The notes below the pieces were generated by a model. That model was given only the letters and a program-made list of their open reading frames with translations. It searched no databases and was not told where the DNA came from. A stretch of 64,000 nucleotides of DNA from Arenibacter latericius DSM 15913 (lineage in GTDB: Bacteria; Bacteroidota; Bacteroidia; Flavobacteriales; Flavobacteriaceae): assembly GCF_000424985.1 (NCBI RefSeq), contig NZ_AUKX01000002.1, positions 1 to 64,000 of the forward strand, in the 5' to 3' direction. A program made the translations under genes and the position numbers. Shown piece by piece: positions 1 through 64,000 of the stretch (within the stretch, counting starts at the first letter, position 1; each line of letters starts with the position of its first letter).

Positions 1-961
1 ATTGAGTTATACACTTAGCGTCTGCTTTATATCTTTATGGTAGATAGGTTTTGCTATGACCATTCTTTCTATTGTTTTATGGAAAATACTCTGTTTAAAC
101 TGAGAGCGATTAATCCTAAAACAAAATTCATCAAAGTAAGCTTGTATATGCCATTTGGTAACATGGGTCGGTATTGCTCTTAGCCAAGATTTTAATTGCA
201 TGATTATAATATGGAGTTCTTTAAAGTTTTTACCGTTGTCACTAAATTTCTGTTCAATATTGTACCGCTTTTTTAAAGGTTCGTAACCTCTCCATTTATC
301 AGTGACGATCTGGGCCGTAGTACTGATGTGTTCCTCGAATATTGGCGTTAACGATTTTGCGGAGTAATCGTCAATGGACCTGACATAGACCCGCTTGACC
401 TGTTGCTTTTTACTCAATTCTACTGCTATAACAGCCTTTTTCTTTTTTGAATCGTAGCTCCTTCCCTGTTTGCCCTGTTCTTTTCCGCCAACAGTAAATT
501 CATCGACATGGATCAACTCTGACAGAGGATAGTTTTGACTACTTTTCATAGCATTTCTAACTTTTTGCATAAAATACCAAGCTGTGCCCTGTCGAATGTC
601 AAATCGTTTTCCCATTTGTATGCTCGAAACACTCTTACTGCTTGTACTCATTTCAAATACGACACAAAATGCCTTTTGCAATCCAAATTTAACCTTATGG
701 AACAACGTGTTGGCGGTTGAACTTTCAACATGTTGGCACCCATAACATTGATATTTGTATCCAGATTTCTCACAGCCTTTTGTATGTCCACATTTCATGC
801 AGGTAAAGCCGTCCTGCCATTTTATTTTTGCCAAATAGGCCTTACAAGCATCGTCATCAGGTAATTCCTTTATAAAGTTCAGTATACTTTGCCCTGTAAA
901 TTGTTCCATAATGCTTAGTTTTATTGGTGACAAGATACAGCATTTAAGTGACTAACTCAAT
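1..961 (-). mobile_element. IS1595-family insertion sequence with terminal inverted repeats
   Basis: The two ends of this segment are imperfect inverted repeats. The left end (1-24) begins ATTGAGTTATACACTTA, and the reverse complement of 938-961 begins ATTGAGTTAGTCACTTA. A single transposase gene fills the interior on the minus strand. The left repeat starts on the first base of the window, so the outer boundary and any target duplication on that side cannot be seen; the repeat could extend further out. The element lies about 90 bp downstream of glpF and interrupts no visible gene. The IS1595 assignment rests on the transposase, not on a database match. Confidence 0.8.
7..909 (-). CDS. IS1595-family (ISXO2-like) transposase
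   Basis: This is a DDE-type transposase of about 300 residues that would move the surrounding insertion sequence. The N-terminus has a zinc ribbon made of two CxxC pairs (CMKCGH and CYGCQH, roughly residues 37-64), typical of IS1595/ISXO2 enzymes. The catalytic core shows HVDEFTVGGKE (first Asp), TDKWRGYE (second Asp) and a C-terminal YFDEFCFRINR block. The frame is intact, so the enzyme may be active. The ATG at 909 is preferred; an in-frame TTG lies 24 bases upstream. Family identity is confident; the subgroup within IS1595 is less so. Confidence 0.9.
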   Translation of the reverse strand: MEQFTGQSILNFIKELPDDDACKAYLAKIKWQDGFTCMKCGHTKGCEKSGYKYQCYGCQHVESSTANTLFHKVKFGLQKAFCVVFEMSTSSKSVSSIQMGKRFDIRQGTAWYFMQKVRNAMKSSQNYPLSELIHVDEFTVGGKEQGKQGRSYDSKKKKAVIAVELSKKQQVKRVYVRSIDDYSAKSLTPIFEEHISTTAQIVTDKWRGYEPLKKRYNIEQKFSDNGKNFKELHIIIMQLKSWLRAIPTHVTKWHIQAYFDEFCFRINRSQFKQSIFHKTIERMVIAKPIYHKDIKQTLSV

Positions 962-1048
962 AAAAGAATATGTCTCTATATGAGCGTGTTAGTGTGTGAC
1001 GTATTTTAGATTCAATGATGAGATTTTGTTTATAAATATGATTCTACG

Positions 1049-1777
1049 CTAAGACAGTGCTAGCATGAGTAAAGCGGCAATTGTACCTCCTAAGATTGGA
1101 GCTACTACTGGAATCCAAGCATAACTCCAGTCGCTGCTTCCTTTCCCTTTTATGGGTAAGATTGCATGAATAATTCTGGGTCCTAGGTCTCTAGCAGGGT
1201 TTATGGCGTAACCGGTTGTGCCTCCCAACGATAATCCAATGGCCCAGACAACAAAGGCAACAGGAAGTGCTCCCAAAGATCCAAGTCCTATAACAGTTTT
1301 CTGGTCTAAAATTGTAGCATCCGTAAAATAGAGCACTGCAAATATTAAAACGAAGGTACCTATTACTTCACTAATGAAATTGGCGCTGGTATCCCGGATT
1401 GCGGGATCGGTACAGAACACCGCTTTTTTTAAATTAATATCATTAGTCGCCTCAAAATGTCTTCTATACATTGCCCAAACTAAGAATGCTCCTATCATTG
1501 CGCCAATAAACTGAGCAAGAATATAATAAGGCACTTCTATCCATGGAAATAGTCCTGCAACGGCCAGGCTTATGCTCACTGCTGGATTAAGATGAGCGCC
1601 GCTATATGGAGAGGCAACAACAACGCCAACATAAACGGCTAAAGCCCAACCGGTGGTAATAACAATCCAGCCACTGTTCTGTCCTTTGGTCATATTTAAG
1701 ACTACATTAGCGACTACGCCTCCTCCCAAAAGGATTAGTAACATGGTGCCGATAATTTCTGCTATAAATGGTGTCAT
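1049..1777 (-). CDS. glpF: Glycerol uptake facilitator (aquaglyceroporin)
   Basis: This inner-membrane channel lets glycerol diffuse into the cell. It is 242 residues long with six membrane helices and the two half-helix NPA boxes: GAHLNPAVS (NPA near 64-66) and GYAINPARDLGPR (NPA near 193-195). The Asp directly after the second NPAR is the hallmark of glycerol facilitators as opposed to water-only aquaporins. It is the last gene of glpD-glpK-glpF, 21 bp after glpK, so glycerol entering here would be trapped at once as glycerol 3-phosphate. Confidence 0.95.
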   Translation of the reverse strand: MTPFIAEIIGTMLLILLGGGVVANVVLNMTKGQNSGWIVITTGWALAVYVGVVVASPYSGAHLNPAVSISLAVAGLFPWIEVPYYILAQFIGAMIGAFLVWAMYRRHFEATNDINLKKAVFCTDPAIRDTSANFISEVIGTFVLIFAVLYFTDATILDQKTVIGLGSLGALPVAFVVWAIGLSLGGTTGYAINPARDLGPRIIHAILPIKGKGSSDWSYAWIPVVAPILGGTIAALLMLALS

Positions 1778-1798
1778 ATATAAGTATGTATTAGGTTA

Positions 1799-3295
1799 TT
1801 AGTTTTGCTCTGTCCAATATTGTAAAGCTTCAATTGCCCTATACCAACCTTCAATCCCTTTTTTTATTTCAGATTGTTCTTCAGTTGGAGAAAAGTGTAC
1901 GTCGGTTTGCCATATTTTTTGGATTTCGTCTAGATCTTTCCAGTAACCAACGGCCAGTCCTGCTAAATATGCCGCGCCCATTACCGTTGTTTCAATCATT
2001 TTAGGCCTTACGGTATTCGTATTTAAAACGTCGGATTGAAATTGCATCATCAGATTATTAACCGTCGCGCCCCCATCTACCCTAAGTTCTTTTATAGTAA
2101 CTCCAGAATCGGCCTCCATAGCTTTTAAAATATCCATGGTTTGATACGCTATGGATTCAAGTGCAGCCCTAGCAATATGGGCGTCAGTACTGCCTCTGGT
2201 GAGTCCGAAAATAGTGCCCTTTGCCTTTTGATTCCAATGTGGTGCTCCTAAGCCTGCAAAGGCAGGCACCAAATATATACCATCGGAACTTGCGACAGAT
2301 TGGGCTAGCTTTTCTACGTCAGAAGAGTTGTTAATTATATTAAGGCCATCTCTTAACCATTGAACCACTGCGCCAGCTATAAAAATGCTTCCTTCCAAAG
2401 CATATTGGGTTTTGCCATTTATTTGCCAAGCTATAGTAGTTATGAGGTTGTTGGTAGAGATGATCGGTTTTTCTCCAATATTCATTAGCATAAAGCATCC
2501 TGTACCATAGGTGTTTTTTACCATTCCGGGTTTTGTGCACATTTGGCCAAATAAGGCGGCTTGTTGATCACCTGCGATGCCCGCTATAGGAATCTTAGTT
2601 GCGAAGAAGTTGGGATGTGTGTATCCGTAAATTTCGCTTGATTGCCTAACCAGAGGCAGCATAGTTTTTGGAATGGTAAACAAGTCTAAGAGTTCTTGGT
2701 CCCATTCCAAGGTGTTAATGTTAAATAGTAATGTCCGGCTGGCATTAGTAACATCGGTAATGTGCTGTTCTCCTTGGGTCATTTTCCAGATTAGCCAAGA
2801 ATCTATTGTGCCAAATAGTAATTCACCAGCTTCTGCACGATTTCTAGCACCCTTTACATTGTCTAAGATCCATTTTACTTTGGTTGCCGAGAAGTAGGAA
2901 TCAATAACCAATCCGGTTTTTTCTCGAATTAAGTCCGATTTCCCATTGGCTTTTAGGGAATCGCAATAATCGGAGGTGCGTTTATCTTGCCAAACTATGG
3001 CATTATATACGGGTTTGCCAGTATTTTTGTCCCAAACTACAACAGTTTCTCTTTGGTTGGTGATGCCTATTGCTGCTATATTGGCTCCACTAAGCCCTTT
3101 TTTTGTGACTACCTCTGCAGCCATGCCAGCTTGGGTTGACCATATCTCAATAGGATCGTGTTCTACCCAGCCTGGTTTTGGAAAGTATTGAGTGAACTCT
3201 TTTTGGGCTGTGGAAACAATGTTTCCTTTCTTGTCAAAAATAACAGCTCTAGAACTTGAGGTACCCTGATCTAGGGCGAGTATAAACTTTTCCAT
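1799..3295 (-). CDS. glpK: Glycerol kinase
   Basis: This cytoplasmic enzyme phosphorylates glycerol with ATP to sn-glycerol 3-phosphate. It belongs to the FGGY carbohydrate kinase family and has the usual length, 498 residues. The N-terminal phosphate-binding loop [13 protein letters not shown] lies at about 8-20. [11 protein letters not shown] and the adjacent IVWQDKRT match the glycerol-binding region of GlpK, and the C-terminal GLGAPHW and RVDGGAT blocks are also present. The start is ATG GAA AAG. It sits 18 bp downstream of glpD and 21 bp upstream of glpF, so the three are very likely cotranscribed. Confidence 0.96.
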
Positions 3296-3313
3296 ATGTT
3301 CTTAAAATCTTGG

Positions 3314-4930
3314 TTATAAGTTGATTAATTTTCTTTTTTCTGGTGTAGTATTGGGTTTGTTTTGTAGAACATAGTGCATGGCTAATGCGTTGTAATCTTC
3401 AATCTGTTTTTTTTGCCAGGTTAGATCTTTATTTAGTTCCAAAGCCATTATTTCAGCCACTATTGGAGCCATTTCAATTGAGACTTTGGCATCCAAAAAT
3501 AATGCTCTTACCCTGCGTGCTAATACATCCTCTACGGTTCTTGCCATCTCATATCTAGTAGCCCAGACTACCTCTGCACCAATAAACTCTAACTTAGGAT
3601 GTAGTTTTTTTCCCAAATCGGGAGAATTAACCGCTAATTCTAAAATAGCGTTTCTATCGGTTCCGTAGACGTATAAATGATCTTCACCGTGTTGAATATT
3701 TAACGATCCATGAATGGGAAGGTGTTGTGTGGCGCATTCTTTTTTGGGTAATTTTCCAATTCTAATTACTTTGTCAATGGTATCTTGCGCCATCCTTCTA
3801 TACGTGGTCCATTTACCTCCTGTTATTGTAATCAAGTCCGATTTAGAAACAATGATCTTATGGCTTCTAGAGATTTCTTTGGTTTTTTCTGAGTCATCCT
3901 TAGGCGCTGCCAACGGCCTTAGTCCAGCAAAAATACTTAGTACATCTGACCTAGTGACCTTTTTAGAAAGGTAGTTGTTTGCCGTTTTTATTATAAAGTC
4001 AATTTCTTTTTGAAGTGCAACGGGTTCTAGGCTGTGGTCATCTAGAATGGTGTCTGTAGTACCAATTAACACTCTATTGTGCCATGGCACTAAAAATAGT
4101 ACTCTTCCATCATCTGTTTTTGGAATCATAATTGCATCTTTCCCTGGTAAAAATGATTTGTCCAAGACCAAATGGATTCCTTGGCTAGGGCGAACCATAT
4201 TTTTGGCATCTTTATTATCCATTTTTAAAACTTGGTCTGTGAATACACCTGTGGCGTTAATAATCACTTTGGCAGGTAGTACATATTCTTTATCGGTTTC
4301 CATGTCTTTTCCTACTACTCCATTTACTATACCTTCACCATCTTTTGTGAGTTGGGTCACTTGAAAATGGTTGAGAAGCGTCGCACCTTGTTCTATACAG
4401 GTTTGGGCAATATTAACGGCTAGTCTAGAATCGTCAAATTGTCCATCATGGTAAAGCACGCCTCCCTTTAATTTATGAGTTTTAATTGTTCTTAATCTAC
4501 TTGCAGTTTCTTTGCTGTTAATATGAATAGATTTACCTAAGCTCAATCTACCCGCAAGAACATCGTAGATTTTTAATCCTATGGTATAGAACATTCCTCC
4601 CCACCACTTGTAATTAGGAATAATAAAAGACTGATTTTTTACCAGATGAGGTGCGTTTTTTAACATTAAGCCTCTTTCGTATAATGCTTCTTTCACTAAA
4701 CCTAAGTCGCCCTGGGCTAAATAACGTACGCCGCCATGCACCAACTTTGTGCTCCTGCTAGAGGTGCCCTTGGCAAAATCTACTTGCTCTAGTAATAAAG
4801 TTTTATAGCCACGAACAACACTATCTAGAGCAACACCTAAACCGGTAGCGCCACCCCCAATAATGATAATATCCCACTTTTCTGGGGAGTCTAATTGTTT
4901 TATTATTGTTTCTCTCTTAAATAAATCCAC
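3314..4930 (-). CDS. glpD: Aerobic glycerol-3-phosphate dehydrogenase, FAD-dependent
   Basis: This peripheral membrane flavoprotein oxidises glycerol 3-phosphate to dihydroxyacetone phosphate and passes electrons to the quinone pool. It has 538 residues. The Rossmann FAD motif DIIIIGGGATGLG is at about 20-32, followed by TSSRSTKLVHGGVRYL, a GlpD/GlpA signature. The C-terminal DAO_C domain ends the protein. The start codon is GTG; no nearer ATG restores the N-terminus in front of the Rossmann fold. It is the first gene of the glp operon and faces a DeoR-type regulator across a 322-bp intergenic region. Confidence 0.95.
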   Translation of the reverse strand: MDLFKRETIIKQLDSPEKWDIIIIGGGATGLGVALDSVVRGYKTLLLEQVDFAKGTSSRSTKLVHGGVRYLAQGDLGLVKEALYERGLMLKNAPHLVKNQSFIIPNYKWWGGMFYTIGLKIYDVLAGRLSLGKSIHINSKETASRLRTIKTHKLKGGVLYHDGQFDDSRLAVNIAQTCIEQGATLLNHFQVTQLTKDGEGIVNGVVGKDMETDKEYVLPAKVIINATGVFTDQVLKMDNKDAKNMVRPSQGIHLVLDKSFLPGKDAIMIPKTDDGRVLFLVPWHNRVLIGTTDTILDDHSLEPVALQKEIDFIIKTANNYLSKKVTRSDVLSIFAGLRPLAAPKDDSEKTKEISRSHKIIVSKSDLITITGGKWTTYRRMAQDTIDKVIRIGKLPKKECATQHLPIHGSLNIQHGEDHLYVYGTDRNAILELAVNSPDLGKKLHPKLEFIGAEVVWATRYEMARTVEDVLARRVRALFLDAKVSIEMAPIVAEIMALELNKDLTWQKKQIEDYNALAMHYVLQNKPNTTPEKRKLINL

Positions 4931-5252
4931 TTTCGTTATGTTTCAAAATCATTCAATATTAGTTAAAATTATCCTAAATAAAAATATTATACAACAAAAA
5001 TGAAAATTATTGAAGCCTAATTAAAAAGTTGGCTTATTATATGTTCTTCGAAAAACACTAAAGTATAGGGGTTATTTGTCTTTTTAAGTGTTTTAGATTA
5101 TTTTATTATTAGATTGGAAAAATGATTTTAACCTTAATTTTGATATCTTCGTAAGGTTTCGTTTAGATGTTTTAATTTTGTTCTCTATAAGAGCTTATGG
5201 TATTTGTGCTTAGTGCTAAATAAAATTCAAAACCATTGAAAAACCAATAATT
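4931..5252. other. Divergent intergenic region between glpD and glpR
   Basis: This 322-bp AT-rich spacer must carry the promoters of both the glp operon (leftward) and the regulator gene (rightward). Two copies of the Bacteroidetes -7 consensus TAATTTTG are seen on the plus strand, at 5135-5142 and 5173-5180; the second lies 72 bp before the regulator start. An imperfect inverted repeat with arms AAGCC (5013-5017) and GGCTT (5031-5035) could be an operator. I see no open reading frame or RNA gene here. Confidence 0.5.
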
Positions 5253-6005
5253 ATGAAAAGACACCAAATTATATTGGAGAAACTTGCCCAAGAAAAATAT
5301 GTTGAGGTATTGGATCTGTGTAAACTGTTAGGTGTTTCTGCGGTCACCATAAGAAAAGATCTTAAGTTTTTAGAAGAGAAAGGTCTTTTATTTCGTACCC
5401 ATGGCGGCGCTTCTTTGGAAGATCCCTATATAAATGATAGGCATGTTACGGAAAAAGAGAAAATATCTGTAGAAGAGAAATCGGGAATCGCACAGGCTGC
5501 AGCTGCTCTTATAGTTGAAAATGATTCTATTTTGATCGGATCTGGAACAACGGTTCAGGCATTGGCCAAATTTAGCAAACCAATTGGTAAATTAATGGTG
5601 ATTACCTCCTCTGTACATGTGGTTCTAGAACTTATAAAATTTAGAGATGTAGATGTTTTGCAGTTGGGTGGTTATGTAAGGCATAGTTCTGCCTCTGTAG
5701 TGGGAAGTTATGCATTGCAGATTCTGGAGAACGTTTCCTGTAGTAAGTTTTTTTTAGGGGTAGATGGGATAGACTTAGATTATGGCCTTACCACAACAAA
5801 CTTAGAGGAAGCTCAATTAAATAGGAAGATGTTATCCTCTGCACAGAAGACAATTGTATTGGCAGATTCTTCAAAATTTGGTAAAAAGAGCTTTGCCAAA
5901 ATATGTAATCTAGATCAGATAGATCATATTATTACCGATAAAGGGGTTTCTTCAACAGTGTTAGACAAGCTAGAAGATATGGGGATTTTAGTTACAGTAG
6001 TTTGA
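5253..6005 (+). CDS. glpR: DeoR/GlpR-family transcriptional regulator
   Basis: This is a sugar-phosphate-responsive repressor of 250 residues. The N-terminal winged helix-turn-helix contains LLGVSAVTIRKDLKFLEEKG (about 24-43), followed by the FRTHGGASL wing typical of DeoR proteins. The C-terminal sensor domain has IGSGTTVQALAKF (phosphate-binding loop) and FLGVDGID. It is divergent from glpD-glpK-glpF, so control of glycerol use is the natural inference, with glycerol 3-phosphate as the likely inducer. The specific ligand is inferred from context only. Confidence 0.85.
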   Translation: MKRHQIILEKLAQEKYVEVLDLCKLLGVSAVTIRKDLKFLEEKGLLFRTHGGASLEDPYINDRHVTEKEKISVEEKSGIAQAAAALIVENDSILIGSGTTVQALAKFSKPIGKLMVITSSVHVVLELIKFRDVDVLQLGGYVRHSSASVVGSYALQILENVSCSKFFLGVDGIDLDYGLTTTNLEEAQLNRKMLSSAQKTIVLADSSKFGKKSFAKICNLDQIDHIITDKGVSSTVLDKLEDMGILVTVV

Positions 6006-6137
6006 TGCTTTTTCAATATTGAATTTACATCACCACATATAGAGTTAGTTATTTTGTAATAGGCTTTATATTTTTTAAAGCTAATATGTCTCCGAATAGG
6101 TGTTAGTTTCCGAATGCGAAACTTTTACCAATTCCTG

Positions 6138-6169
6138 TTTAGTTTATCCCCATATTAATCATAGCTTTG
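6138..6169 (+). promoter_or_regulatory. Promoter of the TPP-riboswitch transcript
   Basis: A perfect Bacteroidetes -7 box TAGCTTTG (TAnnTTTG) lies at 6162-6169. Exactly 19 nt upstream is TTTAG (6138-6142), close to the -33 consensus TTTG. The predicted start at about 6174-6176 falls at the 5' edge of the riboswitch aptamer, which supports both calls. Confidence 0.65.
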
Positions 6170-6171
6170 CC

Positions 6172-6272
6172 AATTAAATGGGGTGCTTACTAATTTATGT
6201 AGGCTGAGATGATACCCAAGAGCGCTTTTACGCTGTACCTGATCCGGATAATGCCGGCGTAGGGATTTTAGT
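6172..6272 (+). promoter_or_regulatory. Thiamine pyrophosphate (TPP, THI-box) riboswitch
   Basis: All conserved parts of the TPP aptamer appear in order: GGGGTGC (6180-6186), GGCTGAGAT (6202-6210), ACCC near 6214, TACCTGATCCGGATAATGCC (6236-6255), then GGCGTAGGGA. Flanking TAAAT and ATTTTA can pair as P1. The ligand-binding aptamer is followed by a short hairpin (TATGG/CCATA, about 6274-6287) with no T-run, so control may act on translation initiation and not on termination. The pnuC-type gene begins 65 nt downstream. High TPP should switch off the transporter. Confidence 0.96.
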
Positions 6273-6336
6273 TTATGGGTGTCCATAGTACTTCTCTTGA
6301 TTCATCGTCCCATTTCATTGCTTAATATAAAGATTA

Positions 6337-6960
6337 ATGATAGCGGATTTTTTAACGAACCTTACCGTACTAGAAGCTTTAGGAACTGCCTTTGGAGTTA
6401 CTCAAGTCCTTCTAGCCAGAAATAATAATGTTAATAACTACTTATTTGGTATTGTATCCATTCTATTGGGGATATATGTACTATATCACTCTAAATTGTA
6501 TGCAGATATCTTACTGAGCCTGTATTATTTTGTAATGAGTATTTATGGTTGGGTATATTGGAAATTTGGAAAGCATAAAGAGGAAGCCCCTATTTCCGGT
6601 TCTACTACCCAAGATCATTTAAAAGCGCTTGGGATTGTATTGGGTTGCTTTCTCTTAATGGCCTATTGGTTGCGATACCACACCAATTCCGATGTTCCAT
6701 TTTGGGATGCTATTGTAGTAGCATTCGCTTGGGCAGGGATGTGGTTAATGGCGAAAAGAAAGCTTGAGAATTGGATATATCTCAATATCAGTAATATAAT
6801 TTCTATACCCCTTCTATTTTATAAGGGCTTATACATCTACGCAGGTTTAACCATCTTTTTATTTATGGTGGGGACTTCTGGGTATTTAAAATGGCGTTCA
6901 ATTGTTAGAAATGAAAGACAAGAAAAATATAACCCAGCTAAGGGGGCTGTGCTTAAATAA
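6337..6960 (+). CDS. pnuT: PnuC/PnuT-family thiamine transporter
   Basis: This is a polytopic membrane protein of 207 residues with about seven hydrophobic segments and a basic cytoplasmic tail. It has the PnuC-family look: repeated aromatic helices and a WIYLNISN block matching the WxxxN substrate-site motif. PnuC proteins carry nicotinamide riboside, but relatives under TPP riboswitches (PnuT) carry thiamine. The THI-box directly upstream therefore points to thiamine. It overlaps the next gene by about 50 bp. The family is confident; the substrate is inferred from the riboswitch. Confidence 0.88.
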   Translation: MIADFLTNLTVLEALGTAFGVTQVLLARNNNVNNYLFGIVSILLGIYVLYHSKLYADILLSLYYFVMSIYGWVYWKFGKHKEEAPISGSTTQDHLKALGIVLGCFLLMAYWLRYHTNSDVPFWDAIVVAFAWAGMWLMAKRKLENWIYLNISNIISIPLLFYKGLYIYAGLTIFLFMVGTSGYLKWRSIVRNERQEKYNPAKGAVLK

Positions 6961-7927
6961 AGACCGATTCCCAAAGGCGGTTTTAGACTGGATACAAAAT
7001 GAAAATCTTTGGAATATTTGGGTGCCTAAAGAATTTGGAGGTCTTCAAATGTCCTTGGTAGAAGGGTTGGGTCAACTTAAATCACTCGCCAAGATTGATG
7101 GGAGCTTAGGGTGGACAATTACCTTATGCAGTGGTGCCAATTTTTTTATTGGTAATCTGCAGCCTACAGTGGCGCAAAAAATATTTGGGGTAAATGCATC
7201 TCAGATCTGTTTTGGTGGTAGTGGAGGCGTATTTGGTAAGGCCGAAAAACAAGGAGATTCGTATATAATTTCGGGGAGATGGCACTATGCTACAGGGGCT
7301 GATTATCTTACTCATTTCACCCTAAATGCTAAAATCATGGAAGATGGTAAAGAGTTAGAGAATGCAGATGGTTCTCCTATGATTCGATCTTTTTTACTCC
7401 CTAAAGACAAAGTAGAAATTATAGAGAACTGGAATACTATGGGATTAAAGGCTACCGTAACTCATTCTTTTGATGTAAAAGAGGTGGTGGTAAATGAAAA
7501 ATATAGTTTTCTTTACAACCAGGTATTGCTAGATTATCCAATCTTTAAAATTCCCTTTTCCGCTTTTGCCGATCTAACCCTTTGGGCCAATTATATTGGG
7601 ATGGCTCAACATTTTTTGGAAGAAGCAACTGCAATTTTACCAACTGAACAGTTGGTTACTATAGAAGACACTATTGCTCATGCCGATAAAAATATGATAG
7701 GATTTGCCCAAGAGATGGAAGATGCAATTTCCAATCAATTAGTTTGTTCGGAAGATAAGGTTGTAAAGATCCATTCCCAAGCAGTAGATTCGGTTAAATC
7801 CATAACAGATTCTATTGTTAAACTCTATCCCTTTCTTGGAGTAGCAGCAAGCAGGGAGAATCATCAGATTAATCAAATTTTTCGGGATTATTTTACTGCC
7901 ACTCAGCATCATATTTTTACTCGTTAG
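6911..7927 (+). CDS. Acyl-CoA-dehydrogenase-like flavoprotein in the thiamine-regulated operon
   Basis: This protein of about 338 residues has the acyl-CoA dehydrogenase fold: WVPKEFGGLQMSLVEG in the N-terminal helical domain, the SLGWTITLCSG segment, and a middle beta-domain with ISGRWHYATGADY. The last pattern resembles the class D flavin monooxygenase/HsaA-type branch (Acyl-CoA_dh_2). I see no clear catalytic glutamate of classical dehydrogenases. The chosen ATG (6911) lies inside the pnuT gene, giving about 50 bp of overlap and probable translational coupling; a TTG at 6902 is possible. Being behind a TPP riboswitch suggests a job with thiamine or a derivative, but the substrate is unknown. 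Confidence 0.75.
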   Translation: MKDKKNITQLRGLCLNKDRFPKAVLDWIQNENLWNIWVPKEFGGLQMSLVEGLGQLKSLAKIDGSLGWTITLCSGANFFIGNLQPTVAQKIFGVNASQICFGGSGGVFGKAEKQGDSYIISGRWHYATGADYLTHFTLNAKIMEDGKELENADGSPMIRSFLLPKDKVEIIENWNTMGLKATVTHSFDVKEVVVNEKYSFLYNQVLLDYPIFKIPFSAFADLTLWANYIGMAQHFLEEATAILPTEQLVTIEDTIAHADKNMIGFAQEMEDAISNQLVCSEDKVVKIHSQAVDSVKSITDSIVKLYPFLGVAASRENHQINQIFRDYFTATQHHIFTR

Positions 7928-7929
7928 GT

Positions 7930-8161
7930 ATCAGTTAAATTCTCCTGTGCTTGCGCGTAGGTAATCAGGCGGGCTTGCCCGAACGGTTACGGGCGGGTGT
8001 TGTTTTGTAATTGGTATATTCCTTTCATGGTATTATCGGTTTTCGATGAGATAATTTACTAGATAGGGATGGTTGTATTAGCCAATTCTTTAAGAAAACT
8101 ATAACGACTTATTTTTCGTCATCATGACTTATAATTTTATCTTGGACTAAAAGATAAATTA
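7930..8161. other. Intergenic region with a GC-rich inverted repeat
   Basis: This 232-bp spacer separates the flavoprotein and the SDR. It holds a strikingly GC-rich patch (about 7967-7998) in otherwise AT-rich sequence. GCCCG (7977-7981) and CGGGC (7990-7994) form a 5-bp stem with an 8-nt loop, and a second overlapping CGGGC-TT-GCCCG pairing is possible. There is no T-run, so it is a poor intrinsic terminator. No gene is visible. Confidence 0.4.
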
Positions 8162-8872
8162 ATGGAACTAAAAGGTAAAGTTGCCTATATAACAGGCGGA
8201 TCTAAAGGAATAGGGTACGGAGTAGCCCAAAAATTGTTACAAGCAGGAATGAAGGTGGCCGTTAGCGGTAGAAACTTAGATACCGTAACGAAAGCTGCAA
8301 AAGAATTAGGAACTGAAGAAAATGTGTTTGCGCTAGAATCAGATGTTACTAAACTTGAGGATGAGAATAAGGCTATTTCTCAAATTGTTGCAAAGTGGGG
8401 GAGCGTAGATGTAGTGCTCGCTAATGCTGGTGTAGGTCATTTCGCCCCCATAGATCAACTCTCTGATGATCATTGGCATCAGATGATAAATACTAACCTA
8501 ACAGGGGCGTACCACACGCTAAAGGCTTCTGTGGAGGCTCTAAAGAAGAGTAAGGGGTATTATATAACCCTAGCTAGTCTTGCAGGAACTAACTTTTTTG
8601 CGAATGGAGCTGGATATAATGCCAGTAAATTTGGAGTAGTAGGATTTACTCAAGCAGCCATGTTAGACCTAAGGGGATATGATATAAAAGTCTCTACTAT
8701 AATGCCTGGATCTGTGGCGACTCACTTTAATAATAATGAGCCTTCGGACAAGGATGCATGGAAAATTCAACCTGAAGACATAGGCGATTTGGTTTTAGAT
8801 CTCTTACGTATGAACCCTAGAACCTTACCAAGTAAAATTGAAGTAAGGCCAACAAGACCCGATAAAAAATAA
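8162..8872 (+). CDS. Short-chain dehydrogenase/reductase
   Basis: This is a classical SDR oxidoreductase of 236 residues that would use NAD(H) or NADP(H). The cofactor motif TGGSKGIG is at 11-18, and Arg37 in SGRNL suggests an NADP preference. NAG is at 88-90, the catalytic Ser near 139, and YNASK (Tyr152, Lys156) completes the active site. It reads as a single-gene unit and converges with the addB-like gene, whose stop is only 2 bp away on the other strand. The substrate cannot be told from sequence. Confidence 0.9.
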   Translation: MELKGKVAYITGGSKGIGYGVAQKLLQAGMKVAVSGRNLDTVTKAAKELGTEENVFALESDVTKLEDENKAISQIVAKWGSVDVVLANAGVGHFAPIDQLSDDHWHQMINTNLTGAYHTLKASVEALKKSKGYYITLASLAGTNFFANGAGYNASKFGVVGFTQAAMLDLRGYDIKVSTIMPGSVATHFNNNEPSDKDAWKIQPEDIGDLVLDLLRMNPRTLPSKIEVRPTRPDKK

Positions 8873-8873
8873 G

Positions 8874-11624
8874 CTATACCTCCTTTTCAGTTAGAGGAAC
8901 GTCTGGATTACAGATTTCGGATATAAGCTTATTTAAAGCAGTGGTAAATAGGGCAATAGTCTCTTGGGTAATTTGATTATCCTTGGTTCTACTGCCCTTT
9001 TTTTCTTTGGTAGCAAAACTTAGAACTCCCGAGTTTAGATTTTTAAAAGAGATAATACCTGCTTCTATATTGTTAACCGGTGTAGTAGCATTGTACATTA
9101 AGGCGTAACAAAGTAACTGAAAGGCCTTGCTATATTCGTACTCTTCAATAAGGGTATCCCATTCCACTAACGCTACCTGAGTTTGGGTTACTCTGCCGGT
9201 TTTGTAATCAATAATCCTAATAACCCCGTCCTTCTCATCAATACGATCTAGTTTTCCTTTTAAGGTAATAGGGAACTCTACTCCGGGTACTGAAAGCTCT
9301 AATTTTAAATTCTCTTCAATTCCTAAAATCTTTATTTTGTGCTTTTTTATAGTTTCTAGCTCCATGGCTAGAAAATTAGAAATATACCTAAGGACTACCT
9401 GATATGCTATGAGGTTTTTCCCTTTAGAGATGTCTCCTTCTGCGAAACTTTTTGCAAAATGATGTAAAACGGTAGCCTTAACCTTTCCTTGCATGCTTTG
9501 TATCATACTAGCGTCTAGAAATTGATTGAGGTATGGCTTGTATAAATCTTCTAGGCTATCATGAACAATGGTACCAAAGGTATTACTCGCTACGGTCTCT
9601 TCTACTTCCATTACATCGTTTATTCCTAATAAGTTTCTTTTATAGAAGTCTATGGGGTTTCGTATATAATTGCTTAATGAGGTAGGGGAGAATCCACTGT
9701 TAGCATGTTTTTTAATTAAATCCATTAGTGGCACATCCTTATTTATGGATTGTAAGGTTTTAGGAGAGGTAGGTATCTTTGGGGCAGCAATAATTTCCGT
9801 TATTTGAGGAATTTTGTTTTCATCCGTAAGTAGCTGTGTTAGCAATCTACTCTTTTCCCCTCCTTCCAATACATCGGGTTCTGTATTGTATACTAGGTAT
9901 ATATTTTTTGCTCTCTGTAATAGTCGGTAAAAGTGATAGGTATAAACGGCATCCTTTTCTTTGTATGTGGGTAGTTGGTATACCTTTTTTAAGTCGAATG
10001 GAATAAAAGAGTTATTAGATTTCCCCGATGGGAGGATGCCTTCATTAACAGAGGTCAGTATGATGGTCTCAAAATCTAAAACCCTGCTTTCTAACATTCC
10101 CATTATCTGTAGCCCTTCTAGAGGCTCTCCTTGGAAGTCAAGCGTTTCTGTTCTAAGTAACTCTGTATACAGACTTTCCATAGATCTTAAGTCGTTTATA
10201 AACGCATGTTCAGCAAGCATTTCCTGAAGTTGGTTGAAGAGCGAATAAAACTTATATAGATATTCAAGCCCCAAATGGTCTTTAGATCTAGAAAACTTGT
10301 TTTTTAGTTTAAGGATTATCTCTTGGCTGTTATTTAAAAATTGAGAACCGTCGGATTGTCTTTCATAAAACAATAAATCTATTAGCTCAATAATATCAGG
10401 GGCAGCAGATCTAAGGTTGCTTGGATTTACAAAGGCCCAATTGTTCTTCTTAATTGTTTCTGCCAGTATACTAGCATGGTTTGTTTTGTTGTTGGTAAAT
10501 AGTATTTGAATATAGGGGTGTGATAGAAAATCTAATACCTGCTGAAAGTACCATCCTTCCCCATCTCTTTTTAGGTATAGCTCTAAATACTGAGTGAATA
10601 GGCTTGCTAATGGCGTACTAGTTAATGGATAGCCCATGGTAATATTTACTGTATCTATTTCTTGGGGGATAGAGTTTAGGAGCGGGTTTAAAAGATTTTC
10701 GTCTCCAAGGACTATGGCAGCGTTTTTTAGGATATCCGGATTTTCTTGTTGTAGTTCTAATAGGAGGTTCCCCACATATTTGGTTTGTGAAACATTTTTT
10801 GGGACTCCTATGATGTTTATGTTTTTATTGTCCGAGTAATAGTTCGTAATGCCTTTTAGTGGTTTATTCTTTAAGGAAGGCCAAGACTTTAGGTGTTGTC
10901 TTATAAAATAGCCTGCATCATGGACTGGATCATTTAAAAAATAAGGATCGCTGTCCCAAAAGATTTCCGCATTACCTTTAGATAGTATTTCCTGAATAAT
11001 AAAGGATTCGGCCGTATTTAGAGCGTTAAAACCAATAAAAACATGGGTCTTACTACTGTTGTTATTAAGGTATTGAGACAAATGCTCACAGGCGGTACGG
11101 TATATAAGTCCCTGATGGCCTATATTGTTACTCTTTAGTAATTGATTGAAAGTTGTATATAAAGGGTGTAATTGGTTCCAAAATTCGATATAGTTAGAAA
11201 TAATTTCGCTTTTATCTTTTTGAAGCGACCAGTGGTTTATTTCCTGTACATCGGCTAAATAGGAGAATATATCTTTAGGGTTTATTAAATAGCGATCAAT
11301 TTCATTAAAATCCTGTAGTAGAATTTGGCCCCATTTTGCAAAAGTGGAAAAGTTATCCTTTTCCTTTACCTCAAGAGTTAAGTAGGCTTTGTATAGTGTA
11401 AATAGCTGTTCGGTGCTACTAGCAGTTTCCAATTCGGAAATATGCTCTACAAAGTTTTCTATGCTATAAATTTTTGGGGCAAAACAAGTTTTGTTAGCTG
11501 TCTTTGCTATAGCAGTTCTTAATACTGTCCCTGCTCTTTTACTAGGAAGGACTAATACAATATTGTCTAGGGAAGGGTAGGTGTTTAAAAGATGGTCTAC
11601 TATCTGTTGAAGAAAACTTTTCAC
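8874..11624 (-). CDS. addB: AddB-like PD-(D/E)XK nuclease (inactivated-helicase subunit)
   Basis: This large protein of about 916 residues pairs functionally with an AddA-like helicase. The N-terminus carries IVLVLPSKRAG, the degenerate helicase-type start of AddB proteins, with no true Walker A. The C-terminal PD-(D/E)XK domain shows FGTIVHDSLEDLY, LKGKLDRIDE, IIDYKTGRV and FQLLCYALMY (roughly residues 700-860). The iron-sulphur cysteine that normally precedes the nuclease domain is replaced: the segment reads YIRNPIDFYKRNLLG. No ATG lies before the conserved start. GTG at 11624 is chosen; TTG at 11642, right after an in-frame stop, is the alternative. It would act in double-strand break processing. 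Confidence 0.8.
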   Translation of the reverse strand: MKSFLQQIVDHLLNTYPSLDNIVLVLPSKRAGTVLRTAIAKTANKTCFAPKIYSIENFVEHISELETASSTEQLFTLYKAYLTLEVKEKDNFSTFAKWGQILLQDFNEIDRYLINPKDIFSYLADVQEINHWSLQKDKSEIISNYIEFWNQLHPLYTTFNQLLKSNNIGHQGLIYRTACEHLSQYLNNNSSKTHVFIGFNALNTAESFIIQEILSKGNAEIFWDSDPYFLNDPVHDAGYFIRQHLKSWPSLKNKPLKGITNYYSDNKNINIIGVPKNVSQTKYVGNLLLELQQENPDILKNAAIVLGDENLLNPLLNSIPQEIDTVNITMGYPLTSTPLASLFTQYLELYLKRDGEGWYFQQVLDFLSHPYIQILFTNNKTNHASILAETIKKNNWAFVNPSNLRSAAPDIIELIDLLFYERQSDGSQFLNNSQEIILKLKNKFSRSKDHLGLEYLYKFYSLFNQLQEMLAEHAFINDLRSMESLYTELLRTETLDFQGEPLEGLQIMGMLESRVLDFETIILTSVNEGILPSGKSNNSFIPFDLKKVYQLPTYKEKDAVYTYHFYRLLQRAKNIYLVYNTEPDVLEGGEKSRLLTQLLTDENKIPQITEIIAAPKIPTSPKTLQSINKDVPLMDLIKKHANSGFSPTSLSNYIRNPIDFYKRNLLGINDVMEVEETVASNTFGTIVHDSLEDLYKPYLNQFLDASMIQSMQGKVKATVLHHFAKSFAEGDISKGKNLIAYQVVLRYISNFLAMELETIKKHKIKILGIEENLKLELSVPGVEFPITLKGKLDRIDEKDGVIRIIDYKTGRVTQTQVALVEWDTLIEEYEYSKAFQLLCYALMYNATTPVNNIEAGIISFKNLNSGVLSFATKEKKGSRTKDNQITQETIALFTTALNKLISEICNPDVPLTEKEV

Positions 11625-11754
11625 TAGTGTTGATTTTGACAATTAATCTATAGGCTAAATATAGGGTATAGATTGGATTTAAGCACGTAGATGATGGCTT
11701 AAATGTGTAGGGAATAGAATATCACTTAAGTTTATTCTTGGCATAGGTTTAAAC

Positions 11755-11790
11755 AAAAAAAGCTCCGCAATTGCGGAGCTTTTAATATAC
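11755..11790 (-). terminator. Rho-independent terminator of the OmpA-family gene
   Basis: The inverted repeat 11761-11780 has arms AGCTCCGC and GCGGAGCT around AATT. Read on the minus strand it is followed by a run of seven T and a GTTT, ideal for termination about 30 nt after the OmpA-family stop. The T-run on the other side is shorter. Confidence 0.85.
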
Positions 11791-11809
11791 TTTTAGAAGT
11801 AACTAGTAA

Positions 11810-13171
11810 TTATTTTACTAAGTTGATTTCAACTCTTCTGTTTTGTTCTCTTCCTTTAGCTGTATTGTTAGTAGCTATTGGCTTATCCTCACCGTAACCT
11901 ACAGCAGATAATCTGAACTCTTCAATTCCTTTGTCTACTAAGAACTGCTTAACAGAAAGTGCTCTAGACTCAGAAAGTTTCTGGTTTAATGAGTTGCTAC
12001 CTGTACTGTCAGTATGTCCTTCTACTGTAAACTTAGCAGTTGGGTACTCATTAAGAATTTTAATAATATCTACCATAGTTGAAGTAGAAGAAGCTTTGAT
12101 AGAAGATTTACCAGTATCAAATAAGATAGTTCTAGCAAACTCGTTTAACTGCTTCTGAACCTCTTCAGTAACCTCAGGACAACCTTGGTTAGCTACAGTT
12201 CCAGCAACTTCAGGACACTTATCGTCTTTATCTAATACACCGTCTCCGTCAGTATCAGGCCATGGGCATCCTTTGTTTTCAGCAGGACCAGCCTCATTAG
12301 GACACTCATCATCCTTATCGGCAACACCGTCACCATCAGCATCAGGACATCCGTTTAAAGCAGCAGGGCCAGCTTCGTTAGGACAAGCATCATCTTTATC
12401 AGCAATACCATCTCCGTCAGTATCAGGACATCCGTTCATTTCTTTAGAGCCAGCAGCGTTAGGACACTCGTCATCCTTGTCTGGAATACCGTCTCCGTCA
12501 GAATCTGGACAACCGTTAAATTCAGCTAAACCAGGAATTTCTGGACAAGCATCGTCTTTGTCATATACACCATCACCATCAGTATCTACACCACCAAATT
12601 TAATGGCAAGACCAGCTAAATGCTGAAAATGAGTGATTGCTGCAGGGCTGCTAGGAGTAGCATAATCTTCAAATACATGCTTATAAGCAGTTTGTAAAGT
12701 TAAACCAATGTTATCGGTAAACCAGATATTAAGTCCAACGCCACCATTAATAGTACCAGCTCCAATTTCATCCATCCAAGTGTAACCACCACCGATTTCA
12801 ACAAAAGGATCGATAACAGTGTTATTTAAGAAAGCATATTTAATTGTACCATCTAAAGCGTAATGAGAAAGGTCGTCTACCTTCATATCACCCCATTTGT
12901 CAATGCGGTTTAATGAACCTCTTGCTCCGATAGAAAAACCACTACCTACGTACTTAGATACTCCAACATAGGAGATAGATGGCAATACATTCCAGTGCTC
13001 AGATACATTGAAGAACTCCTTTCCGAAGCTGCTAACATCTCCGGTTGGGAAGACGTCAATAGCATTTGCCCCGAAACTTACTTGCCAAGGATTATTTTCG
13101 TCTTGCGCTTGTATGTTGTTGAAGCCTACCAGAAGTAAAGCAGCAACCAATAATTTGCTAAGATGTTTCAT
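11810..13171 (-). CDS. OmpA-family outer-membrane protein with thrombospondin type-3 repeats
   Basis: This protein of about 453 residues should anchor the outer membrane to peptidoglycan. A signal peptide ends near NIQAQ (about 22). An OmpA-like beta-barrel domain follows to about 195. Next come five calcium-binding TSP3 repeats of about 27 residues (DTDGDG, KDDACP), then the C-terminal OmpA domain with [11 protein letters not shown] and the NRRVEI ending. The ATG giving MKHLSKLL is preferred to an upstream TTG at 13177. A strong promoter lies 34 bp upstream and a terminator follows, so it is probably a highly expressed monocistronic gene. Confidence 0.93.
12175..12590 (-). repeat. Five tandem thrombospondin type-3 coding repeats
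   Basis: About 81-bp units encode DxDGDGxxDKDDxCPxxxG with a closing GCP. They are Asp-rich calcium sites forming the linker between barrel and peptidoglycan-binding domain. The DNA copies are similar but not identical, so copy number may vary between strains. Confidence 0.85.
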
Positions 13172-13204
13172 GTTCAATATTTTAAGTTAAGTGTTTATTA
13201 GCTG

Positions 13205-13235
13205 CAAATGTAAGTTGTTAATAACTATTAACAAA
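13205..13235 (-). promoter_or_regulatory. Promoter of the OmpA-family gene
   Basis: Read on the minus strand, TTTG (13235-13232) and TACATTTG (13212-13205) are separated by exactly 19 nt, a perfect match to the Bacteroidetes housekeeping promoter. The start would fall near 13198, leaving a leader of under 30 nt. Confidence 0.75.
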
Positions 13236-13283
13236 ATCATTTAATTAGTTTTTTTGACTCAAAAAGTTTGGAAAAGGCCTCAT

Positions 13284-14477
13284 TTAAATTACGTTCAGGC
13301 TTTTTCCAACCTCCGTAAATGCTTTAATTGCGTGGTCTAAATGAGCTCTTTCATGTGCTGCAGAAAGTTGTACTCTAATCCTAGCTTTACCTTTTGGTAC
13401 AACAGGGAAAAAGAAACCAATTACATAAATTCCCTTTTCAAGGAGCATTTCTGCCATTTTCTGAGATAATTTGGCATCGTAGAGCATAACTGGGACAATA
13501 GCAGAGTCTCCGTCGATAATATCAAAGCCTGCTTTTTTCATTCCCTCTTTAAAATACTTGGTGTTTTCGTCTAGTTTTTCCTTTAGACTATTATCCCTTT
13601 CTAATATTTCAAATACCTTTAGAGAGGCGCCAACAATTGCAGGGGCTAAGGAGTTAGAAAATAAATAGGGTCTTGAACGTTGTCTAAGGATTTCAATAAT
13701 CTCTTTTTTGCCGGTTGTATATCCGCCCATTGCTCCCCCCATGGCTTTTCCTAAAGTTCCTGTAATGATATCTACTTTGTCCATTACATTCTTTTCCTCT
13801 AGAGTTCCAATGCCTGTTTCACCAATAAAACCGGTAGCGTGGCATTCGTCTATCATCACCATGGCATCGTATTTATCTGCCAAAGCACAAATCTCATCTA
13901 AGGGGGCTACTAGTCCATCCATAGAGAATACGCCATCGGTTACAATTATCTTAAACCTAGCATCGTCTGCATTGGCTTGTTTTAATTGAGCCTCTAAATC
14001 TGCCATATCATTATTGGCATATCGGTATCTTTTTGCCTTACATAGCCTTACCCCATCAATAATGGAGGCGTGGTTTAGTGAGTCCGATATAATAGCATCT
14101 TCAGGACCTAATAAAGGTTCAAAAACCCCACCATTGGCATCAAAAGCAGCAGCATATAATATGGTATCCTCAGTTCCGTAGAATTCTGCTATCTTTTTCT
14201 CCAATTGTTTGTGGATATCTTGGGTGCCACAGATAAAGCGTACAGAAGACATACCAAATCCATGGGAGTCTAAAGTATCTTTTGCTGCTTGTATTACCTC
14301 TGGGTGAGATGATAATCCCAAATAGTTATTTGCGCAGAAATTGATTACCTCTTGTCCAGTATCAATTTTAATTACCGCCCCTTGAGGTGTGGTGATAATT
14401 CTTTCCTCTTTGTAAAGGCCCGCTTCTTTAATAGCGACCAATTCTTCCTGTAAATGTGATTTAATTTTTCCGTACAT
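13284..14477 (-). CDS. kbl: Glycine C-acetyltransferase (2-amino-3-ketobutyrate CoA ligase)
   Basis: This PLP enzyme cleaves 2-amino-3-oxobutyrate with CoA to glycine and acetyl-CoA, the second step of threonine degradation. At 397 residues it has the standard length. It shows [15 protein letters not shown] near 46-60, [12 protein letters not shown] near 208-219 (PLP-binding Asp and His) and the Schiff-base lysine in [11 protein letters not shown] (about Lys244). Other alpha-oxoamine synthases are less likely because the sequence follows Kbl throughout. It starts 8 bp after the AddA-like gene, so the two may be cotranscribed. No threonine dehydrogenase gene is in the window. Confidence 0.93.
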
Positions 14478-14485
14478 GTCTTTTG

Positions 14486-17400
14486 TTAAATAATAAAGTC
14501 TAATATAATATCGTCGTTGATATAAACAATTATTTTGTCTTTTATTTTATATCCCATCTTTTCCAAGGCCTCTGAATAGGCATAAAGTTGTTGGTGATAT
14601 GCGTTATTTTTCTTTCCAGTTTTATAATCAATTATTGTAGCCTCATTGTTGTTTATTACAATTCTATCTGGTCTTAGTATCTTTCCGTCCACCGTAAGTA
14701 TATCCTGTTCGTTCATAATAACTACATCAGGACTATAATATTCAGATAATTTGGAGTGCTCTACAATTGCGGAGATATTTTCTCTTACCTCATTATAATC
14801 TACCTGTGGAAGGTCCCCGTTTTTAACAGCGCTTTTAATCGCATTTTCAATATCTTCCTTAGTTTTAATTTGGCCTAAAATCAAATGGACTAAATTCCCT
14901 TTGCTAATAGCTGTTTCCCTTTCAGTATCCCAAAGCGCTCCAGATTTTGTTAAGATGCGGAATTCGGGTCGGTCTTTATGACTATAAAGGTATGGAATGT
15001 TTTCTTGTGTGTCATTTTGATTTAAAGTGCTATTAGCAATTTCTAACGCTCCAAACTGGTATTGAAGTTGACTTTCTTGCCATAACCCCTTCTCTATTAG
15101 ATAGTGAATAAATAATCCCGAATAATATTTCGTTTTGTGTTCTCCTTTCTGGGTGAGGTCCTTCTTAGAAATAATATATAGGGCTTTTTCTGCTCTAGTT
15201 AATGCCACGTATAAAAGATTAAAGGCATCTAGCTCTAGCTTGTGCTGCTCTTCATTATATATAGACTCAGCCATCTCGCCATAGGTAATTACTTCTTGAT
15301 TTTTATTGATTAATAGCTCTGTAAAACCATTAAACGATTCTTCTGGAACTGGAATCCATAATTTGGGGTTTATTTCTTCGTATATATTAGTGTTGGCAAA
15401 GGGATATATAACAATAGGGAATTCTAGGCCTTTGGACTTGTGGATTGTCATTATCTGCACAGCATCCACATTTTCTGGTGCTGTAATACTTAAAGAACTT
15501 TTCTTCTTTTCCCAATGGGCTAGAAATACTTGACTATTGGCACCTTCTTTTTGTTCTACTTCCTGTACTACATCTAATAAATAAGTAATATAAGCATCCG
15601 AAGTTTCTGCCAAATCGAACTTTCTAATGGCATTTTCCAAGCCGTCATAAACGGAAGATTGCTTCAACGTTTCTATGTTAAATCCATACTGTTCTGCTAA
15701 TAGGGTAGCGACCTCTTGTAAGTGGGCATGAATATATTGATGTAAGTTCTCTTTACCGCTAAAAAGAAAGGATATAATGTTAAAACTAACTTCTAAATCT
15801 GTGGGTTGTAGGCTGTATCGAAGCAGATCAATTAAAAACCGAACCTTAGGATTGCTGTTCAGTAATAGGGTTTCAGATGAAATTATAGGGATGTTGTGTT
15901 GCATAAGGAAATCTGCCAAAAGAATTCCTTCTTTTTTCTTCCTAGTAAGGATACAGATATCTTTTAGAGAGTAATTTTTCTCTAAGACCTGCTCTAAAGT
16001 GTTTAAAACTGTTTTGCAGTACAACTCTCCTTCGTCTACATCCGCATCGGGATCTATAAAAGACAATTGAACCATGCCTCCCTTTTTGCTGTTGTACGCT
16101 TGTTGGTTGCCTTTTATAAATAATTCATTATAAGTGCTGTTTTCTAAAAACGGACTAGTAACAGTGAAGAAATTATTATTAAATTTGATGACTTCTTCAT
16201 GACTTCTATAGTTGGCAGGAAGGTTTGTGGTTGTGGGTGGAAATACAAATGGATTTTCTTTTGTATTAATTAGATTTAAAAACTGCTCTGCTCTTCCTCC
16301 TCTCCAACGGTATATGGCTTGTTTAGCATCACCTACTAGCATTACGGAACCAATTTTTCCCAAGTCATCCTCACTTTCCAAGGCGTTGCCAATTAATGGG
16401 GTAAGGTTGTTCCATTGCATTTGAGAGGTATCCTGAAACTCATCAATAAAATAATGTCGGTATTTTTCCCCAATCCTTTCGTAAATAAACGGTGCCGGTT
16501 GATCTTTTATCTCGTTAGAAATAAGACTGTTAAAGGAGGAGATAGGTAATAGATCTCGTTCTGTTTCTAAAGATTTTATCTCTTGTTGTATAGCATTTAA
16601 TACGGTTAAAGGAACTAGGTTGTTGTAGGCGTTCCGCATTAGAGATAGCGCAGTATTATTTTCTTTAATACGCTGAAAATAGTGGTTAAACTGAGAATGG
16701 AGTCCGTCTAAAATATCTTTTATGCCCTGTGGGCAACTCTTGGTATATAAAGGATCTGAATCGAACTTTTGTTTCCAACCGGCTTTAAAATCTATCTTTA
16801 AATCCCCGGATGCTATTTTATGAATGAATTTCGGAAAGTAGCTGGACTTAAAGTTGTTGAATTCTAAGCCATTCTCTTCTATTATATCTAGGACGTTTTG
16901 GGCGTCTTCTTTAATTTCTGCCTCTAATATTTTAACGTTTTGAATTAAGGTGGATTTTAAAACAAGGAAGTCATCGAGCTTTTTCTCTTCAAATTTTTTA
17001 AGATGAGGATGATGATTTTCGTTAAAGAGTAGCTTTCCAACATTGTGCAGGTCAATTGCGATATCCCAGCTTTTATCTTCGTCAATTTTTTCTAGTGCAA
17101 AGTCTATTAAAACTTTCGTTAAGGCTGCATCGCTACCCGCCTTATTTAGTAATTTGGCAATTGCCTCATCTAATAGAAGGTCGGTGTCTAATACCACCTC
17201 AAAATTTTGTGGCAACTTAAGATCCTTGGCAAAAGTTCTAATGAGGCGATGGGTAAATTTATCAATTGTAGAAACGTCAAAAAAAGCATAGTTGTGCAAA
17301 ATTTCTTTAAGGGTTTGCTTAGCTCTTTTTTGTAAGATATGAATTTCAACTCCTAGCTCTTTAGAAATATCTAATAGCATTGGGGGAGTATCAGAATTTG

Positions 17401-17608
17401 CGCTTATTTTACCAAAAGCAAAAAGACTTCCTAAGATTCGTTGCTTCATTTCATTTACTGCCTTATTGGTAAATGTAATGGCGAGAATATTTCTATAACT
17501 CTTATTAAAATCGGAGGAAAGGATAATTTTCAGGTATTCTTTAGCAAGGGTATAAGTCTTACCTGAACCTGCAGATGCGTTGTATATATTGTAAGGAGCC
17601 TCTTGCAC
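14486..17608 (-). CDS. addA: AddA-like UvrD/RecB-type helicase-nuclease
   Basis: This 1040-residue superfamily 1 helicase with a fused nuclease would unwind and resect broken DNA ends. Walker A is [13 protein letters not shown] (about 9-21), followed by AITFTNKAV. Walker B reads [35 protein letters not shown] and [13 protein letters not shown] are further helicase motifs. The C-terminal PD-(D/E)XK nuclease shows [27 protein letters not shown] and [11 protein letters not shown]. The start is GTG, directly before the conserved region. Its AddB-like partner lies on the same strand but is separated by kbl and the OmpA-family gene. Confidence 0.88.
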
Positions 17609-17683
17609 GTCGTTTTAGCTGCAAATTAAGCAATATTCAATAGTTCTTAACAAATATTTAGCTGAAAATCTAACTTAAATTGT

Positions 17684-17691
17684 TAATTTTG
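17684..17691 (+). promoter_or_regulatory. Putative -7 box of the superoxide dismutase gene
   Basis: TAATTTTG matches TAnnTTTG perfectly and lies 38 bp before the sod start codon. The upstream -33 element is weak, so this is a candidate only. Confidence 0.5.
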
Positions 17692-17729
17692 GGAAACAAC
17701 ATTATTTAACTTAAAAAAACATAATAATT

Positions 17730-18338
17730 ATGGCTTTTGAACTACCGAAGTTACCCTATGCGTATGACGCATTGGAACCTCATATTGATGCTAGGACCAT
17801 GGAAATACACCATACCAAGCACCATAATGGGTATACTACCAATTTAAACAATGCTATTGAGGGAACCGATATGGCAAACAAATCCATTGAGGATTTGTTG
17901 AAAAATATGGATATGTCCAACGCCGCAGTTAGAAATAATGGAGGAGGTTTTTATAACCATTCCTTGTTTTGGGATATTATGTCTCCAGACGGAGGCGGTG
18001 AGCCTACTGGCGAATTAGCTGATGCGATTAAATCTAGTTTTGGTTCTTTTGAATCCTTTAAGGATGCTTTTTCTAAAGCTGCAGGAACTAGATTTGGTTC
18101 TGGTTGGGCTTGGCTTTGTGTACATAAAGGTGGGAAGTTAGAAATTTGCTCTACTCCTAACCAAGATAACCCATTAATGCCAGATACAGGTTGCGGTGGA
18201 TTCCCAATCTTAGGCTTAGATGTATGGGAGCACGCTTACTACTTAAATTACCAAAACAGAAGGCCAGATTATATTAATGCCTTTTTTAACGTGGTAAATT
18301 GGGAGAAAGTAGCTGCTGCTTACGCAAGCAACAAGTAA
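17730..18338 (+). CDS. sodA: Superoxide dismutase, Mn-type by sequence
   Basis: This enzyme converts superoxide to oxygen and hydrogen peroxide. It has 202 residues. Metal ligands are recognisable: His in [12 protein letters not shown] (about 27), His77 in [11 protein letters not shown], and Asp164 and His168 in [10 protein letters not shown]. The second-sphere glutamine sits in TPNQDNPLM (about 145), the manganese-SOD position, in contrast to FeSODs, which carry it next to the second histidine. There is no signal peptide, so it is cytoplasmic. It forms a single-gene unit with its own terminator. Confidence 0.93.
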
Positions 18339-18383
18339 TTTAATCTTTTGCCACCGTTAACAGCGTGTTGGTAAAATATTTAA

Positions 18384-18424
18384 GTCCCGTCTTAATCATA
18401 GAATTAGGACGGGATTTTTTTATT
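18384..18424 (+). terminator. Rho-independent terminator of sodA
   Basis: TCCCGTC (18385-18391) pairs with GACGGGA (18408-18414), with extra pairs (TTAAT/ATTAG) closing a small loop. A run of seven T follows on the plus strand. Confidence 0.88.
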
Positions 18425-18439
18425 CTGGCGAGATGGTAG

Positions 18440-18517
18440 AAAATAGAAAAGGGCAGAGAAATCTCCACCCTTTTCATCCCAAATCTTACCATAAACTTAA
18501 CCTACTTATGCTATGGC
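18440..18517 (-). ncRNA. Tandem small RNA candidate, copy A
   Basis: Read on the minus strand, this unit starts 5 nt after a near-consensus -7 box TATTTTAG (18529-18522). It opens with the shared 39-nt block (18516-18478), in which CCAT and ATGG can pair to close a loop holding AGCATAAGTAGGTTAAGTTT. A terminator hairpin follows (arms 18463-18470 and 18451-18458, loop of 4) and a T-rich tail. The stem keeps pairing with two G-T wobbles although its sequence differs from the other copies. There is no conserved reading frame. Its function is unknown. Confidence 0.65.
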
Positions 18518-18788
18518 GAGACTAAAATAATGGTAATGGGAGATATAAAAAAGTTTTTTTATGAAATTTTCAATCATATATCCTATGTAAACAGATAAAT
18601 GATTGCATAGATGGCAATTATTTTTGTTAAAATACTGATTTTCAATAATCAAAGGTTGTAAGTTTTTTATCCTGCTAAGTTTGGTTAATACAGCAGGAGT
18701 TTTGGTAGTCTAATTGAAGCTAACGTAAAGTAATGGGGTTTGGAGGAAGTAGAGGAGATATTAAAAGAGGGTATAAATCTCTTGTTTA

Positions 18789-18864
18789 AAAATAAAAAGG
18801 CAGAGTTTTAAACTCTGCCTTTTTCCCCAAATCTTACCATGAACTTAACCTACTTATGCTATGG
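18789..18864 (-). ncRNA. Tandem small RNA candidate, copy B
   Basis: This is the second unit of the family. Its -7 box is a perfect TATGTTTG (18877-18870 on the minus strand), again exactly 5 nt from the conserved block (18864-18826). The ACCAT/ATGGT stem and the loop with TAAGTAGGTTAAG are unchanged. The terminator uses a different stem, GGCAGAG (18799-18805) with CTCTGCC (18813-18819), and a T5 tail on the minus strand. An ATG inside the block would give only ten codons here, which argues against a peptide. Confidence 0.7.
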
Positions 18865-19005
18865 TATAACAAACATATGTATAGCATTGGAAGGGAGAAA
18901 AGGTTTTGGTTGAACGTCTCTTAAATAGGTTGAAATACATGTTTGTGGCCAATTTCCTTAAAATAAAGCGGCTTGGATTTTGAGATAGAGGGGGCTGAAT
19001 TTTAA

Positions 19006-19083
19006 ACAATAAAAAAGGCGGGGAAATCCCCGCCTTTTTTGCCCCAAATCTTACCATGAACTTAAACCTACTTATGCTATGGT
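19006..19083 (-). ncRNA. Tandem small RNA candidate, copy C
   Basis: This is the third unit, nearest to purF. The -7 box TACTTTAG (19095-19088) is 5 nt before the conserved block (19082-19043), which differs from copy B by one extra T in TAGGTTTAAG. The terminator stem is GGCGGGG (19017-19023) with CCCCGCC (19028-19034) around AAAT, followed by T6. It could be read through from purF, but a purF terminator lies between. Confidence 0.7.
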
Positions 19084-19130
19084 GATACTAAAGTAGTAGT
19101 GCTCAGTTCGATTTTAATTATAATTGCGTT

Positions 19131-19166
19131 GAAAAGTGTTAATTATCGATGAAATACACTTTTTTG
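19131..19166 (-). terminator. Possible purF terminator
   Basis: AAAAGTGT (19132-19139) pairs with ACACTTTT (19156-19163) across a 16-nt loop, about 25 nt past the purF stop. The stem is AT-rich and could act in either direction, so this is a moderate call. Confidence 0.5.
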
Positions 19167-19187
19167 TTAATTTATAATAAGTAAATG

Positions 19188-21086
19188 TTAATATGCTCTT
19201 TCGTTCTTGCCTTCATAAAAGTTTATAAAAGCCCTATTTACCACCCTGTTACCCCCTGGGGTAGGATAATCTCCCGTGAAATACCAGTCTCCTAAATTCT
19301 TAGGACATGCTTGGTGAAGGTTATCGATGGTTTGATAGATTATTTGGACTTCTGCTTTAATATCGGTCGGACTCAATAGCTCTCCAATTTTATCAGAAAT
19401 TTCATCATCAGTAAATGGAGCGTAAAACTCTTTTACATAGTTTATTACGTCGGTATCTTTGTTGTGTACCTGCTTAAGACATTTTTGGTAAATCTCTTCC
19501 ACAAGATGCATCGTATTTTGCTCTTCATGTAAGGTTAAAGCAGCCCTAAATGCGATGAAATCTTCTAGCTTAGCCATGTCTATCCCGTAGCAATCTGGGT
19601 AGCGGATCTGTGGAGCAGAAGACACCACTACAATTTTCTTGGGCGATAAACGGTCTAATATACCGAGTATACTCTTTTTAAGAGTTGTTCCTCTTACAAT
19701 ACTATCGTCTATAATAACTAGGTTGTCTCCCTTTTTTACAGAACCATAAGAGATGTCGTATACGTGTGCAACTAAATCATCTCTACTACTATCCTGAGTT
19801 ATAAACGTTCTTAACTTGGCGTCTTTTATGGCTACTTTTTCTATTCTTGGACGTACTTCTAAAATAGAATGTAATTCTTCTGCAGTAATTCTTCTACCAA
19901 TGGAAAGAATTTGCTCTTCTTTCTTTTTATTTAGGTAATTCTGTGCTGCAATTACCATCCCAAAGAAAGAGGTTTCGGCAGTGTTAGGGATATAGGAAAA
20001 GACGGTATTTCTTATATCTTCATCAATAGACTTTAAGATTAAAGGGAAAAGGAGTTTTCCTAGTTCTTTTCTTTCCTGATATATTTCCTTGTCGCTTCCT
20101 CTAGAAAAATAAATACGCTCAAAAGAACATGCCTTTCTTTCTGTAGGTTCTATGATTTTTTTGATTTTGACAGTGCCATTTTTTTTGATGATAATGGCAT
20201 GACCTGGATCTAGTTCTTTTACATCATCAAAGTCTACATTGAAAACGGTCTGAATGGCGGGTCTTTCAGAAGCCACTACTGCAATTTCATCGTCCATGTA
20301 ATAATAAGCAGGTCTTATTCCTGCTGGATCTCTAAGAACAAAAGAGTCTCCGTGACCTAATAATCCGGCCATTGTAAAACCTCCATCGAAGTTTTTTCCT
20401 GCCCTTTTTAAGATTTTGGCTACGTTTAATCTTTCTGCAATAAGTGGGGAAGCTTCTCTTTTGTTGTAGCCTTCCTTTTTTACCTCTTTGTATAGTTTTG
20501 CTACTGCATCATCTAAAAAGTGACCTATTTTTTCCATTACCGTAACGGTATCGGCCTTTTCTTTAGGATGTTGACCAATTTGGATGAGGTTGTCAAAAAG
20601 TTCATTAACATTGGTCATGTTAAAGTTTCCGGCAACAATTAGGTTTCGGTGCATCCAGTTGTTTTGTCTTAGAAAAGGATGTACATTTTCTATACTGTTT
20701 TTACCAAAGGTACCGTAACGCACGTGTCCTAATAAAACTTCACCTATATAGGGAATATGTCTTTTTTGTTTGGCAACATCATCGGCATATTCCGGATGTT
20801 CCTTAAAGCTTGTATTTATCCTATCGTTGATCTGGGAAAATATATCCTGAATTGGTTGCTTATCTATGGATCTAACTCGACTCATATATCTTTCGCCTAC
20901 CTCCATATCTAACTTAATACTGGCAAAACCAGCCCCGTCCTGTCCGCGGTTATGCTGTTTTTCCATCATTAGGTACATCTTGTTTACTCCGTAAAATGCA
21001 GTACCGTACTTTTCTTTGTAATACTCTAATGGCTTTAGCAACCTTATTAGGGAAACTCCACATTCGTGTTTAATGGCGTCGCTCAT
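19188..21086 (-). CDS. purF: Amidophosphoribosyltransferase, long Bacteroidota form
   Basis: This enzyme catalyses the first committed step of purine synthesis: PRPP plus glutamine to phosphoribosylamine. The catalytic Cys is at position 9 (HECGVSL) after an eight-residue propeptide. The class II glutaminase domain follows (KQHNRGQDGAGFAS, LGHVRYGTFG), and the phosphoribosyltransferase domain contains the PRPP loop VIIDDSIVRGTTLKKS. At 632 residues it is longer than the roughly 500-residue enzymes of other bacteria, with extra sequence in both domains as is usual in this phylum. It follows a PfkB kinase gene after a hairpin. Confidence 0.93.
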   Translation of the reverse strand: MSDAIKHECGVSLIRLLKPLEYYKEKYGTAFYGVNKMYLMMEKQHNRGQDGAGFASIKLDMEVGERYMSRVRSIDKQPIQDIFSQINDRINTSFKEHPEYADDVAKQKRHIPYIGEVLLGHVRYGTFGKNSIENVHPFLRQNNWMHRNLIVAGNFNMTNVNELFDNLIQIGQHPKEKADTVTVMEKIGHFLDDAVAKLYKEVKKEGYNKREASPLIAERLNVAKILKRAGKNFDGGFTMAGLLGHGDSFVLRDPAGIRPAYYYMDDEIAVVASERPAIQTVFNVDFDDVKELDPGHAIIIKKNGTVKIKKIIEPTERKACSFERIYFSRGSDKEIYQERKELGKLLFPLILKSIDEDIRNTVFSYIPNTAETSFFGMVIAAQNYLNKKKEEQILSIGRRITAEELHSILEVRPRIEKVAIKDAKLRTFITQDSSRDDLVAHVYDISYGSVKKGDNLVIIDDSIVRGTTLKKSILGILDRLSPKKIVVVSSAPQIRYPDCYGIDMAKLEDFIAFRAALTLHEEQNTMHLVEEIYQKCLKQVHNKDTDVINYVKEFYAPFTDDEISDKIGELLSPTDIKAEVQIIYQTIDNLHQACPKNLGDWYFTGDYPTPGGNRVVNRAFINFYEGKNERAY

Positions 21087-21104
21087 TTTCTTCTAGAATT
21101 AAAA

Positions 21105-21126
21105 ATGCCTTGATAGTTCAAGGCAT
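21105..21126 (-). terminator. Hairpin between the PfkB kinase gene's neighbour purF and the kinase stop
   Basis: ATGCCTTGA (21105-21113) and TCAAGGCAT (21118-21126) form a 9-bp stem with a 4-nt loop, and on the minus strand T5 follows. It lies after the kinase stop at 21131 and 19 bp before the purF ATG, so it may terminate the upstream unit or attenuate purF. Confidence 0.7.
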
Positions 21127-21130
21127 ATTA

Positions 21131-22057
21131 TTATTGTAATTCAATATCAAATTGGGTTAATTCCCTAAATTGAATCAACCTATTATTAACTTCTTTTTTG
21201 TCTAAATTTTTCATGCGTTCGGTTCCAAATTTCTCTACGCAAAATGAGGCGAGATTAGAACCGTGTATTACAGCGCGTTTAAGGTTGCCAAAACTAGCAT
21301 TCTTAGACTGTGTTAAATAGCCAGAAAATCCACCAGCAAAAGTGTCTCCTGCTCCAGTAGGGTCAAACACTTCCTTCAACGGAAGGGCAGGAGCAAAGAA
21401 TACTTTGGATTCGTGGAATAGTAAGGCCCCGTGTTCCCCTTTCTTAATTACGATGAATTTGGGTCCCATTTGCTGGATTTTCTCAGCCGCTTTTACCAAA
21501 GAATATTCATTGGTAAGTTGTCTGGCCTCCTCATCGTTTATGGTAATTACATCTATATGCTTAATTACTTCCATTAGTTCGTCTAATGCATTGTCCATCC
21601 AAAAATTCATGGTATCCAATACTATTAGCTTTGGTCGTTCTTGCATTTGATTAATTACACTCAACTGAGTGCTGGGATGTAAATTTCCCAACATTACTAC
21701 ATCAGCATCCTTAAAGTTATCAGGAACTTTGGGTTCAAAATCTGCTAGAACATTTAATTCTGTGGATAAGGTGTCTCTAGAATTTAAATCGTTGTGATAT
21801 TTACCGCTCCAAAAGAAGGTTTTGCCTCCTTTTACCACTTGTAATCCGGTGATATCAATATTCTTACTGGTTAATAAATCTAGATATTCTTGTGGAAAAT
21901 CTTCACCTACTACTGAAACTATGGCCGATTCTAAATCAAATTGAGAAGCGGCTAAGCCTATAAAGGTTGCTGCTCCACCAAGAATTTTGTCAGTTTTCCC
22001 AAAAGGGGTTTCAATAGCATCAAAGGCAACGGTGCCTACAATTAATAGTTTACCCAT
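21131..22057 (-). CDS. PfkB/ribokinase-family sugar or nucleoside kinase
   Basis: This is an ATP-dependent kinase of 308 residues. The C-terminal PfkB signature FDPTGAGDTFAGGFSGYL contains the catalytic Asp and anion hole, and an N-terminal GGAATFIGLAAS block marks the substrate lid side. PfkB members phosphorylate sugars or nucleosides. The position next to purF and purN hints at ribose or nucleoside salvage, but nothing in the sequence fixes the substrate. Its stop is 44 bp before purF on the same strand. Confidence 0.85.
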   Translation of the reverse strand: MGKLLIVGTVAFDAIETPFGKTDKILGGAATFIGLAASQFDLESAIVSVVGEDFPQEYLDLLTSKNIDITGLQVVKGGKTFFWSGKYHNDLNSRDTLSTELNVLADFEPKVPDNFKDADVVMLGNLHPSTQLSVINQMQERPKLIVLDTMNFWMDNALDELMEVIKHIDVITINDEEARQLTNEYSLVKAAEKIQQMGPKFIVIKKGEHGALLFHESKVFFAPALPLKEVFDPTGAGDTFAGGFSGYLTQSKNASFGNLKRAVIHGSNLASFCVEKFGTERMKNLDKKEVNNRLIQFRELTQFDIELQ

Positions 22058-22146
22058 TAAGTTTTAAAATTTGTGCAAAGATATGATTTTGAACTGCCAA
22101 TCCCATACCTATAGAATTCAAATTTTATAAAAAAAACACTGTTATT

Positions 22147-22782
22147 TTATTTCCGACCAAAATCTGCAGGTATTTCCCCCCAGGCCTTGGTTTCCCATTT
22201 TACGATGACTGTGTTGTAAGAATTGGTTTTTAACCAGTTTTCTGCCCGTCTAACAAGGTCGAATACTTCTTTGTTTTTTGTAGATTCTTCTAGTTTTGAA
22301 TTGCACTTTTTTTTGCGAACCCAACTCATTGCTGTTTTGGAGTCTGTGTAGATAATCCTATTGCTGTTGTGTTGTTTTAAAAAAGCCAATCCGTGTACTA
22401 GGGCTAAGAATTCGCCAATATTGTTGGTTCCTTGTTTAAAGGGGCCTTGTTTAAAGAGTTCTTTTTTGGTCTTGGTGTCTACCCCGCGGTATTCCATAAT
22501 TCCAGGGTTGCCACTAGATGCGGCATCTACGGATATAGAATTGTAATTGGGGCTTCCTATCTTAAGAAATTGTTCTTTAGAAAGAGATGAGGTAGTGGCT
22601 TGTTTGCCTTTGTGGTCTTCATAATTTCCATCAAAGGCTTTTTTGGCTGTCTCAAAAGTAGGGAACGATTTATATTGTGCTCCTTTGTAATTGGTGATAG
22701 CGGCCTTGCATTCTTTCCAACTTTGGTAGATTCCTGGCTTATGGCCTTTCCAAACGGTATAGAACTTATTGTTTTTGGCCAT
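22147..22782 (-). CDS. rnhA: Ribonuclease H with N-terminal viroplasmin-type domain
   Basis: This enzyme degrades the RNA strand of RNA-DNA hybrids. Residues 1-50 form a caulimovirus viroplasmin-like hybrid-binding domain (FYTVWKGHKPGIYQSW). The RNase H domain follows with its acidic residues in SVDAASSGNPG, NNIGEFLALVHGL, YTDSKTAMSW and EIPADFGRK. Length (211) fits this subgroup. The start ATG overlaps the purN stop by one base (TAATG), so translation is probably coupled to purN. Confidence 0.92.
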   Translation of the reverse strand: MAKNNKFYTVWKGHKPGIYQSWKECKAAITNYKGAQYKSFPTFETAKKAFDGNYEDHKGKQATTSSLSKEQFLKIGSPNYNSISVDAASSGNPGIMEYRGVDTKTKKELFKQGPFKQGTNNIGEFLALVHGLAFLKQHNSNRIIYTDSKTAMSWVRKKKCNSKLEESTKNKEVFDLVRRAENWLKTNSYNTVIVKWETKAWGEIPADFGRK

Positions 22783-23351
22783 TATTGCTCCATTACAATT
22801 TTGTGAATCACCTTTGGGAAATGTTTGTACTCCAATTGATGTACTTTATTTGCTATGGTTTCCGGGGTGTCCGTTGCCTCTAGAGTTACTTTTTCCTGTG
22901 CAATTATGGCGCCTTCATCATAATTTTCATTTACATAATGAATGGTAATGCCGGTTTCGGTTTCATTATTGTCTTTTACCGATTTGTGAACATGCATGCC
23001 ATACATTCCCTTGCCACCGTATTTCGGGAGCAAAGCAGGATGGATATTTACAATTTTGTTGGGAAAGTTTTGAATGAGGTTTTCTGGAATCTTCCATAAA
23101 AAACCTGCTAGTACAATTAGATCTGGATTAAAAGATTTAAGGATCTCTAATACACAGTCCGATTGGTAAAAGGAAGTTCTGTTAAAATATAGTGCACTAA
23201 CTTTTAGTCTATTGCAACGATCAAATACCTTTGCTTCCTTGTTGTTGGAAAGTACGCATTTAACATTAACCTCATTGCTATCTTGAAAATAATTGATTAT
23301 ATTTTCAACATTGGAGCCAGAACCGGAAGCGAATAGTACAATTCTTTTCAT
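22782..23351 (-). CDS. purN: Phosphoribosylglycinamide formyltransferase
   Basis: This enzyme transfers a formyl group from 10-formyltetrahydrofolate to GAR, the third step of purine synthesis. The 189-residue protein has the phosphate loop FASGSGSNVENII near 7-19, the catalytic segment NIHPALLPKYGGKGMYG with Asn-His, and TGITIHYVNENYDEGAII containing the catalytic Asp. It lies on the minus strand, divergent from acpP, and its stop overlaps the rnhA start. Together with purF it gives this stretch a purine theme. Confidence 0.94.
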   Translation of the reverse strand: MKRIVLFASGSGSNVENIINYFQDSNEVNVKCVLSNNKEAKVFDRCNRLKVSALYFNRTSFYQSDCVLEILKSFNPDLIVLAGFLWKIPENLIQNFPNKIVNIHPALLPKYGGKGMYGMHVHKSVKDNNETETGITIHYVNENYDEGAIIAQEKVTLEATDTPETIANKVHQLEYKHFPKVIHKIVMEQ

Positions 23352-23470
23352 GTGATGATTTGGGGTTGTAATAGGAAAATAATTTTAGGCTAAAATAGCA
23401 CTCTTGTGTTTAAATTTATTAATTTGGGTCACATTTTAACCACAAATGGTGTTATTAATCTAAAGTTTTT

Positions 23471-23478
23471 TATTTTTG
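23471..23478 (+). promoter_or_regulatory. Putative -7 box of acpP
   Basis: TATTTTTG matches TAnnTTTG fully and lies 34 bp before the acpP ATG. No clear -33 TTTG stands at the normal distance, which is tolerated in many Bacteroidetes promoters. Confidence 0.5.
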
Positions 23479-23512
23479 CCAATCAATTTAAATTTTTAAA
23501 AACGATATTATT

Positions 23513-23746
23513 ATGTCAGACATTGCATCAAGAGTAAAAGCTATCATCGTAGATAAGTTAGGTGTTGACGAGAACGAAGTGGTAACCGAAGCTAGCTTTA
23601 CCAACGACTTAGGCGCGGATTCATTGGATACTGTTGAGTTGATAATGGAATTCGAAAAGGAATTTGACATTCAGATTCCAGACGATCAAGCGGAAAACAT
23701 TGCTACAGTTGGTCAAGCTATAAGTTATATAGAAGAAGCCAAGTAA
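23513..23746 (+). CDS. acpP: Acyl carrier protein
   Basis: This small acidic protein of 77 residues carries growing fatty acyl chains on a phosphopantetheine arm. The attachment serine is Ser37 in [16 protein letters not shown], and a four-helix layout with VDENEVV before it is standard. It is divergent from purN and followed by fabF, the usual pairing in bacteria. Confidence 0.96.
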
Positions 23747-23772
23747 TTTTATGATTTCTTGAACAAGTTTCA

Positions 23773-23818
23773 AAATTATCCATGTGGTAACGACGCTGCA
23801 TGGATAATTTTTTTTAAT
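23773..23818 (+). terminator. Intrinsic terminator between acpP and fabF
   Basis: A perfect 12-bp stem, AAATTATCCATG (23773-23784) with CATGGATAATTT (23799-23810), encloses a 14-nt loop and runs into a T-tract. It stands 27 nt after acpP. It would make acpP transcripts more abundant than acpP-fabF readthrough. Confidence 0.8.
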
Positions 23819-23858
23819 TTACGCACTACTTATTTAGGTTAAACAAAAATTTGTTTCA

Positions 23859-25109
23859 ATGCAATTAAAGCGAGTTGTGGTTACTGGTCTAGGTGCTTTA
23901 ACGCCCATAGGCAATAATATAGAAGAGTATTGGGAAGGTCTTAAGAGCGGCAAAAGCGGCTCTGCACCTGTTACCTATTACGATACGGAGAAATTTAAAG
24001 TAAAATTCGCCTGTGAGTTAAAGGGGTATAATACTGAAGATTACTTTGATAGAAAAGAAGGACGTAAACTAGATAGGTTTGCTCAATATGCTCTTATCGC
24101 CTCTGATGAGGCCATAAAAGATTCTGGTCTTGATCTAGATAAAATAGATAAATTTAGAACTGGAGTTATCTGGGGAGCAGGAATCGGCGGCTTGGAAACT
24201 TTTCAAAATGAAGTTTTAAATTTTGCTGAAGGTGATGGAACCCCAAGGTTCAACCCTTTCTTTATTCCAAAAATGATTGCAGATATAGCTCCTGGGAACA
24301 TTTCCATAAAGCATGGATTTATGGGACCTAACTATACTACGGTTTCTGCCTGTGCTTCTGCTGCTAATGCAATTATAGATGCATTAAACACTATCCGTTT
24401 AGGGTATTGTGATGTGGTAGTAACTGGAGGTAGTGAAGCTGCTGTGACCATCGCAGGAATGGGTGGTTTTGGAGCAATGCATGCACTTTCTACAAGAAAT
24501 GACGAACCTGAAACGGCTTCTAGACCATTTGATGCTACAAGGGATGGGTTTGTTTTAGGAGAAGGAGCTGGTGCTTTAATATTAGAAGAATACGAGCACG
24601 CCAAAGCAAGGGGTGCAAAGATATACGCCGAAGTTGCTGGTGGTGGATTGTCTAGTGATGCTTATCACATGACTGCTCCACATCCCGAGGGAACCGGAGT
24701 GGTACGTGTTATGGAGAACTGCTTAAAAGATGCTGGGATGAAGCCAGAAGATGTAGATGCCATTAATACACATGGTACCTCTACTCCTTTAGGTGATGTA
24801 GCGGAATTAAAAGCAATCTCAAAGGTTTTTGGAGAGCATGCTCCAAATATCAATATCAACTCTACAAAATCTATGACGGGGCATTTATTGGGTGCCGCTG
24901 GTGCAGTGGAAGCTATTGCCTCTATATTGGCTATGGAACACGGCTTGGTGCCACCAACAATAAATCATACCACGGTAGATGAGAATATAGATCCGAAACT
25001 AAACCTGACGCTTAACAAAGCACAGGAACGAGAAGTGAATGTTGCATTGAGCAATACTTTTGGTTTTGGAGGACATAATGCATGTATTATTTTCAAAAAA
25101 ATTAGTTAA
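23859..25109 (+). CDS. fabF: Beta-ketoacyl-ACP synthase II
   Basis: This enzyme condenses malonyl-ACP with acyl-ACP to lengthen fatty acids. It has 416 residues with the Cys-His-His triad: Cys165 in TVSACASAAN, His305 in NTHGTSTPLGD and His342 in MTGHLLGAAGA. The closing NTFGFGGHNACI block is also typical. It follows acpP by 112 bp, with a terminator between, and precedes rnc by 11 bp. Confidence 0.96.
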   Translation: MQLKRVVVTGLGALTPIGNNIEEYWEGLKSGKSGSAPVTYYDTEKFKVKFACELKGYNTEDYFDRKEGRKLDRFAQYALIASDEAIKDSGLDLDKIDKFRTGVIWGAGIGGLETFQNEVLNFAEGDGTPRFNPFFIPKMIADIAPGNISIKHGFMGPNYTTVSACASAANAIIDALNTIRLGYCDVVVTGGSEAAVTIAGMGGFGAMHALSTRNDEPETASRPFDATRDGFVLGEGAGALILEEYEHAKARGAKIYAEVAGGGLSSDAYHMTAPHPEGTGVVRVMENCLKDAGMKPEDVDAINTHGTSTPLGDVAELKAISKVFGEHAPNININSTKSMTGHLLGAAGAVEAIASILAMEHGLVPPTINHTTVDENIDPKLNLTLNKAQEREVNVALSNTFGFGGHNACIIFKKIS

Positions 25110-25120
25110 GTCATCAGGTT

Positions 25121-25858
25121 ATGAACTTTCCTACCAATTTATTTTATTCCCATTCCAAACAGGATGGGGATTTTTTTTTGGGAATGAGGAAAATATTGGG
25201 TTTTAAGCCCAAAAAAATAGAGATTTTTAAAAAAGCCTTTGTTCATCGCTCTGTCAATAAGAAAGATAAAGACGGAAACCCCATTAATTACGAACGCCTA
25301 GAATTTTTAGGTGACGCCATGTTGGGGACTATAATATCTAAGCATCTGTATTTAAAAGTTCCCGATGGTGATGAGGGTTACCTAACTAAAATGAGGTCTA
25401 AAATTGTGAGTAGAGAACACCTCAATGAGTTGGGGAAAGACCTGCGACTTATAGATTTTGTGGAAAGTAAAATCCCTAAATCTCGTTTTGGAGACAATAT
25501 TCACGGTAATGTTTTTGAAGCCTTGGTAGGAGCTATTTACCTAGATAGAGGTTATAAATATTGTGAAAAGTTTATATCTGAAATGGTTATAGCGCCTTAT
25601 GTTGATATAGAGCAGTTAGAAGGGAAGGTAATTAGCTACAAAAGTTTGGTGATCGAGTGGTGCCAAAAGCAAAAAAAATCTTTTAACTTTGATGTTTATG
25701 AGGATACAGGCAATGATGCTGTAAAGCATTTTGCTGTAAAATTAACCATAGATGATAAAGTGGTGGCTAAGGCTAGGGCTACTTCCAAGAAGAAAGCTGA
25801 GGAGAGAGCGGCGAAAAGAGCATACTTTGCATTGCAGGATAAAATAAAGAAATCTTAA
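25121..25858 (+). CDS. rnc: Ribonuclease III
   Basis: This endonuclease cuts double-stranded RNA in rRNA and mRNA maturation. The 245-residue protein has the signature YERLEFLGDAMLGT (about 57-70, with Glu58, Glu61 and Asp65) and a second acidic site in VFEALVGAIYLDRGY. A double-stranded-RNA-binding domain fills the C-terminus, ending with ATSKKKAEERAAKRAY. The gene lies 11 bp downstream of fabF, an arrangement often seen in this phylum. Confidence 0.95.
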   Translation: MNFPTNLFYSHSKQDGDFFLGMRKILGFKPKKIEIFKKAFVHRSVNKKDKDGNPINYERLEFLGDAMLGTIISKHLYLKVPDGDEGYLTKMRSKIVSREHLNELGKDLRLIDFVESKIPKSRFGDNIHGNVFEALVGAIYLDRGYKYCEKFISEMVIAPYVDIEQLEGKVISYKSLVIEWCQKQKKSFNFDVYEDTGNDAVKHFAVKLTIDDKVVAKARATSKKKAEERAAKRAYFALQDKIKKS

Positions 25859-25970
25859 CGGAAAATATAGTGAACTCCAACGTTTTCGTAGTGCTAAGGT
25901 GGTTTTATAGGACCCGTAGACTAGGCTTGTTTCTATATTAACCCTATATTTACGACTTATCACGGAAAGT

Positions 25971-26435
25971 ATGGCGGCGATATACAAAATTTCGGAAGAT
26001 AGCTATGATGAGCAATTTACCTTAATCGCTTTACACTCTAGTAGAGAGGATCATTCACTTGTATACGCGCTAAATTCTTGTTTGAAAATAAAATTAAAAA
26101 GAGCGGTAAAGGATTTAGAAATATCTCCCAATGGAGCGTTTCCTTTTTTTGATTGGAGGGACCAGATTAACGATCGTTATTATACCCTTATTAGTAATAA
26201 TAGCGTAGTAACAGAGGAATTAAACGTAGGAAACCTGTTCCAAGACCTTCCCTCATTTACTGCTTATAGTCTAATTCCTGAATATAAGGATGTGGATTAT
26301 TTTTTAAAGGTAGAACATGATGAATGGGACGTGGAAAAGGAGATTCTTAAATCCATACTTACTATACCAAAGGTAATTACTGCTTATAGTGTGGATGCAA
26401 ACAAACTTAAATCAAGAAATAATTTAATATATTAA
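25971..26435 (+). CDS. IPExxxVDY family protein
   Basis: This is a 154-residue Bacteroidota-specific protein of unknown function. It carries the defining motif LIPEYKDVDYFLKVE at about 103-117. It has no signal peptide or membrane segment. It sits 4 bp before pyk, an association that is widespread in the group, and is probably cotranscribed with it. The role is not known. Confidence 0.88.
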   Translation: MAAIYKISEDSYDEQFTLIALHSSREDHSLVYALNSCLKIKLKRAVKDLEISPNGAFPFFDWRDQINDRYYTLISNNSVVTEELNVGNLFQDLPSFTAYSLIPEYKDVDYFLKVEHDEWDVEKEILKSILTIPKVITAYSVDANKLKSRNNLIY

Positions 26436-26439
26436 TATA

Positions 26440-27888
26440 ATGCCAGCATTAAAAAAGACAAAAATAGTAGCCACCTTAGGGCCAGCTACTAGTAAGAAGA
26501 GTGTTCTAAGGGACATGATAGGAGCAGGAGTAGATGTCTTTAGGATAAATTTTTCACATGCCAACTACGATGATGTTAAGGAGCGTATAGCAATGATTCG
26601 CGAATTAAATGAAGAGTTGGGGGTCAATACTTCAATACTTGCAGATTTGCAAGGTCCAAAACTAAGGGTAGGAGTAATGGCAAAGGAAGTAATCGTTTCT
26701 CCAGGAGACGAAATTACTTTTGTTACGGGAGAACCTTTTGAAGGTGATTCTGAAAGAGTGTATATGAACTATGCTCAATTCCCAAAAGACGTTAACGAAG
26801 GTGAGCGTATTCTTTTGGATGATGGAAAGTTAATGTTCGAAGTAGTTTCTACTAATAAAAAAGATGAGGTAAAAGCTAAGGTAATTCAAGGTGGACCTCT
26901 TAAATCTAAGAAAGGGGTTAACTTACCTAATACCAATATATCTTTACCGGCTCTTACAGAAAAGGATGTGAATGATGCTATTTTTGCTATTTCCCAGAAT
27001 GTTGATTGGATAGCCCTTTCTTTTGTAAGATTTAGTCAGGATTTAATTGATCTTCAGAACATTATAAAAGAACATTCAGAATATAAGATTCCTATTATCG
27101 CTAAAATAGAGAAGCCAGAGGCAGTAGAGAACATCGATAAGATTGTTGCCTATTGTGATGGATTGATGGTTGCTCGTGGAGATTTAGGAGTAGAAGTTCC
27201 TGCTCAAGAAGTACCACTTATTCAAAAACAGCTAGTATTGCGTGCTAAAAAGGCAAGAATTCCTGTAATTATTGCTACCCAGATGATGGAAACAATGATT
27301 ACTAGCCTTACTCCAACTAGAGCAGAGGTGAATGACGTGGCTAACTCTGTTATGGACGGTGCAGATGCAGTAATGCTTTCTGGTGAGACTTCAGTAGGGA
27401 ATTACCCAGTACAGGTTATAGACAGAATGGCAAGTATTCTTAAGAGTGTAGAGAATTCTGATCTTATTAAAGTTCCGCATGAGCATCCACACATCAGAAC
27501 TAATAGATATATTACTAAATCTATCTGTTTTCATGCGGCCAATATGGCAAATGAAATAAAAGCTAAAGCTATTTCTACATTAACAAATAGTGGATATACT
27601 GCTTTTCAAATTTCTGCTTGGAGACCTAAAGCACATATTTTGGTGTTTACCTCAAACAAAAGAATCCTAACACAGCTTAACCTGCTATGGGGTGTAAGGG
27701 CATTTTATTACGATAAATATGTGTCCACAGACGAGACCATAGAGGATGTAAATAAAATTGCTTATGAAAAAGGATTTTTGGAAAAAGGAGATATGTTAGT
27801 CAGTCTAGCTGCCATGCCAATTAAGGCGAAAGGAATGGTTAATACACTAAGAGTTTCTGAAATGGGAAGCGATAATCTTAAAGCATAA
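26440..27888 (+). CDS. pyk: Pyruvate kinase
   Basis: This glycolytic enzyme makes ATP and pyruvate from phosphoenolpyruvate and ADP. It has 482 residues. The N-terminal KIVATLGPATS and FRINFSHA, the active-site strand IPIIAKIEKPEAVENID with the catalytic lysine, VARGDLGVEVP and the MDGADAVMLSGETSVGNYP block are all present. A regulatory C-terminal domain follows. It starts 4 bp after the IPExxxVDY gene and ends before a strong terminator. Confidence 0.96.
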   Translation: MPALKKTKIVATLGPATSKKSVLRDMIGAGVDVFRINFSHANYDDVKERIAMIRELNEELGVNTSILADLQGPKLRVGVMAKEVIVSPGDEITFVTGEPFEGDSERVYMNYAQFPKDVNEGERILLDDGKLMFEVVSTNKKDEVKAKVIQGGPLKSKKGVNLPNTNISLPALTEKDVNDAIFAISQNVDWIALSFVRFSQDLIDLQNIIKEHSEYKIPIIAKIEKPEAVENIDKIVAYCDGLMVARGDLGVEVPAQEVPLIQKQLVLRAKKARIPVIIATQMMETMITSLTPTRAEVNDVANSVMDGADAVMLSGETSVGNYPVQVIDRMASILKSVENSDLIKVPHEHPHIRTNRYITKSICFHAANMANEIKAKAISTLTNSGYTAFQISAWRPKAHILVFTSNKRILTQLNLLWGVRAFYYDKYVSTDETIEDVNKIAYEKGFLEKGDMLVSLAAMPIKAKGMVNTLRVSEMGSDNLKA

Positions 27889-27904
27889 TTATATTAAACT
27901 TTAT

Positions 27905-27946
27905 AGTTAAACCTGTTAGATTTAAAAATCTAACAGGTTTTTTTAT
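27905..27946 (+). terminator. Rho-independent terminator of pyk
   Basis: A 15-bp perfect stem with arms at 27909-27923 and 27926-27940 (core CCTGTTAGA/TCTAACAGG) is followed by T4 beyond the stem's own T3 on the plus strand. It separates pyk from the convergent dinB. Confidence 0.88.
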
Positions 27947-27951
27947 GTCGA

Positions 27952-29049
27952 TTATAGATCGAATTTTAGTTGTATAGAAACAGAGTTTTCAGTTTCTGGA
28001 GTGCTTTTTCCCGTATTTAGGTTAGATAAGGAAATACCTAGCAACCGAACAGAGTTTTCCAATTTTTCCTGATATAGCAATTCCTTGGCTAATTCTAAGA
28101 TTAAATCCTTATCTGCAATAAAATATGGAATAGTTTTACTCCGCGTCTGGAGTGTAAAATCGCTATATTTAATTTTTAGGGTGATGGTCTTTCCAGCAAT
28201 ATTAGACTTTTTAAGACGTCGTTCCAATTCGTTGGCAATGTGTTTTAATCGCTCTAACATAAACACTTCGCTGCTAAGATTTTCATGGAAAGTACGTTCT
28301 GCACCTACCGATTTTGGAATTCTATTTGGTTTTACTGGACTTAGGTGTATGCCCCTTACCACATGATAATAGTATTCGCCACTCTTTCCAAAATGGGTTG
28401 TTAGGAACTCTAATGATTTTTGTTTTAAGTCTAGTCCAGTAAATACGCCTAGCTGATACATTTTGTCAGCCGTAACTTTTCCTACCCCATGAAATTTTCG
28501 GATTTCTAGTTCTTCTAAAAAAGAAAGTACCTCCTCCGGATTCACGGTTTTCTGACCATTTGGTTTGTTGTAGTCACTAGCTACCTTTGCAATAAATTTA
28601 TTTATTGAGATTCCTGCTGATGCGGTTAGTCCTACCTCCTCATAAATTTTATTCCTTATTTCAGTTGCAATTAAAGAAGCAGAAGGATTTCCTTTTTTGT
28701 TGATGGTAACATCTAAATAGGCCTCATCTAAAGATAGGGGCTCTACTAAATCTGTATACTCTAAAAATATGTTGCGAATAAGTAGTGATATTTCCTTGTA
28801 ACGGTCAAACCTAGGAGGTACAAAAATAAGGTCGGGACAGTTTCTTTTTGCCATGTAGCCACTCATGGCACTGCGCACGCCAAACTTCCTAGCCTCATAG
28901 CTTGCTGCAGCTACTACTCCTCTCTTTTCAGCTCCCCCAACAGCAATAGGCTTCCCTTTTAGGGTAGGATCATCCATTTGTTCTACAGAGGCATAAAAAG
29001 CATCCATATCTACATGTATTATTTTTCGTAGGGGAAAATCCAATTTCAT
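27952..29049 (-). CDS. dinB: DNA polymerase IV (Y family)
   Basis: This error-prone polymerase performs translesion synthesis. The 365-residue protein has HVDMDAFYASVEQ (about 12-24, first catalytic Asp), the steric-gate region in the same block, and SLDEAYLDV with the catalytic Asp-Glu pair. SAGISINKFIAKVASDYNKP and the KFHGVGKVT helix-hairpin-helix follow, then a little-finger domain. It is a single gene convergent with pyk. I see no typical C-terminal clamp-binding motif, only TENSVSIQLKFDL, whose SIQLKFDL end could serve as one. Confidence 0.93.
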   Translation of the reverse strand: MKLDFPLRKIIHVDMDAFYASVEQMDDPTLKGKPIAVGGAEKRGVVAAASYEARKFGVRSAMSGYMAKRNCPDLIFVPPRFDRYKEISLLIRNIFLEYTDLVEPLSLDEAYLDVTINKKGNPSASLIATEIRNKIYEEVGLTASAGISINKFIAKVASDYNKPNGQKTVNPEEVLSFLEELEIRKFHGVGKVTADKMYQLGVFTGLDLKQKSLEFLTTHFGKSGEYYYHVVRGIHLSPVKPNRIPKSVGAERTFHENLSSEVFMLERLKHIANELERRLKKSNIAGKTITLKIKYSDFTLQTRSKTIPYFIADKDLILELAKELLYQEKLENSVRLLGISLSNLNTGKSTPETENSVSIQLKFDL

Positions 29050-29123
29050 ACTGTAAATTTATAACAACTATAGGGGAGAACATATAATTATTGACTAAAC
29101 TCGCATTGATTGAAAATAGGACT

Positions 29124-29792
29124 ATGAAAGCAGAAATAAAAACCGCGATTATATTAGGAGCCACAGGATTAACTGGGGGGCTATTATTAAAGAAATTATT
29201 AGCAGATAATCGTTATGGTAAGATTAAGTTGTTTTCTAGATCTTCAGTAGGATTTACCCATCCAAAATTGGAGGAGCATCTTGGTGATTTGCGGAACTTA
29301 GCACAATATAAAAAGGAGTTTTATGCTGATGAGGTATTTTGTTGTATAGGTACTACAAAAGCTAAAACGCCAGATCCTGAAATGTATAGGGCAATAGATG
29401 TTGGTATTCCTGTTTCGGCAGCTAAACTCTGCAAGTCTAACAATATAAACACCTACATCGTTATTTCAGCTTTGGGGGCAAATCCAAAGAGTAGTACTCG
29501 TTATAACCGATTGAAAGGAGAAATGGAGAATACGGTATTGGAGTATGCTATACCTAAAACTCATTTCTTACGCCCCTCTTTAATTGTAGGGAAGAGATCA
29601 GAAAAAAGATTGGCAGAAGGGATAGCCAGTCAATTAATGAAAATATTGAATTTTGTGCTTGTAGGACCATTGGATAAATATAAGTCTATTAAACCTGATG
29701 CCATTGTTTCTGCTATGGTCTACTTGGCAAATAATCAGTATAATGAAGTTTATATCGAATCAGATCAGATAAGAAAGTTAGCTGAAGAATAG
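29124..29792 (+). CDS. NAD(P)-binding Rossmann oxidoreductase (atypical SDR)
   Basis: This protein of about 222 residues is similar to NAD(P)H-binding epimerase-like oxidoreductases (the HTATIP2/YbjT type). The dinucleotide motif IILGATGLTGGLLLK stands near the N-terminus, followed by VISALGANPKSSTRYNRLKG with the conserved Tyr and Lys pair and HFLRPSLIVGKR. The ATG at 29124 is preferred over a TTG at 29091, as it places the cofactor loop at the usual distance. It is divergent from dinB and followed 40 bp later by the CYTH gene. Substrate unknown. Confidence 0.8.
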   Translation: MKAEIKTAIILGATGLTGGLLLKKLLADNRYGKIKLFSRSSVGFTHPKLEEHLGDLRNLAQYKKEFYADEVFCCIGTTKAKTPDPEMYRAIDVGIPVSAAKLCKSNNINTYIVISALGANPKSSTRYNRLKGEMENTVLEYAIPKTHFLRPSLIVGKRSEKRLAEGIASQLMKILNFVLVGPLDKYKSIKPDAIVSAMVYLANNQYNEVYIESDQIRKLAEE

Positions 29793-29832
29793 GGAAGCAT
29801 AAGAAAGAACATTTCATCAATAAATAAATAGT

Positions 29833-30300
29833 GTGATAGAGATAGAACGTAAGTTTTTAGTGAATTCAGAGGCGTTTAAGGAGGGTTCGGTTAATTCTTA
29901 TAGAATTACCCAGGGTTTTCTTAATACGGATCCTAGGCGAACGGTAAGGGTGAGAATCAAGGGGGATTCTGGATTCTTAACGGTTAAAGGAAAGGGAAGC
30001 GATAAGGGAACTACCCGTTTTGAATGGGAAACTAGTATTCCAGTAGAAGAGGCAGAGGCCTTAATGAAATTGGCAGAACCAGGAGTTATAGAGAAAATGA
30101 GATACGAGGTCCCAGTTGGCGAGCACTTATTTGAAGTGGATGAATTTTTTGGAGATAATACGGGATTGCTAGTGGCTGAAGTGGAATTAAATTCCGAGGA
30201 TGAAGCCTATGAAACACCTGTATGGTTAGGGGAAGAAGTTACTGGTAACAACAAATACTACAACTCACAACTTAGTAAGCATCCTTTTAAAACATGGTAA
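29833..30300 (+). CDS. CYTH-domain (triphosphate tunnel metalloenzyme) protein
   Basis: This 155-residue protein has the ExExK metal-triphosphate signature IEIERKFLV right at its start, then alternating basic and acidic strand motifs (RTVRVRIKG, FLTVKGKG, FEWETSIP, FEVDEFFGDN). Short bacterial CYTH proteins act as inorganic triphosphatases or related hydrolases; the exact reaction cannot be told. The start codon is GTG, required because the family motif begins at residue 2. Its stop codon overlaps the start region of the next lipoprotein gene. Confidence 0.85.
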   Translation: MIEIERKFLVNSEAFKEGSVNSYRITQGFLNTDPRRTVRVRIKGDSGFLTVKGKGSDKGTTRFEWETSIPVEEAEALMKLAEPGVIEKMRYEVPVGEHLFEVDEFFGDNTGLLVAEVELNSEDEAYETPVWLGEEVTGNNKYYNSQLSKHPFKTW

Positions 30301-30302
30301 CA

Positions 30303-30794
30303 ATGAGATATTTGGGCTATATTTTTCTTTTTCTATTAGTGATTTCTTGTAAAGAGACTGGAGAAAGGTCAGAAATGGTTAATACATCTATAGAAAAGAA
30401 CACAGTTTCCGTAATGGAGAAGAAAAAGCGATTAGAGGAGCGGGGCTTTCAAACATTTGACTATGTGGATGAAGCAACTAAGGATACCATATTAATGCAG
30501 CAATATTTTATGGCCTTTTTAAAAAGAGGGAGTAATAAGTCTCTCTCTGAGGCGGAATTAGACAGTCTGCAAGCCTTGCATTTAGCACATCTTGGAAGAA
30601 TGTATGAAATGGGGTATGCTGATATTTCTGGCCCTTTTGGGGATAATGGAGAAATAAGGGGAATTACGATTTATAATGTACCAACCCAAGAAATGGCAGA
30701 TAGCCTTGCTAACTTAGATCCAATGGTTAAAGCAGGAAGACTTACTATTGAAATTCATCCGTGGTGGGCCGCTAAGGGATTCCATTTACGTTAG
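30303..30794 (+). CDS. Hypothetical lipoprotein
   Basis: This is a predicted lipoprotein of about 163 residues. The start MRYLGYIFLFLLVISC gives a signal peptide with a lipobox cysteine at about 16. The rest is soluble, with no domain I recognise; the segment GEIRGITIYNVPTQEMADSL resembles YCII-type folds only vaguely. The ATG at 30303 follows the CYTH stop by 2 bp; an upstream ATG at 30294 overlaps that stop. It probably belongs to the same transcript as the CYTH gene. Confidence 0.7.
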   Translation: MRYLGYIFLFLLVISCKETGERSEMVNTSIEKNTVSVMEKKKRLEERGFQTFDYVDEATKDTILMQQYFMAFLKRGSNKSLSEAELDSLQALHLAHLGRMYEMGYADISGPFGDNGEIRGITIYNVPTQEMADSLANLDPMVKAGRLTIEIHPWWAAKGFHLR

Positions 30795-30804
30795 TCCTCA
30801 TTTA

Positions 30805-31443
30805 CTAAACCGCGAAAAGAATGGCTACATAATGGCAGATAGCAGCTGCTAATACAAAAAAATGCCATACAGCATGGTTGTAGGGATATTTTCTCCACAG
30901 ATAAAAGATAACCCCCACAAGATAAAGGGCGCCTCCAATAAGAATCATGGTCATTATGTTAGAAGGAATAGTTTCAAAAAAAGTGCGTCCACCAACGAGC
31001 ATAATGCAGCCCATTGCAATGTAAACGAGTGTAGAAATGATGTTCCACTTGCCCGTAAAAAAGATCTTAAAAACGATTCCAAATGCAGTTAAACCCCACA
31101 ACACACTCAATAATGTAATACCAAACGTATTATTCATATAAATTAATAAGAATGGGGTATAGGTGCCGGATATGAGAAAGTAAATACTAATGTGATCTAG
31201 GATTTGAAATATAGGTTTTACCTGGGCATGTTGAAACCCGTGATAGAGTGTAGAAAATGTAAAAAGTTGTAAAAAGCAAAATCCATATATGGCTGCGCCA
31301 ATAACTCCTACCGTATTATTGCTTTTTATGGCAAAAGCAATTAGAATAGGTATGCTAACTATTCCAAAAATAATTCCAAAGCCGTGAATGATGCTATTTA
31401 CCAGTTCTAGCTTTATTTTTATATCGGGATTCTTTGCCTGCAT
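30805..31443 (-). CDS. Hemolysin III family (PAQR-like) membrane protein
   Basis: This is a seven-helix membrane protein of 212 residues. Conserved PAQR/HlyIII features are visible: ELVNSIIHGFGIIFG near the start, TLYHGFQH, ILDHISIYFLISGTYTPF, and a C-terminal YNHAVWHFFVLAAAICHY. These histidines plus the Asp and Ser are thought to form a metal site for hydrolase activity. Despite the name, bacterial members are rarely true hemolysins. It is convergent with the lipoprotein gene. Confidence 0.88.
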   Translation of the reverse strand: MQAKNPDIKIKLELVNSIIHGFGIIFGIVSIPILIAFAIKSNNTVGVIGAAIYGFCFLQLFTFSTLYHGFQHAQVKPIFQILDHISIYFLISGTYTPFLLIYMNNTFGITLLSVLWGLTAFGIVFKIFFTGKWNIISTLVYIAMGCIMLVGGRTFFETIPSNIMTMILIGGALYLVGVIFYLWRKYPYNHAVWHFFVLAAAICHYVAILFAV

Positions 31444-31686
31444 GTTACTGAATTGAAATTTACTGATTGCACTTTATAACGCATACTAAGATACCGAAAA
31501 TGGTGTATAGTGTACCTTCTTATGGCAGTGTTGTTAAATTAGGACATATAATTAAAAGTCAAAAAAAAAGAATGTAAAAGCTACCTTAAGTAAGTCTAAT
31601 TAACCATCAAAATATTATGGAGATCTAAGAAGGTCTATCCTGGGTAATATATTAGAAGAATTGACCTAAGTGCTGGTGACACTTTT

Positions 31687-32601
31687 TTAACGGAAAGCAC
31701 CTTCAGGGAATTTAACTTTATCTGGGGCTTCGTTCAGTATAGGCAGGGCGTATTTCAATATACGGTTCCTGCGAGCGGTGGCGTCTTTTGGTTCTACTGG
31801 ATAGGATACTACTGCTTCCATCCACGCATATTTAGTTACTCTAAAATAGACTGAGGGTTCCCATGGTGTATGACTTTGGTTTATTAGCTGTGGATAGGTT
31901 TTTTTAAAATCTTTGGACGCCGCTTCCAGTAAACAGTCTTCTACAAATTGCAGGTCGCTCGTATAGGCTACCTGAACTGCAGTTTCATTCCATATAAAAG
32001 GAACTTCGGGGCCAGAGTAATTAATAATTTCCTCTCTTAATATCAGGCTATTTGGAAATCTAATTACTCTTCCGCTTTTACGATCGTTGCCAAGATAATC
32101 ACCACTACACTCCAAGATAGAGGTGTCTAAATAACTTATCTCTACTACATCGCCACGGAACCCTTTTATCTGTATGCGATCTCCTACCAAATAGGATCTG
32201 CGAAAAATTAGATATACCCAGGCGATAAAAGAAGTGATAGGGGCTTGCAAGGCAAAACCGATAACCAAAGAAAATAATCCAAAGCTGACAACTGCTGCAT
32301 AGAGGTTTTGGAATAGAAAGGAAGCCACTACTATAAGGCTGAATACCATTGCCAGGAAGCGGACAATTCGCAAGAGGTTATATCGATCCCCTTCAGAATT
32401 GGTCTGGGTGTCTATAATCTTCGAAATAATCTTACTTATCAGATAGATTATAGCAATTAAGAATAAACTTATAGTTAGTTTTTTCACAAAAGGAATGTAC
32501 TGTTCCCAGGGATCAAAAACACTTAAGTTTAATAAATAATATATGGCAATGAGCAAAATCGCTATCACGCCATACATCGTAATTCCGCTTTTCTTTTTCA
32601 T
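31687..32601 (-). CDS. Small-conductance mechanosensitive channel (MscS family)
   Basis: This inner-membrane channel of 304 residues would release solutes under hypo-osmotic shock. Four hydrophobic segments precede the pore-lining helix (VVSFGLFSLVIGFALQAPIT), followed by the MscS beta-domain with YLVGDRIQIKGFRGDVVEIS and FPNSLIL. The C-terminal alpha-beta region ends in a simple charged tail. It is a single gene; 40 bp separate it from the upstream efflux operon end, so readthrough from that operon is possible. Confidence 0.9.
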   Translation of the reverse strand: MKKKSGITMYGVIAILLIAIYYLLNLSVFDPWEQYIPFVKKLTISLFLIAIIYLISKIISKIIDTQTNSEGDRYNLLRIVRFLAMVFSLIVVASFLFQNLYAAVVSFGLFSLVIGFALQAPITSFIAWVYLIFRRSYLVGDRIQIKGFRGDVVEISYLDTSILECSGDYLGNDRKSGRVIRFPNSLILREEIINYSGPEVPFIWNETAVQVAYTSDLQFVEDCLLEAASKDFKKTYPQLINQSHTPWEPSVYFRVTKYAWMEAVVSYPVEPKDATARRNRILKYALPILNEAPDKVKFPEGAFR

Positions 32602-32641
32602 AGTATTGAAGGCCTAAACAAGCTAACTACGCTGCCTTATT

Positions 32642-34042
32642 TTATTGCCATCCTCCACCAAGTGCCTCGTAAAGAGTAACTATAGCATTTAACTGACCAA
32701 ATTGAGAATCTATAAGGTTCAGTTGAGAATTAAGTACATTTTGCCTTGCGGTCAATACTTCTAAAAAATTGGATAGTCCGTTGTTTAGTAATTCTTCTGA
32801 ATAAGATTCGGCCAGCATGTGGGATGCGAGTTCTTTTTTACGCACTTCAATTTTCTTGTTTTCCGCTTGATAGTCGTATAGAGCATCCGAAACTTCTTTT
32901 CCTGCTATTAATAACACCTTTTTATAACGTAATAAGGCTTGCTCTTGCTGTGCTTGTGAAACCTCATATTGCGTCTTAATCTTTCTGCCATTTAAAATTG
33001 GCTGTGCCAATGATCCTGCCAAATTTGAGAATAGAGAGCTAGCATTGAATAAATTATCCAATTCTAAGCTTTGAAATCCACCAGCAGCGGTAAGTCGCAA
33101 AGCAGGGTAGAAATGACTTCTAGCTACATTAGTAAGTTCAAAGGCATTGATTAAACTGTACTCGGCTTCCAAAACATCAGGTCTGTTAACCAATAAATCT
33201 GCAGGTACGCCAGTGGTTAATTCTGTTTGAAGTTCTTGTTCTTCTAAGGTGCCTCTTTGTACGCTTCGTGCCGATTCTCCCAAAAGAATAGAAAATGTAT
33301 TTTCTAGTAGTTTTATATTCTTTTCAATGTCTACCAATATAATTTCTGTGGAATACAATTGCGCTTCGGTCTGTTTAACCGCTACTTCTGTAACCTGTCC
33401 GGCATCCTTAAGTGCCTGTGTAGTAGTAAGGCTACTTTTCCTAGCTTCTATTGTTTCCTTAATAATATCTTTCTGCTTATCAAGGGCCAATAATCTGTAA
33501 TAGGTGCTACTAATGGCAGCTATAAGGTTGGTTTTTACCGCTTGGTGTGCCGCAACAGATTGTAAGTAATTAGCTTGGGATGCTCTGTCTGCACTTCTAA
33601 TTTTCCCCCATATATCGGCTTCCCAAGATAAGGAGCCTGATAACTCGAATTGTTCGGTAGCAGACCCGCTATTCATAGCCATGGCACCATTTTCTGAAAA
33701 GGTAGAGCGGCCATAGCTTGCCATAGCATCTATAGTAGGGTAGTACCCTGCTTTTCCTTGCTTTAAATAGGCCTGTGCAGCATTAATGTTCTGCAGTGCC
33801 ACCCTAATATCTAGATTGTTGTCTAGTCCTCTTTGGATATAATCGGTTAAAATAGGATCGGTAAACAATTCTCTCCAAGATAATTGGGCAATAGAATTGC
33901 TGTCTGTCTTAATATTATCCGTGCGGAAAAGTGCCTCGCTTTCAATTGAAGGTCTAACATATTCCTTGGCAGAAAAACAGGATTGCATTAATACCGGAAC
34001 TATAGTTAACAGGATTATTCTGTACAAAGTGTTATGTCGCAT
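32642..34042 (-). CDS. RND efflux outer-membrane factor (TolC/OprM/NodT type lipoprotein)
   Basis: This outer-membrane channel exports compounds delivered by the RND pump. The ATG at 34042 gives MRHNTLYRIILLTIVPVL and a lipobox MQSC; the longer upstream frame would overlap the pump gene and bury the signal peptide. The protein is about 466 residues with two OEP repeats (DIRVALQNINAAQAYLKQG, LVNRPDVLEAEYSL). It is the third gene of adaptor-pump-channel on the minus strand, 14 bp after the pump. Confidence 0.92.
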   Translation of the reverse strand: MRHNTLYRIILLTIVPVLMQSCFSAKEYVRPSIESEALFRTDNIKTDSNSIAQLSWRELFTDPILTDYIQRGLDNNLDIRVALQNINAAQAYLKQGKAGYYPTIDAMASYGRSTFSENGAMAMNSGSATEQFELSGSLSWEADIWGKIRSADRASQANYLQSVAAHQAVKTNLIAAISSTYYRLLALDKQKDIIKETIEARKSSLTTTQALKDAGQVTEVAVKQTEAQLYSTEIILVDIEKNIKLLENTFSILLGESARSVQRGTLEEQELQTELTTGVPADLLVNRPDVLEAEYSLINAFELTNVARSHFYPALRLTAAGGFQSLELDNLFNASSLFSNLAGSLAQPILNGRKIKTQYEVSQAQQEQALLRYKKVLLIAGKEVSDALYDYQAENKKIEVRKKELASHMLAESYSEELLNNGLSNFLEVLTARQNVLNSQLNLIDSQFGQLNAIVTLYEALGGGWQ

Positions 34043-34056
34043 AATATAAATTACTA

Positions 34057-37000
34057 TTATTCTTCTATGGTTTCTACTGTGGGATCCCCGGTAACCTTCT
34101 CTTGCAGCCACTGGAAGAGAATAAATAATACTGGGATAATAAAAATTCCGATTACCGTACCTACTAACATTCCTCCAACAGCACCGGTTCCAATAGCATT
34201 GTTTCCTGCAGCTCCTACACCTTTTGCAACTACCAATGGCATTAGTCCAAGGATAAATGCAAAGGAAGTCATTAAAATAGGCCTTAATCGGGCTCTTGCG
34301 CCGTCTATAGCAGCTTCGGTAATGGTGAGGCCGTGCTGTCTACGTTGAATAGCAAACTCCACAATAAGAATAGCATTTTTCGCTAACAGACCAATAAGCA
34401 TAATTAAAGCGATCTGGAAATAAATATTGTTTTCCAAGCCTAAAAATTTAGTAGTTAAGTAGGCGCCCGCTACTCCAACTGGCAGTGAGAGTAGAACTGC
34501 AAATGGTAGTAAATAGCTTTCGTATTGTGCCGATAAAAAGAAGTATACAAATATGATACTCAGTAAAAATATAATGCCCGATTGTCCACCAGAAGAAATT
34601 TCTTCCCTAGTTATCCCCGAAAAGGCAATCTCGTAATTTCGTGGCAAATGTTGTTCTGCAACTTCTGTAACGGCATTAATTGCATCCCCCGAACTAAATC
34701 CTGGAGCTGCTGATCCGTTTACTGTAACAGAATTAAACAGGTTAAATCTATTTACTGTTTGTGGCCCGTAAACCCTACTAAGGGTTACAAATTGTGATAT
34801 TGGAGCCATTTCTCCGTCGTTGTTCCTAACAAACATACTGTGCAGACTGTTTTCGTCCTTACGGTCTTCTGGTTTAGCCTGTACCATTACTCTAAACTGT
34901 TTTCCGAAGCGACTGAAGTCGGCGGTGTATAAACCTCCAATATAGCCTTGTAGGGTTCTAAGAATGCTGCTAACCTCTACGCCAGCTTCTTTTGCCTTTG
35001 GGATATCGATATCCATTTGCAATTGTGGGAAATTGGTACTAAAAGAATTGGATGCATAGCCAATTTCTGGTCGTTGTGTAAGGGCGGCGGCAAATCCGTT
35101 CGCTATGGTATCTAACGTCTTTAGACTCCCCGCTGCGCGGTCTAAGATTTGTACCTCAAATCCATCTGAAGCACCAAATCCTGGGATACTTGGAGGTGCA
35201 AAGAATATAATATTCGCATCTGTAATATGTCCGGTCTTAGCAAATAATTGCTGTACAATGGCTTCTGATGAGGTTTCATCTGTTGTTCGCTTATCAAAAT
35301 CTTCTAAAAGGATAAAGCCCATTCCATAGGAGCTACCTGCTCCGGAAAAGAAATTTCGTCCCCCTTGTAAAGAGGCAGATCTTACCCCCTCTATAGATTC
35401 AATAGCTTTATAAATGTCTTCGGTAATACTAAAAGTACGATCCAATGACGCACCTTGTGGAAGCTCTAAGTTCATAAAAATTACTCCCCTATCCTCAGAA
35501 GGAACAAATCCTGTTGGGGTAGTATTATTTGCCCAGAATATGCCAAATATAGAAACCAATAGGATAATTACCGTTACCCAACTATTCTTTACTAAGAATC
35601 TTAATGACTTAACATATTTGTTGGTGGTAGCTTCAAAACCTGCATTAAATGCGGTATAGAATCTCTTTACTATTGTCTTTTTCTTTTCGCCTTCCTTTTT
35701 AGTGGGTTTAAGAAAAATGGCACATAAGGCCGGACTTAATGTAAGTGCGTTAACCGCAGAAATCAAAATAGCAATTAACAGGGTAACCCCAAACTGTTCG
35801 TAAAATACCCCAGACGGACCTTGGATAAAGGTAATCGGGATAAACACTGCAGCCATTACTAATGTAATAGATACAATAGCGCCACTAATTTCGTTCATAG
35901 CACTCAAAGAGGCCTTTTTTGCAGAAGTGTACCCTTCTTCTAATTTGGCATGGACTGCCTCTACTACCACAATGGCATCATCCACTACAATACCGATAGC
36001 CAAAAGAAGCGCAAAAAGCGTTAAAAGGTTTAAGGAGTAACCCAGTAGGTTAAGGAAGAAAAAGGTTCCTATTATAGATACTGGTACTGCTATTGCAGGA
36101 ATTAAGGTGGACTTAAAATCTTGAAGGAATAAGAACACTACTAAGAAAACCAATAAAAAGGCCTCTATAAGGGTTACTTGTACCTTGGTCATCGATGCCG
36201 TTAGGAATTTATTGGTATCGAAGTTTATAACATAATCAACCCCTGATGGAAATCCTTCCTTTAGGTCGTCTAACTTTGTATAGATTTCTTCAATAATTTC
36301 CTGTGCATTGGAGCCTGGAGTTTGGAAAATTCCAAAGCCAACTCCTGGATAGCCTCTAGCACGACCAATAGAAGTGTAGGAAAACGCATCTAATTCTACT
36401 TTAGCAACGTCACTTAGCTTTAGAAATTGACCGTTACCCAAAGATTTAATAATAATGTTCTGATATTCTTCAGCGGTCTTATATCGTCCTTTGTATTTAA
36501 TAACATATTCAAAGGCTTCTCCAGAATTTTGGCCAAGAGATCCAGCAGCAGCTTCTAAACTTTGCTCTCCAATGGCTTGGGTTACATCGGTTACCGTTAA
36601 ATTATATGCGGTGAGCTTAACAGGATCTAACCACACACGCATGGCATAATCTTTTCCTCCAAAAACATTCACGTCTCCTACCCCTTTAATACGCTGTAGT
36701 TCTGGTTTTACGTTAATATTAAGGTAGTTCTGAATAAAAGTCTCATCATAATCTGGATTGGTAGAGTATAAGGAGGCGTACATAAGCGCAGAGCTTTGAC
36801 GCTTTTGGGTTATAACTCCAGAGCGGATAACCTCTGCAGGTAATAAGGCATTAGCTCTTGCTACTCTGTTTTGAACGTTTACAGCGGCGATATCGGGATC
36901 TACACCTTGTTCAAAATAAACTGTAATACTAGCGCTACCTGTGTTACTTGCAGTTGAAGTAATATAGGTCATATCCTCTACCCCATTAATCTGTTCCTCT

Positions 37001-37194
37001 ATGGGGACAATAACACTCTCTAGGATGGTTTCGGCATTAGCTCCAGGGTAATTGGCAGATACTTGCACGGTAGGTGGTGCAATATCTGGGTATTGGGTAA
37101 CGGGAAGGGTGAGTAATCCCAATCCACCCAGGAGTAATAAGATAATCGATATAACGGTGGAAAGTACAGGCCTTTCTATGAATGTTTTTAGCAT
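34057..37194 (-). CDS. RND multidrug efflux permease (AcrB/MexB, HAE1 family)
   Basis: This 1045-residue inner-membrane proton-driven transporter expels hydrophobic toxins. It has twelve helices and two large periplasmic loops. The start MLKTFIERPVLSTVISIILL is typical. Proton-relay residues are seen as the Asp pair in IGIVVDDAIVVVEAVHA and the Lys in GLLAKNAILIVEFA. FVPSEDRGVIFMNLELPQGA matches the substrate pocket region. It lies 6 bp after the adaptor gene, and its stop is 14 bp before the outer-membrane factor. Confidence 0.95.
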   Translation of the reverse strand: MLKTFIERPVLSTVISIILLLLGGLGLLTLPVTQYPDIAPPTVQVSANYPGANAETILESVIVPIEEQINGVEDMTYITSTASNTGSASITVYFEQGVDPDIAAVNVQNRVARANALLPAEVIRSGVITQKRQSSALMYASLYSTNPDYDETFIQNYLNINVKPELQRIKGVGDVNVFGGKDYAMRVWLDPVKLTAYNLTVTDVTQAIGEQSLEAAAGSLGQNSGEAFEYVIKYKGRYKTAEEYQNIIIKSLGNGQFLKLSDVAKVELDAFSYTSIGRARGYPGVGFGIFQTPGSNAQEIIEEIYTKLDDLKEGFPSGVDYVINFDTNKFLTASMTKVQVTLIEAFLLVFLVVFLFLQDFKSTLIPAIAVPVSIIGTFFFLNLLGYSLNLLTLFALLLAIGIVVDDAIVVVEAVHAKLEEGYTSAKKASLSAMNEISGAIVSITLVMAAVFIPITFIQGPSGVFYEQFGVTLLIAILISAVNALTLSPALCAIFLKPTKKEGEKKKTIVKRFYTAFNAGFEATTNKYVKSLRFLVKNSWVTVIILLVSIFGIFWANNTTPTGFVPSEDRGVIFMNLELPQGASLDRTFSITEDIYKAIESIEGVRSASLQGGRNFFSGAGSSYGMGFILLEDFDKRTTDETSSEAIVQQLFAKTGHITDANIIFFAPPSIPGFGASDGFEVQILDRAAGSLKTLDTIANGFAAALTQRPEIGYASNSFSTNFPQLQMDIDIPKAKEAGVEVSSILRTLQGYIGGLYTADFSRFGKQFRVMVQAKPEDRKDENSLHSMFVRNNDGEMAPISQFVTLSRVYGPQTVNRFNLFNSVTVNGSAAPGFSSGDAINAVTEVAEQHLPRNYEIAFSGITREEISSGGQSGIIFLLSIIFVYFFLSAQYESYLLPFAVLLSLPVGVAGAYLTTKFLGLENNIYFQIALIMLIGLLAKNAILIVEFAIQRRQHGLTITEAAIDGARARLRPILMTSFAFILGLMPLVVAKGVGAAGNNAIGTGAVGGMLVGTVIGIFIIPVLFILFQWLQEKVTGDPTVETIEE

Positions 37195-37200
37195 ACTGAC

Positions 37201-38310
37201 TTATTTAAAAACAGGATTGTAAGAATTTATAATGCTGTCCATACTGGTAGGTTCTGGAATAATTTGTTGCCCCGACCTAACTTTACCAAGTCCCTTGGCC
37301 AATATTTGGGTGCCCTCTTCTAGTCCTTCTATAACAGAGATACCATTAATTGCAGCTTTTAATGTTACCGCCCTTGGCACCAATGAATCGCCTTGTACTA
37401 GGTATACAAATTTCTTTCCTTGTTGCTCAAAAGTAGACAAGGTAGGAATCACTAAAACATCGTTTAGTTTGTTGGGGAGAATGATGCTACCACTGCTTCC
37501 GTTTCTTAAAAGACCTTGTGGGTTGGGAAATGTTGCTCTAAAAGTAACGGTTCCGGTTTTGGTATTGATTTCCCCACTTATAGTTTCTATTTTTCCTTTG
37601 TGTTCATATATGGAACCATCTGCAAGGATTAATTGTACCTCTGATATATTTTTTGCTTTTTCTTCCATGGTACTTCCCTCAATATCCCTTAGGAAGCTTA
37701 TAAGGTCCTTTTCGTTCATGGAGAAAAATGCATAAACGTGCTCTATACTAGATACAGTAGTTAAAGGCATAGCATCTTGTGCGCTCACTAAATTTCCTTT
37801 TCTAAAAGGTATAGATCCCACAACGCCATCTACAGGGCTTTTTATTTGGGCGTAGCCAATATTAGCGGCTATACTTTGATAGTTACTTTTTGCTTGCTCT
37901 AAATTGGCTTTGGCCGTTTCTATTTGTACACTGCTTATAATATTTTTTTCAACTAGTGGGCGTAGTTTATTTAACTCTACCTGAGCAGAATTAATTCTTG
38001 CCTGTGCTGCAGCTGCATCCTGGGTTAAGGATTGAGTTTCTAAAGTAAACATTAATTGTCCCTTTTTTACCTCCTGGCCCTCGTCTACCAACACTTCTTG
38101 GATATATCCAGCAACTTTTGCACGAACCTTACTATTAACTATTCCTTCTATACTAGCTGGATATTTCGTGAAGTTGTCTACCGTTCTTCTCTCTACCTTA
38201 ATAGTGGGGTAGGGTGCTGCCGATGGAGCCTGGCTAGTTTGTTCCTTTTCTCCACAACCAACTAATAGGGTGATGCTAAGGATTATAGGTGCGATTAGTA
38301 ATTTTTTCAT
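37201..38310 (-). CDS. RND efflux periplasmic adaptor lipoprotein (AcrA/MexA type)
   Basis: This membrane-fusion protein links the pump with the outer-membrane channel. It has 369 residues. MKKLLIAPIILSITLLVGC is a lipoprotein signal with the cysteine at about 19. The lipoyl/hairpin parts follow: VRAKVAGYIQEVLVDEGQEV (first half), a coiled coil around residues 95-150, then YAQIKSPVDGVVGSIPF (second half). Its start overlaps the regulator stop by four bases (ATGA), indicating an operon with translational coupling. Confidence 0.93.
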   Translation of the reverse strand: MKKLLIAPIILSITLLVGCGEKEQTSQAPSAAPYPTIKVERRTVDNFTKYPASIEGIVNSKVRAKVAGYIQEVLVDEGQEVKKGQLMFTLETQSLTQDAAAAQARINSAQVELNKLRPLVEKNIISSVQIETAKANLEQAKSNYQSIAANIGYAQIKSPVDGVVGSIPFRKGNLVSAQDAMPLTTVSSIEHVYAFFSMNEKDLISFLRDIEGSTMEEKAKNISEVQLILADGSIYEHKGKIETISGEINTKTGTVTFRATFPNPQGLLRNGSSGSIILPNKLNDVLVIPTLSTFEQQGKKFVYLVQGDSLVPRAVTLKAAINGISVIEGLEEGTQILAKGLGKVRSGQQIIPEPTSMDSIINSYNPVFK

Positions 38311-38810
38311 TTGGAATTGGAGTTAATGGTAATTTTTAAATTTTCTTTGAGTTCATTCAAGTTTTCAATAAAATAATCTGCAAGTTCTGCATACGTCTTA
38401 GTATAGTGTAAACCAGGCGTATCCTTCTGATTGCTGCAGTTATTTTTAAGCGTATCTTTTTTAAAATTGTAAACTTTTAGATGCATTTCTTTCTCACTTT
38501 CCCATTGCTCAATTTTCTTTTCTAGCTGTTCAAAAATATCATTGGGAGATATTTTAAAATAACGTTTGCGTTCTCCGGGTTTTGTAAAGTAAACAATTCG
38601 CCCGGTGGCTTGCAAGAGTTGTAAGTTGGTGGAAATGGAGCTTTTACTAGCATAAAGACCTTCAACAAAATCATCAAATGAAATACCTTCTTCTTCAGTA
38701 AGAATTAACATAGCGAAGATTCTTGCAGCAAGAGGAGGTAATATTTTGTTGTTTTCAAAATATACTCCAAGCTCTTCAATTAACTGATTTTTATCTAGGT
38801 CGGTTGCCAA
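38307..38810 (-). CDS. GbsR/MarR-family transcriptional regulator of the efflux operon
   Basis: This 167-residue winged-helix protein is the first gene of the efflux operon. The DNA-binding part (about 20-85) contains LPPLAARIFAMLILTEEEG, the recognition helix region LYASKSSISTNLQLLQATGR and the wing IVYFTKPGERKRYFKI. A predicted coiled coil near 95-115 is consistent with GbsR-type proteins that act as dimers. It overlaps the adaptor gene by 4 bp. A 16-bp palindrome 18 bp upstream of its start, overlapping the promoter, is the obvious autoregulatory site. Repression relieved by pump substrates is inferred. Confidence 0.85.
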   Translation of the reverse strand: MATDLDKNQLIEELGVYFENNKILPPLAARIFAMLILTEEEGISFDDFVEGLYASKSSISTNLQLLQATGRIVYFTKPGERKRYFKISPNDIFEQLEKKIEQWESEKEMHLKVYNFKKDTLKNNCSNQKDTPGLHYTKTYAELADYFIENLNELKENLKITINSNSK

Positions 38811-38821
38811 ATCTGTAAAAT

Positions 38822-38866
38822 CAAATGTAAGTTTACAAACTTAGTATTGGTTCTGAATAAAGCGAA
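38822..38866 (-). promoter_or_regulatory. Efflux-operon promoter with overlapping palindromic operator
   Basis: Bases 38828-38843 form a perfect palindrome TAAGTTT-AC-AAACTTA. On the minus strand it covers a perfect -7 box TAAGTTTG (38843-38836), with TTCG 19 nt upstream (38866-38863) matching the -33 TTTG at three of four bases. A second -7-like box TACATTTG lies at 38829-38822. The layout is that expected for a self-repressed MarR-type operon. Confidence 0.65.
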
Positions 38867-38912
38867 CCTAGTAGGTGTTAATCTTAAGTTAAAAATGCAA
38901 GGGGGTAGCTGA

Positions 38913-39308
38913 CTATTTGGCTATCACCCCTTCTGTCTCCATTACAGGTAAGAGAGTAAGGTTGCTTTCCTGTATTGAGTTTTTTTCAAATACAAATCTT
39001 TTTTCATAGAGTTTGTTGTCTGCAAAATAGGTGACAAAAAATTCATTGTTAAAAGAAAGGACCTCTTCTTGTAGTAACTCTATTTTCCTATAAGACTTTG
39101 CAGAGACTTCCCCTAGGCCATGTCTCATGGTGGAAGTTTTTTGGTCTCCTTTGTAGCCAGTGGATACAGCTATTACACCTTCAATAGGAGTGTCCCGATC
39201 ATTTATGATATAGGCATTCCATGTTTTTTCTAAGAATTCGTCGTTCCATTCATGGATAACACCTAGGTATACATTCTTTGAAACAGGTATTTCTATGTCC
39301 TTTTTCAT
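38913..39308 (-). CDS. Hypothetical protein
   Basis: This is a 131-residue soluble protein that I do not recognise. It begins MKKDIEIPVSKNVYLGVIHE and shows mainly beta-strand-like sequence, including RHGLGEVSAKSYRKIELL. There is no signal peptide or membrane segment. It follows pheS by 47 bp on the same strand and is probably part of that transcript. Its codon usage looks like its neighbours, so it is likely a real gene. Confidence 0.65.
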   Translation of the reverse strand: MKKDIEIPVSKNVYLGVIHEWNDEFLEKTWNAYIINDRDTPIEGVIAVSTGYKGDQKTSTMRHGLGEVSAKSYRKIELLQEEVLSFNNEFFVTYFADNKLYEKRFVFEKNSIQESNLTLLPVMETEGVIAK

Positions 39309-39355
39309 TTTAAAATGCGGTTATAATTAGTTTGTTCCTAGAAAAGCGTATTGAA

Positions 39356-40375
39356 TTAAAGGGCGCTTTTAAATTGCTCCAAGAATCTTAAATCGTTCTC
39401 ACTCAAGAGTCGTATATCGGATATTTGATGCAGTAATAAAGCAATACGGTCTATACCCATTCCAAAGGCAAAACCAGAATATTCATTAGCATCTATCCCA
39501 CAATTGGTAAGGACATTAGGGTCTACCATACCACATCCCATAATTTCTAACCAACCTGTACCTTTGGTCATCTTATAATCTGCTTCGGAATTCAATCCCC
39601 AATATACATCAACTTCGGCACTCGGTTCTGTAAAAGGGAAGTAGGAGGGACGTAATCGAATTTCAGATTTACCAAAAAGTTCAGTTGTAAAAAACTGTAA
39701 AGTCTGCTTTAAATCTGCAAAAGAAACGTCTTTGTCTATATATAGTCCCTCTATCTGATGGAAGAAACAGTGAGATCTTGCCGATATGGCTTCATTTCTA
39801 TATACTCTTCCAGGAGATATGGTTCTAATAGGTGGCTTATTGTTCTCCATATATCTTACCTGAACAGAGGAAGTATGGGTACGCAACAAAATATCTGGAT
39901 CTGTTTGGATAAAAAAGGTATCCTGCATATCCCTTGCTGGATGGTATTCGGGAAGGTTTAAGGCAGTAAAGTTATGCCAATCGTCTTCTATTTCAGGACC
40001 TTCTGATACATTAAATCCAATTCTGGAAAATATATCAATAATCTGATTCTTAACAATTGATATAGGGTGTCTAGATCCCAATTCTAAGGGCTCTCCAGGG
40101 CGAGTAAGGTCGCCATAGATGCCATGGGCCAACTTTTCGTTTTCCAGTGCTTGCTTTAAGGTGTTTACTTTTTCAGTAACAACGGCCTTGAGTTGGTTTA
40201 CTGTTTGCCCAAACTCTTTCTTCTGTTCGTTAGGAACGTTTTTAAAATCTGAGAAGAAATGATTGAACAACCCCTTTTTTCCCAAGTATTTTATTCTAAA
40301 TGCTTCAATGGCATCCTTATCGGAGGAAGTGAATTTTTCTACTTCCGAAATATGTTCCTTTATCTGATCTATCAT
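39356..40375 (-). CDS. pheS: Phenylalanyl-tRNA synthetase alpha subunit
   Basis: This subunit charges tRNA-Phe as part of an alpha2-beta2 enzyme. The start is ATG at 40375 (MIDQIKEHISEVEKF); the open frame goes 23 codons further upstream but homologous starts match this Met. The protein is about 339 residues. An N-terminal coiled coil precedes class II motif 2 in VYRNEAISARSHCFFHQIEG and motif 3 in GFAFGMGIDRIALL. The active-site FPFTEPSAEVDV segment is intact. pheT is not in the window, so the two subunits are not adjacent. Confidence 0.95.
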   Translation of the reverse strand: MIDQIKEHISEVEKFTSSDKDAIEAFRIKYLGKKGLFNHFFSDFKNVPNEQKKEFGQTVNQLKAVVTEKVNTLKQALENEKLAHGIYGDLTRPGEPLELGSRHPISIVKNQIIDIFSRIGFNVSEGPEIEDDWHNFTALNLPEYHPARDMQDTFFIQTDPDILLRTHTSSVQVRYMENNKPPIRTISPGRVYRNEAISARSHCFFHQIEGLYIDKDVSFADLKQTLQFFTTELFGKSEIRLRPSYFPFTEPSAEVDVYWGLNSEADYKMTKGTGWLEIMGCGMVDPNVLTNCGIDANEYSGFAFGMGIDRIALLLHQISDIRLLSENDLRFLEQFKSAL

Positions 40376-40611
40376 TGCAATGGTATGGCTTGGATTCTCA
40401 TCAAAAAATTGAACCGCAAATTTAAAACTTTTATGGCAAGCCACGAATAGATTTTATCTAAATCTATATTGTTGATGTCTTCTCTGCTTTGTAAGGGCTA
40501 TAGTAACGATGTTTTTAAAGTCGCCAATACATAAGGTAATACCTTCCCAATGCTATTGGTAAACGCTATTTGCCGACCTTTTCAGTGATAATGCTGCTTT
40601 ATAGTAAAGAG

Positions 40612-41253
40612 TTAAAGGTCTTTATAATCTAAGCGATAGATTTCCATGATATTATTAAGAATACCTTTGAAATCTATTTTTAAGTCTATCAACTTTCCAG
40701 TCTTAATATCGAACACCCATCCGTGTACAATGAGGTTTCTTTCTCTATATGCTCGTTGGACAGCTGCTGTTTTTATGAGGTTAATACATTGCTCCTGTAC
40801 GTTTAATTCTACTAGGCGATTGTACTTTTGCTCCTCATCTTCAATAGCATTTAATTCAGTCCTATGTTGTCTGTACACATCCCTAATATTCCGTAACCAT
40901 GGGTTTAAAATACCAAGGTCTTCGGATTGCATAGCGGCTTTAACTCCTCCACAAGAATAATGTCCACAGACTACAATATTATTAACCTTAAGGTGATCTA
41001 CGGCATAGTTTACTACAGACATAACGTTGAGGTCTATACTAATCACCATATTGGCAATATTACGGTGAACAAAGACTTCTCCAGGGCCTAGACCCATTAA
41101 TTCTTCGGTGGTAACCCTGCTGTCTGAACAACCAATGTATAGGATATCTGGTTTTTGACCCCTATCCAAATCTTTAAAGAAATCTGGATTTTTGTCCAGT
41201 TTATCTGCTATCCATTTTTCATTGTTTTTGAAGACATCGTTTAGGCTATCCAT
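40612..41253 (-). CDS. can: Beta-class carbonic anhydrase
   Basis: This cytoplasmic zinc enzyme interconverts carbon dioxide and bicarbonate. It has 213 residues. The zinc ligands are Cys42 in YIGCSDSRV (with the Asp44-Arg46 dyad), His98 and Cys101 in VVCGHYSCGGVKAA. The conserved EVFVHRNIAN follows the first motif. It stands alone between pheS and the bat operon, on the same strand as both. Confidence 0.95.
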   Translation of the reverse strand: MDSLNDVFKNNEKWIADKLDKNPDFFKDLDRGQKPDILYIGCSDSRVTTEELMGLGPGEVFVHRNIANMVISIDLNVMSVVNYAVDHLKVNNIVVCGHYSCGGVKAAMQSEDLGILNPWLRNIRDVYRQHRTELNAIEDEEQKYNRLVELNVQEQCINLIKTAAVQRAYRERNLIVHGWVFDIKTGKLIDLKIDFKGILNNIMEIYRLDYKDL

Positions 41254-41499
41254 CTTTTCTGTTTTTTAATTTAGGAAATTATCCGGTTAGAAATGGTTCC
41301 ATATAGGAATCGGTATTCCTAATTTTAATTAATCGAGGGCAAGATAATTATTAATTGAAAGGGAAATATAGGTTTGCACTGCTTTTTTTTAGCAAACGAA
41401 TAGAAAACGGACTATTAGCGCAAGGTGGTAAAAAGGAATGCTTTTCCTAGTAACCGCGGTTAATAGCGTCTAGATCCGGTTCCTTAAGATATTAATATT
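41254..41499. other. Intergenic region between can and batE
   Basis: This 246-bp spacer holds a perfect 12-base palindrome TAACCGCGGTTA (41451-41462) and a weak minus-strand hairpin with T-run (arms AGGAA/TTCCT near 41433-41448) that could end the bat transcript. A second small hairpin, AGGAAT-CGGT-ATTCCT, stands near 41306-41321. I see no gene. Confidence 0.35.
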
Positions 41500-42258
41500 C
41501 TAGAAATCTTTTAGTTCGCGTATCTCATTGGATAAAAGCCAGCCGGTTTTCCCATCTGCAAGTTCAATTTTTTTCCAGTCTTGCATCTCTTCAACTACTT
41601 GCACTTTGGTACCTGCATGTAAATTAAAGATTGCCTGACTCCTATTATTAGGTTCAGGCTTAATAGGGGCTTGTTCCACATATATTATAGCAGGTCTTTC
41701 AGAGTTATATCTATTATACTGAACATAGGATAAGGTAGAAGCAGTAAGTGATAGAATTAAGAATATAAGACTGAAGATAAAAGCAATTCGCTTTTGTGTA
41801 GAATATCTAAAGTAGTAGAAGGCTATGTAAAGACCTACAAATAAAAACATGAATACTATGGCTGTATATGCCCATTGATCAAAAGTAAGGTAGCCTGTAA
41901 CCTTATTGTAGAATTTAGATATCGTTGTTTTGGGTAAGGGTTCAATAGCATCTAGGGTCATGTTTTTTGCAAAAGACAAGTTGTTTAAAATGTCTTGGTC
42001 CGAAGGGTTTAACAACAGTGCCTTTTCATAATAATAGATGCTTGGAGCAATATCATTAAGTTTATAGTAGGTGTTACCTAAATTAAAGTACAAGGCCGCG
42101 GAATGCGCTCCGTTTTCTAGGATTTTAAGGTAATTGTCCCTAGCCTCCTCATATTCCCCATCATTATAAAAAGTGGTGGCCTTTTCAAATAGCTCTTGGT
42201 TTTGGGAGTGTCCCAAAGTACCAATCATAAAGAAAAGAACTGCTAATACACGTACCAT
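41500..42258 (-). CDS. batE: BatE, TPR and SH3-domain protein of the Bat operon
   Basis: This 252-residue envelope protein ends the Bat operon. A signal peptide (ending near LGHSQ) is followed by TPR repeats (LFEKATTFYNDGEYEEARDN and AALYFNLGNTYYKLND), two membrane helices at about 125-170 and a C-terminal bacterial SH3 domain (FNLHAGTKVQVVEEMQDWKK). It is four bases from the batD stop. The molecular role in oxygen or envelope stress tolerance is not established. Confidence 0.85.
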   Translation of the reverse strand: MVRVLAVLFFMIGTLGHSQNQELFEKATTFYNDGEYEEARDNYLKILENGAHSAALYFNLGNTYYKLNDIAPSIYYYEKALLLNPSDQDILNNLSFAKNMTLDAIEPLPKTTISKFYNKVTGYLTFDQWAYTAIVFMFLFVGLYIAFYYFRYSTQKRIAFIFSLIFLILSLTASTLSYVQYNRYNSERPAIIYVEQAPIKPEPNNRSQAIFNLHAGTKVQVVEEMQDWKKIELADGKTGWLLSNEIRELKDF

Positions 42259-42261
42259 GAC

Positions 42262-44055
42262 TTAAATTTGTTTGTCTAATTGTGAAATAACCTCGCTAGC
42301 TTTATCGTAATCTTGTTGCATCTGCACCTCTGAGAATGGGCTATATCTAGCCATTTCACAGCTTTCTAACAGCCCAATAAAACCGTTCTTTGTGTTATCA
42401 TCAACATTTTTTTCTTGTAGTAGGGTGGCAATCTTATCCTTACTAAACTCAGAAGTTTCAATCTTCAGTTTTGCTTTTAGGTAGTTATGTAGCGCTTTTT
42501 CTAGTGCAACATAAAAAGAGTCTTTTGAACCTAGTGCTTTTTTAGAGGCTGAAAGATATTTTCTTGCCAATCTATTTGCTCTTTTAATTCTATTGCCTTC
42601 CACGTCACTTGCTATGGCTTCACGTTTTTTGCCAATAACAATTGCCACAGGAATTAGAATGATGGGGAGTAACCACCACAGGTAAAATGCCGTAGAACCA
42701 AAAAAGTAATTCGTTCCTATTGTAGTTAAATTAGGGGTTAATTTGTTAAAAACAAACTGGTCTGAAGACGCAACCACGAGCTGTTTGTTACTACCTCTAT
42801 TATTGCTACTGGGTTCTGTTGTGCTTATTGCGCCACTTATAGGACCTTCTAATACGTTTATCATTGCCTCTTCTGAATTGAGGGTATGGTATTTTTCCGT
42901 TTTTGGATTAAAATAGCTAAACGTTAAACTAGGGATAGGATACTTTCCTCTATAGGTGGGTACTACAGTATAACTGTTTTCTACCTTTCCTTCCATCCCA
43001 GAAATAGTAGTTCTTATGTTTTCTTTATACTCTGGATCATAAACCTCTAGAGAGCTAGGAAGATGTAGTTTTGGGATTTCAAACAGTTTTAAATTTCCTT
43101 TCCCGTTAATACTTACTACCGCTTGTAAGGATTCGGAAGCATTCAGGTGGGTCTTGCTTGGAGTTACAAAAAAGTCGAACTGCCCTACGGCTCCACTAAA
43201 GCCTGCTGGTTTACCTTCTGTAGGAAGAGGTTTTACACTTAATGTTCTTTTACCTGCTGAAACTGTTTTGTTGGCTTGCGCCATAACTCTACCACCAAAA
43301 AAATCGCGTTTATTGGTAGGTACTTGTAGGCTAACATCTAGAGAGAGAGGTTCTAGATCTAATTCCCCTGTTCTTTGCGGATATAGTACTACTCTCTTTA
43401 GGATTACCGATCTATATGGCTTTCCTTTATAAGTAGTATTCTCAATAGAATATTTGGTTACTGGAATATCTTGACTCCAAAAATTATTATATTTTGGATT
43501 GTCTAGTGCTCTAAAGTTAGTTACATCTATATTAGGACTAGCATAAAGTTTATAAACCACTGATACGGCCTCATTTAAATAAGGGTTGCTTTTAGATATC
43601 TCTGCAACTAAATGTAAGCTTTCGTCCGCTACGTCATCTACTGTTTTTTCACCGTCTGGTCGGTCTACTGCTGCTGTAACTTCTACCTCCTTAGGTAGGG
43701 ATTTATAAGTAGTACCATTAATATCTATTGTGGCCTGATTTATAGTAAACTTTCCTCTTGCTGTTGGGGCGAGAGTATAGCTATAGGTTTTAGAAAAGCT
43801 TCTAACTCCATTCACCCAAGACGAGCTTATGGACTGCGAAGGTCCCATAAGTACTCTAAACCCTTTAAAATCTGGCGGAGTAAAATTATCACCATCCCTG
43901 TTCATAGTAAAGTCTACCCGGATTCTTTCGTTAATACCCAGTTTATCTTTACTGAGTACCATTTCAAAAGTTACCGATTCATCATCCTTTTGGGCATTAA
44001 GTGTAATGGCCATGAACAATGCTACTACTAGCGGTATGTATCTTTTTAATATCAT
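42262..44055 (-). CDS. batD: BatD, oxygen-tolerance membrane protein
   Basis: This protein of about 597 residues has a signal peptide (ending ITLNAQ), several immunoglobulin-like beta domains and a single membrane helix near 460-480 (STAFYLWWLLPIILIPVAIV), followed by a cytoplasmic tail. The repeated beta segments (ERIRVDFTMN, SLQAVVSINGKGNL) match BatD proteins. The ATG at 44055 is chosen over a TTG at 44067. It starts 5 bp after batC. Its outer domains probably contact the VWA proteins BatA and BatB. Confidence 0.88.
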   Translation of the reverse strand: MILKRYIPLVVALFMAITLNAQKDDESVTFEMVLSKDKLGINERIRVDFTMNRDGDNFTPPDFKGFRVLMGPSQSISSSWVNGVRSFSKTYSYTLAPTARGKFTINQATIDINGTTYKSLPKEVEVTAAVDRPDGEKTVDDVADESLHLVAEISKSNPYLNEAVSVVYKLYASPNIDVTNFRALDNPKYNNFWSQDIPVTKYSIENTTYKGKPYRSVILKRVVLYPQRTGELDLEPLSLDVSLQVPTNKRDFFGGRVMAQANKTVSAGKRTLSVKPLPTEGKPAGFSGAVGQFDFFVTPSKTHLNASESLQAVVSINGKGNLKLFEIPKLHLPSSLEVYDPEYKENIRTTISGMEGKVENSYTVVPTYRGKYPIPSLTFSYFNPKTEKYHTLNSEEAMINVLEGPISGAISTTEPSSNNRGSNKQLVVASSDQFVFNKLTPNLTTIGTNYFFGSTAFYLWWLLPIILIPVAIVIGKKREAIASDVEGNRIKRANRLARKYLSASKKALGSKDSFYVALEKALHNYLKAKLKIETSEFSKDKIATLLQEKNVDDNTKNGFIGLLESCEMARYSPFSEVQMQQDYDKASEVISQLDKQI

Positions 44056-44060
44056 GGTTA

Positions 44061-44915
44061 TTACCAATCTTTTTCGTTCTTAACTTTTGGTCCTTTTACC
44101 TTTTGGCCATCTATCTTCTCTTGAACTTTCTTTTCTTCATTTTGCATAGCCTCCAATAAACTTCTCACCTGCTGTGGTGATAATTGATTAGGCCTTGGCG
44201 GTTGTTGTTCTTCTTGATCTCCGTCTTGGGGCTGCTGGTCTTTTTTATCGCCTTCCCCTTCATTCTCGTCCTCCTTTTCTTGATCTCCTTGATCGTCTTG
44301 GTCTCCTTCGTCCTGATCTTGATCTTTGTTTTCTTGCTGGTTGTCCTTATTCTCCTGGTCTTGTTCTCCCTCTTGCTTGTCCTGGTTTTGATCTTGTTGG
44401 TCTTGCTGGTCCTCTTGGTCCTGGTTGTCTTTATCAGGGTTATTTTTTTGGTCTTCCTGCTGCTTTTTTAGCATCTCTTTGGCCAAGGCAAAATTATACC
44501 TAGTCTCCTCATCGGTAGGTTCATTTCTCAATGCTTCTTTATAAGCTTCTACCGCTTTTTCATATTCTTTGTTCTTCATAAACACATTCCCCATATTATG
44601 AAATGCCTTATGTTTTTCTGATTTGCTAGTTGCATTCTCAGCAGACTGCTTGTACCTGCCAAAGGCTTCGCTATAGGTTTCGTTTTCGTAATAGGCATTT
44701 CCTAAATTATAAGGGGCGATGCTATTATCGGCATTTTCGGAGATTGCTTTTCTGTATTTTGCTTCAGCATTCACAAAATCCTTTTCCTCTAAATTCTTAT
44801 TACCTTCCCAAGTATAGGCTGTTGATCTCTTTATAGCCTTTTGTGTTTCTTTATCTATTTCTTGGGCATGGCCAAGATAGCCGAACAATAATATGATGCA
44901 TACAATCCTTTTCAT
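44061..44915 (-). CDS. batC: BatC, TPR protein with Gln/Asp/Glu-rich tail
   Basis: This protein of about 284 residues has a signal peptide (MKRIVCIILLFGYLGHAQ), three TPR repeats (AEAKYRKAISENADNSIAPYN region, AFHNMGNVFMKNKEYEKA) and a very acidic low-complexity stretch of about 80 residues made almost only of Q, D, E, N, K and G. The signal-peptide ATG at 44915 is chosen; ATGs at 44936 and 44942 overlap batB. TPRs would mediate contacts within the Bat complex. Confidence 0.85.
   Translation of the reverse strand: MKRIVCIILLFGYLGHAQEIDKETQKAIKRSTAYTWEGNKNLEEKDFVNAEAKYRKAISENADNSIAPYNLGNAYYENETYSEAFGRYKQSAENATSKSEKHKAFHNMGNVFMKNKEYEKAVEAYKEALRNEPTDEETRYNFALAKEMLKKQQEDQKNNPDKDNQDQEDQQDQQDQNQDKQEGEQDQENKDNQQENKDQDQDEGDQDDQGDQEKEDENEGEGDKKDQQPQDGDQEEQQPPRPNQLSPQQVRSLLEAMQNEEKKVQEKIDGQKVKGPKVKNEKDW
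44195..44470 (-). repeat. Low-complexity Q/D/E-rich coding tract in batC
   Basis: The codons alternate mainly between CAA/CAG, GAC/GAT and GAA, giving runs such as DNQDQEDQQDQQDQ. Such a tract is prone to slippage and length change between strains. Confidence 0.8.
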
Positions 44916-44925
44916 TTTTCTAGAT

Positions 44926-45966
44926 TTATTGCTCATTCTCATTAAACAAGTTCAATTTTTTTAGCCATTTTGTTTTTCTGTCCAATACAAAGATGTCTAA
45001 AAATAGAAATAAAAGCGCCGCACCCAAAAACCATTGGAATTGATCCTTAAACTCTGCAAATTGTTTGGCCTCAAATTCCGTTTTATCTATTCTATTTAAC
45101 TGGTCTCTTATAAAGGAAACAGCTTGTTCCGTATTTTCCCCACTGATGTATTCACCATTTCCATCGTTAGCAATATCACGCAAGGTTTGTTCATTCATTC
45201 TAGTAATGACTACTTCTCCTTCCCGGTCTCTTAAAAAGCTCTCTACAACTCCATTTCTTTTTAAAGGAATGGGTCCCCCTTTTGCAGTTCCTACCCCAAC
45301 CGTGAAAATTCTAATATTTTCTTTGGTGGCCTCATCCACACTTCGGGTAATATCCCCTTCGGAATGGTCTTCCCCATCTGATATTATAAAAAGCACCCTA
45401 TTGGTTTCTCCGTCATCATAATAATTAGTTGCCAAGTTAACGGCTTGGTCAATAGCAGTCCCTTGTGAGGAAAGCATATCGGTATTCATATTTTGCAAGA
45501 ACATTTTTGCCGCCCCATAATCTGTAGTCAATGGCAATTGGGGGAATGCTTGCCCTGCGTAAGCAATAATCCCGATACGGTCGCTTGCTAGCTGGTTAAT
45601 GATTTCAGAAACCAATCGCTTTGCTTTATCTAGTCTATTGGGAGCAATATCTTCTGCCAACATACTTTTAGAGACATCCACCGCGAATACTATGTCTAGT
45701 CCTTCCCTTTTTACCGTTTCTAGCTTAGTGCCCATTTTTGGATTTACTAGAGCAAGAGTCATAAAGGTAATTCCTAATAGGAGGAGTATCAGTTTTAAGG
45801 TAGCCTTAAAAGTAGATCTCTCTGGGGTTAATCGTTTTAGTAGGGTTGGGTCCGAAAATTTTCTTTGCGCCCTTTTTTTCCAGATTTGAAATAATACAAA
45901 AAGCACGATCATCACCGGGATGATGAATAACAGGTAAAAATATGTTTTTTCGTCTAATTGAATCAT
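44926..45966 (-). CDS. batB: BatB, von Willebrand factor A domain protein
   Basis: This 346-residue membrane protein has two N-terminal helices, then a VWA domain with the MIDAS metal site FAVDVSKSMLAEDI and IIAYAGQAFPQLPLTTDYG, IISDGEDHSEGD. A C-terminal helix (FQWFLGAALLFLFLDIFVL) anchors it again. It follows batA by 54 bp. VWA proteins paired with MoxR ATPases generally act in metal insertion or complex maturation; the target here is unknown. Confidence 0.9.
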   Translation of the reverse strand: MIQLDEKTYFYLLFIIPVMIVLFVLFQIWKKRAQRKFSDPTLLKRLTPERSTFKATLKLILLLLGITFMTLALVNPKMGTKLETVKREGLDIVFAVDVSKSMLAEDIAPNRLDKAKRLVSEIINQLASDRIGIIAYAGQAFPQLPLTTDYGAAKMFLQNMNTDMLSSQGTAIDQAVNLATNYYDDGETNRVLFIISDGEDHSEGDITRSVDEATKENIRIFTVGVGTAKGGPIPLKRNGVVESFLRDREGEVVITRMNEQTLRDIANDGNGEYISGENTEQAVSFIRDQLNRIDKTEFEAKQFAEFKDQFQWFLGAALLFLFLDIFVLDRKTKWLKKLNLFNENEQ

Positions 45967-46020
45967 TATGCTTTCTTCATTTGTAACGGCTTGGTAACTT
46001 AGCCTTTTATTCTTACAGCG

Positions 46021-47019
46021 CTATATAAAACTTCTGAATAGGGTAATTCTAGTGAGCCATTCTATCAGTAATAATGCCCCTGCCAAATAGACCCAAGGTC
46101 TAAATTTTTCCTCGTATTTATAATACTTAAATTCCTCTATATCGGTTTTTTCTAATTTGTTTATTTCGTCGTAAATCGCTTCTAACTTTTTATTATCCGT
46201 GGCTCTAAAATATTTCCCGCCAGTTGTTGTTGCAATAGATTTTAATAACTCTTCATCTATTTCCACTGCTTCCATGGCATATCTAAAGGATCCGTCTGCG
46301 TTATAGGCTACGGGAGATAAGGCATTACCGTTAGTTCCAATAGCAATAGTATATGTTTTTATGCCAAATTCTACGGCAAGGTCGGCAGCGGTTTGCGGCT
46401 CAATAAAGCCAGAATTATTAACCCCGTCCGTTAGTAAGATAATAACCTTGCTTAATGCTTTACTGTCTTTAAGTCGGTTTACTGCAGTTGCAAGACCTAA
46501 TCCAATTGCAGTTCCATCATCTACTTGTCCGTAAGTAATTTCCTTCAAGGCATTTTGTACTATAGCCTTATCACTAGTAATAGGGGTTTTTGTATAGCTT
46601 TCTCCTGCATATACTACTAACCCAATTCGGTCATTAGGTCTTTTGTCTATAAACTCTGCTGCTACTTTTTTAAGCGCTACTAGCCTGTTGGGTTTAAGAT
46701 CTTGAGCCAACATACTAGAAGAAACATCTATAGACATTACAATATCTATACCTTGCGTTGTTTTTGTTCTGGTAGAGATGTCTTCGGTTTGTGGTCTGGC
46801 CATGGCTACTATTATAGCGGCTAACGCGAGCAAGCGTAGTGCAAATAACAGCGGTTTTAATTTTGGCAATATGCTATTGGTAGAAAATCCCTTTATGCTC
46901 GATATCTTTAGTGAAGCGGTTTCTTCCTTCCTTTTAAAGAAATACCATAGCATGGCCACTGGCAGCAATAAAAAGAGCCAGAAAAACTGTGGATTCGCAA
47001 ATGAAATATTCTCTAACAT
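46021..47019 (-). CDS. batA: BatA, von Willebrand factor A domain protein
   Basis: This 332-residue membrane protein is a paralogue of BatB. Helices at the N-terminus are followed by a VWA domain with the metal site DIVMSIDVSSSMLAQDL, VVYAGESYTKTPITSD and IILLTDGVNNSGF. A final helix sits at the C-terminus. Its start is directly next to the stop of the preceding gene, indicating tight translational coupling. The two VWA proteins could form one complex. Confidence 0.9.
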   Translation of the reverse strand: MLENISFANPQFFWLFLLLPVAMLWYFFKRKEETASLKISSIKGFSTNSILPKLKPLLFALRLLALAAIIVAMARPQTEDISTRTKTTQGIDIVMSIDVSSSMLAQDLKPNRLVALKKVAAEFIDKRPNDRIGLVVYAGESYTKTPITSDKAIVQNALKEITYGQVDDGTAIGLGLATAVNRLKDSKALSKVIILLTDGVNNSGFIEPQTAADLAVEFGIKTYTIAIGTNGNALSPVAYNADGSFRYAMEAVEIDEELLKSIATTTGGKYFRATDNKKLEAIYDEINKLEKTDIEEFKYYKYEEKFRPWVYLAGALLLIEWLTRITLFRSFI

Positions 47020-48678
47020 TTATAAGGTCGTTTTTACTTCAACTGAATTTAAAATTCTATCTACAATTTTATCAGCATAGGGGTCATCTGCAAGCCAACT
47101 AAGAATAAGGTTTTGCTGAAAACCTTTGCCTCCAAAAAAGAGAACCACATAATTCCCTTCAACCAATTCTTCCGATTCTGGCACCGCAAATTTTCCGCTT
47201 CCATAGAGTTTTACACCTTTTACCCCTGTAAGCGTAGTGAACTCTTCTTGTTTGGTGGTAATGTTCCTAGCGCCTTGGTTTTCGAAATTTTGTAATATTT
47301 GTTCCGAAGATTTTGCGTAGTCTGGTTCCTCTGGCTGTGAAAGTAAGATAGAGGTGGTGGCTACGGTAAATAATCCTGTTTTGCTTCTATAAGCAAATGC
47401 CTGCATTTCTTTAATAGAGGCTTGCGATTCTGGTGGTAACTTTATCGTCTGGCGCAATAGTACCTCTGGGGTTTGCACACTAACAGGTGGGTAACCATAG
47501 TCGCTTTGCACCCAATTGCCTTCTAATAATTTTTTTGTGGGATGCCCAAGCACGGTATCCTTAACATAATCAAACCCGTAATAACCTACGGCAGCTGCTC
47601 CAGTAAATAAAAGCAAGAGCACAGCGGCCAAGGAAGTGAGAACTATTCTTTTTCTGTAATTCTTCTTCTGAAGCTCTTCTTGGTATTCTTCCTGCTGCAT
47701 TAACTCTTCTTCCGTAGGTTCTGGAATAGCTTCTTTTGTTTTTATAACTATTTGCTCTACAGATTTTCTATCTGCTTCTGCTACAGAGGTCTCTGGTTTA
47801 GATTTTGCGAACTTTACCAAGTCGGAAGTTTGCAATACTTTTTTAAACTGCTGAATGGTTTCGTGTTCCAGTTTTAGTTTCCCGGCATCTTTCATCATTT
47901 CCAGTTTATCTATTAACTGGTCAGTGGTGCTTTCAAGAGCAGATACCTGTACTTCTTCCTCTAAGTAGGAGCGCACAATATCTGTTAGTTCGGAATAGTA
48001 CGACTTATAATCGTCTTGTATTAGGTATTTGGATTTTTCTAACTGTTTTAACCCAAGGATGGCCCTATCAAATGGAGGTAAGAGAGCTACTTTCTCTTCT
48101 TCGCTTAGCGGTTTTTTTCTAAATACAAACCAATATAATAATGCTCCTAAAACAAGGAGGATACCCAGGATCCAAAAAATTAAACCCCATGGAATAGACC
48201 TGCTTTTCTCTATATTAATAATGGGTTTTATATCATACATTTTTTGGGCAGTAGTATCTACAGCTACATTTGCCACATTAATTAGTAGTGAATCTGTGAA
48301 AAAATGCTTCCCATTAATTTCAATCATCTGTGAAGGCAGGGTGTAGGTGCCTGAATCAAATTGGGTAAGGGCGTATGTTTTTTGAAGGGTTAACCGATCA
48401 TTTTTCTTTACCGAATCGGTCTTTAGTGCTTCTACAGTTTCTAAGGGTGAAAAAGTCTGTCCGTCTGGAAATACAACACGAGATAAGGTATCGGTTTCTA
48501 CCGTAACCTTAAATTTTATCTGCTCCCCAATCTTAATGGAGGTAGTATCTACAGTCGACTTAACAGTAGGTGTAGACTGGGAAAACCCTGGAGATGCTGC
48601 CATAAATAGGCATATAGCCAAGGTGCGCAGCAAATGCGAAGCAAATTTCTTAATAATAAATAGCACAGAATTCTTCAT
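47020..48678 (-). CDS. Bat-operon membrane protein with BatD-like N-terminal domain
   Basis: This 552-residue protein stands between the DUF58 gene and batA. A signal peptide (ending near GFSQ, about 34) leads to a beta-rich domain resembling BatD (SIKIGEQIKFKVTVETDTL). A membrane helix follows at about 162-187, a cytoplasmic helical region to 340, a second helix at about 345-369, and a C-terminal periplasmic domain. It starts 5 bp after DUF58 and abuts batA. I know no assigned function; membership of the Bat system is inferred from position and the BatD-like part. Confidence 0.75.
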   Translation of the reverse strand: MKNSVLFIIKKFASHLLRTLAICLFMAASPGFSQSTPTVKSTVDTTSIKIGEQIKFKVTVETDTLSRVVFPDGQTFSPLETVEALKTDSVKKNDRLTLQKTYALTQFDSGTYTLPSQMIEINGKHFFTDSLLINVANVAVDTTAQKMYDIKPIINIEKSRSIPWGLIFWILGILLVLGALLYWFVFRKKPLSEEEKVALLPPFDRAILGLKQLEKSKYLIQDDYKSYYSELTDIVRSYLEEEVQVSALESTTDQLIDKLEMMKDAGKLKLEHETIQQFKKVLQTSDLVKFAKSKPETSVAEADRKSVEQIVIKTKEAIPEPTEEELMQQEEYQEELQKKNYRKRIVLTSLAAVLLLLFTGAAAVGYYGFDYVKDTVLGHPTKKLLEGNWVQSDYGYPPVSVQTPEVLLRQTIKLPPESQASIKEMQAFAYRSKTGLFTVATTSILLSQPEEPDYAKSSEQILQNFENQGARNITTKQEEFTTLTGVKGVKLYGSGKFAVPESEELVEGNYVVLFFGGKGFQQNLILSWLADDPYADKIVDRILNSVEVKTTL

Positions 48679-48683
48679 TTAAA

Positions 48684-49550
48684 TCAACCTCGTCGCTTAA
48701 AATAGCCTAATAATTTTTTTACATAACTTTCGTCTACCCTACAACTCAATACTCCGCAACCCGATTTCGTAAAAGAGTCTTGGAAATAGGCAACCCGTTC
48801 ATGATGATATTTTTCATAAGCTCTTCGTACTTGTTTAGATTGGGTGTTTACTAACTGTAATGCCCCTGTCTCGGCGTCCTGCATTTGTACCATCCCTATA
48901 TTGGGAATATGTTCTTCTCTTTCATCAAAAACCCTTATACCAGTTACATCGTGTTTTTTTCCTGTAATTCGTAAGGTTTGTAAGTAATCGTCCGCAATAA
49001 AATCGGAAAGCACAAAAACAATGGCCTTCTTCTTCATTACGTTGGTAAGAAACTTTAGTGCTGCTCCCACATCGGTTTTAGTGCTTTTTGGAGTAAACTC
49101 TAACAGCTCCCTTATTATTCGTAGGGCATGACTTCTTCCTTTCTTAGGTGGAATATACAACTCCACTTCATCGGTAAATAGAAGTAGTCCTACTTTATCG
49201 TTGTTTTGTAACGCGGAAAATGCCAAGGTGGCAGAAATTTCCGTGATTACTTCTTTTTTAAATTGATTGTTGGTACCAAAGAGCTGGGATCCACTAACGT
49301 CTATCATTAGCATCATAGTAAGCTCCCTTTCCTCTTCAAAAACCTTAACGTAAGGCTCGTTATATCGTGCAGTTACATTCCAATCTATAGACCTAACATC
49401 ATCCCCGTACTGGTATTGACGCACCTCACTGAAGGTCATCCCTCTTCCTTTAAAAGTAGAATGGTATTCCCCACCAAAAATATGGTCAGAAAGACGTCTA
49501 GTCTTTATTTCAATCTTACGTACTTTTTTTAGTAATTCCTTGGTATCCAT
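48684..49550 (-). CDS. DUF58 domain protein of the Bat operon
   Basis: This 288-residue cytoplasmic protein has a DUF58 fold with the DVRSIDWNVTARYNEPYVKV signature and a VWA-like remnant (MLMIDVSGSQLFGT, FVLSDFIADDY). DUF58 proteins regularly sit beside MoxR ATPases and are thought to link them with membrane VWA proteins. It lies 71 bp after moxR and 5 bp before the next gene. Confidence 0.88.
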   Translation of the reverse strand: MDTKELLKKVRKIEIKTRRLSDHIFGGEYHSTFKGRGMTFSEVRQYQYGDDVRSIDWNVTARYNEPYVKVFEEERELTMMLMIDVSGSQLFGTNNQFKKEVITEISATLAFSALQNNDKVGLLLFTDEVELYIPPKKGRSHALRIIRELLEFTPKSTKTDVGAALKFLTNVMKKKAIVFVLSDFIADDYLQTLRITGKKHDVTGIRVFDEREEHIPNIGMVQMQDAETGALQLVNTQSKQVRRAYEKYHHERVAYFQDSFTKSGCGVLSCRVDESYVKKLLGYFKRRG

Positions 49551-49621
49551 TTTTCAGTTTACATTGATAAATATTCAACCATAGCCGGGCTTTTGCTCAT
49601 GGGCTGATCACTGTAGACGGA

Positions 49622-50623
49622 TTAAGGCACTTCAATTTCGTTTATGATCTTATTTATAATTTCTTCTGAAGTAATGTTTTCTGCCTCTGCTTCATAGGTT
49701 ATTCCCACTCTGTGACGTAATACATCTAAGACAACTGCCCTAACATCTTCTGGTACTACGTAGCCTCTTCTCTTTATAAATGCGTAGCATTTGGCAGCTG
49801 TGGCCAAATTGATACTACCCCTTGGAGAAGCACCAAAACTTATTAATGGTTTTAAATCTTCTAAGTTGTATTTTTCTGGGTAACGGGTGGCAAAAATGAT
49901 ATCGAGAATATATTTTTCAATTTTCTCATCCATATACACTTCTCTAACCGCCTTTTGCGCTCTAATTATTTGGTCTATACTTACCACTCGCTTTACCTCG
50001 TCATAGGTGCCGCGTAGGTTCTGACGAACTATTAGTTGTTCTTCATGAAGCTTAGGGTAGTCTATCACTGTTTTTAACATAAAACGATCCACTTGAGCCT
50101 CGGGTAGTGGGTAGGTTCCTTCTTGTTCTATGGGGTTTTGGGTGGCCATTACTAAAAACGGCTTGTCCAAAATAAATGTTTCATCACCTATGGTAACCTG
50201 CTTTTCCTGCATAGCCTCTAAAAGTGCAGATTGTACTTTCGCTGGGGCACGGTTAATCTCATCTGCCAAAACAAAATTGGCGAAGATTGGACCTTTCTTA
50301 ATAGAAAAGTCGTTTACCTTCATATTGTAAATCATGGTCCCTACCACATCAGCGGGTAAGAGATCTGGTGTAAACTGAATTCTGCTAAAGCTACCGTGTA
50401 CTGCTTTGGCTAAGGTGTTTATTGCTAAGGTTTTTGCTAATCCAGGCACCCCTTCTAAAAGGATATGTCCCTGTCCCAAAAGACCTATTAACAAGCGCTC
50501 TACCATGTGCTTTTGACCTACAATTACCTTGTCCATTTCTAAAATAAGCAGGTCGATGAAAGCACTCTCCTGTGCAATTTTTTCGTTTACAGCGCTGATA
50601 TCCACCGAAGTATTTTGTTCCAT
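49622..50623 (-). CDS. moxR: MoxR-family AAA+ ATPase
   Basis: This is the first gene of the Bat operon, 333 residues. It is an ATP-driven remodelling protein. Walker A is LEGVPGLAKTLAI, Walker B FVLADEINRAPAKVQ, and sensor 1 VMATQNPIEQEGTYPLPEAQ. RFMLKTVIDYP and the GASPRGSINL block (sensor 2) are intact. MoxR proteins act as chaperones for VWA-containing partners, here DUF58, BatA and BatB. Confidence 0.94.
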   Translation of the reverse strand: MEQNTSVDISAVNEKIAQESAFIDLLILEMDKVIVGQKHMVERLLIGLLGQGHILLEGVPGLAKTLAINTLAKAVHGSFSRIQFTPDLLPADVVGTMIYNMKVNDFSIKKGPIFANFVLADEINRAPAKVQSALLEAMQEKQVTIGDETFILDKPFLVMATQNPIEQEGTYPLPEAQVDRFMLKTVIDYPKLHEEQLIVRQNLRGTYDEVKRVVSIDQIIRAQKAVREVYMDEKIEKYILDIIFATRYPEKYNLEDLKPLISFGASPRGSINLATAAKCYAFIKRRGYVVPEDVRAVVLDVLRHRVGITYEAEAENITSEEIINKIINEIEVP

Positions 50624-51004
50624 ATAGCCCTTTGTTTTATTTTATGTTAAGTTGTAAGTTTCAAAAGTGGATGCAAAATGAAAATTTATTTAGTTATCCG
50701 CTGTTAATGTATGGTTAAAAATTTTGCAAACACCTAAGATTTATGAAGTAATTAAGGGATTTATTCATATTTTCACAAACATATGTAAAAAAAATGCATC
50801 GATTCAAAATAGGGTGCTGCATATAGCATTGTAGAATAATTTAGTTGTGAATTGCTTGTTTATAGTTCTTGAGAAGAAAGTGCAATAAAGGTTATTTTTT
50901 GGGTCTACGCTGCTTCGGATCTTAAGTGATTTTTATTGAAATACTCCGAGGTGCATTTCATTGTTTAGGCTTATGTGTTAAAAATCTAATATACCAGAAT
51001 TATT
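50624..51004. other. Divergent intergenic region moxR / SDR
   Basis: This 381-bp spacer serves the Bat operon on the left and the SDR on the right. It contains a good minus-strand promoter (separate entry). For the plus strand no clear consensus box is found near the SDR start. No reading frame or RNA gene is apparent. Confidence 0.45.
50776..50808 (-). promoter_or_regulatory. Promoter of the Bat operon
   Basis: On the minus strand, TATGTTTG (50783-50776) is a perfect -7 box, and TTTG (50808-50805) lies 21 nt upstream. Transcription would start near 50770 and leave a leader of about 145 nt before moxR, long enough for further regulation. Confidence 0.55.
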
Positions 51005-51775
51005 ATGCTATTATCAAACAAAAAACTTACGGCATTTATTACCGGAGCAACTAGTGGAATAGGGTTGGAAACGGCTAAGTTGTTTGCTGTAAATAAAATT
51101 GATCTTGTTCTGTGTGGGAGAAGACAATCAGTCCTAAATTCTTTAAAAAAGCAGCTTTCTAGATATGTTAGAGTTCATACTCTTAATTTTGATGTGCGAG
51201 ATAAAGATGCTGTTTTTGAGGCGATAAGTTCGCTGCCACAGGACTTTTCTGATATCGACATTCTTATTAATAATGCGGGGAATGCACATGGGTTAGATAA
51301 GTTTAATGATGGGGATATTGATGATTGGGATGCTATGTTAGATATAAATGTTAAAGGGCTGCTTTATGTTTCCAAAGCTATAATTCCGATAATGGTAAAG
51401 AAAAGAGCCGGACATATAATTAATATAGGTTCTATTGCAGCTAAGGAGGTGTATCCTATGGGGAACGTTTATTGCGCTAGTAAACATGCCGTGGATGCCA
51501 TTAATAAAGGGATGAGGATAGATCTTAATCAACACAATATACGTGTTGGGGCTGTTCACCCTGGTTTGGTAGAGACGGGTTTTAGCAATGTTCGTTTTAA
51601 AGGAGATAAGGAAAGAGCTGCAAAGACGTATAAAGGTTACCAGCCGTTACGGCCTGAAGATATTGCAGATGTGATTCACTTTATGGTTACACGGCCTTAC
51701 CATGTTAACATTGCAGATTTATTGATTTTCCCTACAGCCCAGGCCGGTGCTACAATTGTGAATAAAGAGTCATGA
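51005..51775 (+). CDS. Short-chain dehydrogenase/reductase (YdfG-like)
   Basis: This 256-residue classical SDR has the cofactor motif FITGATSGIGLETAKLF (about 11-27), Arg in LCGRRQS suggesting NADP, NNAGNAHGL, the catalytic Ser in IINIGSIAAKEVYPMGN and YCASKHAV (Tyr and Lys). The overall pattern follows the YdfG group that oxidises 3-hydroxy acids and serine. Its stop overlaps the start of the AlbA_2 gene by 4 bp. Confidence 0.9.
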   Translation: MLLSNKKLTAFITGATSGIGLETAKLFAVNKIDLVLCGRRQSVLNSLKKQLSRYVRVHTLNFDVRDKDAVFEAISSLPQDFSDIDILINNAGNAHGLDKFNDGDIDDWDAMLDINVKGLLYVSKAIIPIMVKKRAGHIINIGSIAAKEVYPMGNVYCASKHAVDAINKGMRIDLNQHNIRVGAVHPGLVETGFSNVRFKGDKERAAKTYKGYQPLRPEDIADVIHFMVTRPYHVNIADLLIFPTAQAGATIVNKES

Positions 51776-52908
51776 TTAATAAGCGTCTTCTTGTAAAAAA
51801 CCTCTTGGCTCATAATGATGAAAATAGCTTTTATGATAAAAAGCGTTTTATAGATATTAGCCATAAAGAAGGCAAGGCTAAATTTTTAAAGCATGTCTGT
51901 GCTTTGGCCAATAGTAACCCAAATAACAATTCATTTATAGTCATAGGGGTAGAAGATGAAGACAACACGATTCTTGGTGTCGATTTTTTTGATGATAGTA
52001 GAATTCAAAACTTAGTAAATGCCTATCTAGATAATGCGCCACGAATCACTTATGAGAATATCCCTTTCCCACATCTTCCTTTAGGTAAGGTCGTTGGTCT
52101 TGTAACTATAAGGTCTAATGGAGAAGTATGTGCCTTGCGGAAGAATATCTGGAAATATTATGGTGGAATGGTGTTTTTTAGGGAAGGTAGTATAAGCTTG
52201 CCTAAATCCTACGGGATAGAATTGAAAGATATGAATGCTGAGGCTGTTTCTCGTATAGAACAGCATGCTAAAAACAATATTGAGCTTACCTTAGATGGGG
52301 TGGTCGATTTTTTAAATGAAAGACATAAAGACCTTACTAGTCATTATAAGGTTTTTAAAGAGCAATTTGTAGTGTGCTGGGCAGGAATACAGAAAAAAGT
52401 AAATGGAGAGACTTATTATTCACGGGTAGATATTGAGTTGATAAATGAACAGGTTAAGTTGTTTTATTCTGAGTTTGATGAAATTACTATTAGTTATGAT
52501 GAAGATTCCTTTAGAACTATAGAATACGTGCAATTGGGATTAAATGAGCAGCAAAAATACTATCCATTAGAGAAAATGGTTATTACTTTTTTTGAAAATG
52601 GGACCTATACCATTCTAAGCGACTTAATTTTTGAGCCTCCCCGGTATGATAAAAAAGCCTTGTATCATATTTATAATGCCAACCTATCCTTATTAAAAAA
52701 GATAGAAGCGGGCATTGCTTTAACGCGTAATGAGAAAAAGGACTTGTCTTATTTATCTGATACGTTTCTAATATGTTATGTTAATGGGTTTGATGAGGCA
52801 AAGGAAATTATGGAAGAGGCTAAGCCTATGATTAAGAAATATGACCTTCCCACTTATCAGTCTATAAAAGAATCACTCCGTGTTATTAGAAAAATGAATT
52901 ACAGTTAA
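51772..52908 (+). CDS. AlbA_2/Schlafen-type domain protein
   Basis: This 378-residue protein has an N-terminal AlbA_2 (Schlafen AAA_4-like, putative nucleic-acid-binding) domain: GKAKFLKHVCALANSNPNNN, FIVIGVEDEDNTILGVDFFD and the ENIPFPHLPLGKVVGLVTIR strand (to about 115). The remainder is alpha-beta and not recognised. Such proteins are often annotated as ATP-binding transcriptional regulators. It is translationally coupled to the SDR by an ATGA overlap. The function is not known. Confidence 0.75.
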   Translation: MINKRLLVKNLLAHNDENSFYDKKRFIDISHKEGKAKFLKHVCALANSNPNNNSFIVIGVEDEDNTILGVDFFDDSRIQNLVNAYLDNAPRITYENIPFPHLPLGKVVGLVTIRSNGEVCALRKNIWKYYGGMVFFREGSISLPKSYGIELKDMNAEAVSRIEQHAKNNIELTLDGVVDFLNERHKDLTSHYKVFKEQFVVCWAGIQKKVNGETYYSRVDIELINEQVKLFYSEFDEITISYDEDSFRTIEYVQLGLNEQQKYYPLEKMVITFFENGTYTILSDLIFEPPRYDKKALYHIYNANLSLLKKIEAGIALTRNEKKDLSYLSDTFLICYVNGFDEAKEIMEEAKPMIKKYDLPTYQSIKESLRVIRKMNYS

Positions 52909-52917
52909 AATAGTCTT

Positions 52918-53868
52918 TTATAACGCTTCCAATTGATTTTTATCTGGCAAGGATTCAATAGCACCGTAATTGGTTGTGGTTATTGCTCCTGCCTTATTGG
53001 CAAGGAATACCATTTCCTCTAGTTGCGCATACGATAATTCCTGAAGTTTTGTTGGGTTTTCAATTTTAGAAATTTGTTGTAATAAACAGCCTATAAAGGC
53101 GTCTCCCGCCCCGGTAGTGTCAACCGGTTTCACAGTTGTGCTAGGGATTGTTTTTTGGTGGGTAGTGGTGCTAAGAAATGTACCGTCTTTACCTAATGTA
53201 ATGGTGATAATTTCTACCCCTAAATGGTGTAAAAAAGCACAGGCATCTTTGAGGTCCTGTTTCCCTGAAATTAATTGAGCCTCTTCTAGGCTAAATTTTG
53301 CTAAATGCGATTTTTTAATAAACGGCAGGCATTTCTCTACAAAAGTGTTTTCTGCGCCCTTCCAAAGATCGGTCCTGAAGTTAGGGTCAAAAGAAATAAA
53401 AGCATTACTTAAAATAGCATCTTGTAAATAGTTGGAGTATGTTTTTTCTAATTCTCCTCCTAAAAATGAGGTGGCAGCACCAAAATGGACAATCTGATTT
53501 TTAAAATGTTCCTTTAGGTCAGGGTTGTAGCTTAACTCTCTATCTGCACCACGACTAAAAACAAAATCGCGCTCTCCATCTGAAGCTAATGATACAAATG
53601 CTAGTGTGGTAAAAGTTGTAGAGCGTTGCGCTAGGGAAGTGTTTACATTCCCCTGTTGTAGAGTGTTTAAGAGAAAGGTTCCAAAGGGATCTTGTCCAAC
53701 GCAGCCCACAAAATAGCTGGTGCCTTCTAGTTTAGCGATAGCGGCGGCAACATTAGCGGGAGCTCCCCCTGCTTTTTTGGAGAAATCGGTAGCCTTACTT
53801 AGGCTGTTCCCTTGTTTTTTGGCAACAAAATCGATTAATAATTCCCCAATACAGTAAACATGCTTCAT
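52918..53868 (-). CDS. PfkB-family carbohydrate kinase, fructokinase-like
   Basis: This 316-residue kinase has the N-terminal PfkB signature KKAGGAPANVAAAIAKLEG (Gly-rich lid) and the C-terminal VDTTGAGDAFIGCLLQQI with the catalytic Asp. FISFDPNFRTDLW and GGAPANVA fit fructokinases. No transporter or glycosidase for a fructose polymer lies nearby, so the substrate remains tentative. It is convergent with the AlbA_2 gene and downstream of nrdJ behind a terminator. Confidence 0.85.
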   Translation of the reverse strand: MKHVYCIGELLIDFVAKKQGNSLSKATDFSKKAGGAPANVAAAIAKLEGTSYFVGCVGQDPFGTFLLNTLQQGNVNTSLAQRSTTFTTLAFVSLASDGERDFVFSRGADRELSYNPDLKEHFKNQIVHFGAATSFLGGELEKTYSNYLQDAILSNAFISFDPNFRTDLWKGAENTFVEKCLPFIKKSHLAKFSLEEAQLISGKQDLKDACAFLHHLGVEIITITLGKDGTFLSTTTHQKTIPSTTVKPVDTTGAGDAFIGCLLQQISKIENPTKLQELSYAQLEEMVFLANKAGAITTTNYGAIESLPDKNQLEAL

Positions 53869-53889
53869 TGTCTTTTTTTTGATTAAGTT

Positions 53890-53947
53890 ATCAAAAAAAA
53901 GCCATCAACTATGCTTTTGTTTTTATAAAAGAGCATAGTTGATGGCA
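53890..53947 (-). terminator. Rho-independent terminator of nrdJ
   Basis: A 14-bp perfect stem (53901-53914 with 53933-53946, core CCATCAACTATGC/GCATAGTTGATGG) with inner TTTT/AAAA pairs is followed on the minus strand by eight T. It lies 13 bp after the nrdJ stop. Confidence 0.92.
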
Positions 53948-53959
53948 GTGAGTTATGGA

Positions 53960-56512
53960 TTATCCACATTTTGATGATCCACAATCTTTACAGGTAAGGC
54001 ATCCTTCCTGATAGATTATATTGGTGGAGTTACATCCGTCGCACTTTTGGCCTTTAACCTCTGTACCGTCTTCTACGTAGCGTTTTAGGGCTCTAGCTAC
54101 ACCGTTCTTCCAGGTGTTAATAGATTCGCTGTCTAGTTGTAGGCTATTGATTAAATCTACTACCTTTTCTATGGGCATGCCATGGCGTAAGGTGCTCGAA
54201 ATTAATTTAGCATAATTCCAATACTCCGGGTTAAATTTATGGCTTAATCCCTCGATAGTAGTTTTGTATCCTCGTTTGTTTTTGTATTGGAAATCGTATC
54301 GTGAAGAGCCATCTTCATTTCTGCTCTTTAGGATTACTCCTCTACTTACCCAACGGGGAATTAAAATTCCATCCTCATCATCGGATATTCCGGTAAAGAT
54401 TTCATATGGCTTTCCGTCGATTAACCCAATAAATGCAATCCATTTTTCTTTGTTGTTCTGAAGTCTTACTACATCAGCCTCCAAAACCAATGGACGTTTT
54501 ACTGGGAACGGGTTAAGAGACTCTTCGTTCTCTTCAGTTTTTGGTTCGTTAGAAATTAATACTCCAGATCTAGATCCGTCACGATAAACAGTTACCCCTT
54601 TACAACCTGCCTTCCACGCTTCTAAATACAATTTGCCAACCAATTCTTCAGTGGCATCATTTGGTAGGTTTATGGTTACACTAATGGAGTGGTCTACCCA
54701 TTTTTGTACGGCACCTTGTAAGCGTACTTTACTTAACCAATCTACATCATTTGATGTGGCCTTATAGTAAGGGGATTGTTTTACAATATCATTTAATTCT
54801 TCCTGGCTATAATTCTTTTCAGTGTCTATTCCGTTAACATTCATCCATTGTTTAAACCTATGGTGAAATACGGTATATTCTTCCCAAGAGTCACCAATCT
54901 CATCTACAAAGTCTACACGAACTTCCTTGTCGTTAGGGTTTACTTTACGTCTACGTTTGTAAACCGGTAAGAATACAGGTTCTATACCAGAAGTGGTCTG
55001 GGTCATTAGGCTAGTAGTCCCGGTTGGAGCAATGGTCAATAGTGCTATATTTCTACGGCCGTACTCTAACATTTCGTAGTACAACTTTTCATCTGCTTGC
55101 TTTAATCGAAGAATAAAAGGATTCTTCTTTTCGCGTTCCGCATCAAATATTCCAAATGCCCCTCTTTCTTTTGCAGTGTGCACAGAAGCCCTATAAGCTT
55201 CAATAGCAATAGTTTTGTGTACTTCAATGGAGAAATTGTTGGCTTCTTCACTACCATAACGAAGGCCTAATGCTGCTAGCATATCTCCTTCTGCAGTAAT
55301 CCCAATTCCGGTTCTTCTACCTTCTTCGGCTTTTTGTTTTATTTTTTCCCAAAGTCTAAGTTCTACAGCTTTAGTCTCTTCTAATTCTGGATCTGACTTA
55401 ATCTTATCTAGAATAACATCAATTTTCTCTAGTTCTAGATCAATGATGTCGTCCATAATGCGTTGAGCAGCAGCAATATGTTGCTTAAATAACTCGAAGT
55501 TAAATTTAGCCTTGTCGGTAAATGGCTGCTCTACATAAGAGAAAAGATTTATGGCTAAAAGACGACAAGAATCATATGGGCATAAAGGAATCTCGCCACA
55601 TGGGTTAGTAGATACAGTTTGGTAACCAAGGTCTGCATAGCAATCTGGAACGGATTCATTTATAATAGTATCCCAAAATAAAATACCAGGTTCTGCAGAC
55701 TGCCAAGCGTTATGAACAATCTTGCTCCACAATTTTTTGGCATCTATATTTTTGGTTGTTTTAGGGTTGTCGCTGTGGATAGGAAATTTTTGGGTGTATG
55801 GATCTCCTGTTTCCACTGATTTCATAAAATCATTATCCATTCTAACGGATACATTGGCTCCTGTAACTTTTCCCTGCTCCATTTTGGCATCTATAAAATC
55901 CTCGGCATCGGGGTGGTTTATAGATACAGAAAGCATTAGCGCCCCTCTTCTTCCGTCTTGAGCTACCTCTCTAGTAGTGTTGGAATAACGCTCCATAAAT
56001 GGCACTAGTCCGGTAGAAGTTAGTGCAGAGTTTTTTACCGCAGATCCTTTAGGGCGTATATGGGAAAGGTCGTGCCCTACCCCTCCACGTCTTTTCATTA
56101 ATTGTACCTGCTCTTGATCTATTTTTAGAATGCCACCATAGGAATCGGATACACCTTCGTTACCAATAACAAAGCAATTGGAAAGCGAGGCGATTTGGAA
56201 TGGGTTTCCAATACCCGCCATAGGGCTTCCTTGAGGTACAATATATTTAAAGTCTTTAATTAGATCAAATACTTGATCTTCACTTAATGGATTAGGGTAT
56301 TTTTTTTCTACCCTTGCAATTTCCCCAGCAATACGACGGTGCATGTCATTTGGGGTAAGTTCATAAATGTTGCCGTCCGAATCTTTTAGGGCGTATTTGT
56401 TTACCCATACCCTTGCGGCCAGGTCGTCTCCTTTAAAGTACTTAAGGGAGGCATCAAATGCTTCTTCCTGTGTATAGGTCTTTTTGATGTCTTGGGCTAA
56501 TTTTGTTGGCAT
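53960..56512 (-). CDS. nrdJ: Adenosylcobalamin-dependent ribonucleotide reductase (class II)
   Basis: This enzyme reduces ribonucleotides to deoxyribonucleotides with coenzyme B12 and does not need oxygen. The 850-residue protein shows GNPFQIASLSNCFV (substrate cysteine), RRGGVGHDLSHIRPKGS, STNPCGEIPLCPYDSC with an active-site Cys, and TIAPTGTTSLM. The C-terminus has two CxxC pairs (KCDGCNST and CLTCKDCG), forming a zinc-ribbon-like tail that is probably the redox shuttle. It is a single gene with its own terminator. No cobalamin riboswitch is seen upstream, so B12 control is not evident. Confidence 0.95.
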   Translation of the reverse strand: MPTKLAQDIKKTYTQEEAFDASLKYFKGDDLAARVWVNKYALKDSDGNIYELTPNDMHRRIAGEIARVEKKYPNPLSEDQVFDLIKDFKYIVPQGSPMAGIGNPFQIASLSNCFVIGNEGVSDSYGGILKIDQEQVQLMKRRGGVGHDLSHIRPKGSAVKNSALTSTGLVPFMERYSNTTREVAQDGRRGALMLSVSINHPDAEDFIDAKMEQGKVTGANVSVRMDNDFMKSVETGDPYTQKFPIHSDNPKTTKNIDAKKLWSKIVHNAWQSAEPGILFWDTIINESVPDCYADLGYQTVSTNPCGEIPLCPYDSCRLLAINLFSYVEQPFTDKAKFNFELFKQHIAAAQRIMDDIIDLELEKIDVILDKIKSDPELEETKAVELRLWEKIKQKAEEGRRTGIGITAEGDMLAALGLRYGSEEANNFSIEVHKTIAIEAYRASVHTAKERGAFGIFDAEREKKNPFILRLKQADEKLYYEMLEYGRRNIALLTIAPTGTTSLMTQTTSGIEPVFLPVYKRRRKVNPNDKEVRVDFVDEIGDSWEEYTVFHHRFKQWMNVNGIDTEKNYSQEELNDIVKQSPYYKATSNDVDWLSKVRLQGAVQKWVDHSISVTINLPNDATEELVGKLYLEAWKAGCKGVTVYRDGSRSGVLISNEPKTEENEESLNPFPVKRPLVLEADVVRLQNNKEKWIAFIGLIDGKPYEIFTGISDDEDGILIPRWVSRGVILKSRNEDGSSRYDFQYKNKRGYKTTIEGLSHKFNPEYWNYAKLISSTLRHGMPIEKVVDLINSLQLDSESINTWKNGVARALKRYVEDGTEVKGQKCDGCNSTNIIYQEGCLTCKDCGSSKCG

Positions 56513-57016
56513 AGAATAAAAATATTACGTTAACGGGGTTGTGTCTAAGAAAGTGTAAAAGTATTGAATTTTTCGTCATAAACAACAAAGTGTGATTTTG
56601 TAAAGTTTACAAGAAAAACAAGTTAAATAACTGATAGTAAGGTAATTGTGATTTTATCAACATTGAAAAGTTAACAAATAAAATTAATTATAATAGTTTT
56701 GTTGAATTGCTAAATACTTGTATATTATACGAATTTTTCTTCTAAATTTAGAGCTTAAATGCTAGTGTTATAAAGGATTACGGGTGAATTTTGCTTACCT
56801 TTTATTCGACTTTTTAGCTGCGTTTGTAGATTTTTATGCTAGCTTAAATTTAATTGCTTTGAAAATTATTCACAATGTTTTTAAATGCGTCAAAGAATAA
56901 CTTTAGACCTACTTTAGGAGGTAGATTTATACTTCTCTTAAGCTTCCAAGTAATGAATTTCTGGTTTTAGTATCTTTTGTTCTTGTTTTGATAGTGTTAA
57001 TTACGATTTTTGCATC
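56513..57016. other. Divergent intergenic region nrdJ / phosphoesterase
   Basis: This 504-bp stretch is very AT-rich and holds no gene or RNA that I recognise. A perfect 12-base palindrome TCTAAATTTAGA lies near 56741-56752. A full -7 consensus TAGTTTTG occurs at 56694-56701 on the plus strand, but 315 bp from the next gene. For nrdJ, a near-consensus minus-strand box (reverse of CAAAGTGT, about 56586) is the best candidate. Confidence 0.4.
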
Positions 57017-57742
57017 ATGAGAACATTGGTTATTGGTGATATCCATGCCGGACTAAGGGCATTGGAGCAATTAATGGATAGAGCTAAGGTAGGTCCTAAG
57101 GATCATCTTATCTTTTTAGGAGATTATGTAGATGGGTGGAGTGAGGCCGTAGAAACTGTTGATTTTCTATTAGACCTACAAGATAGGCAACAGTGTACCT
57201 TTATTAGGGGGAACCATGATACACTTTGTAGTGATTGGTTAAAAACAGGGGGGCATAATGAATTGTGGTTGCGTCATGGGGGGAGTGCTACCCTAGAATC
57301 TTATGAAAAGGTAACCGATAGGGTGAGGGAAACTCATCTAGAATTTTATAATAATTTAAAAGATTATTATATTGACAGTGATAATCGCTTGTTTATTCAT
57401 GCGGGTTTTACTAATTTAAAGGGGGTAGAGCAGGAATATGATTCCAAAGCGTTTTACTGGGATAGGACGCTATGGGAAATGGCATTGGCAATAAATCCCT
57501 CATTAGGCTTTGAGGATAACATTTTTCCTAAAAGATTAACTCATTATAAGGAGATATTTATTGGTCATACTCCTGTAACAAGAATAGGAAGTACAGCCCC
57601 AATAAAGGCAGTTAATATTTGGAATGTAGATACCGGTGCGGCTTTTAAAGGTCCGCTTACTATGATGGATATTGATTCCAAGGAATATTGGCAGTCTGAT
57701 CCAGTACATTTGTTGTACCCTACGGAAAGCGGTAGGAATTAA
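57017..57742 (+). CDS. Calcineurin-like metallophosphoesterase (serine/threonine phosphatase type)
   Basis: This 241-residue dimetal phosphatase has motifs GDIHAGLRALEQL (7-19), GDYVDGWSEAVE (about 35-46), IRGNHDTL and GHTPVTRIG, which hold all the metal-binding Asp, His and Asn residues. It resembles bacterial PPP-type phosphatases and diadenosine tetraphosphatase-like enzymes; the substrate is uncertain. The acyl-ACP desaturase gene follows 65 bp downstream with no terminator between, so the two may be cotranscribed. Confidence 0.9.
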   Translation: MRTLVIGDIHAGLRALEQLMDRAKVGPKDHLIFLGDYVDGWSEAVETVDFLLDLQDRQQCTFIRGNHDTLCSDWLKTGGHNELWLRHGGSATLESYEKVTDRVRETHLEFYNNLKDYYIDSDNRLFIHAGFTNLKGVEQEYDSKAFYWDRTLWEMALAINPSLGFEDNIFPKRLTHYKEIFIGHTPVTRIGSTAPIKAVNIWNVDTGAAFKGPLTMMDIDSKEYWQSDPVHLLYPTESGRN

Positions 57743-57807
57743 AATTAACTGTTAATTAATAAAATTTCGAGATTAATAAGGATATTTACATAAAATAAGA
57801 TTGAACG

Positions 57808-58818
57808 ATGTCTACTACTGATAAGAAAAAGAATATAAGAATAGAAGTAATGCGAGCGATTGAGAGCAAGGTAGAGGGGTTTATAGACTCTTATCTTATT
57901 CCGATCGAGGAAATTTGGCAGCCAACAGATTTTTTGCCCGACTCTCAAAGTGAGGGGTTTTTAGACCATGTTACTCAGATTAGAGAGGAAGCTAAGGAAC
58001 TAGGTTATGACCTATGGGTTACCTTGGTTGCAGATACTATTACAGAAGAAGCTTTGCCTACCTACGAATCTTGGTTAATGGACGTAGAAGGGATAGATCA
58101 GCACGGAGAGAATAAGAACGGTTGGTCTAAATGGGTGCGTCATTGGACGGCAGAAGAAAATAGACATGGTGATGTTTTAAATAAGTACCTCTATTTGTCT
58201 GGGCGAGTTAATATGAGGGAGATGGAGATAACTACGCAATACTTACTTGCAGATGGATTTGATATTGGTACAGATAGAGATCCGTATAAAAACTTTGTAT
58301 ATACCTCTTTTCAGGAATTGGCTACCAATATATCCCATAAGAGAGTAGGGCAAATGTGTAGAAAGGGAGGGAATTCGCTTCTTGGAAAAATGTGTAACAT
58401 TATTGCAGGTGATGAGATGCGTCACCATTTGGCATATAGGGAATTTGTGAAGTTGATTTTTGAGCACGATCCTAGTCAGATGATGTTAGCTTTTTCCGAT
58501 ATGATGAAGAAAAAGATTGTTATGCCAGCACACTTTCTAAGGGAGTCTGGCGGTAGTATTGGTACTGCTTTTGAAAGCTTTTCTAATTGCGCGCAGCGAT
58601 TAGGGGTTTATACCGCGCAAGATTATATAGATATCCTTAAGAAATTGAATAGCTATTGGGATTTAGAAAATATAAGAGCATTAGATGACGATGCTGAAAG
58701 AGCTCGAGACTATTTAATGAAGTTGCCTAGCCGTTTAGAGCGAATTGCTAGTAGGATGAAATTCCCTGAAGATCAATATACATTTAAGTGGGTTGAGGCT
58801 AATGGGAGAATGAGGTAG
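57808..58818 (+). CDS. desA: Acyl-ACP desaturase (soluble di-iron type)
   Basis: This enzyme introduces a double bond into acyl chains bound to acyl carrier protein. The 336-residue protein is all-helical. Di-iron ligands appear as two ExxH pairs: EENRHGD (Glu117, His120) and GDEMRHH (Glu203, His206), with single Glu residues at about 81 (TEEALPTYE) and 170 (FQELAT). That is the plant stearoyl-ACP desaturase arrangement. Its products would tune membrane fluidity. It needs a ferredoxin-type donor, which is not encoded nearby. Confidence 0.9.
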   Translation: MSTTDKKKNIRIEVMRAIESKVEGFIDSYLIPIEEIWQPTDFLPDSQSEGFLDHVTQIREEAKELGYDLWVTLVADTITEEALPTYESWLMDVEGIDQHGENKNGWSKWVRHWTAEENRHGDVLNKYLYLSGRVNMREMEITTQYLLADGFDIGTDRDPYKNFVYTSFQELATNISHKRVGQMCRKGGNSLLGKMCNIIAGDEMRHHLAYREFVKLIFEHDPSQMMLAFSDMMKKKIVMPAHFLRESGGSIGTAFESFSNCAQRLGVYTAQDYIDILKKLNSYWDLENIRALDDDAERARDYLMKLPSRLERIASRMKFPEDQYTFKWVEANGRMR

Positions 58819-58851
58819 TCCTATCTTTTCTTAAGTAGATACAAAATAAAG

Positions 58852-58902
58852 GCAATCATTTGTTTCGGTATATTATGCCAAACAATAGATTGCTTTTTTT
58901 TT
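58852..58902 (+). terminator. Rho-independent terminator of the desaturase
   Basis: GCAATC (58852-58857) pairs with GATTGC (58888-58893), extended by TTGTTT/AAACAA inside, and a run of nine T follows on the plus strand. Confidence 0.85.
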
Positions 58903-59339
58903 ATGGATATATATAATTCTGATGTTTAAACGTGGTTCCTTCCCAAACGTAATTATTCCTTTATATGGTAAGTACTCTCTTTAACTTCTAAATGAGAGTT
59001 GGGTTTGCCCATACTTATGTTATAATCGGACTTGAGGAAAGGTTACTTGCTTCAAAATCTACCAATTACACAAATTTTAAGACCATCTATATATATTCCT
59101 ACAAAAATGTCAATATAAATATGAATATTAGCATATACATAATTACATATAAGACCTTATTGTTTCCGAACTAGTTTCGGTAATTAAAATAGGTTTCATA
59201 AAAGTTAGTTTGAGTTAGTTTGGTTAAACCCGCAGCTATTGCAAATTTGCCTATTCGGGGGGAGGGGAGATTTTTAATGGCTTCGGGTTTTTTCCTGACT
59301 TATTCTGAAATTTTACTGTTATAGACTTATGTCTAAAAA

Positions 59340-59384
59340 TAGAAAAGCCGTTCTTTCCAATATGGATATAGAACGGCTTTATTG
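59340..59384 (-). terminator. Rho-independent terminator of the aldehyde dehydrogenase gene
   Basis: AAAGCCGTTCT (59344-59354) and AGAACGGCTTT (59370-59380) form an 11-bp stem with a 15-nt loop. Reading on the minus strand gives TTTTCTATTTTT after it. Confidence 0.88.
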
Positions 59385-59403
59385 ATTTTATTAAAACTAT
59401 GTA

Positions 59404-60957
59404 CTATAAATCAAATTTAATTCCTTGGGCCAAAGGAAGTTTAGTAGTGTAATTAATGGTATTAGTCTGTCTTCTCATATATATCTTCCAAGCGTCAGAA
59501 CCAGATTCGCGTCCGCCACCAGTTTCTTTTTCACCTCCAAAAGCGCCACCTATTTCAGCTCCAGAAGTACCAATATTTACATTGGCAATTCCGCAGTCGC
59601 TACCGTAGGCAGATAAAAAGTGTTCCGCTTCCCTAAGGTTGTTGGTCATTATTGCTGAGGATAAGCCCTGTACCACTCCATTCTGTATGGCAATAGCATT
59701 CTCTATATCTCCAGAGTATTTTAGGAGATAAAGCACTGGTCCAAACGTTTCGTGTTGTACAATATCATAGCTGTTTTCTGCTTCAGCAATGGCAGGTTTT
59801 ACATAGCATCCACTTTCGTAACCTTCTCCTTTTAAAACACCGCCTTCTACAATTATTTTTCCACCTTCTTCCACTACCTTTTTAAGGGCTTGTTCATAAT
59901 TTTTTACTGAATCTGTGTCAATTAATGGTCCCACATGGTTGTTTTCATCTAATGGGTTTCCAATGCGCAATTGCTTGTAAGCGGTAGTTATGGCTTCTTT
60001 AACTTTATCATAAATAGATTCGTGGATGATTAATCTTCGGGTAGAAGTACATCGCTGACCTGCAGTCCCTACCGCTCCAAAAACGGCTCCTATTACCGTC
60101 ATTTTAATATCGGCATCGGGGGTTACAATAATAGCGTTGTTTCCTCCTAATTCAAGTAAAGACTTCCCTAATCTTGCTGCTACAGCTTGGGCAACAATTT
60201 TTCCCATACGTATAGATCCTGTAGCAGATACTAATGGGATACGACCATCATGGGTCATAAATTCGCCTACCTTGTAATCGCCATTAATTAAACAGGAGAT
60301 TCCTTCTGGTAAGTTATTTTCCTTAAAAACAGCTGCAGCTATATTCTGACAAGCAATACCGCAAAGAGGTGTTTTTTCACTTGGTTTCCATATACAAACA
60401 TCTCCGCATACCCATGCTAAGGCCGTGTTCCATGCCCAAACAGCAACCGGAAAGTTAAAGGCAGATATAATTCCTACGGGGCCTAAGGGGTGGTATTGTT
60501 CGTACATCCTATGTCCAGGTCGTTCAGAATGCATGGTGAGTCCATGAAGCTGTCTAGATAACCCTACTGCAAAATCACAGATATCAATCATCTCTTGCAC
60601 TTCCCCAAGTCCTTCTTGGTAGCTTTTCCCCATCTCGTAGGAAACTAATTTTCCTAGAGGTTCTTTTAATTCTCTTAATTTGTTTCCAAATTGTCTAACA
60701 ATCTCGCCTCGTTCCGGTGCAGGTTTCGTACGCCACTCCTTAAAGGTGGCGGTGGCCGTATCCATTACTTTTTCGTAATCTGCTTTGGTTGTGGTTTTAA
60801 CTTTTGCTATTAAAGCACCGTCCACTGGGGAAAATGAATCAATAGTTTCTCCAGATGAAAAATTTATAGATCCAGTTGAAGTTCCTTCATTAATATCTTT
60901 GATTCCCAAGGCGGTGAGGGCATCTTGAATTCCAAATTCTTGTGCTATTTTCGACAT
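59404..60957 (-). CDS. Aldehyde dehydrogenase, ALDH7 (antiquitin) type
   Basis: This 517-residue NAD(P)-dependent enzyme oxidises an aldehyde to an acid. The active site is intact: Asn168 in ISAFNFPVAVWAWN, Glu269 in LLELGGNNA and the nucleophile Cys303 in GTAGQRCTSTRR. The sequence follows ALDH7, whose known members oxidise 2-aminoadipate semialdehyde in lysine degradation. A 3-hydroxyanthranilate dioxygenase lies 98 bp upstream on the same strand, so a role in the kynurenine route is also possible. Which substrate applies is unresolved. Confidence 0.88.
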   Translation of the reverse strand: MSKIAQEFGIQDALTALGIKDINEGTSTGSINFSSGETIDSFSPVDGALIAKVKTTTKADYEKVMDTATATFKEWRTKPAPERGEIVRQFGNKLRELKEPLGKLVSYEMGKSYQEGLGEVQEMIDICDFAVGLSRQLHGLTMHSERPGHRMYEQYHPLGPVGIISAFNFPVAVWAWNTALAWVCGDVCIWKPSEKTPLCGIACQNIAAAVFKENNLPEGISCLINGDYKVGEFMTHDGRIPLVSATGSIRMGKIVAQAVAARLGKSLLELGGNNAIIVTPDADIKMTVIGAVFGAVGTAGQRCTSTRRLIIHESIYDKVKEAITTAYKQLRIGNPLDENNHVGPLIDTDSVKNYEQALKKVVEEGGKIIVEGGVLKGEGYESGCYVKPAIAEAENSYDIVQHETFGPVLYLLKYSGDIENAIAIQNGVVQGLSSAIMTNNLREAEHFLSAYGSDCGIANVNIGTSGAEIGGAFGGEKETGGGRESGSDAWKIYMRRQTNTINYTTKLPLAQGIKFDL

Positions 60958-60999
60958 TTATAACTTTTTAGGTGTTAATTGTGATATTTTTCGAATTTA

Positions 61000-61007
61000 C
61001 AAATTTA
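61000..61007 (-). promoter_or_regulatory. Putative -7 box of the aldehyde dehydrogenase gene
   Basis: On the minus strand the sequence reads TAAATTTG, a full TAnnTTTG match 43 bp before the ATG. No -33 element is clear. If active, the dehydrogenase can be expressed apart from the upstream dioxygenase. Confidence 0.4.
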
Positions 61008-61055
61008 TTAGTGGATATACATAATGTGTAATCTTAAAGCAGTATCAAAAGCTAT

Positions 61056-61601
61056 TTATTTGTCTTCATCCGAAATATATCTAGGGTCTATTGGCATTAC
61101 AGTTCCGCAGTTATTACAGGTTCTCAGTTTTTTGGAGCTATAGAAAACTTTAAAGTGGGCTAGAAAATCTTTTTCAATATCATTTAAGGTGAAGTAAGCT
61201 TCATACAATTTGTTATTGCAATTATCGCAGAACCAAAGCAGGCCGTCATCTATTTCCATGTCCGCTCTTTTACGTTCTATAACTAGGCCTATGGACCCTT
61301 CATGTCTAACGGGAGAATGGGGAACCTTGGCTGGGTGAAGATACATGTCGCCAGGACCTAAATGCATGGTTTTCTTTTTACCGTCTTCTTGGATGTGCAC
61401 TTCTATATTTCCTTCTAACTGATAAAAGAGCTCTTCGGTTTCATTATAATGATAGTCTTTCCGGGCATTTGGACCGGCTACTACCATCACAATATAATCT
61501 CCAGATTCAGTATATAGGTTTTTATTGCCAACTGGAGGTTTTAAGATTTCACGGTTTTCTGAAATCCATTGGACTAAATTAAATGGCCGTTTTATAGACA
61601 T
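61056..61601 (-). CDS. nbaC: 3-hydroxyanthranilate 3,4-dioxygenase
   Basis: This Fe(II) cupin enzyme opens the ring of 3-hydroxyanthranilate to 2-amino-3-carboxymuconate semialdehyde, in tryptophan degradation and NAD synthesis by the kynurenine pathway. The 181-residue protein has the iron ligands His51 and Glu57 (DYHYNETEELFY) and His95 (AKVPHSPVRH), with Arg47 nearby. Two CxxC pairs, FCDNC (125/128) and TCNNC (162/165), form the rubredoxin-like second metal site of bacterial members. No other kynurenine-pathway gene is in the window, apart from the possible dehydrogenase. Confidence 0.95.
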   Translation of the reverse strand: MSIKRPFNLVQWISENREILKPPVGNKNLYTESGDYIVMVVAGPNARKDYHYNETEELFYQLEGNIEVHIQEDGKKKTMHLGPGDMYLHPAKVPHSPVRHEGSIGLVIERKRADMEIDDGLLWFCDNCNNKLYEAYFTLNDIEKDFLAHFKVFYSSKKLRTCNNCGTVMPIDPRYISDEDK

Positions 61602-61778
61602 ACTTTTTCCTGCTTTATTTATTAGAATAATGTAACGGGGGTAACGTAGGTGAAATTTTAACGGTATACCAACAATTACACCTGTCTAATCTCAAAAATA
61701 AGAAAAGTAGGGTCATTCTAGCCTTGCTTTCTGCAATTTTAGATATTGAATGAGAATTAAGAAGTGCTGTTTTTCTAT

Positions 61779-62249
61779 TTATCTATAAAAGAGGTGTGTA
61801 AAATACAGCTTTCCTTCGCTGTTGCGTTTAGCACTAACTGCACTATGGGTAAATTCGCCCTCTATAGTTTTGCGATGGTCACTACTTGCTAACCATTGTT
61901 GGAAAGCTTCTAAGGCAGTTTCATAATCCTTAGCGACATTTTCCGATACCAAAGTAGCATTTGTTGCTGAGGAAATAGTGGAAGCACGCACCTTAAAGTT
62001 ATCATGATTAGTAGTGCCTTTGGCAATCATATAATCAGTGTGTTTGTTGGCATGCTCATAGGCCAGGTCGCTAAAACTTAACTCATTAAGATCTAATGAG
62101 GCTCTGTGCTCATTAACGAGTAGCAGTATTTGCTCTTCTACTTTTACCGCGTTTGTTGCTGTTTCATTAAAGGTGGGTTCTATAGTCTCGGTACTACAAG
62201 AACTCATTGCAAACGCGAACAAAAGCATTAATACATAATGCGTTTTCAT
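61779..62249 (-). CDS. CAP/SCP-domain lipoprotein
   Basis: This 156-residue protein has a lipoprotein signal MKTHYVLMLLFAFAMSSC (lipobox Cys at 18) and a CAP (SCP/PR-1) domain: LVNEHRASLDLNELSFSDLA, YEHANKHTDYM, the core pair around TTNHDNF and SENVAKDY, and a closing FQQWLASSDHRKTI. Putative cavity residues His, Glu and His are present. CAP proteins in bacteria have no settled function. It is probably exposed on the outer-membrane surface. Divergent from the next gene. Confidence 0.88.
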   Translation of the reverse strand: MKTHYVLMLLFAFAMSSCSTETIEPTFNETATNAVKVEEQILLLVNEHRASLDLNELSFSDLAYEHANKHTDYMIAKGTTNHDNFKVRASTISSATNATLVSENVAKDYETALEAFQQWLASSDHRKTIEGEFTHSAVSAKRNSEGKLYFTHLFYR

Positions 62250-62582
62250 ATAGTGTTCTATTTACAAGCAGGTAAGCGGGAAAAATGGGGTATTCTTGTG
62301 TTCTAAATTAGGTTGGCTTCTCGTGACCAACGTTATAATGTTACAAAAAATAGTTGAAATACAATATATTGTTGTTTTAAAATTGCATTATGGCGAATAA
62401 TTAAACCTTTGGTGGGATTTTCACCTAATTGCATCCGCTATTTTGGATTAAAAAAAACATTTTGCCTAGTTTATAAAACACTTTCCATTAGGTAAATATT
62501 ATATCTTTAATGTGCTATAGGTGAGAAAGGAAAGGTAAACCCGGAATTCCTTATATATTTACAAGGCCAAATACATACTCCT
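62250..62582. other. Divergent intergenic region CAP lipoprotein / macroglobulin-like lipoprotein
   Basis: This 333-bp AT-rich spacer must hold both promoters. A weak plus-strand box TATCTTTA (62502-62509) lies about 75 bp before the macroglobulin-like start. I see no gene, riboswitch or repeat here. Confidence 0.4.
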
Positions 62583-64000
62583 ATGAAATTACTTTTACGT
62601 GTCCTTCTACCACTCATTATTGTAGGTTGTAATCAAGAGCGGAAAGTCGAGAGTTTAACTTTAGATAATATTAATCTTTATCAAGATTATATTGCTGAAA
62701 TTACTCACGGAATAATCTCTACTAAATCAGATGTAAGGGTTGTGTTTAAAACTCCCGTAGATGATTGGGAAAGCGGACAGGAGTTGAATGCGGACCTGAT
62801 GAAAGTATCCCCTAAAATACAAGGAAAAGTAATTGTCTTAGATACCCGTACTCTCGCTTTTATTCCGGAAAAATCTTTTAAGCAGGATACCAACTATCAT
62901 TTTACGTTAAACTTAAAGGAGTTGGTGTCAGAAATACCTAAAGACTTGCAAAACTTTACTTTTGGGGTAAAGACCATAAAGCAGCAGTTTAATGTATATA
63001 CTCAGGCAATCCAGTCTTATTCCAAAGAATATCAATATTTAGAAGGGCAGTTAATTACTTCCGATCAATTATCATTAAAAGAAGCAAAAACACTTATTAC
63101 AGCATCGCAGAAAGGTAAAAACATACCTTTAAAATTTGATTCCGCAGTAAAGGAGGGTTACCAATTTCCGTTTAAAATAGATAGTATTTCCCGTTTTGAA
63201 GAAGATACGGACTTGGAAATAGTTTGGGATGGTAGCGGTTTGGGAATTGAAAGTTCCGGTAAAAATTCTGTAATGATTCCGGGGAAAAATAATTTTAGTG
63301 TTTTAGATGCGATTGTTGAAACGGACGGTAGCCAAGTGTTGCTAATCAATTTTTCCGATCCCTTAAAAAAAGGTCAGAATTTAAAAGGATTGGTGGTTTT
63401 GGAGGGCGATGAGAGTCCTAAATATGCTATTGAAGGAAATGTACTAAAAGTATATCCTTCCGTAGAAGCAAAAGGCTCTATGAAGCTTTCTGTTTTTGAA
63501 GGTATACAAAGTGTGGAGGGGTACCGATTAAAATCTAATTTCACCCAAAGTATAGCCTTTGAGCAAGTAAAACCTCAAGTGAGACTTCTTTCTAGCGGTA
63601 CTATTTTACCCTCTTCCAATAATCTAAAAATAAATTTTGAAACGGTAAATTTAAAGTCGGTTCACGTTTCTGTACTTCGAATCTTTGAAGATAATGTGCT
63701 GCAATTCCTTCAGCAAAATAATATTAATGAGAGTTATGACCTAAAAGCTGTTGCGCGACCCATTGCAACTAAAACTATTGATTTAGGTAACAGTATTGCA
63801 GTCCGCAGTGGGAAATGGACCGCACATGCTCTGGATCTAAAAACATTAATTAGACCAGAAGTTGGAGCAATATATAGGGTAGAATTAAGTATAAAACCAT
63901 CGTATAGCCTTTACGAATGTAATGAAACCAATTTTGGCGTTATGGAATCGGATGATTTGGACTCCAAAGAGGAAGTAGATTCCAGATCTTGGGATGGGGT
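62583..64000 (+). CDS. Alpha-2-macroglobulin-like lipoprotein, N-terminal part
   Basis: An open frame runs from ATG at 62583 to the last base of the window (472 codons), with no stop. It starts with MKLLLRVLLPLIIVGC, a lipoprotein signal with Cys16. The remainder is beta-rich: an N-terminal domain like those of bacterial alpha-2-macroglobulins (VRVVFKTPVDDW, LAFIPEKSFKQDTNYHF), then MG-like segments (VKPQVRLLSSGTILPSS, LKSVHVSVLRIFEDN). Bacteroidota members reach about 1,800 residues. They are thought to trap proteases at the cell surface. The thioester region, if any, lies outside the window. Confidence 0.85.
   Translation, partial: MKLLLRVLLPLIIVGCNQERKVESLTLDNINLYQDYIAEITHGIISTKSDVRVVFKTPVDDWESGQELNADLMKVSPKIQGKVIVLDTRTLAFIPEKSFKQDTNYHFTLNLKELVSEIPKDLQNFTFGVKTIKQQFNVYTQAIQSYSKEYQYLEGQLITSDQLSLKEAKTLITASQKGKNIPLKFDSAVKEGYQFPFKIDSISRFEEDTDLEIVWDGSGLGIESSGKNSVMIPGKNNFSVLDAIVETDGSQVLLINFSDPLKKGQNLKGLVVLEGDESPKYAIEGNVLKVYPSVEAKGSMKLSVFEGIQSVEGYRLKSNFTQSIAFEQVKPQVRLLSSGTILPSSNNLKINFETVNLKSVHVSVLRIFEDNVLQFLQQNNINESYDLKAVARPIATKTIDLGNSIAVRSGKWTAHALDLKTLIRPEVGAIYRVELSIKPSYSLYECNETNFGVMESDDLDSKEEVDSRSWDG

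Follow-up and report, generated by a model that had tools for sequence, protein, structure and literature searches.

A conserved small RNA array at the purF-sodA junction of Flavobacteriaceae, with a putative LytTR-type promoter box and predicted pairing at surface-gene start codons

Three sibling small RNA genes between purF and sodA

The window (the whole 64,000-nucleotide stretch of Arenibacter latericius DSM 15913 DNA analyzed here) carries three blocks of approximately 40 nt on the minus strand between purF and sodA (18516-18478, 18864-18826 and 19082-19043). The blocks align column for column and are near-invariant, as a preliminary description of this DNA had reported. Copy 1 has one additional T in its loop, and copy 3 has one T in place of C and ends with GGGA instead of GGGG. 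Each block begins 5 nt past a TAnnTTTG or TAnnTTTAG box, with exactly 5 nt between the box and CCATAG, and each is followed by a terminator hairpin with a T-tail. Both features had been described before and were seen again in all three copies, and comparison of the copy flanks bore out that the spacers are unrelated. Our analysis adds that copies 1 and 2 are preceded by a direct-repeat box, that copy 3 has a different, conserved promoter and that the purF-sodA location is shared throughout the family.

The -7 box of F. psychrophilum sigma-A occupies positions -12 to -5, according to excerpts of PMC9723704. Based on this spacing, we predicted the transcription starts given in Table 1 and RNA lengths of 72-73 nt. 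Each RNA is modeled as a short 5' hairpin, a single-stranded linker and a second hairpin with a U-tail, and the folding z-scores of the three RNAs are -4.2, -5.1 and -3.9. A separate inverted repeat (ATCCCGTC ... GACGGGAC), which resembles a sodA terminator, lies at 18380-18425 between copy 3 and the sodA stop codon.

Table 1. Features of the purF-sodA junction in the window.
Feature	Coordinates	Strand	Remarks
sRNA copy 1 (purF-proximal), ~73 nt	19011..19083	-	predicted start 19083; terminator hairpin 19040-19011; covariance-model match 19012-19082, E 2.3e-18
sRNA copy 2 (middle), ~72 nt	18794..18865	-	predicted start 18865; terminator hairpin 18824-18794; covariance-model match 18794-18864, E 3.6e-18
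sRNA copy 3 (sodA-proximal), ~72 nt	18446..18517	-	predicted start 18517; terminator hairpin 18474-18446; covariance-model match 18447-18516, E 6.9e-19
-7 box TACTTTAG of copy 1	19088..19095	-	
-7 box TATGTTTG of copy 2	18870..18877	-	
Conserved promoter of copy 3, without direct-repeat box	18522..18553	-	-7 box TATTTTAG at 18529-18522; kept in 67 unique last copies; weak box score in window
Direct-repeat box of copy 1 (GTATTTCATCGATAATTAACACTTTTCAACG)	19127..19157	-	PWM 25.8 bits, rank 2 in window
Direct-repeat box of copy 2 (GTATTTCAACCTATTTAAGAGACGTTCAACC)	18908..18938	-	PWM 32.9 bits, rank 1 in window
purF, upstream neighbor of array, same strand	19188..21086	-	
sodA, convergent downstream neighbor of array	17730..18338	+	

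Conservation was assessed with 401 rows, which yielded 379 unique 95-mers holding GATTTGG. These unique copies contain 43 distinct 41-nt bodies versus 165 distinct terminator arms, and a tail hairpin of 8 bp or more is retained in 375 of the 379 (median -18.5 kcal/mol, versus -4.9 kcal/mol after shuffling). The terminator stems therefore vary yet keep pairing among relatives, as had been proposed from the three copies. Near-invariant segments are found both in the loop (AGTAGGTTA) and in the linker (GGTA(A)GATTTGGG). The earlier suggestion that the conserved loop is the functional part thus holds insofar as the loop is near-invariant, but not for the loop alone, because the linker GGTA(A)GATTTGGGG is about equally conserved. 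Hairpin 1 forms 88.5% standard pairs over 31 distinct bodies; its covariation is weak, with two pairs changed on both sides, a number equalled by 38 of 500 shuffles. A one-base indel (GGTAAG versus GGTAG) separates clades and shifts the frame, which excludes a shared reading frame and agrees with the preliminary view that the block is not protein coding. Together, these comparisons strongly support a family of sibling sRNA genes in which the loop is conserved and the terminators vary.

We next compared the RNAs with described families. A search with the Rfam 15 covariance models returned no match at gathering score in the whole window, and a lax search gave 45 sub-threshold rows, none of which was Flavo-1. 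The best of these rows was STnc40, whose 33.9 bits fall short of its gathering score of 45 and whose alignment runs mainly through the terminator. The sRNA is therefore not Flavo-1 (RF01705), an identity that the preliminary description had considered, and the other Rfam families are rejected on the same search. Neither the sequence of the sRNA body nor a description of the purF-sodA sRNA was found in open-licence PMC main texts.

Distribution and promoters of the array across Flavobacteriaceae

The 39-mer of the body, allowing up to 3 mismatches, occurred in 30 of 100 relatives and its reversed control in none of 100, which speaks against a chance recurrence; this pattern detects only two of the three copies in the window. 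An exact-pattern scan of named genomes gave at least 120 loci, with Maribacter, Zobellia, Arenibacter, Allomuricauda, Robiginitalea, Eudoraea, Cellulophaga and Kordia among those listed. Because an exact pattern biases conservation, we built a covariance model from 33 sequences, a step that the preliminary description had proposed for the three copies. The model matches 240 of 299 Flavobacteriaceae genomes, representing 193 of 236 genera, with 1-7 copies per genome, and it matches 213 of the 249 family genomes of good quality. The searches were run with strict filters that can miss weak relatives; under these conditions, 33 of 246 genomes matched in an order-wide draw and 7 of 295 in a class-wide draw, all of them Flavobacteriaceae except for one weak match in each draw (E 5e-4 and E 9e-4, respectively). 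The genus g152, which is abundant in the draws and is probably Flavobacterium, matched in 21 of its 22 listed genomes.

The genomic location is also conserved. The window and 119 of 120 loci examined together contain 291 copies. In 116 of these 120 copy-bearing loci (window included), the immediate neighbor is purF on the upstream side and/or sodA on the downstream side, and 77 loci have both neighbors. In two of the other four loci (L077 and L089) contig ends cut the locus, and in the remaining two (L117 and L121) the array lies elsewhere. Eighty further loci, some of them overlapping, gave a similar picture, with purF and/or sodA within the stretch in 75; the other five consist of extra copies elsewhere (L222 and L269) and weak matches (L244, L245 and L265). 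Taken together, these data make it well supported by comparison that most Flavobacteriaceae carry one sRNA family at the purF-sodA junction.

Two kinds of exceptional loci were noted. The weak model matches at L244:1501-1558 and L245:1501-1576 (E approximately 1e-6) are not located near purF or sodA. They retain the linker GATTTGGGG but lack the loop AGTAGGTT, and perhaps represent another RNA family with the linker module in common. In several Arenibacter genomes, a rearrangement splits the array and leaves two copies behind purF and two before sodA, tens of kb apart (for example, L146 and L153 on the purF side, L052 and L081 on the sodA side).

Copies 1 and 2, like most of their relatives, have a direct repeat, GCATTTCATC-N10-GCATTTCATC, at a fixed place approximately 73 nt upstream. 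Among first and middle copies the repeat has a period of 20 (the autocorrelation is 8.1 at this lag and no higher than 2.6 at any other), and its first position is -75 or -76 relative to CATAG in 143 of 158 cases. When the window was scanned with a PWM, the promoters of copies 2 and 1 ranked at the top (Table 1); the next site scored 10.5 bits and a shuffled window reached 16.6. In a divergent set, where some loci overlap so that some copies are counted twice, 97 of 108 copies had a box score exceeding the 95th percentile for random positions, the box sits at -74 or -75 in 83 copies, and a few copies (L224, L264) have perfect repeats. In the final copy ahead of sodA, the repeat gives way to a long, conserved promoter sequence, approximately TTTGTTATTTCxCACAATACCAGTAATTTAGT in 67 unique copies. 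The siblings therefore differ in control more than in body. We consider the direct-repeat box at the sRNA promoters well supported by these alignments as a genuine element.

The spacing of this box resembles that of LytTR sites, in which two 9-11 nt repeats are separated by 11-13 nt, such as the GGCATTTCAT repeat that E. coli YpdB uses twice (excerpts of PMC4847170). By this published rule, a period of 20 fits 9-nt repeats with 11 nt between. The direct repeat GGCATTTCAT is similar to the GCATTTCATC of the sRNA box, but the period is 20 in this putative site and 21 in the yhjX site (PMC4847170, same excerpts).

A first box pattern, taken from the genus of the window, gave no excess in the window's own genome (16 matches versus 26 for the reversed pattern). 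Sharpening the pattern with divergent copies (GCATTTCATC-N10-GCATTTCATC, up to 3 mismatches) gave 72 matches in 24 genomes of 17 genera versus 2 for the reversed pattern; 9 of the 72 are sRNA promoters and 8 are one repeated sequence of G517. These eight identical box-like sequences lie near contig ends (L377 and L424), so the box there is probably part of a repeated element. We took 40 non-sRNA sites, and later 15 more, for gene context. In the first 40 box loci, all but two of the 41 sites fall outside ORFs of at least 90 codons. The genes associated with the box (hereafter box genes) include those for Big_9 lipoproteins, proteins with PKD or CHU_C-associated Ig domains, and CAP, beta-lactamase-family, DUF1800 and Sigma70_r4 proteins. 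A Sigma70_r4 protein gene follows the box at L396 and at L403, which come from genomes of different genera; a sigma factor may thus belong to the box regulon.

In three genomes, all of genus g152, a LytTR protein gene lies 145-265 nt behind the box; the LytTR-linked site at L376 is one of the two box sites inside an ORF. The window's own genome has 17 LytTR matches, one of which is broken by a stop codon (G000:C48:19540-19704, L189). Its best counterpart of the box-linked LytTR protein is L186, with 34-38% identity and E values down to 2e-44 (next best 6e-14), and no close box was found at L186. Given the adjacency in three genomes of one genus and the resemblance to the YpdB repeat, the box is most likely a response-regulator site of LytTR type, and the box-linked LytTR protein would be the regulator of the boxed copies. 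Alternatively, the box may be bound by an AraC-type protein.

Predicted pairing at the start codons of box genes

Contig C37 of the window's own genome contains a polysaccharide-type gene cluster with box-like sites before lipoprotein genes. One of these sites is strong (29.8 bits, before L301 ORF 2299), and the others score 7-13 bits, to be read against the 16.6 bits reached by a shuffled window. The leaders of L300 ORF 6092 and L301 ORF 2299 end with ATCTTAACTACTT and ATCTTAATTACTT right before the ATG, complementary to the RNA segment CATAAGTAGGTTAAG with a bulge. Those of L300 ORFs 9482 and 17439 end with CTTACT before ATGAAATTT, complementary to the RNA segment TTCATGGTAAG; ORF 9482 carries a CBM96 domain. 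Related lipoprotein genes of two genera have leaders that end with CTTAACTACTT, CTTAATTACTT, AATTTACTT or GACCTACTT right before the ATG. The TACTT-ATG start is also present in related lipoprotein genes of G003 (same genus) and G035 (another genus), and the G035 lipoprotein shares 39% identity with the ORF 6092 product over 144 residues.

We then measured pairing as the gain of the real RNA over shuffled RNA at start regions, with energies that ignore accessibility. The tests mix genomes, use a single sRNA variant and start codons assigned by us, and include some box genes that are orthologous to one another. With this measure, 24 box genes had a median gain of -3.04 kcal/mol versus -0.54 kcal/mol for 133 ORFs from the same loci (one-sided Mann-Whitney p = 3.2e-4); the longest contiguous match was only marginally longer in box genes (p = 0.053, 24 versus 133). 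A second set of loci gave the same result, with 4 box genes exceeding 55 controls in pairing gain (p = 0.0075). When the sets were pooled, a gain of -5 or better was found for 11 of 28 box genes versus 26 of 188 controls (p = 0.0023), of -7 or better for 9 of 28 versus 13 of 188 (p = 4.6e-4), and of -9 or better for 8 of 28 versus 5 of 188 (p = 2.5e-5); these cut-offs were chosen after the result for the first set, and all three that were tried are given. An earlier analysis of 18 hand-picked box genes (z = -5.65, 0 of 100 shuffles) is superseded by the test of all box genes with same-locus controls. Thus, predicted pairing with the sRNA at the start codon is better for box genes than for other genes at the same loci, and this pairing may bring about repression.

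Searches for specific motifs gave fewer sites. The TACTT-ATG start is present in 2 of the 28 pooled box genes and in none of the 188 controls, and a start matching the second module (TTAC[CT]-ATG) was found in 0 of 28 box genes and 0 of 188 controls. We searched 13 Arenibacter and 8 other genomes for the 17-mer AACTTAACCTACTTATG, allowing no more than 2 mismatches. Of the non-self matches, 11 were inspected; one lies exactly at a start codon and the others lie at none or not clearly at one. The exact site (L425, position 1534, minus strand, in another Arenibacter) is a loop complement, AATCTACTT, right before the ATG of a 259-aa lipoprotein gene that has no box within 300 nt. Matches to CCAAATCTTACCATGAA with up to 3 mismatches in the window's own genome numbered 24 non-self versus 20 for the control, and long complements are therefore not enriched genome-wide.

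We also examined genes outside the box set. SusC genes, used as a surface-protein control, had a median gain of -3.11, close to the -3.04 of box genes, but 0 of 30 SusC genes versus 8 of 28 box genes reached -9. In SusC leaders the z values were -1.18 for the loop, 0.03 for the linker and -3.03 for the whole 5' part, versus -0.35, -0.79 and -2.05, respectively, in 47 window genes. For start regions of genes neighboring the array (25 loci each, shared shuffles), shuffled RNAs scored as low in 0 of 100 cases for purF, 2 for pfkB, 6 for purN, 18 for sodA and 20-21 for the rest. purF was set aside as a target because its predicted duplexes lie for the most part in a GC-rich hairpin ahead of the gene. 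purN was rejected, since its start region in the window holds CCCCAAATC, which is absent from the other 47 purN leaders. At the 25 pfkB start regions the sRNA pairs better than in 98 of 100 shuffles, an observation for which we offer no explanation.

Proposed function and relation to known small RNAs

Comparison of the copies indicates that each sRNA opens with a short 5' hairpin whose loop reads AGUAGGUUA, continues as the conserved single-stranded linker GGUA(A)GAUUUGGGG and closes with a terminator. In the model that we favor, a LytTR-type response regulator would bind the direct repeat, which ends approximately 44 nt before the predicted start, and switch on copies 1 and 2, while copy 3 would be transcribed from its own promoter and supply sRNA independently of the regulator. 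Through two modules, CAUAAGUAGGUUAAG and UUCAUGGUAAGAUUUGGGG, the sRNAs would then pair across the AUG of surface-protein mRNAs and lower translation of these mRNAs. Because several of these candidate targets lie behind the same box, the sRNAs would act as a feed-forward brake on surface and polysaccharide-cluster proteins, with copy number setting the dose. On balance, we think it probable that these are LytTR-driven sibling sRNAs with two anti-start-codon modules directed at surface genes that belong in part to the same regulon; the regulator, the targets and repression are the deduced elements of this reading. More tentatively, a broader form of the model may apply, in which a core regulatory RNA of the whole family sits at one junction, often as a head-to-tail array, one LytTR regulator drives both the array and surface and polysaccharide genes, the two modules throttle those genes, and one copy is uncoupled from the regulator.

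Other explanations account for parts of these data. The sRNAs could instead titrate a protein by binding it, as CsrB and 6S RNA do, with the loop and linker as protein sites and the copies providing dosage. Loop and linker are near-invariant throughout the family, more so than pairing with changing mRNAs would need, and the lack of genome-wide enrichment of long complements points the same way; we nevertheless regard titration as unlikely, given the excess of pairing at box-gene start codons. Pairing with general mRNA targets that are not tied to the box regulon, such as SusC transporters and the neighbors purF and pfkB, would agree with the SusC signal for the whole 5' part and the SusC median gain, with the prominence of the purF and pfkB start regions, and with the loop complement at the box-less lipoprotein start of L425. 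This explanation appears quite improbable, however, because neither the loop nor the linker alone gives a SusC signal, the strong tail of the distribution is absent in SusC genes, and the purF duplexes involve mostly the hairpin before the gene.

The conserved location and the terminator that ends each block would also suit a cis element of the purF-sodA junction, with the blocks acting as repeated terminators or insulators, or as purF 3' ends, and having no function in trans. Several features make this very unlikely: every copy comes with a separate promoter whose elements are fixed in position, the terminator stems are much less conserved than the body, both halves of the split Arenibacter arrays keep copies, and the arrays of L117 and L121 lie away from the junction. 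Finally, although ATGGTAAGATTTGGG opens a 67-aa frame in copy 1, this frame differs between copies and is disrupted by the clade-separating indel, while the unrelated copy flanks and conserved site do not fit a transposon end; we give almost no credence to a small protein gene or a transposon end.

Flavobacteriaceae are major degraders of polysaccharides in the sea and in soil, and to our knowledge little is known about their small RNAs. The purF-sodA RNA is a highly conserved, family-wide sRNA outside Rfam, for which a putative regulator site and candidate targets can be read from the sequence. It probably helps to set the amounts of certain cell-surface proteins, and the coordination of surface and polysaccharide genes in flavobacteria thereby becomes directly testable.

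Within this group, RNA-seq of F. columnare revealed candidate sRNAs without Rfam matches (excerpts of PMC5395568), and F. psychrophilum carries the sRNAs Rfp1-89, of which Rfp18 affects metalloprotease mRNAs (excerpts of PMC9723704). The transcript may therefore have been seen already without being recognized as a family, and one of Rfp1-89 may be the purF-sodA sRNA. The Rfp RNAs resemble it in being conserved flavobacterial sRNAs, but Rfp18, which is said in those excerpts to pair through a third stem-loop, is set apart by this description from an RNA with two hairpins (PMC9723704). We regard the purF-sodA sRNA as a putative new family of a known kind, lying outside Rfam 15 and the searched PMC main texts.

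A close parallel in design may be LhrC1-5 of Listeria monocytogenes, in which five copies controlled by LisRK block the adhesin mRNA lapB: a loop and a single-stranded linker pair ahead of its start codon and hinder its translation (excerpts of PMC4132741). The flavobacterial copies are likewise near-identical, with their own promoters and terminators, and share a regulator site in their promoters, which in the window is present for two of the three copies. If the present reading holds, both systems would comprise several near-identical copies under one two-component system that pair through loop and linker before the start codon. The two differ in phylum, in the UCCC pairing motif of LhrC and in regulator class, and the targets of the purF-sodA sRNA are predictions (PMC4132741, same excerpts). 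In Bacteroides thetaiotaomicron, the FopS RNAs are paralogous sRNAs of approximately 65-70 nt that use their 5' part to pair with mRNAs for outer-membrane proteins at the start region; 14 members are described in Bacteroidaceae and classed as intergenic, antisense or 3'-derived (excerpts of PMC11697453). FopS and the purF-sodA sRNA share the phylum, short paralogous RNAs and pairing at start regions, which is predicted for the latter, but FopS, as these excerpts describe it, is not one array at purF-sodA. Homology to FopS is not convincing, since similarity to the FopS 5' consensus gave p = 0.0135 and 0.0485 with cheap gaps and lost significance with dear gaps (0.28 and 0.29; 2000 shuffles). 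Together, these parallels suggest that the multicopy, start-codon-pairing design of Listeria and Bacteroides also exists in flavobacteria.
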